Source: a virus. Taken from it: 20,174 bases of DNA. Below the pieces are notes generated by a model. That model did not search any database. It was not told the origin of the DNA and worked only from the letters and a program-made list of their open reading frames with translations. The stretch spans positions 1 through 20,174 of IMG/VR virus record IMGVR_UViG_3300042451_002050. The stretch is one strand, 5' to 3'. This document shows positions 1 to 20,174 of this stretch, one piece after another; within the stretch, counting starts at the first letter, position 1, and every line of letters begins with the position of its first letter. Position numbers and translations under genes: made by a program.

Positions 1-825
1 AAGGCCAAAAGCTCCAAGGGCGGTGTCACACTGCGAGTGATCGTCCCCGATTCCCATGGATGCTTTGTCGATCAGTCGGCAGCGTCGGCAATGCTTGCGG
101 ACATTGCGATGCTCAAGCCCTCGTCGATCATTCTCCTGGGTGACCATCTCGACTGCGGTGGCTTTTTGGCCGAGCACCATACTTGGGGCTATGTGGCCGA
201 GACCGACTACACTTTCGAGGACGACTGCCAAGCGACCAATCAGTTCCTCGATGCGCTGCAGTCGGCAGCACCACAAGCGACGATCGAATACCTCGAGGGA
301 AACCACGAGCGCAGGATTGAGAAGTGGATCGTCACCGACGCACTGCGAACGGGCAAAGGATCCCGAGGCGACGTCAAGATGCTCAACACGTTGTTCTCGA
401 CCGAGACGGTGTTGCAGCTCGACAAGCGTAAGATCCCCATCTACAAGCAGGGCCAGTGGTACGACGGGTGCCATGTCCCCGGTACGATCCTGCGGGATAA
501 TTGCTACTTCACCCACGGCCAATTCACATCCAAGGCCGCAGCGGCCGCTCACCTTGCCAAGTACAACTCGAACATCTGGTTCGGGCATACGCACAGGATG
601 GACATGGCGACCAAGCGAACCGTCGCCTCGGGCCCGATCGGAGCATGGAACCCCGGTTGCTTGTGCCAGCTCCAGCCTTATTGGATGCATCAAAACTTGA
701 CCGACTGGGTCAACGGTTACGGAATCCAGTTAGTCCAAAAGGGGCTCGGGCATTTGAATCTTCAAATCCCGATCATAGACGGCGTGTCATACCTATCACC
801 GCTGATCCGCAGGGGAGCAGCGTAA
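1..825 (+). CDS. Metallophosphoesterase (calcineurin-like), 5' end cut by window edge
   Basis: The product is a binuclear-metal phosphoesterase, probably acting on phosphoesters or nucleic acid; the substrate cannot be told. Numbered from the GTG at 37, the calcineurin-like metal-binding motifs appear in order: PDSHG (4-8), GDHLD (35-39), GNHER (88-92), FTHGQ (158-162) and GHTH (183-186). The set is complete, so the enzyme is probably active. The reading frame is open to base 1 (reading KAKSSKGGVTLRVIVPDSHG), and starting at GTG 37 would cut into the first beta strand (TLRVIV). I therefore infer that the true start lies upstream of the window and call the gene partial. It ends with TAA, 36 bp before the next gene on the same strand. 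Phages often carry such genes near their replication or nucleotide genes. The family call is firm; the role is unknown. Confidence 0.85.
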   Translation, partial: KAKSSKGGVTLRVIVPDSHGCFVDQSAASAMLADIAMLKPSSIILLGDHLDCGGFLAEHHTWGYVAETDYTFEDDCQATNQFLDALQSAAPQATIEYLEGNHERRIEKWIVTDALRTGKGSRGDVKMLNTLFSTETVLQLDKRKIPIYKQGQWYDGCHVPGTILRDNCYFTHGQFTSKAAAAAHLAKYNSNIWFGHTHRMDMATKRTVASGPIGAWNPGCLCQLQPYWMHQNLTDWVNGYGIQLVQKGLGHLNLQIPIIDGVSYLSPLIRRGAA

Positions 826-861
826 GAAATTTAGGGTGGTTTTTCTTACAAGGATGAGATA

Positions 862-2172
862 ATGGGCCTGTTTTCGGCTTATCGAGAATTGCAAATTGGT
901 GAGACTGTGTACGTGGACGATCCAACCAGTCCGTTTCATTGCAGTAAGGGACACGTAATTGGTATCGATGTCGGTGTCGCTCCCTACAAAGTTGAGTTTT
1001 CATTTCAGGATAACAACGGCGTCTGGATGACAAGCTCACTTTGGTTTCCTTTGGATCGACTGCTAGTGTATGGTCCAGACCTGTCACAGACAGCCGCTCC
1101 AACAGTCGGCAAAGCAATCGATGAACCGGCCAACGATCCGGAACCCCAACCATGGACGCCAGGACTCGGAGACGAAGTGATCGTCACACGACGAGGCGAT
1201 CCGCTTCGGGGCGTAGTGGGCACCGTGCAAGATAAGAACGGAGACCTCTTTTTAGTGTGGTTTTCGCATCGACTGGTGCAAGCGTGGTTTCGAGCACACG
1301 AACTTCGACCAAGGAGGTCCAACAATCCGGAAATCCCGGATAGTTCGAACCCTTCGGAAACTCCGAACAGTTCGGTCGACGCGGGAGAGCTCGAGCGCTG
1401 CGAAGCGAACGAGGCACCAGAACCTCGCAAGCGAGTCCTGTACATCGCTGGCCCGATGCGCGGGGTCGCTTGGTTCAACTACCCCATGTTTGATCGAGTC
1501 GCCAAGGAGCTGCGTGACGCCGGCAACGAAGTCATCAGCCCAGCGGACGAGGATCGCAAGGTAGGTTTCGATCCGTTTGCGAATCCAGAGTATCGGATCG
1601 CAGACGCCTGCACGTTTCCGTCCGAAGCTAGCTTTGAAAGCTTTGACAAGACCGTGCGTCGCTGCTTTGAGTCAGTCCTGCGGTGCGACGAGATTGTGCT
1701 GCTTCCAGGCTGGGAGAACAGCAATGGAGCGGTGGCCGAGCTGACCCTGGCCATGTGGCTTGGCAAGCGGGTGCGAGACGTTCGAATCGACGACCAAGAT
1801 CGGATCACCTATCTTGGCCAGTGGATGGGGCTCGCAGGCCTGGCCATGCAGCTAAGCGACTATCACCTAGAGGTCGAAGTCCCGGTCGTTGTCGACGACG
1901 AGGACGGCGAGGACATCCTCGACAAAGCGGCGAGGATCACGCGGGGCGATCGCCAAGCGTCCTACGGGCCACCTGATCAGGACTTCCGCCGGACCGCAGG
2001 CATGTGGTCGGCTCTGTTCGAGGTCAAGCTTAGGGATGGCGTCACGTTCGAGCCTCGCGACGTAGCATTGGCGATGATCCTGTTGAAGTGCTCACGCGAG
2101 AGCCACCAGCGGAAAAAAGACAACTGGGTCGACATCGCCGGTTACTCTCGCTGCGGGAGCCAGTGCAACTGA
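862..2172 (+). CDS. Multidomain protein: two SH3-like barrels, DUF4406 (deoxyribosyltransferase-like) and DUF6378-like domain
   Basis: Residues about 8-70 and 98-150 are two similar beta-rich units, each with a GDxV or GETV opening and an aromatic LxxL/ELRP close, like KOW/SH3 barrels. A low-complexity linker (152-190) follows. Residues about 193-300 begin VLYIAGPMRG and include NYPMFDRVAKEL and ENSNGAVAELTLAMWLG. This matches DUF4406, a phage family of the nucleoside 2-deoxyribosyltransferase-like fold. Residues about 350-432 (ITRGDRQASYG, FRRTAGMWSAL, DVALAMILLKCSRE, DNWVDIAGYSRC) match DUF6378 as I remember it. The start at ATG 862 has an AGGATGA ribosome site. The TGA stop overlaps the ATG of the next gene (TGATG). 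A nucleotide-handling role is inferred from the DUF4406 fold. The fusion of both domains with two barrels is unusual. Confidence 0.8.
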   Translation: MGLFSAYRELQIGETVYVDDPTSPFHCSKGHVIGIDVGVAPYKVEFSFQDNNGVWMTSSLWFPLDRLLVYGPDLSQTAAPTVGKAIDEPANDPEPQPWTPGLGDEVIVTRRGDPLRGVVGTVQDKNGDLFLVWFSHRLVQAWFRAHELRPRRSNNPEIPDSSNPSETPNSSVDAGELERCEANEAPEPRKRVLYIAGPMRGVAWFNYPMFDRVAKELRDAGNEVISPADEDRKVGFDPFANPEYRIADACTFPSEASFESFDKTVRRCFESVLRCDEIVLLPGWENSNGAVAELTLAMWLGKRVRDVRIDDQDRITYLGQWMGLAGLAMQLSDYHLEVEVPVVVDDEDGEDILDKAARITRGDRQASYGPPDQDFRRTAGMWSALFEVKLRDGVTFEPRDVALAMILLKCSRESHQRKKDNWVDIAGYSRCGSQCN

Positions 2173-2261
2173 TGGACCTAATCATTGCTGTTTGTGTCGT
2201 AGTGTTTTTCTGCGTCATCATTGCGCTCGGCGACGACGACTTTCGAGGGCCCTCGCTATGA
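2172..2261 (+). CDS. 29-aa single-pass membrane peptide
   Basis: This very short ORF reads MDLIIAVCVVVFFCVIIAL followed by an acidic, polar tail (GDDDFRGPSL). Residues 3-19 form one strongly hydrophobic segment long enough to span a membrane. Its ATG shares a base with the TGA of the upstream gene (TGATG), and its own TGA overlaps the next ATG (ATGA at 2258-2261). This double coupling is the main evidence that it is translated. The function is unknown. Short phage membrane peptides can be holins, lysis regulators or superinfection-exclusion proteins, but nothing here decides between these. Confidence 0.6.
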   Translation: MDLIIAVCVVVFFCVIIALGDDDFRGPSL

Positions 2262-2593
2262 GCACCGACCACGACAATCCATTGAGCGTCGATGAGGCGA
2301 TGGCCCTCATCGGCAAATGGGAGACGCATCCCGGTCTGCTGCTGGCCATCTTCGACGCAGCCCGAAAGCTTCGCGACGAAGTCGAGGTGCTGCGTGACGA
2401 AGTCAAGCTACTGCGTGACGCTAACAATCACATGCAGAAAAGCCAAGACGATCTGATTCGGATCATCGCGCAGCATGTCCGGGACAAGAAAGCCATGCAG
2501 ACCGAGCTCGACCAGCTTCGGGCCGTCGTGGCCCAGAACAACCAGAGCATCGCAGCCATCGTTTCGAGATGGATCAAACCTAGCACGAACTGA
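2258..2593 (+). CDS. 111-aa coiled-coil protein, unknown function
   Basis: I place the start at ATG 2258 (MSTDHDNPLSVDEAM) because it overlaps the stop of the 29-aa membrane peptide (ATGA). A longer in-frame extension to 2192 would run back through that peptide gene. Residues about 14-33 resemble a short helical domain. From about 33 to 100 the sequence is heptad-rich, with the repeated core LRDEVEVLRDEVKLLRD, and is probably a coiled coil. I see no signal peptide, membrane segment or catalytic motif. The gene lies between two small membrane-protein genes in an overlapping chain, so a partnership at the membrane is possible. That idea comes from position only. Confidence 0.7.
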   Translation: MSTDHDNPLSVDEAMALIGKWETHPGLLLAIFDAARKLRDEVEVLRDEVKLLRDANNHMQKSQDDLIRIIAQHVRDKKAMQTELDQLRAVVAQNNQSIAAIVSRWIKPSTN

Positions 2594-2601
2594 GGCAAGC
2601 T

Positions 2602-2769
2602 ATGTGGAAACTAATCGGCATGATGCTCGGCGGCGGAGCGATCCCGCGCGAAGCAGCTCGGGCCCGGAGCAACAACGGATGCTGGCCGGAGTTGCTTGGC
2701 ATCGCCATCGGTATCATACTGGGCGTGCTTGTGACGCTCGGTGTACAGGCATGTAGGGGGGAACTATGA
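2602..2769 (+). CDS. 55-aa small membrane protein
   Basis: The ORF opens MWKLIGMMLGGGAIP and has a basic, polar middle (about residues 15-27). It then has one hydrophobic segment at about 31-49 (LLGIAIGIILGVLVTLGVQ) followed by ACRGEL. A GAGG ribosome site sits 6 nt before ATG 2602, and the stop overlaps the next ATG (ATGA at 2766-2769). The first hydrophobic stretch is short and may be a second membrane contact. It is one of three small coupled genes (2172, 2258, 2602). A lysis or membrane-attachment role is possible but not shown by any motif. Confidence 0.6.
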   Translation: MWKLIGMMLGGGAIPREAARARSNNGCWPELLGIAIGIILGVLVTLGVQACRGEL

Positions 2770-3074
2770 CAACGACCACCAAAAGCAACGACAAAGACAC
2801 TCTCGCCTTCGCCGGTCTTTGCAACTTTGTCGCATGGTGGGAGTCGTTCAAGGCTTTACACTGCGAGGGCATTTACGCCACTTGGTCTTGCGATGCTGAC
2901 CTGGTGGTCAGATTCGTGTTCCGAAAAGGGTGCTCGGTTTTCAATTACAAGCTTGACTTGCGAGATCGATACATCCCCAAAGCGGTGCTCGAGATGCAGG
3001 TCGGCTTGCTCAAATTGCAGGCGGTACCAACCATAACCAAACCCAACGTTAGCGACGGCCAACCATGCCCATGA
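2766..3074 (+). CDS. 102-aa hypothetical protein ending in repeat A
   Basis: I do not recognise this protein. It has a polar N-terminus (MTTTTKSNDKD), then an aromatic, Cys-containing part (FVAWWESFKALHCEGIYATW), a short strand-like stretch (DLVVRFVFRKGCSVFNY) and a basic or acidic helix. Its last residues (TKPNVSDGQPCP) are encoded by the first copy of repeat A. The start is coupled to the upstream 55-aa gene by ATGA. The stop overlaps the second ATG of the HNH gene (ATGA at 3071-3074). Overlaps at both ends and the absence of internal stops support a real gene. Confidence 0.6.
   Translation: MTTTTKSNDKDTLAFAGLCNFVAWWESFKALHCEGIYATWSCDADLVVRFVFRKGCSVFNYKLDLRDRYIPKAVLEMQVGLLKLQAVPTITKPNVSDGQPCP
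3037..3055 (+). repeat. Repeat A, copy 1
   Basis: The 19 bases CCAAACCCAACGTTAGCGA match copies at 3337, 3541 and 3777. This copy lies at the 3' end of the 102-aa gene and encodes TKPNVS. The match stops after the GCGA, so the stop-start part present in copies 2 and 3 is missing here. Confidence 0.75.
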
Positions 3075-3358
3075 ATCGCGACAAGTACCCAGCGGACTGG
3101 GAGCAGATCGCCACAGACCTCAAGGACCAAGTGGACTGGAAGTGTGAAGGCTGCCGAAAGCAATGTCGCAAGCCGGGCGAACCGTTCGACACGCACCGAC
3201 GGACGCTCACCGTGGCCCACATCAACCATGTCGAGTCCGACTGCGATCTGGGCAACTTAGTCGCACTTTGCGCACCGTGCCACCTTGCCTATGATGCCTC
3301 AATGAAACGATTCCGACGCATCGCAAGCAAACGAAAAATCAACGATAGCGAGTCTTAG
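3071..3358 (+). CDS. HNH endonuclease
   Basis: The protein is a small ββα-metal (HNH) nuclease of the type phages often carry near the terminase genes, where it can assist genome packaging or act as a free nuclease. With ATG 3071 as residue 1, it has a Zn-binding CxxC at 25-28, the catalytic-region motif TVAHINH at about 47-53, N62 in GNLVAL, and a second CxxCH at 67-71. This is the usual Cys4-HNH order. I chose ATG 3071 because it overlaps the preceding stop (ATGA); ATG 3065, two codons upstream, is also possible. The C-terminus (INDSES) is encoded by repeat A copy 2. The large terminase lies about 1.7 kb away on the opposite strand, an unusual orientation for such a pair. Confidence 0.85.
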   Translation: MNRDKYPADWEQIATDLKDQVDWKCEGCRKQCRKPGEPFDTHRRTLTVAHINHVESDCDLGNLVALCAPCHLAYDASMKRFRRIASKRKINDSES

Positions 3359-3374
3359 CCAATGACCGAACCAC
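3337..3374 (+). repeat. Repeat A, copy 2 (gene-junction repeat)
   Basis: This copy spans the last codons of the HNH gene (S-E-S-stop), a 3-nt gap, and the start of the next gene (M-T-E-P). It shares GCGAGTCTTAGC and TGACCGAACCAC with copy 3. The left part is diverged (AATCAACGATAGCG against AACCCAACGTTAGCG). Confidence 0.8.
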
Positions 3375-3565
3375 TGCTCGACGCGAATCCAGACTGTTCT
3401 AGGTTCAAAGATGTGGACATCTTGATCAGGCTCAAAATCATGGAGTCGTTTGGAGTGCCAGTATCTCTCCTGGGTAACCAACCCAACTACTCGTCGGCAA
3501 TTCTCGACTCGTGGGATTGGGGGAGCACCCTGCCAATCCCAAAACCCAACGTTAGCGAGTCTTAG
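3362..3565 (+). CDS. 67-aa hypothetical protein between repeat A copies
   Basis: This small ORF begins MTEPLLDANPDC inside repeat A copy 2 and ends PKPNVSES inside copy 3, so both of its ends are repeat sequence. The unique middle contains ILIRLKIMESFGVPVSLLG followed by NQPNYSSA. That stretch faintly resembles the 'GVPxxLLG...NYSS' segment of phage portal-like proteins. The ORF is too short to be a portal, and I give this little weight. It starts 3 nt after the HNH stop, without a clear ribosome site, so translation is probably coupled. Confidence 0.5.
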   Translation: MTEPLLDANPDCSRFKDVDILIRLKIMESFGVPVSLLGNQPNYSSAILDSWDWGSTLPIPKPNVSES

Positions 3566-3581
3566 CAAGTGACCGAACCAC
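3541..3581 (+). repeat. Repeat A, copy 3 (gene-junction repeat, most complete)
   Basis: This 41-bp copy holds the end of the 67-aa gene (K-P-N-V-S-E-S-stop) and the GTG start of the zinc-ribbon gene (M-T-E-P). It matches copy 1 on its left, copy 2 on its right and copy 4 over most of its length, so it is the reference copy. Confidence 0.8.
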
Positions 3582-3778
3582 AGCAATCAGATCGACCGGA
3601 GGACGAGGCAAATCCATACTGGGAAGACAGTGACTGGGATCCATGCGACAAGGTGTGCCCGGACTGTGGCAGGTTGGTATGGGAAGCCACTTGGTTCGAC
3701 GATCCCCCTGAATTGGGAGGCGCGGCAATCGGCACCAAATGGGAGTGCGGGGATTGCGGGTGGTCTGATTTAAACTAG
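3569..3778 (+). CDS. 69-aa zinc-ribbon protein
   Basis: The start is a GTG at 3569 inside repeat A copy 3, giving MTEPQQSD, which is parallel to the MTEPLLD start of the preceding gene. An acidic, Trp-rich N-terminus (YWEDSDWDP) is followed by VCPDCGRLVW (CxxC at about 29-32). About 30 residues later comes WECGDCGWSDLN (CxxC), near the C-terminus. The two CxxC knuckles make a rubredoxin-like or zinc-ribbon fold very likely. DNA, RNA or protein binding is possible, and nothing indicates which. No ribosome site is visible, so reinitiation after the preceding stop is likely. Confidence 0.65.
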   Translation: MTEPQQSDRPEDEANPYWEDSDWDPCDKVCPDCGRLVWEATWFDDPPELGGAAIGTKWECGDCGWSDLN

Positions 3779-3811
3779 CAAACCCAACATTAGCGAGTCT
3801 TAGCAAGACTC
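3777..3811 (+). repeat. Repeat A, copy 4 (array end)
   Basis: AACCCAACATTAGCGAGTCT and the following TAGCAAG match copy 3 with one change, after which the sequence diverges (ACTCGC instead of TGACCG). It directly follows the TAG of the zinc-ribbon gene, so here the repeat is non-coding and no start codon follows. Confidence 0.75.
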
Positions 3812-3813
3812 GC
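3793..3813. other. Perfect 9-bp inverted repeat with 3-nt loop
   Basis: GCGAGTCTT, then AGC, then AAGACTCGC form a perfect hairpin at the edge of repeat A copy 4. It lies in the 128-bp gap between the zinc-ribbon gene and the next gene, the only clear intergenic gap in this arm. There is no following T-run, so it is not a classical Rho-independent terminator. It could still pause or terminate transcription, stabilise the mRNA 3' end, or mark a recombination edge. Confidence 0.5.
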
Positions 3814-3906
3814 ACAAGCCAGAAAAGCCAAAGGATTTCCCGTCCGTGGTCCTAGTTGTGGTCCTGGGTTGTCCGTAGACTACAAGCAGCAAACAGGGGA
3901 GTAACT

Positions 3907-4722
3907 ATGAGCGATCAGACTAAGCCAACGCAAAAAATTGAGGGACAGCACGCTTTCGACGCACAAAGCCTTTGGCGAACGCGACTCGTCGAAATGATGC
4001 GTAGAGACCCGATTGAGAGAGTACGCATGATCGCGACATACATCCTTGCGGCTCAGCAGTTGGCTGCCGAAATGAAACGAGCGACTGCACTGACAATGCC
4101 GGAACATTCGAGTAAAGAATTTGACGCCTATTTGGAACACATGGAGACCGAGCTCGGTAGACATGGCGTCGAGATGCTTGGGTTCAATCCATGGCAGATT
4201 CTCGACCCATCACCCACTCTTCCGCCTGAGGGCCCGCAGCAAACAGAGGGAAACCATGGCAGCGTTGATCACGACAAGATTCAGTACCGCGAGCCTACAG
4301 AGGACGATTTAGAAAACGGGCCAATTGCATGCGAGGTTCGAGATTTTTACGGCGACAGATGGAGAAAAGGAACTCTGGTTCGAATAACGAATCCGACGCG
4401 GCATTTTGTAATCATCAGTCAATTTGATGACCGATTTTTCCGAGACTGCCGAATCAAGGTAACTTCACCTGAATCACCCACTCTTCCGCCTGAGGACCCT
4501 CATCTGGCGAGGAGCAATCTAGGATGCTTCATCAAAACGTACTTTCCAAAAGCGGAATTCGGAATGGACATCGCGGCGTTCGCTGCTCGCACTCGAGCCG
4601 ACCGGAACAATCACTTCCTCGACTCGACGAGCCTAGCCGAATTGGTACTGAAAAAAGACCCATCACCCACTCTTCCGCCTGAGGGCCCGGAGCAAGGAGA
4701 CAAAAATGCGACATCCAACTAA
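3907..4722 (+). CDS. 271-aa modular protein with three SPTLPPEGP/DP linkers
   Basis: ATG 3907 has a good ribosome site (AGGGGAGT) and is preferred to the in-frame start at 3856. Module 1 (about residues 1-101) is helical and rich in Arg, Glu and Met. Module 2 (about 118-188) contains YREPTEDDLENGP, EVRDFYGDRWRKGTL and FFRDCRIKV. This pattern matches, from memory, a small beta-rich protein common in planctomycete phages ('YRxPTxEDLxxGPIxxEVRD...W'). Module 3 (about 200-251) is short, with an FAARTRAD core. Each module ends in repeat B, read as PSPTLPPEGP, ESPTLPPEDP and PSPTLPPEGP. The spacing between these copies is a multiple of three (264 and 189 nt), so the frame stays open. This looks like several small genes fused through repeats. 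Functions are unknown. Confidence 0.6.
   Translation: MSDQTKPTQKIEGQHAFDAQSLWRTRLVEMMRRDPIERVRMIATYILAAQQLAAEMKRATALTMPEHSSKEFDAYLEHMETELGRHGVEMLGFNPWQILDPSPTLPPEGPQQTEGNHGSVDHDKIQYREPTEDDLENGPIACEVRDFYGDRWRKGTLVRITNPTRHFVIISQFDDRFFRDCRIKVTSPESPTLPPEDPHLARSNLGCFIKTYFPKAEFGMDIAAFAARTRADRNNHFLDSTSLAELVLKKDPSPTLPPEGPEQGDKNATSN
4208..4240 (+). repeat. Repeat B, copy 1
   Basis: These 33 bp (starting CATCACCCACTCTTCCGCC, ending CCCGCAGC) are identical to 5007-5039, which is the 3' end of the terminase gene. On the + strand the copy encodes S-P-T-L-P-P-E-G-P. The complementary strand would encode the terminase C-terminus L-R-A-L-R-R-K-S-G-stop. Confidence 0.9.
4473..4498 (+). repeat. Repeat B, copy 2 (diverged right end)
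   Basis: ATCACCCACTCTTCCGCC followed by TGAGG matches copy 1, then the sequence changes to ACCCT. It encodes ESPTLPPEDP inside the 271-aa ORF. It lies 264 bp (88 codons) after copy 1. Confidence 0.85.
4661..4689 (+). repeat. Repeat B, copy 3
   Basis: This copy is identical to copy 1 up to GGGCCCG, including the preceding GACC. It is followed directly by the ribosome site (AAGGAGA) of the next gene. It encodes PSPTLPPEGP near the end of the 271-aa ORF, 189 bp (63 codons) after copy 2. Confidence 0.9.
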
Positions 4723-5047
4723 CGATTACACAGATGCCGAGTATAGAGCCGTGGTCGCAAAACAGCGGCTGTTGGCTTGGAAGCACAGGGATCCCGACAC
4801 CACGCACTCGGTCATTGCCACCTTTTTCGAGATCTGCGCGCAAGAGGCATTCGAACTGCGGGGCCATCAACATAACCTTGTAATTCAAGGGAGCAAGATG
4901 TCCGAAAGTGAGATAGAAGCCTTGGAGAAGGCCTCACGCGACGCAGAGCGAAAGATCAGAGAGGCTTCGGTCTTCGTGTTCGGCTACGACATTTTCGACC
5001 TGAAAGCATCACCCACTCTTCCGCCTGAGGGCCCGCAGCTCGGCTAG
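4706..5047 (+). CDS. 113-aa hypothetical helical protein ending in repeat B
   Basis: ATG 4706 has the strong ribosome site AAGGAGA and overlaps the previous gene by 17 bp in another frame. The product is mostly helical. Residues 1-60 include YTDAEYRAVVAKQRLLAWK and an FFEICAQEAFELRG stretch, and a second charged helix follows (SESEIEALEKASRDAERKI). It ends ASPTLPPEGPQLG, encoded by repeat B copy 4. Those last bases are also the 3' end of the terminase gene on the other strand (39-bp tail-to-tail overlap). I do not recognise the family. It is the last gene of the rightward cluster. Confidence 0.6.
   Translation: MRHPTNDYTDAEYRAVVAKQRLLAWKHRDPDTTHSVIATFFEICAQEAFELRGHQHNLVIQGSKMSESEIEALEKASRDAERKIREASVFVFGYDIFDLKASPTLPPEGPQLG
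5007..5039 (-). repeat. Repeat B, copy 4 = terminase 3' end
   Basis: On the - strand this copy encodes the terminase C-terminus L-R-A-L-R-R-K-S-G and its TGA stop. On the + strand it encodes SPTLPPEGP of the 113-aa protein. It is identical over 33 bp to copy 1 and is the only copy attached to a conserved gene, so it is the likely parent of the family. Confidence 0.9.
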
Positions 5048-7270
5048 GGTGAGCTTGCCGTCGTTCGGCCGCTTGGCGATCTTCTCGACGGCTTCGACGC
5101 GCTGCTCGACCGGGGACGGCTCTCGGGATTGATCCTGCTCGGGTCGATCCTGTCCGGATCGGTCGGACATGGAAATCTTGCGTCGGCGTACCACTCGATC
5201 GGACTCGCCGGGGACTTTCACCCCCAGGATCGAGGCACCTACCGCGGCTAGGATCGTCGCGTCGCCCAAGTGATTGTCCCGGCCTGGACGCAAAGCCCAC
5301 TCAAACAGCTCTCTGCCTTGTCCCTGGGTCTTGGTGGGGTATTCTGCGGAGAGGTTGTCCCCGGCCATTCTGTGACGCATTGGGGCGGCTCGGTAGAGCC
5401 ACCATGCTCCAGGCTCACCGGCATCGGTCGTCCAGCGGTTCATCATGGCGGTCTTCCACGTGTTGGTGTCGATCAGGCAGTACCGCGGGGCTCGGGTTCC
5501 TCGGGTCGGTGGCATGCGCCAACCAAACCCCATACGCTCCCCGGCTTTCTTCTTCTCCTGGTTCCAGGGCCTCTGGCGTGCAGTGACTCCCTTGCCATGG
5601 CTTGGAACCACATGCTGATGCATCTGCGAAAATCGGTAGACGACTTCCGTCTGGTACCCTGCATCGACGACCATGATCTCGGGCCGGAGCTGTGTTCCGT
5701 CGTCTCGAGTGTACGTGACAGCGAGTCGTTCCTCCCGGAGCTTGCCTAGCGCGACCAATAGCGACTCGGTCGAGGATCGAATTCCGGTGGCTCGTATGAT
5801 AGTCCGATCGATGTCGGCGAGGGTGACATAATCGATTCCAGGCTCGGGCCAGATCCCATAATCGACGACGAGGCCGGAGAAGTCTGCTCCGACGCCAGCG
5901 ACTGTCCACCAGAGCGAGGATCCTTGGACGTCCACTCCCAAGGTGATGTGCTCGACCCAGTCGGGAATCTCCCCGCGGCGGTGGGTCGGCAAGATCCGCA
6001 GACAGAACTCGTCGGAGGTCAGGCAGCGGATGCCATCGACGGCAACAATCGATTTCTTGGGCTCGTTTTGATACTCGGCGTCAAACGTGTCCGGATTATC
6101 GAACCGGAGATTCATCGCATGTTGGATTGCGGAGATCTCGTGCGGGAACTTTCGATAGGCCCAGCCTGCTTTAGACCCTGCGTCCATTGCTTCGCGGTTG
6201 GCCTTATAACATTTGTTAGCTTTCGGGTGCTCGTCGTTTCCTTCGGCGATCTCTTCGGATCGAAGATCAAAGTACTTTTGCCAGAGCTCGGTGTTGGTCG
6301 GCCACTCATAGACAAGCCGGCATCGATCGCCGTGCCATTTGGGCATGAGCTTGTTGTTGAGCATCCGGTCGGCGGCGTCGCCTTCTCGGATGACGGTGAC
6401 GGCCGCAAAGCCTGCGATCCGTTTCCCAGGCCCACCAAGGCCCAGGATGGCCCCACCGATCACCTTTTCCCGCTTGGCACATTCCGCGTCGGACAATGCC
6501 GAAGTGTCGGTCTGCGGGTCATTGACGAGCACGAAACCGGGGCGGATCGTCTTACCGTCTGCGAGTACCTTTTGCATCCCTCGGACTCTACCGAGGATCC
6601 CAGTGCAGCGAATGATTGCCCCGGATGCCTGCGATCCCTCGATCGTTGGGAACACGAGCTCCTTGCGACGCCATCCGATCAGCGTCCGCTTGCCTTGGGT
6701 GGTCTGCGCGTTGCCTCGTTGGGTAATTCCCTCGAGGCATCGGATTGGGAAAGCGATCTCGGGGAAGTCCTCGAGAAGCAGCGGGTTGGTTTCCCACTCG
6801 ATCTTGATCACATCGAGCGATTCCTCGGCAGCACCTTCGTCGGCTTCGACTAGGACTCCGAATCTCTGGTGTCCATAGGTCAGCACCCAGAGCATGGCTC
6901 GCAGGAGGATGGTTGTCTTGCCACTCCCTCGAGGCATAGCGATGCATTTCAAACCACCGTTGATCGCTCGCTCTTCGATGTCCTTGAGGATTCGCTCATG
7001 GTCCTCGGAGAATGGAAGCGGAAAAGACTCTTTGAAGTACGTGAGAAGGTACTTCTTGAGATTGAGCCGACAGGACTCTCGTCGCTTCGCATTGACGATC
7101 GCCGGAATCGGGCCGATGTCTCTGGCCTCGGTCGATTCCTCTTTGGCTTTCGAAGCCTGGCGCTTGCGGTGTTTTGCATAGGAGTCCTTGGGACGCTCCG
7201 AGCCAGACTCGTTGTCATCGTCCTCGGGATCCTCGGGAGCTGCTGCGGCTGGCGGTCGCTTGCGTGCCAT
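5009..7270 (-). CDS. terL: Phage terminase large subunit
   Basis: This is the packaging motor that cuts concatemeric phage DNA and drives it into the procapsid. In the 753-aa product a charged N-terminus (1-55) precedes the ATPase. Walker A is AMPRGSGKTT (111-120), and a probable Walker B is FVLVNDPQ (246-253). The nuclease domain follows, with candidate metal-binding Asp residues in GVDVQ (D447), VVDAGYQ (D536) and HLGDA (D670). The GVDVQ opening and overall layout resemble GpA-type terminases. I chose ATG 7270 because it overlaps the stop of the upstream small gene (TGATG); an in-frame extension to 7339 would run through that gene. The tail (about 700-753) is polar and ends in the repeat B sequence. 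Unusually, the gene is last in the late operon. No small terminase subunit is recognisable in the window. Confidence 0.9.
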   Translation of the reverse strand: MARKRPPAAAAPEDPEDDDNESGSERPKDSYAKHRKRQASKAKEESTEARDIGPIPAIVNAKRRESCRLNLKKYLLTYFKESFPLPFSEDHERILKDIEERAINGGLKCIAMPRGSGKTTILLRAMLWVLTYGHQRFGVLVEADEGAAEESLDVIKIEWETNPLLLEDFPEIAFPIRCLEGITQRGNAQTTQGKRTLIGWRRKELVFPTIEGSQASGAIIRCTGILGRVRGMQKVLADGKTIRPGFVLVNDPQTDTSALSDAECAKREKVIGGAILGLGGPGKRIAGFAAVTVIREGDAADRMLNNKLMPKWHGDRCRLVYEWPTNTELWQKYFDLRSEEIAEGNDEHPKANKCYKANREAMDAGSKAGWAYRKFPHEISAIQHAMNLRFDNPDTFDAEYQNEPKKSIVAVDGIRCLTSDEFCLRILPTHRRGEIPDWVEHITLGVDVQGSSLWWTVAGVGADFSGLVVDYGIWPEPGIDYVTLADIDRTIIRATGIRSSTESLLVALGKLREERLAVTYTRDDGTQLRPEIMVVDAGYQTEVVYRFSQMHQHVVPSHGKGVTARQRPWNQEKKKAGERMGFGWRMPPTRGTRAPRYCLIDTNTWKTAMMNRWTTDAGEPGAWWLYRAAPMRHRMAGDNLSAEYPTKTQGQGRELFEWALRPGRDNHLGDATILAAVGASILGVKVPGESDRVVRRRKISMSDRSGQDRPEQDQSREPSPVEQRVEAVEKIAKRPNDGKLTLAELRALRRKSG

Positions 7271-7497
7271 CAGTATCGGCTCGGCCTTTGGCGTGGAATA
7301 CCATGCTTGGGGGCACAGTTGCACTGGCGGTAGTACCAAGTGATCCGCTCTCGAGTGGAGGCGGCTTTGTACTTAGCACCACAGCATGAGCATGTGGGCG
7401 CCGTGCCTCTAGCCTGACGACGGTATCGTCCGTGCGGGCTGGAATTGTGGGGCATGAGATGCGTCATCTCGGCATTTAGTTCGGCGAATACGACCAT
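7270..7497 (-). CDS. 75-aa Cys-rich zinc-finger-like protein
   Basis: Cysteines cluster as CSCCG (36-40) and CNC (59-61), with SSPHGRYRRQAR before them and a basic tail (HGIPRQRPSRY). The spacing and the ITWYYRQCNCA segment faintly recall Ogr/Delta-type phage zinc fingers (C..CG...T...Y.QC...C), which activate late transcription. The match is incomplete and I would not assign that function. ATG 7497 has an AGGAGG site 10 nt upstream and overlaps the end of the preceding gene by about 20 bp. The TGA overlaps the terminase ATG, so the two are translationally coupled. A packaging accessory role is therefore also possible. Confidence 0.65.
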   Translation of the reverse strand: MVVFAELNAEMTHLMPHNSSPHGRYRRQARGTAPTCSCCGAKYKAASTRERITWYYRQCNCAPKHGIPRQRPSRY

Positions 7498-7973
7498 AGT
7501 CCTGAGTCCTCCTGGCTAGTGCGAATCGAAGTCCCATCAAATAGCGACGCTCCGTCTTTTGGTTGTTCTTTGGTTGCCACCCCAAGCTGAACAAGCCTCT
7601 CGGAGAGGGTCTGGTGTTCACTGATCCACAGGTGACCTGGTTGCTTGGATTTTGGCCGGAGGTTTCGGAACCACTCTCGGTCATGCTGCGGGGTAGGAAT
7701 CAGCACTCGAGTCCACAGGGGGCACTGCTCGAGGATCTGGACTGTAGCTTTGTACGCCGCGACTCCAGCAGGATTTGGTTCTTCCTTGTCGTGCTTCTCG
7801 TCGGTGCCCATGCGCTTATGCTCGATCTTTCGCGACATGGGCGGCGTGAAGCAGTCGATCAGCACCAGTTCGATCTCGCTGTCGTCAGGCAGCATGATTC
7901 GAATCACATTGGGGGACAATGCGAACATGATCCGTGCGCGGGTCATGAGTCCTAGCAGTCGTGGGCAACGCAT
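7476..7973 (-). CDS. Staphylococcal-nuclease-like (SNase fold) protein, divergent
   Basis: The 166-aa product has IRIMLPDDSEIELVLIDCF (about 24-42), a helix from AGVAAYKATVQIL (69-81), a strand WTRVLIPTP (87-95) and GHLWISEHQTLSERLVQLG (113-131). This order parallels SNase/TNase domains: RLPDG...RLIGID, an EA helix, a basic strand, then GxVWxxxxxLNExLVxxG. The usual IDTPE/catalytic Glu segment is replaced by IDCFTPP, so nuclease activity is doubtful. ATG 7973 lies 5 nt after the glycosyltransferase stop, with an AAGGA site. The frame is open further upstream, but that part would overlap the glycosyltransferase deeply. The family call rests on pattern memory and is moderate. Confidence 0.6.
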   Translation of the reverse strand: MRCPRLLGLMTRARIMFALSPNVIRIMLPDDSEIELVLIDCFTPPMSRKIEHKRMGTDEKHDKEEPNPAGVAAYKATVQILEQCPLWTRVLIPTPQHDREWFRNLRPKSKQPGHLWISEHQTLSERLVQLGVATKEQPKDGASLFDGTSIRTSQEDSGLWSYSPN

Positions 7974-7978
7974 GGGCG

Positions 7979-9145
7979 TCAATCCTTTGGGGTAAGTGTG
8001 AGCGCAGGGTTTCCTACCAAGCGGAGCTGCTCGACGAGCGATCGGAGCAATTCGGTTTTCTTTGGCTCGCCGGAAGCATGGACAAAATGGGCGTCGGGAA
8101 GGATCCGGTTGAAACTTCGGTTCCAGACCTGACAGTTCTTTTGCGGCGACAGCATTCGCTTCGCGACTTGCATTCGATGGAAGTTGATCCCGACCAAGGT
8201 TTGCTCGGAGACATGGCCAGTGGGAATCGGCAGCGTCGGAGGCTTCCACACATCCGCACCGTGCTGCTTGCAATGAACCACTCCCGAATTCAGGGATTGA
8301 ATGAAAAGCCTAGAACTTGGACGGTAGCCGATGCAATCCGATACCGCCAAAACCGAAGCTTCCACCCAAGATGTCGCAGGCAGGTAATCAAACTCGTCGT
8401 GGATCGAAACGCTCGCCTGCGTCTGGAAAATCGATTCGTCGGCCGATTCGGTTACCAGCACATCGGCATCGAGGTAAAGCGTTTCCTCGTACTGTTTCGC
8501 GAATGCATGAACCCGGAACTTCTCGAGGCCCCACCAGCCCTGGGTGGTATTCTTGAGAACCACGAAATCAGCTCCGCAGGCCTCGGCGTAGGCTCGCATC
8601 GGGCCCTCGGTGTATCGCAGCCATTCACGAGCTTTGCCGGTCGCGACGGTGATCACAAGACGCCGACCGCCCTTGATGGTATCATTCACAGGGCGAAACC
8701 AAGCCACTTGCCCGGCCGCAGCAATCCTCGACCAGATCTCGCGAGCGCGGGCAAGTGGCACTTGGGGGTGCGAGTGATCGACATCGATCCTCTCGTTGAT
8801 GGCGTTGTGCAGTTCGACCCCCCAATAGAAAAACGAATCGGGACCGACGAGTATTTCATCCGTCAGTGGAAACGTTTCCAAGGTCGCCTGGATGTGGACC
8901 GCACAAGAGCACCCTGGAGGAAGACTCCACCGGAGCCACTCCGAGAACCATTCCTTGGCCTTGGCCGGATCCCAGTCGGAGGCATTGCGAAACGAGTACA
9001 GATGCAGTGCTGGCCAACCGAGGTCCCGTTGCTCGGGCTCTAGGTACAGATCCTCGCCAAATTCGTGAACCACGCCACTGATGCCATCGACGGTCTGGGC
9101 GATGAAGGAACCTTCTCGAATTGGATGACCGAACATGTCTTGCAT
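7979..9145 (-). CDS. GT8-like glycosyltransferase with an extra N-terminal domain
   Basis: Residues about 1-155 form an unrecognised N-terminal region (HPIREGSFIAQTVDG, WFSEWLRWSLPPG, FFYWGVELHNAI). Residues about 160-365 look like a GT-A glycosyltransferase of the GT8/glycogenin type. Features are RLVITVATG, GWWGLEKFRVHAF (203-215), the metal-binding DxD in YLDADVLV (224-231), SLNSGVV (284-290), SEQTLVG (313-319) and HFVHASG (353-359). Such enzymes move a sugar from a nucleotide-sugar donor. I use ATG 9145, which overlaps the preceding TGA (TGATG); ATG 9166 is seven codons upstream. The gene sits among virion genes, which suggests glycosylation of a virion protein or, less likely, of DNA. 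The acceptor is unknown. Confidence 0.75.
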   Translation of the reverse strand: MQDMFGHPIREGSFIAQTVDGISGVVHEFGEDLYLEPEQRDLGWPALHLYSFRNASDWDPAKAKEWFSEWLRWSLPPGCSCAVHIQATLETFPLTDEILVGPDSFFYWGVELHNAINERIDVDHSHPQVPLARAREIWSRIAAAGQVAWFRPVNDTIKGGRRLVITVATGKAREWLRYTEGPMRAYAEACGADFVVLKNTTQGWWGLEKFRVHAFAKQYEETLYLDADVLVTESADESIFQTQASVSIHDEFDYLPATSWVEASVLAVSDCIGYRPSSRLFIQSLNSGVVHCKQHGADVWKPPTLPIPTGHVSEQTLVGINFHRMQVAKRMLSPQKNCQVWNRSFNRILPDAHFVHASGEPKKTELLRSLVEQLRLVGNPALTLTPKD

Positions 9146-10239
9146 CAGTAAAGCTCCACGGTCCATTCGGTTGGAAATGCCGTCGGGGGCAGAGAGCCAG
9201 GCGTGACGACTCCTGAGTCTGTTGATCCGGTCAGTGTTTGTTCAAAGCCACTTGACACATTGACGAAATTCGGAGGATCGCAAAACGGATCGTCGCAGTC
9301 GGTCGGAGTGCAAATGCTGTTCTCTGCATCTTCGAGCCCTCCGGTGTCAGTCGGCAATTCATCGAAGGCATTGCAGACGAACGCAGGAGGATCGGCAAAG
9401 GTAGGATTGATCGCCGAGATGCTGGCTGCACACTGCGGGCCGCAGCTCAAGCCCACAGCGTTGGCTGTGTTGAACACCATCGGGAACTCGAGAGTAGCGA
9501 CCGAGCGTCGCAACACGAGACGAAACGGGTGCAGTGTGACGGACAACAGGGATGGGTCGAACGGCGGCGGTGATCCGACCGGCCAGAATTCGCTACTCCC
9601 GCTCTCGCATGTGGTACTCAGCGGGAAGTCGCAAAAGGACGCTGAGGAAACAACCGTGGTTTGCGAGCCTTGAGTGTATTGAGTCCCCCAGGTCACACCG
9701 ATTTGTCCATCGATCACAAGTGCCAAACGATAGCGACACTCGTCCGGTTCGTCGCATCCATAGCCAGGCTGAGTGCGGCTGATGTAGAGTCGTGCTGTCG
9801 TGATCCCCGCGCGGAGACGCCAACCCTGTGCGCATCCGAAAGCCTCTTGATTGTTGGTTCGGCATGTCTCGGTTGGACCGATGATCTTGCAAGTCCCAGG
9901 GAGGCTGGGATTGGTGCAAATCGCCCAGTGTTTCTGAACGGATGTAAAATTCCGCTGATAGCGTCGCCATCGGTACAGACCGTTGATGTCACTCAGATCG
10001 TTCGGAGCCGCTCTTGGAAAAGCGGTGATGCTCGAGCAGCATCCGTTGACGGTCGCAAAGCTGGCATCGTACACCACTGCGAAGGGCAGCAGTCCATTGT
10101 TCCCTGTCACCTGCATGCTGTAGAGACGGTCGTTGAGCCGTGGTTGTCTGCATGCGTCTCGGCAGCGGTAGCACTTCTTTTGCGATCCGTTGGCGTCGCA
10201 CCAAGCACAGGTCAATCCTTCTATGGTCGTCGATGTCAT
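9145..10239 (-). CDS. Cysteine-rich virion-associated protein (probable tail-tip protein)
   Basis: The 364-aa protein has 21 cysteines by my count. The first five are in a knuckle-like cluster (CAWCDANG, CYRCRDAC at about 11-30). The rest are spread through a beta-rich body rich in Ser, Thr and Pro (for example SCGPQC and CTPTDCDDPFCD). I see no membrane segment or signal peptide. It lies in the late operon after the tape measure and two minor virion genes, 3 nt downstream of one and overlapping the glycosyltransferase start. A tail-tip or surface role follows from position only. The spread-out cysteines suggest disulfides in the finished particle or a metal-stabilised fold. Confidence 0.65.
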   Translation of the reverse strand: MTSTTIEGLTCAWCDANGSQKKCYRCRDACRQPRLNDRLYSMQVTGNNGLLPFAVVYDASFATVNGCCSSITAFPRAAPNDLSDINGLYRWRRYQRNFTSVQKHWAICTNPSLPGTCKIIGPTETCRTNNQEAFGCAQGWRLRAGITTARLYISRTQPGYGCDEPDECRYRLALVIDGQIGVTWGTQYTQGSQTTVVSSASFCDFPLSTTCESGSSEFWPVGSPPPFDPSLLSVTLHPFRLVLRRSVATLEFPMVFNTANAVGLSCGPQCAASISAINPTFADPPAFVCNAFDELPTDTGGLEDAENSICTPTDCDDPFCDPPNFVNVSSGFEQTLTGSTDSGVVTPGSLPPTAFPTEWTVELY

Positions 10240-10242
10240 TGG

Positions 10243-10971
10243 CTAACTCCCCACACACCATGGATTGATCACTCGCCAAAATCCAGTGTCGTAAATCGCC
10301 CAGCCTTTGTCCCCGTTGACCTGCCAGGTGGCGATGTTGAACGAATCAAGGATTTGCGTCGAGTAGCCTGCGATTGTCGCCGTCGCGGAGCCAGCAGCCC
10401 AATTGGTCGTGAGTGTGTAACTGGCTTGCATGGCCCGGCAAGACAGATCCCAAATCCCAAAGCCAGCATCACCGGAGAGTCCAGAAGTGTTGGCGACGAT
10501 CTTTGCCAAGCCGAATGCACCACCGCTTACCGATCCGGCGATCGGCATGACGAATCCGCTAGCGATCGAGTAGTCCGCTACCGCCAGTCCAGCGATCGCA
10601 ACCCGACCGAATTTAAGGTGTGGGATTGGCTCGATCGTCACAGCCATGGATTCAAAATAGGGGGTGGCCCCACTGATCAGAGGCGTCAGGGCCTTGAGGG
10701 TGTAGTACCCCTTTTGGTAACTCGGATCTTTGCGAGGGCTGGCCTCCTGGCTTGATACTCCAGGAGGGTTTCCAGCCTGGGGGATCAAGGCAGCCTTGCC
10801 GATTGCCAGATTCGCACCGGTTTCATTCTTAGCGATGACATGTCCAGGCCCGAGGCCATCGAGGCCGGGCACCCCGAACGAAGCAGCATTGCCACGCGCA
10901 GCTTCGATGAGCTTCGTGAGTTCTCGTTCACGCGCTGCAGACGGTCGGAATTTGTCGCCTGGAAATGTCAT
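10243..10971 (-). CDS. Putative minor virion protein, 242 aa
   Basis: The N-terminus (FPGDKFRPSAARERELTKLIEAAR) is a short helical lead. It is followed by a beta-rich body with repeated small and hydrophobic residues (GRVAIAGLAVADYSIASG, TATIAGYSTQILDSF). This layout, a helical 'SAxxxxxL' start before a barrel-like 'GxVxxxGxxxAxV' region, is one I associate with planctomycete-phage structural proteins next to tail-tip genes. The exact role is unknown. ATG 10971 lies 10 nt after the stop of the 273-aa gene, with only a weak ribosome site. The operon position supports a baseplate or tail-tip component. Confidence 0.6.
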   Translation of the reverse strand: MTFPGDKFRPSAARERELTKLIEAARGNAASFGVPGLDGLGPGHVIAKNETGANLAIGKAALIPQAGNPPGVSSQEASPRKDPSYQKGYYTLKALTPLISGATPYFESMAVTIEPIPHLKFGRVAIAGLAVADYSIASGFVMPIAGSVSGGAFGLAKIVANTSGLSGDAGFGIWDLSCRAMQASYTLTTNWAAGSATATIAGYSTQILDSFNIATWQVNGDKGWAIYDTGFWRVINPWCVGS

Positions 10972-10981
10972 GATGAAGGGG

Positions 10982-11803
10982 TTAGATTCCTAGCAAGGCA
11001 AAATTGCCCTCTTCGTACACTCGCTCGACGTACACTCCACGAGGTCGTCTGATGACGTAGCCACCAGACTCCCAAGCTTCATAGTCGATCCACAAGTATT
11101 CGTGCCCCTTCTTGGCAACGCCGGTAATTGTACCAAATGACAGCCCAGTACGATTTGGCGAAGCAGAAAATTTGAAAACAACGGTCGTTTCACCATTGCT
11201 TGATTGCCTGAACTCAGCGCCGGTAAAAAGTAGTTCACCCTGGGCGAAATCTCGGAAAGCTGCGTTGTTGGTTTTGTACGTCAAATTCACAAGGGTCAAC
11301 ACATACGCAAAACTTAGTACGCCTTTTGCCATCGTCTTTTCGATCGAAAATTCTAGGCCAGGAATCCCGATCTCGACGCCCTTAACTCCGTTCTGATCGA
11401 CGTTGATCGCCGATCCATAATTCGCAGCGCCCGAACCGTAGATCGTTGTCCCATACGACTGGGTGATTGTTTGGCTCTTGCCCTGGCTCGTGCCACTGTA
11501 GGTGAACAGCTCGATCGCACGAGATTCGTACCCAAAGACAATTTCCCATGCGTTTGGCGTGAGTGGCTTTGCCTTCGCAGTGACCATCTGCATCGCGGGA
11601 AGGACTCCGCTGGCCGCAATGGTCAATGGGAATGGAGTACTGGGCAAGTCGATAGCTGCTTGTGCAGCATCCTCTGCCTGGGTGTATCCGGTGACGATAG
11701 CAATGCGGTTGAAGCTTTTACGTCCACCAATGAGATCGAAGTCCGTTTCGCGAGACTCTGCGGTTTCATCAATGAAGATCGGCAAATGCGTCCATGCACT
11801 CAT
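10982..11803 (-). CDS. Putative tail-tip/baseplate protein, 273 aa
   Basis: This protein follows the tape measure gene directly (7-nt gap), the place where distal-tail or baseplate proteins are normally encoded. The sequence is beta-rich, with no membrane segment. It includes SGVLPAMQMVTAKAKPL, a Gly/Ser/Thr-rich stretch (TQSYGTTIYGSGAANYGS) and a C-terminal block FKFSASPNRTGLSFG, ITGVAKKGHEYLWIDYE and VYVERVYEEG. The last block resembles a family I remember from planctomycete prophages. The start at ATG 11803 has no strong ribosome site, so coupling to the tape measure stop is likely. I am confident it is a virion gene and less so of the precise part. Confidence 0.65.
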   Translation of the reverse strand: MSAWTHLPIFIDETAESRETDFDLIGGRKSFNRIAIVTGYTQAEDAAQAAIDLPSTPFPLTIAASGVLPAMQMVTAKAKPLTPNAWEIVFGYESRAIELFTYSGTSQGKSQTITQSYGTTIYGSGAANYGSAINVDQNGVKGVEIGIPGLEFSIEKTMAKGVLSFAYVLTLVNLTYKTNNAAFRDFAQGELLFTGAEFRQSSNGETTVVFKFSASPNRTGLSFGTITGVAKKGHEYLWIDYEAWESGGYVIRRPRGVYVERVYEEGNFALLGI

Positions 11804-11810
11804 GATTTAT

Positions 11811-13910
11811 TTAGGTCCCATAAGTAGGCGATGGTGATTGGGCGGTGTTCTTGGCGATCTGCGAGAGCAAGTCGTTCGACTTGGCCGACTGATCCGCCAT
11901 TCGATCGAGAGCTGATGTAGTGCCACCCATCATGCCAGCAGCAAAGCCTGAGAACGTTCCTCCGACTTGAGTGGCAGTAGTCGCTTTGACCTGCTCGACG
12001 GTGGGAATCTTGCGGCTTGTCGGAGCGGACAGCGTCTTGGCTGTGTCGACCACGGCTTCAACGGCTTGCCCCAAAGGACCAAGGAAGGAAAGGAATCCTT
12101 TCCCTGGTGCGTTTTTGTCGATTTCTGCTTTCTGCGTTTCCAGTGATTGTCGGAGATCAGAAATCGATTTATCAAATACACCAAGGGACTGAGCGTTGCG
12201 TCCCTCGCGATCGCTCTTGGTTTGATTCGCCTGGGCAGTGATCCCCTGCGTCATTTGATTGGCCAATTGCAAGCGTCCAGTATTGCCAGCCTGAAGCTCC
12301 TGGTCTCGCTTCTGATTGGCAGTGTCTAGCGATTTCTGACGCGCATCGGCTCGCTTGGCAGCATCCTTGTCCATCTGCATCGCTGCTTTTTCGTAGTCAA
12401 CCGAACGGTCGATCAGCGAATAGATGTACAGCAGCTTCTTGGCGATGAAGTTGACCGTTTCGTCGAACGCACCCTGCAACCAAGTGACTGCCGTTGCGAA
12501 TCCTTTGGCTAGTTGGGTTGGAATCCCGGCCAGGGTGTTCACGACACCGACGACCATTTCAATCGCACCAATGGAAACCATGGCGGACAAATCCGTCCAA
12601 GCGTTCTGGAGCTTGGTGATCATCGAAAGCCACCCCGCATACAGGTCCCGCGTGGCGACCCGGAAGACCAGTTGCAGGCCGGTCATGGCGACTTGGCCCG
12701 CGGCTTGCCACTGGCCGGACATCAGAGCGGTCTTGATCGCATCGAACACCGGCAGCACAATCGATTTGAGCTCGTTGAACTTGGCGACCAGATAGCCGAC
12801 CATCTCTCCCCCCACTCCGGAGAAGTACAGGAACGCGCCGGCGGCGGCGGTGACTCCGACGACCACCAGACCGATCGGAGAAACCATGGCGGTGATCAGT
12901 CCGACGATCAGGCCGAATACCGTGGCAATCGCTCCACCGATCGCAGCCAGGCCGGTCATGGCCACCGAGGCGACGGCCGCAGCTCCACCGAGGGCGAATA
13001 GGCCAGCCAGCAAGCCAGCTCCGACCGCAGTCCATTTGGCGATCGTTACGATTAGCTCTTGGTTCTCGCCGATGAACTTGCTCACGTTCGAGACCACACT
13101 GATGATCCGTTCGCCGACTGCGGTAAGCAGCGGCGCGAGGGCCGAACCGATTCTGGTCTGTAGGCCACCGATCACGCCGAGCAGCCTGTCGAACACATCG
13201 CCGAGCTTAGCGGCGGCGGCAGCATCCTCGCCGGACATGGTTTGACCAAGATCTTGGGCATCCTGTTGGAGCTTGCGAATTTCCTCGGCCCCTCCGGAAA
13301 GCATGGGGACCAGGTCAGCACCCGCTTTGCCGAAGTACTCCATGGCGGCAGCACTTTTCAACGCTGGATCCTGGATCAATGACAGCTTGTCGGCGATCGC
13401 GATAAACTGCTCATCAGGGGACATCTTCTGCAGATCGGCGACACTCAAGCCCAGAGCGGTGAATTTATCAGCAGCACCAGGCACGCCGGCTGCTGCATCG
13501 GCGATACCCATTTGCATCTTGCGGACACCCTTTTCAAGCGTTCCGATGTCGGTGCCAGAGAGCTTGGCCGCATAGCCGAGCGAGGACACCGCTTCGGCAC
13601 TCATGCCGGTTCTCTGGGCCATGTCGTCGACCGCACCGCCAGCGTCGGCGAAATTCTTGGCCAGTGCGACCAAGCCAGTCACAGCGACCGAGCCAGCGAT
13701 CGCAGCGGGAAGGCTGAGAACGCTCTTGGAAAACCCACCCAAGGCACCTTGGGCCGATGCGAATCCTTTGCCGATTCCGGTGCCCATGGTTGTGGCGACG
13801 CCTTTGAGCCGAGCCATCGCAGCTTGGACTTGGGCCATTCCTTTATCGAACGAGCCCTGTTTGGTCGCGATCTCGACGTAAGCTTGACCGGCCTTGATGT
13901 TACTCGCCAT
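11811..13910 (-). CDS. Tape measure protein
   Basis: The 699-aa product sets tail length and probably lines the tail tube for DNA ejection. Residues about 1-110 show the usual tape-measure start: AYVEIATKQGSFDKGMAQVQ, then a Gly/Ala-rich helical stretch. About 90-260 match the tape-measure core (DDMAQRTGMSAEAVSSLGYA, DLQKMSPDEQFIAIADKL, AAMEYFGKAGADLVPMLSGG). About 290-385 hold several hydrophobic, Gly/Ala-rich segments that could cross a membrane. About 500-600 are charged coiled coil (AAKRADARQKSLDTANQKR). ATG 13910 has a GAGGT site. It is short for a long tail: at the usual roughly 1.5 Å per residue, the tail would be near 100 nm. It starts 3 nt after the gp10-like gene. Confidence 0.88.
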   Translation of the reverse strand: MASNIKAGQAYVEIATKQGSFDKGMAQVQAAMARLKGVATTMGTGIGKGFASAQGALGGFSKSVLSLPAAIAGSVAVTGLVALAKNFADAGGAVDDMAQRTGMSAEAVSSLGYAAKLSGTDIGTLEKGVRKMQMGIADAAAGVPGAADKFTALGLSVADLQKMSPDEQFIAIADKLSLIQDPALKSAAAMEYFGKAGADLVPMLSGGAEEIRKLQQDAQDLGQTMSGEDAAAAAKLGDVFDRLLGVIGGLQTRIGSALAPLLTAVGERIISVVSNVSKFIGENQELIVTIAKWTAVGAGLLAGLFALGGAAAVASVAMTGLAAIGGAIATVFGLIVGLITAMVSPIGLVVVGVTAAAGAFLYFSGVGGEMVGYLVAKFNELKSIVLPVFDAIKTALMSGQWQAAGQVAMTGLQLVFRVATRDLYAGWLSMITKLQNAWTDLSAMVSIGAIEMVVGVVNTLAGIPTQLAKGFATAVTWLQGAFDETVNFIAKKLLYIYSLIDRSVDYEKAAMQMDKDAAKRADARQKSLDTANQKRDQELQAGNTGRLQLANQMTQGITAQANQTKSDREGRNAQSLGVFDKSISDLRQSLETQKAEIDKNAPGKGFLSFLGPLGQAVEAVVDTAKTLSAPTSRKIPTVEQVKATTATQVGGTFSGFAAGMMGGTTSALDRMADQSAKSNDLLSQIAKNTAQSPSPTYGT

Positions 13911-13913
13911 GTG

Positions 13914-14474
13914 TTACCTCACCGCTGCGATCGAGTTCTTGAACAGCTCGGGGAAATTGGGGGCTTCGGCCTCGAGCGCAGGACGCATGAAGGGCCGCTT
14001 GGGGTACCGAGCTCGGCGACGGCGAGTTTCAAATCGATACCCAGGCCGCTCGTCATACCTCCGACGGCCATCGACCCGTCGCCAGTTGGCAGGCTCGCCC
14101 TCTCCCTCGATCGAGGCGTATCGGTACTCGCGAATGATCGCAGTCTCGCCCCGTTCATGGAGACCGGCCACGGTGCTCGTGACCGACTCGATCGTGAAGT
14201 TGACTTGGTTCAGTTGCACTGGGCCGACGATTGTCGATTCGCTTTGGGGCTGGTATGCGAACAGGATCGTCTTGAGCGAGTGCGTGTTGGGCGAGTGAGC
14301 CGAAGGTGGAGAGCCAGGTGCCGAAGCAGACTTTCGGCGACGCATCGACGAGCGAGCTCGCTTGCGCACAAACGCACCGGCCTTGGACAAGACTTTGCGT
14401 TTGGCTTTTTTTAGCGAGGCAATCACCTTGGGGCGATCGAAGAAAGCTTCGCGGACTTTGAACGTCACATTCAT
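13914..14474 (-). CDS. HK97-gp10-like tail/neck protein
   Basis: The N-terminus is very basic (ASLKKAKRKVLSKAGAFVRKRARSSMRRRKSAS, about 19-51). Then comes SAPGSPPSAHSP, a strand-loop-strand region (LKTILFAYQPQSESTIVGPV) and a late HERGETAIIREYRY segment. The C-terminus has RYPKRPFMRPALE. The 'R...PxRPFMRPAL' end and the basic start are typical of HK97-gp10/tail-completion proteins, which act at the head-tail joint. Its ATG overlaps the preceding TGA (ATGA at 14471-14474). In most siphoviruses this gene lies between the connector and the tail tube genes. Here it is just before the tape measure, several genes later. Confidence 0.7.
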   Translation of the reverse strand: MNVTFKVREAFFDRPKVIASLKKAKRKVLSKAGAFVRKRARSSMRRRKSASAPGSPPSAHSPNTHSLKTILFAYQPQSESTIVGPVQLNQVNFTIESVTSTVAGLHERGETAIIREYRYASIEGEGEPANWRRVDGRRRYDERPGYRFETRRRRARYPKRPFMRPALEAEAPNFPELFKNSIAAVR

Positions 14475-15166
14475 GGCGTGAATTTCTCCACAGCGACGAA
14501 CGGGTCATCGTAGTACACTCGAGTCAGCTCGACGCCGGCAGCATTGTGGACAGCCACCGAGTACCGGTACTCTCCAGGCACCAGTCCGCCCGAGGTCGCT
14601 TTGGGCATCTCGCAAGTGAGCGACCATTTCCCCGATCCGATGTCCGCAGCGGTGCCAGTGACAGCGAATAGGTTGGTCCCGTTCTTGCCACCGAAGTGGA
14701 CCGTGACAGCACCGGCCGACATGCCAGGGATCGCGGAGATCGTCCAGACGAATGCGGTACCATGGGCCGACAGGTAATCATCGCCGATGACGATCTGGTC
14801 GATTGTGCCCTTGGCGGTGACCGGACCAGCATACGAGACCTTGCCAGCGGTGATCGTGTTGGTTTTGGCCGCGATCACATTTTCGAGCGACAGGTAGCGA
14901 GAATGCTCGACTGGAATCACTTGGACGCCAGAAGTTGCGGACTCAGGGAAGAAGTCTGCGGTAATGCCATTGGTCTCGCCCGCGGTGACATCAAACAGGT
15001 AGTAGCCGTCCTCCATCTCGGTCGGATTGGTATCGGCCAGGGCAGCACGAGCACCGCCGTCGAGCGAAACTCGGCAGGTGATCTGCGCAGCACCGCCAGT
15101 AACCGGAGCGTTGTTCGTCCGGTCAAACGCGAATACTTTCAGCGTGCCTGCGGTGTTGCGGTACAT
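14471..15166 (-). CDS. Putative virion protein with Ig-like/baseplate-type beta domains, 231 aa
   Basis: The beginning (TLKVFAFDRTNNAPVTGGAA, then ITCRVSLDGG and MEDGYYLFDVTAGETNG) looks like a prealbumin/Ig-like repeat of the type found in baseplate or fibre proteins. About residues 140-220 form a second beta-rich part (AGAVTVHFGGKNG, WSLTCEMPK, GEYRYSVAVHNAAGVEL). No catalytic motif is visible. ATG 15166 has an AGGAA site. The gene lies in the group of surface-structure genes between the tail chaperone and the tape measure. A fibre or decoration role is likely from fold and position. Confidence 0.6.
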   Translation of the reverse strand: MYRNTAGTLKVFAFDRTNNAPVTGGAAQITCRVSLDGGARAALADTNPTEMEDGYYLFDVTAGETNGITADFFPESATSGVQVIPVEHSRYLSLENVIAAKTNTITAGKVSYAGPVTAKGTIDQIVIGDDYLSAHGTAFVWTISAIPGMSAGAVTVHFGGKNGTNLFAVTGTAADIGSGKWSLTCEMPKATSGGLVPGEYRYSVAVHNAAGVELTRVYYDDPFVAVEKFTP

Positions 15167-15210
15167 AGTTGGGATTCCTATTGGGTCGTCAATGGGCCAA
15201 TTGGCTTAGA

Positions 15211-15621
15211 TTAGGTCAGCGTCAGAACACCGTTGGCCTGGTCAAAGTCCACCGTGAGCGTTTCACCGGAGGCCAGCGTAATGCTCGATCCGTAGTCGAA
15301 CCAACCAATGAGCGGGTCGCCTGCGGCAGTGTCGTTGTAGAGGACGACATAGCGAAACGGACCCACCGAACCACCCGTGGCAGTCAGCACCAGGTCAGCA
15401 CAAGTGAGCTTGTAGACTCCACCCGTCTGGGCGCTCGATGATGTCGTGACATTGCGAGCACTGAGGTTGGTGTACGTGATCTCGGTAAGGTCAGCCAGGA
15501 CCGAGTTTCCAGCGACCGGTGCGGTGTTGGTCAGAGCGATCCGCAGTTGGTTCGATCCGAGGTTATGGACACCCTCGGCGACATTTTCGGCGAATGCGTT
15601 GAACTTGTTAAAAGTAGCCAT
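15211..15621 (-). CDS. Small virion structural protein, 136 aa
   Basis: The sequence begins FNKFNAFAENVAEGVHNLGS, then LRIALTNTAPVAGNSVLADLTEI, and ends in LASGETLTVDFDQANGVLTLT. This order ('K...F...VAEGVHNLG...LxVALTNTAP') is a widespread phage family that I remember being annotated as a structural or tail-associated protein; its exact position in the particle is not known to me. The ATG directly follows the TAG of the fibre gene with no gap, so translation is coupled. The family is one of the more recognisable in the window. Confidence 0.75.
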   Translation of the reverse strand: MATFNKFNAFAENVAEGVHNLGSNQLRIALTNTAPVAGNSVLADLTEITYTNLSARNVTTSSSAQTGGVYKLTCADLVLTATGGSVGPFRYVVLYNDTAAGDPLIGWFDYGSSITLASGETLTVDFDQANGVLTLT

Positions 15622-16794
15622 CTATCGAGATCCTCCGAGCAAAAACAGGTAGTAGTAGGGAGCAGCACCACCGGTGCCAGGTGTGCCAGTTTGAAGATTA
15701 ACGGGACTTGCGACCAGGACGTATTGCCCCGTCCCAGCCTCCAGGACTCGACTGCGCAGGAATCCTGCATCGAGACCACTGGCCAAATAAGCGGCGGTGT
15801 CCGCAGAGATCCGGCGGCTAGCGAGGAACCCAGCGGCATTTCCGTCGAGTGTGTAGGCCGCAGCTCCTGCGTCGAGCAGTCTGCCGAGTAGCGTTGCTGC
15901 ATCGGTGCCAGAGTAGGCGTAGGACCCCTGGTCCGCATTGAGCAACCGCGATGTGAGCAGCGGAGTCGTTTGGCCCGACAGCAAAAGGCTACCGGTGTCC
16001 GCTGGTAACACTCGGCCGTACAGCAGCGGGATCGGTTGGCCGGAGAGAACGTAAGAACCAGATTCTGCGAGGATCGAAAAAGCAGCGGCTAATTGTGCGT
16101 AATAAGATCGTCGTCTCGGTGGTTGCATGAGCATGCCACCGCCCCGACCTTGCTCGTAGAGAAAACGGACTTCGTTGGGGGTTGAAGCTGCGTTAAACAT
16201 GCAAAAATCATCTGCTAAGCCATTCAGATAACTCGCTGTAGCTATCCGCCCACCGATCGCAAAATCGAACATTGTCGAAAAGTTCGCTGCACTTGTTCCA
16301 GTCGTGGTCCCTTGCAAGGAGCCGTCTAAATACGCTGCAATTGTGTTGCTGCCATTGAATGTTAAAGCGATGTGCTGCCATCGGTCCAGAGACAAGCCTG
16401 TTAAAGTTCGATCAAAGCCCCAAACACCGATCGTCGCTGTCGTCGCGGTAAAATTGAAACAGTAGAAACCATTTTCGCAAAAGTAAGCAGCACCACCAGA
16501 CGCGCGACGGTAAACCCAAATTGACCAAGTCCCTGCAAAGCCAGTCGGCCCGACTCGCAGTGAAGCTGGCATACGCACAAAATTGTTCGTTCCGTTGAAA
16601 TTTATTGCCAGCTTGTCAGGACTTGCAACATACGCATTATTGCTGTTGTTCGCAAAGTTGGTCAGCACGCCGTGATTCCCGAAACCACTTGTGTCCGGCA
16701 GTTGCAACCCGGTCGCACCAGAAAAAGACGGACACCACCGACCGACGATTCGGCTTTGCAGACTTTCCCATTCCGGCCCGTAGTATGCGAGCAT
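15622..16794 (-). CDS. Tail fibre/adhesin: LamG-type domain plus 22-residue repeats
   Basis: The 390-aa protein has a concanavalin-like LamG domain at about 30-215. Typical marks are DTSGFGNHGVL (34-44), INFNGTNNFVRMP (64-76), TWSIWVYRR (89-97), RWQHIALTFNGS (138-149), AAYLDGSLQGT (153-163) and GGRIATASYLNGLADDFCMF (181-200). LamG domains often bind sugars, so this is a candidate receptor-binding protein. About six degenerate 22-residue units follow (about 239-370, like RVLPADTGSLLLSGQTTPLL), then a Tyr/Gly-rich end (PYYYLFLLGGSR). I use ATG 16794, which overlaps the preceding TAA (TAATG). A longer frame to 16875 would run into the upstream gene. The next gene starts directly after its stop. 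Confidence 0.75.
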   Translation of the reverse strand: MLAYYGPEWESLQSRIVGRWCPSFSGATGLQLPDTSGFGNHGVLTNFANNSNNAYVASPDKLAINFNGTNNFVRMPASLRVGPTGFAGTWSIWVYRRASGGAAYFCENGFYCFNFTATTATIGVWGFDRTLTGLSLDRWQHIALTFNGSNTIAAYLDGSLQGTTTGTSAANFSTMFDFAIGGRIATASYLNGLADDFCMFNAASTPNEVRFLYEQGRGGGMLMQPPRRRSYYAQLAAAFSILAESGSYVLSGQPIPLLYGRVLPADTGSLLLSGQTTPLLTSRLLNADQGSYAYSGTDAATLLGRLLDAGAAAYTLDGNAAGFLASRRISADTAAYLASGLDAGFLRSRVLEAGTGQYVLVASPVNLQTGTPGTGGAAPYYYLFLLGGSR

Positions 16795-17399
16795 TAGGTG
16801 ATGGTCTCTCCCTTGTCGACGATGGCCAGCAACTGCACGACGTAGGGGATGGACGAGTAGTTGACGAAGCGACACTCGTAAATGTCACCGCCAGGGATCC
16901 ACACTCGGCGGACATCGGCGAGGTTGGTCACCGAGTTGGTATTGAGATTGAGCACGCGGTGATTTCGCTCGAGCGTCCAGGATGTTGTCGCACCTGAAGC
17001 GATGCGGTTCCACTGGATCAGCGTTCCCCCAGAGTTAAAAATGCAGACGGTGTCGCCGATAGCAAAGTTAGTCGAGGCTATAGCGATTGTATTTTGCGAA
17101 AGGGACACATCAGCAGTGAGTGCCCCAAGCAAAGCGGCAGTCGTTGGGCCTTGGCCGACCATGTCGAAAATCGTCGTGGGTACAATGTCGCTGTTGTTGT
17201 CCGTCGGTCTGATCGCGAAGTATCCGGCGCGGGTCGGGGTGCCAGCGCTTCCACGGCCCATAAAACCGACGACCCAAGCCCCTGGCACGTTTTTCAAATC
17301 GAGCGTCGTCGAGGCGACGACAATGTTTCCCGTTGCCACGATTTGAGGCGTGATGAGCGTGGTGTAGTCGGGCGTGGTTTTTGTGACCAGGGAAGGCAT
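16794..17399 (-). CDS. Putative virion protein upstream of the fibre, 201 aa
   Basis: The protein is beta-rich, with Ser/Thr/Asn-rich strands (TGNIVVASTTLDLKNVPGAW, YFAIRPTDNN, DVSLSQNTIAIASTNFAIGD). It ends YECRFVNYSSIPYVVQLLAIV. It has no signal peptide, membrane segment or catalytic motif. ATG 17399 has an AGGAAA site just after the stop of the 149-aa gene (3-nt gap), and the stop overlaps the fibre ATG. Tight coupling to a LamG fibre suggests a fibre-attachment or baseplate partner, but this is by position only. Confidence 0.6.
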   Translation of the reverse strand: MPSLVTKTTPDYTTLITPQIVATGNIVVASTTLDLKNVPGAWVVGFMGRGSAGTPTRAGYFAIRPTDNNSDIVPTTIFDMVGQGPTTAALLGALTADVSLSQNTIAIASTNFAIGDTVCIFNSGGTLIQWNRIASGATTSWTLERNHRVLNLNTNSVTNLADVRRVWIPGGDIYECRFVNYSSIPYVVQLLAIVDKGETIT

Positions 17400-17402
17400 T
17401 AC

Positions 17403-17852
17403 TTAGATTTCCTCGCTAGCTAGAAGCTCGATGTCTCGTCCTGTGATTGTGTCGGGCTGCTGGCCAGCGGCTAGCAGCGGAGCAGCTTGCTGCGGTGTGA
17501 GTCCCAGTCCCTGCGGTTGCGGTGCTGTCAGAGCAGCACGAATGCTCGGGTCGCCAAAGTCTGGCCGGGCATCCTCGGCGGCTTCGCGGGTCATGAACGA
17601 GACCATGAGCCCGATTATCGGATTGACGTAAGCGACCGTTTGCAGCGCGGCAATGACCTCTCCGCCCATGGGCAGATTGTCGCGATAGACAGCGATGATC
17701 CCCATGAAGGACAGCGGCAGTGGTCGCGGGACTCGCGGCGCGATCTCGCAACACCGAATTGCGCAGTCCCCGTACCGGCCCTCGGCCAGAGCTGCGGCAG
17801 CTTGCTGGTCGGCGGCAATCAATTGTCGAAGGGTCGGTTGGTCAATTTGCAT
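17403..17852 (-). CDS. 149-aa protein downstream of the tail chaperone
   Basis: The N-terminal half is helical (LRQLIAADQQAAAALAEGRYG, then CAIRCCEIA). A hydrophobic middle follows (VNPIIGLMVSFMTREAAED), then DFGDPSIRAALTA and a Gln/Pro-rich tail (PQPQGLGLTPQQAAPLLAAG). The layout of helix, conserved middle, then 'DxGDPxxRAxLxAL' resembles small proteins often found beside fibre genes in planctomycete phages. I do not know their function. ATG 17852 overlaps the preceding gene by 11 bp. Confidence 0.6.
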   Translation of the reverse strand: MQIDQPTLRQLIAADQQAAAALAEGRYGDCAIRCCEIAPRVPRPLPLSFMGIIAVYRDNLPMGGEVIAALQTVAYVNPIIGLMVSFMTREAAEDARPDFGDPSIRAALTAPQPQGLGLTPQQAAPLLAAGQQPDTITGRDIELLASEEI

Positions 17853-18072
17853 CGGTTTTTGGTAGCGTCACATAGTGGACCGGGAGCCCGTCTCGCAAAT
17901 TGTGCAGCTCGGCGCGGCTAATGCTCGGCGGAGGACTGTTGGTGCGGTACGGATGAAAATCAGTGCGTCTGTATGGTCTCGCTCGCTTCGGACTGTGGAT
18001 GTTGGCTAACAGGGTCATCAGGTCACTGGTGCGATCCCAGCGGTCTTTGTTGACCTCGTCGGCCATCCACAT
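17842..18072 (-). CDS. Tail assembly chaperone second ORF (lambda GT-like position), likely extended by -1 frameshift
   Basis: From ATG 18072 the product is 76 aa (MWMADEVNKDRWDRTSDLM, ANIHSPKRARPYRRTDFHPY). The same frame is open far upstream, to about 18354. The part just before the ATG reads EYWPTILRLAARIGIEPGPY then TLREL. That part looks like the natural N-terminus of the domain ('IGxxPxxxTLREL.WMA'), which as I remember it is a conserved small protein in planctomycete phages. No ATG, GTG or TTG lies between about 18172 and 18072 in this frame, so the conserved part may only be made by a -1 ribosomal frameshift out of the preceding chaperone gene. In lambda-like phages the G/GT pair works this way. 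ATG 18072 has only a weak GAGAG site. Confidence 0.65.
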   Translation of the reverse strand: MWMADEVNKDRWDRTSDLMTLLANIHSPKRARPYRRTDFHPYRTNSPPPSISRAELHNLRDGLPVHYVTLPKTDAN

Positions 18073-18119
18073 CAGCTCTCGCAGTGTGTAGGGCCCTGGC
18101 TCGATCCCGATGCGGGCTG

Positions 18120-18620
18120 CTAGTCGGAGGATGGTTGGCCAGTACTCGGCGCGCTCTTCTGCATCGCTTTTTCGATCATCTGATCCAGACTCGTCAGTTG
18201 CTCCTGGATCCCCTTCTCCAGCAGCCCCTTGTCCATCGCATTCGTGATCCGAAGTGCCGTCTGGGTCTGGAGTGCCTTTCCTGCCTCGAGGATTCGCCGA
18301 GCTGTGGCCCGGCGATTGGACTCCGGGAGGAATTCCACCAGTGCCTCCTCAAAGGCGGTAACAGCCTGGCCGAGAGCATCGCCAGCGAGCGAACGTCCGA
18401 AGGACTCCGGAGTGACTCCGTGCTTTTCCGCGACGGGTCGGCAGATCTCATAGATCACATCGATCGTCAACACGATGTCGGAAGTGAGCCGGTCGATCGT
18501 TTCGGGAGAGGCCAGGGCGGTGGCAAGGTCGATCGAGTATGCGGAGCGGACACGACGGATTGCGTCGACGTCGATGCGAAGATTCCAGGTCCTGGATTCG
18601 CAATCCATAAACTGTGGCAT
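18120..18620 (-). CDS. Tail assembly chaperone (lambda G-like)
   Basis: The 166-aa product begins with a strand-rich part (FMDCESRTWNLRIDVDAIRRVRSAY, about 4-28). It continues with helices containing LTSDIVLTIDVIYEICRPVAEKHG and SFGRSLAGDALGQAVTAF, and LVEFLPESNRR follows. This matches, from memory, the tail chaperone of planctomycete phages ('D..GR.W.l.ln..aikrVR...d.Dl', 'VLcdVlyvlckp', 'gvt.e.Fgr.l.GDal'). It follows the tail tube gene with one small gene between, the expected place for a chaperone that loads the tape measure protein. The C-terminal 15 residues differ in the 0 and -1 frames, and the overlap contains a GAAAAAG run (18167-18173). ATG 18620 has a weak AAGG site. Confidence 0.7.
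   Translation of the reverse strand: MPQFMDCESRTWNLRIDVDAIRRVRSAYSIDLATALASPETIDRLTSDIVLTIDVIYEICRPVAEKHGVTPESFGRSLAGDALGQAVTAFEEALVEFLPESNRRATARRILEAGKALQTQTALRITNAMDKGLLEKGIQEQLTSLDQMIEKAMQKSAPSTGQPSSD
18167..18173 (-). promoter_or_regulatory. Candidate -1 ribosomal frameshift site GAAAAAG
   Basis: On the - strand the chaperone frame reads ATC GAA AAA GCG. A -1 slip here moves into the frame that encodes SDAEERAEYWPTILRLAARI, the missing N-terminal part of the next ORF. The 0-frame stop (TAG, 18120-18122) comes 45 nt later. The heptamer is not an ideal X-XXY-YYZ site: CGAAAAA allows clean re-pairing only for the AAA tRNA. I could not show a downstream pseudoknot. The site is inferred from the open -1 frame. 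Confidence 0.45.
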
Positions 18621-18655
18621 GGTCGAGTTGCCTTTGTTGGGATTGAGTTGAGGTT

Positions 18656-18901
18656 TTATCGGACAAAACGGATCGCTCGGATTGTGCTCCGGACGATCGT
18701 GAATTGGGTAACGTTGTAATCGTCGTGCTTGAATCGCTTGGCTGGATCCGAGTAGACCCAGGAAGCGACCACGATGTGATTCTTGTCCTGGGAAATCACA
18801 CGGCCGTAGACCGTGAATTCCAAGGGCCCTTGCGACGATTCCCCATGGTCTAGGAAATCGATCGCGACTTCGTTGCCTCTGCGGACTTTCGGAAGTGGCA
18901 T
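18656..18901 (-). CDS. 81-aa hypothetical protein between tail tube and chaperone genes
   Basis: This small beta-rich protein has a barrel-like pattern: RRGNEVAIDFLDHG, LEFTVYGRVISQDKNHIVVA, then WVYSDP, and a basic end (IVRSTIRAIRFVR). ATG 18901 has a GGAG site 6 nt upstream. It sits between the major tail protein and the chaperone, with gaps of about 42 and 35 bp. I do not recognise a named family. The fold looks SH3/OB-like, and a tail accessory role follows from position only. Confidence 0.55.
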   Translation of the reverse strand: MPLPKVRRGNEVAIDFLDHGESSQGPLEFTVYGRVISQDKNHIVVASWVYSDPAKRFKHDDYNVTQFTIVRSTIRAIRFVR

Positions 18902-18943
18902 GGCCGACTCCGCTTGGATGGAACGATCAGTGATTCAAACGGA

Positions 18944-19444
18944 CTAAGCCGACGGTGCGACGATCAACCAGGCTGGATCGATTAGCGCGGCTGGCGAACC
19001 GATCTTGATCCGGGACAGCGCGACAACGATGTTGACCACCATGCCGTCCTCGAGGGGCTGATCGATTGGGAATTCCATGATCTCCCCAGGCATGGTCAGT
19101 CCTTGCGCACCAGACGGACCAGGGGTCGCGATGGTGTTGTCCAATACGGCCCAGTGCCAAATCGTGTTGTTCAAAAACGCTTGACGCATCGCGGTGAAAA
19201 CGGCGTCGTCTGGGTCGCCGTTGTATTGGTACCCAAAACTGATTTCGGCGGTTTTGAGTCCGGAGATCTGGGCTTTCCACTGGCTCGCTCGACTGGAAAT
19301 GTCGATGCGGGTCTTGTTAAGCGTAACATTGAGGTCTTTGACTTCGGTCACGAGCGTCGGAGCCGTGGCATTGAAGACAGCAGCGGGAGTGACTTGGTAG
19401 TAAAGCTTGCACTCGATGCCTGCGCGTGGTCCCTTGTTCGGCAT
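18944..19444 (-). CDS. Major tail protein (tail tube)
   Basis: The protein begins with a strand-rich region (CKLYYQVTPAAVFNATAPTL, VKDLNVTLNKTRIDISSR). Then come the typical tail-tube segments: WKAQISGLKTAEISFGYQY, a DPDDAVFTAMRQAFLNNT helix, and a C-terminal strand pair (GMVVNIVVALSRI). The 'V.DL.V......DIS.R...W.....GLK..EISFG....DP.D..F..L..A...' order is typical of siphovirus tube proteins that polymerise around the tape measure. Its 166-aa length fits. The gene lies between the tail terminator and chaperone genes, as expected. ATG 19444 has a GAGAG site. Confidence 0.8.
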   Translation of the reverse strand: MPNKGPRAGIECKLYYQVTPAAVFNATAPTLVTEVKDLNVTLNKTRIDISSRASQWKAQISGLKTAEISFGYQYNGDPDDAVFTAMRQAFLNNTIWHWAVLDNTIATPGPSGAQGLTMPGEIMEFPIDQPLEDGMVVNIVVALSRIKIGSPAALIDPAWLIVAPSA

Positions 19445-19459
19445 GATTCTCTCTTTCGG

Positions 19460-19897
19460 TTAGGATCGGTTCTTGAAGTACGCGGTGATCACGCTGCGAA
19501 AAGCACCGTGTTGCTCCAGTGCCTGGACGTCGTACAGGCTGACTTCGGACCTCGACCACACTCCCCCGTCGATCGTGGCCGTGGCCAGTGCTTCGTCGAG
19601 CTCGTGAGTCAAGTCCAACAGTTGTGCGAATCGCTCGGAGTCTTTGGCCGCTGTCTGGATGACGGCGACTTGGACTCCGAATTCAAACTCCCGGGTTGAA
19701 CGGGAAATCTTGGTCGAAGTGTTTTGCCTCGGTGCGACGACGATCCGTAGATCCTTTAGGTCTGCAACTTCGAACCTTGGCAAGTAATCGACTTTGAACG
19801 TATCGCCATCGATCGCGGAATTGGTTTCCGGATCGACGACTTCGGCGGCTGCGAGTGCTTCGACAACGTCTGCGAGTAGTTGACGAATCGGGCTCAT
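19460..19897 (-). CDS. Tail terminator / minor tail protein
   Basis: The 145-aa product begins with a helix (IRQLLADVVEALAAAEVV). It then shows strand-type segments FKVDYLPRFEVADLKDLRIVV, the 'STREFEFGVQVAVIQ' strand and the helix FAQLLDLTHELDEALATA, and ends in a strand and helix (FRSVITAYF). This helix-strand-strand-helix order is that of tail terminator (gpU-like) proteins, which cap the tail at the neck. It lies just upstream of the tail tube gene, as expected. Its ATG overlaps the stop of the preceding connector gene (ATGA at 19894-19897). Confidence 0.7.
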   Translation of the reverse strand: MSPIRQLLADVVEALAAAEVVDPETNSAIDGDTFKVDYLPRFEVADLKDLRIVVAPRQNTSTKISRSTREFEFGVQVAVIQTAAKDSERFAQLLDLTHELDEALATATIDGGVWSRSEVSLYDVQALEQHGAFRSVITAYFKNRS

Positions 19898-20174
19898 TGC
19901 TGCTTCGTGTGGATCCGCATTAGGTTTTCGCCAGGGTCGGCGAATCGCCAGACTGGCTGGCCAGTCATCGAGCGAACGATGTAGGTCTTGCCAGCGTCGG
20001 TGATTCGGTCCCCGTCTTCTGGGTCGTCATCGAACGGCCATTCGGTCTTGGCTATCAAGTAGTCTCGACTGACGGTCCGATGGATGAGCCCTTCGGTGTC
20101 TGAGGCTTCGAAGGGAGTCGATCCCCGCGTGGCCTTGATTGGTTTCTGGATTTTGCGTTTGATGTACAGGACAT
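19894..20174 (-). CDS. Head-tail connector / head closure protein, 5' end cut by window edge
   Basis: The frame is open from the right edge and ends in TGA overlapping the next ATG. Visible residues include KRKIQKPIKATRGSTPFEAS, then EGLIHRTVSRDYLIAK and DDPEDGDRITDAGKTYIVR. The end is GQPVWRFADPGENLMRIHTK followed by QQ. The final part ('G..YIV.....PVW.F.D.....LRIHTK') resembles small neck or head-closure proteins of siphoviruses, which sit between the portal ring and tail terminator. This agrees with the order connector, terminator, tube. The start lies outside the window. Confidence 0.65.
   Translation of the reverse strand, partial: VLYIKRKIQKPIKATRGSTPFEASDTEGLIHRTVSRDYLIAKTEWPFDDDPEDGDRITDAGKTYIVRSMTGQPVWRFADPGENLMRIHTKQQ

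Follow-up and report, generated by a model that had tools for sequence, protein, structure and literature searches.

Small genes beside the terminase gene of a phage family are probably exchanged between phages by short-homology recombination at one conserved block, designated element T, under selection for a working stop and start codon. The window, which is the whole stretch of DNA analysed, is a viral contig of 20,174 bp (Table 1). A run of small plus-strand genes lies left of the terminase gene, with T between them and the terminase gene. Four copies of a repeat were found in this run, all on the plus strand. By their sequence, copies 1 to 3 are truncated left ends of T, i.e. scars, and copy 4 is the left end of T itself.

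Table 1. Features of the small-gene array and its surroundings (window positions unless another locus is named).
Feature	Position	Strand	Remarks
Window, whole IMG/VR viral contig IMGVR_UViG_3300042451_002050	20,174 bp		
g102, small ORF	2766..3074	+	no family match
Scar 1 (copy 1)	3039..3055	+	T left end truncated behind GCGA; joins g102 to the HNH gene
HNH endonuclease-like gene, 97 aa	3065..3358	+	phrog_1571, E=2e-16; Pfam HNH below cut-off
Scar 2 (copy 2)	3335..3359	+	T left end cut after GCGAGTCTTAGC; junction HNH/67-aa gene
Scar 2 junction	stop TAG 3356-3358; next start ATG 3362		
67-aa gene (g67)	3362..3565	+	no family match
Scar 3 (copy 3)	3542..3569	+	T left end cut after GCGAGTCTTAGCAAG; junction 67-aa/69-aa gene
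Scar 3 junction	stop TAG 3563-3565; next start GTG 3569		
69-aa gene (g69)	3569..3778	+	no confident family match
Element T, 88-bp block	3780..3867	+	left end is copy 4; conserved in relatives, with unrelated genes on both sides
Perfect palindrome of T (9-3-9)	3793..3813	.	GCGAGTCTT-AGC-AAGACTCGC; holds the TAG at which upstream genes stop
Two GTGGTCC direct repeats, 12 bp apart	3846..3864	+	right half of T; from the T alignment
Repeat B, intact form	5008..5039	.	terminase gene 3′ end, on the minus strand; serves the second array as fixed block
Large terminase, GpA-type (lambda-type)	5009-7339	-	
Gene with an RF-1 domain, resembling peptide chain release factors	L111:13319-13693		Pfam PF00472; one of the genes apparently exchanged beside T

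The sequence-only reading of this DNA had described four repeats, and these proved real and beyond chance: a 20-nt core, with up to three mismatches allowed, matches at three places in the window and nowhere in 100 shuffles, the truncated copy 1 not being among the three. As described there, copies 2 and 3 hold AGC GAG TCT TAG (S-E-S-stop) and, 3 nt further on, an ATG or GTG followed by ACC GAA CC (M-T-E-P). An assembly artefact was ruled out by the recurrence of the copies in relatives from many separate metagenomes. The description of copy 4 as having lost the start codon is wrong, as this copy is intact, with the full palindrome and 54 more conserved bases. Nor is there support for reading copies 1 and 4 as ordinary array ends: copy 4 is a complete single-copy element and copies 1 to 3 are left-hand scars. 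Each scar comprises 13–14 left bases of T and then 4, 12 or 15 nt of the palindrome (scars 1, 2 and 3, respectively), directly followed by the next gene. Intact T itself was found after the 102-aa gene in locus L030, after the HNH gene in L046 and after the 67-aa gene in L007.

A set of 46 loci from IMG/VR contigs, gathered by their related terminases, served as the sample of relatives. In INPHARED the region has no convincing relative at the DNA level, the terminase being only weakly alike (24–28% identity) among the matches listed. The 67-aa, 69-aa and HNH genes occur across the relatives in at least five combinations of presence and absence, with the junctions falling in the repeat, as the sequence-only reading had proposed, and the repeat-flanked genes are not stable in all relatives. 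The gene order ahead of T is g102-HNH-g67-g69 in the window, g102-g67 in L007, g102-g69 in L006, L009, L023, L024 and L039, g102 alone in L030, L004 and L016, the HNH gene without g102 in L046, L047, L049 and L043, and g102-HNH-g69 in L020. Locus L025 has an RF-1-type gene followed by another ORF (an RF-1-domain gene is found elsewhere without the extra ORF), and g133 directly precedes T in L044. The 67-aa gene is present in L007, L005, L008 and L018 and in none of the remaining relatives examined. The 69-aa gene comes with a scar in the five g102-g69 loci and without one in L020 and L060, and the end of g102 lies at T, at a scar, or at neither, depending on the relative. Array type is at odds with the terminase tree: L046, with the HNH gene, has nearly the same terminase as L006, L009 and L024, with g102-g69, and L025, with the RF-1-type gene and ORF, has the same terminase as L023 and L039, again with g102-g69.

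A second type of joint was observed upstream of T in L060, L020 and L025, where a gene ends like GATTGGAGCTGCTGCGATGA, with an ATGA stop/start overlap and different genes after it. In L029 and L037 the gene ending at T has an NPPF motif and is a candidate DNA adenine methyltransferase. A microhomology, GCAAG, between the loop of T and the end of the RF-1-type gene was hinted at by the scar in L037 and was set aside as too short for argument.

Homology switches were located by pairwise extension outward from the repeat core, and all those examined fall inside the repeat. Scar 2 of the window shares 222 nt on the right and 8 on the left with L007, and 283 nt on the left and 12 on the right with L046. 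For scar 3 the shared lengths are 215 nt left and 15 right with L007, and 313 nt right and 13 left with L006; for scar 1 they are 444 nt left and 4 right with L030. Four close pairs pass from about 99.7–100% identity to unrelated sequence at the left or right edge of T, these being the closest pairs at hand, picked for closeness, and a lone homology island would look alike. Rightward from the start of the palindrome, L025 and L023 agree without a mismatch over 2,176 nt, as do L046 and L006 over 2,500 nt; leftward, the first pair is unrelated beyond −17 and the second differs beyond −13. Identity is 99.93% across 4,075 nt up to +74 for L024 and L023, and 99.94% across 3,083 nt up to +75 for L047 and L046; both end points are the right edge of T, beyond which several hundred bases are replaced. 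The edges of T match the recent recombination boundaries in the close pairs. A true hotspot at T cannot be claimed, since conserved sequence surrounded by variable sequence draws apparent crossovers as the sole homology.

Local unequal crossing-over, by which the repeats would be a tandem duplication within one lineage and genes would only be lost by deletion between copies, is unlikely. Direct repeats of 20–28 bp can indeed delete the intervening DNA, and the simpler arrays look like the window array minus genes. However, the genes between the copies are unrelated, the T-left variants in the scars differ from the resident T, and the different genes at T in relatives, together with near-identical backbones carrying different arrays, indicate that genes are also gained or exchanged. 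The alternative gene sets contradict unequal crossing-over as a full account; it may act in addition to exchange between phages.

Eight unrelated protein families share a single frame on entering T or a scar and terminate at the TAG of the palindrome, with (K)PNxSES-stop or similar tails (KPNVSES, KPNDSES, KINDSES, KTKESES, KPNDCES). The families are the listed proteins compared after removal of the tail, which show no significant mutual similarity. T explains this common C-terminal tail of unrelated small proteins, which could mislead annotation. The cut point lies 1 nt after TAG in scar 2 and 4 nt after it in scar 3, the next start following 3 nt past TAG in both, and the stop/start spacing is preserved in relatives where the flanked genes differ, in agreement with the sequence-only reading. 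At scar 1, the 102-aa ORF runs through the scar to a TGA which overlaps the second ATG of the HNH gene (ATGA-type); the true start of this gene may be ATG 3071. The 69-aa gene has its own stop ahead of T. Shine-Dalgarno pairing at the scar-borne starts is −2.2 to −3.0 kcal/mol, with a random background median of −3.0, and amounts to −5.6 to −9.9 kcal/mol for g55, g102, the 3907 ORF and g113. The spacing or overlap together with the weak pairing would fit coupled translation of the scar-started genes.

The palindrome of T is the longest perfect inverted repeat of the window (loop up to 10 nt), carries the TAG at positions 9–11 and is identical in all aligned T elements. The stem never varies and so offers no compensatory changes, which speaks neither for nor against an RNA role. 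The exact 21-mer was found in 35 viral contigs, once in each, nearly all of them already known via the terminase; among 12 whole records it is single-copy in nine and missing from the three most distant. Species genomes of bacteria and archaea, 84,980 in all, contain no exact match to it. Among distant terminase relatives (35–59% identity), none of three records contains the palindrome within three mismatches, and eight loci share no consistent hairpin close to the end of the terminase gene. The GTGGTCC pair varies in concert between lineages (GTGGTCCT, GTGGTCCC, GTGGGCCT), as expected for binding sites of one protein. The unvarying stem and the joint change of these repeats suggest a protein ligand of T; an invariant palindrome is also more than a hairpin acting purely as a terminator would require, so a protein that participates in the process may be bound at T.

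In L020 and L032, T almost touches the opposing terminase gene, as a 3′-end element would, and its hairpin may form an mRNA 3′ end or terminator. T was rejected as an intrinsic terminator: the stem is stable, but there is no U-tract and no terminator call. Rfam gave no match for T up to E=1, and a consensus scan, the consensus of which may not be that of the host, found no sigma-70-type promoter in T. A role as attP was also rejected, as T is some 12–13 kb from int, a separate attP-like site exists and T has no exact match in bacterial or archaeal genomes. The integrase, of the tyrosine, phage type, was located in two 39-kb relatives at this distance from T, beside a tRNA-like sequence. A probable attP with arm sites was noted next to it, with repeated GTACGGCGC and GAGCGTGT and a tRNA 3′-end-like stretch (L110:4240-4720, L111:1-340). 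A candidate origin is formed by two long palindromes with GTAACGCT in common, which lie within the replication initiation gene (L110:13037-13254, G001:33037-33254).

In the mechanism proposed here, T would be a fixed, single-copy block at the 3′ end of a rightward array, common to close relatives within a hypervariable stretch. Because T is shared whereas the sequence around it differs among co-circulating phages, recombination between phages that co-infect or are resident would resolve there and swap the genes on either side, with general short-homology recombination as the presumed agent. T would also supply the stop: incoming genes that run into the palindrome in the matching frame would end at TAG. 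A further gene could then be joined just past TAG, as in scars 2 and 3, or the stop could be remade as an ATGA overlap, as in scar 1, so that a scar, the left end of T, would stay with the upstream gene. Translation of the new gene would be by coupling, from a start 3 nt past or overlapping the old stop and with no clear Shine-Dalgarno sequence. Later crossovers between two scars, or between a scar and T, would reassort the genes singly, the scars offering further, shorter homology. We infer the exchange itself from the comparison of relatives. RecT is absent in four large relatives and the early genes scanned include no annealing recombinase, both of which count against this mechanism. The idea of small genes exchanged at the repeat with stop and start kept, as put forward in the sequence-only reading, is retained here, and the array-end anatomy it gave to copies 1 and 4 is abandoned.

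A dedicated, integron-like site-specific cassette system, in which a recombinase would cut the centre of the T palindrome (7-bp arms GCGAGTC/GACTCGC around TTAGCAA) and insert small genes, is considered quite improbable. Scars 2 and 3 do end close to the palindrome centre, a 21-bp site with a 7-bp spacer has the size of a tyrosine-recombinase core, and an invariant palindrome with co-varying direct repeats alongside would suit such a system. Yet the scar ends vary in their palindrome length and define no one cleavage point, gene content varies at T-free joints as well (ATGA overlaps, L020, L060), and the distant phage integrase has its own attP-like sequence, tRNA 3′ end and other arm repeats. 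A central join is explained as well by selection for a stop just ahead; since the position of TAG accounts for joins near the centre, no cleavage there is needed. It is very doubtful that T is a site of phage-borne gene capture, at which an unrecognised protein would bind the palindrome and the GTGGTCC repeats and insert ORFs after the stop, leaving a half-site scar per addition; if so, the scars would record successive gene gains. HNH genes drive local exchange in other phages and one belongs to this array, but homing, with the 97-aa enzyme cutting near T and repair copying the region between phages, is a very improbable explanation, as most relatives exchanging at T have no HNH gene and the gene behaves as one more passenger.

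Exchange at a fixed block may not be limited to T. The sequence-only reading had seen two adjacent arrays with different boundaries, which holds in that repeat B is unrelated in sequence; yet repeat B obeys the same rule, with the terminase 3′ end as its fixed block. Scar-like copies at 4209, 4473 and 4662 repeat the last 27–34 nt of the terminase gene, and the repeat B copies (4209–5039) are scars of the terminase 3′ end in antisense, within the ends of plus-strand genes. One ORF of the window crosses three repeat B copies and contains repeated SPTLPPEGP-like segments. At 4255-4275, L043 has ATGGCAGCGTTTGATCACGACAAGAT and the window one thymine fewer, by which the ORF from ATG 4256 is frame-shifted, either in reality or by sequencing error.

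Exchange of a single small gene without breakage of the operon is usually visible only as blurred mosaic borders; here one phage family displays the joint, the cut scars and near-identical recent recombinants together, which makes the step testable. Integron cassette arrays likewise have small genes in series, a related sequence after each and a fixed block at the end. However, cassettes end in attC sites (folded, roughly 57–141 nt), whereas the inner copies here are 17–28 bp without the right palindrome arm, the join points are variable and there is no nearby integrase, the phage integrase being the only one found. PeSL are reportedly composite promoter/stem-loop motifs of T4-like phages. T resembles them as a short conserved intergenic stem-loop block amid unrelated genes, an island of homology for module shuffling. 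It differs in being intact once per genome, compared with multiple copies in a T4-type phage, in belonging to a phage with a lambda-type terminase and a tyrosine integrase, and in giving the stop codon itself, with cut pieces persisting inside gene ends. In lambdoid phages, the boundary sequences of early genes (the ‘linkers’ of modular evolution) are short shared gene ends with stop and start, which guide the exchange of small genes with translation kept. The exchanges at T similarly have homology only over a short common boundary in which the stop/start signals are preserved, but the sequence and the phage group are different and the boundaries can be traced to one intact parent, T. PeSL and the lambdoid boundary sequences are the nearest known ideas, and T stands apart from them by its single copy, its provision of the stop and its recognisable scars.
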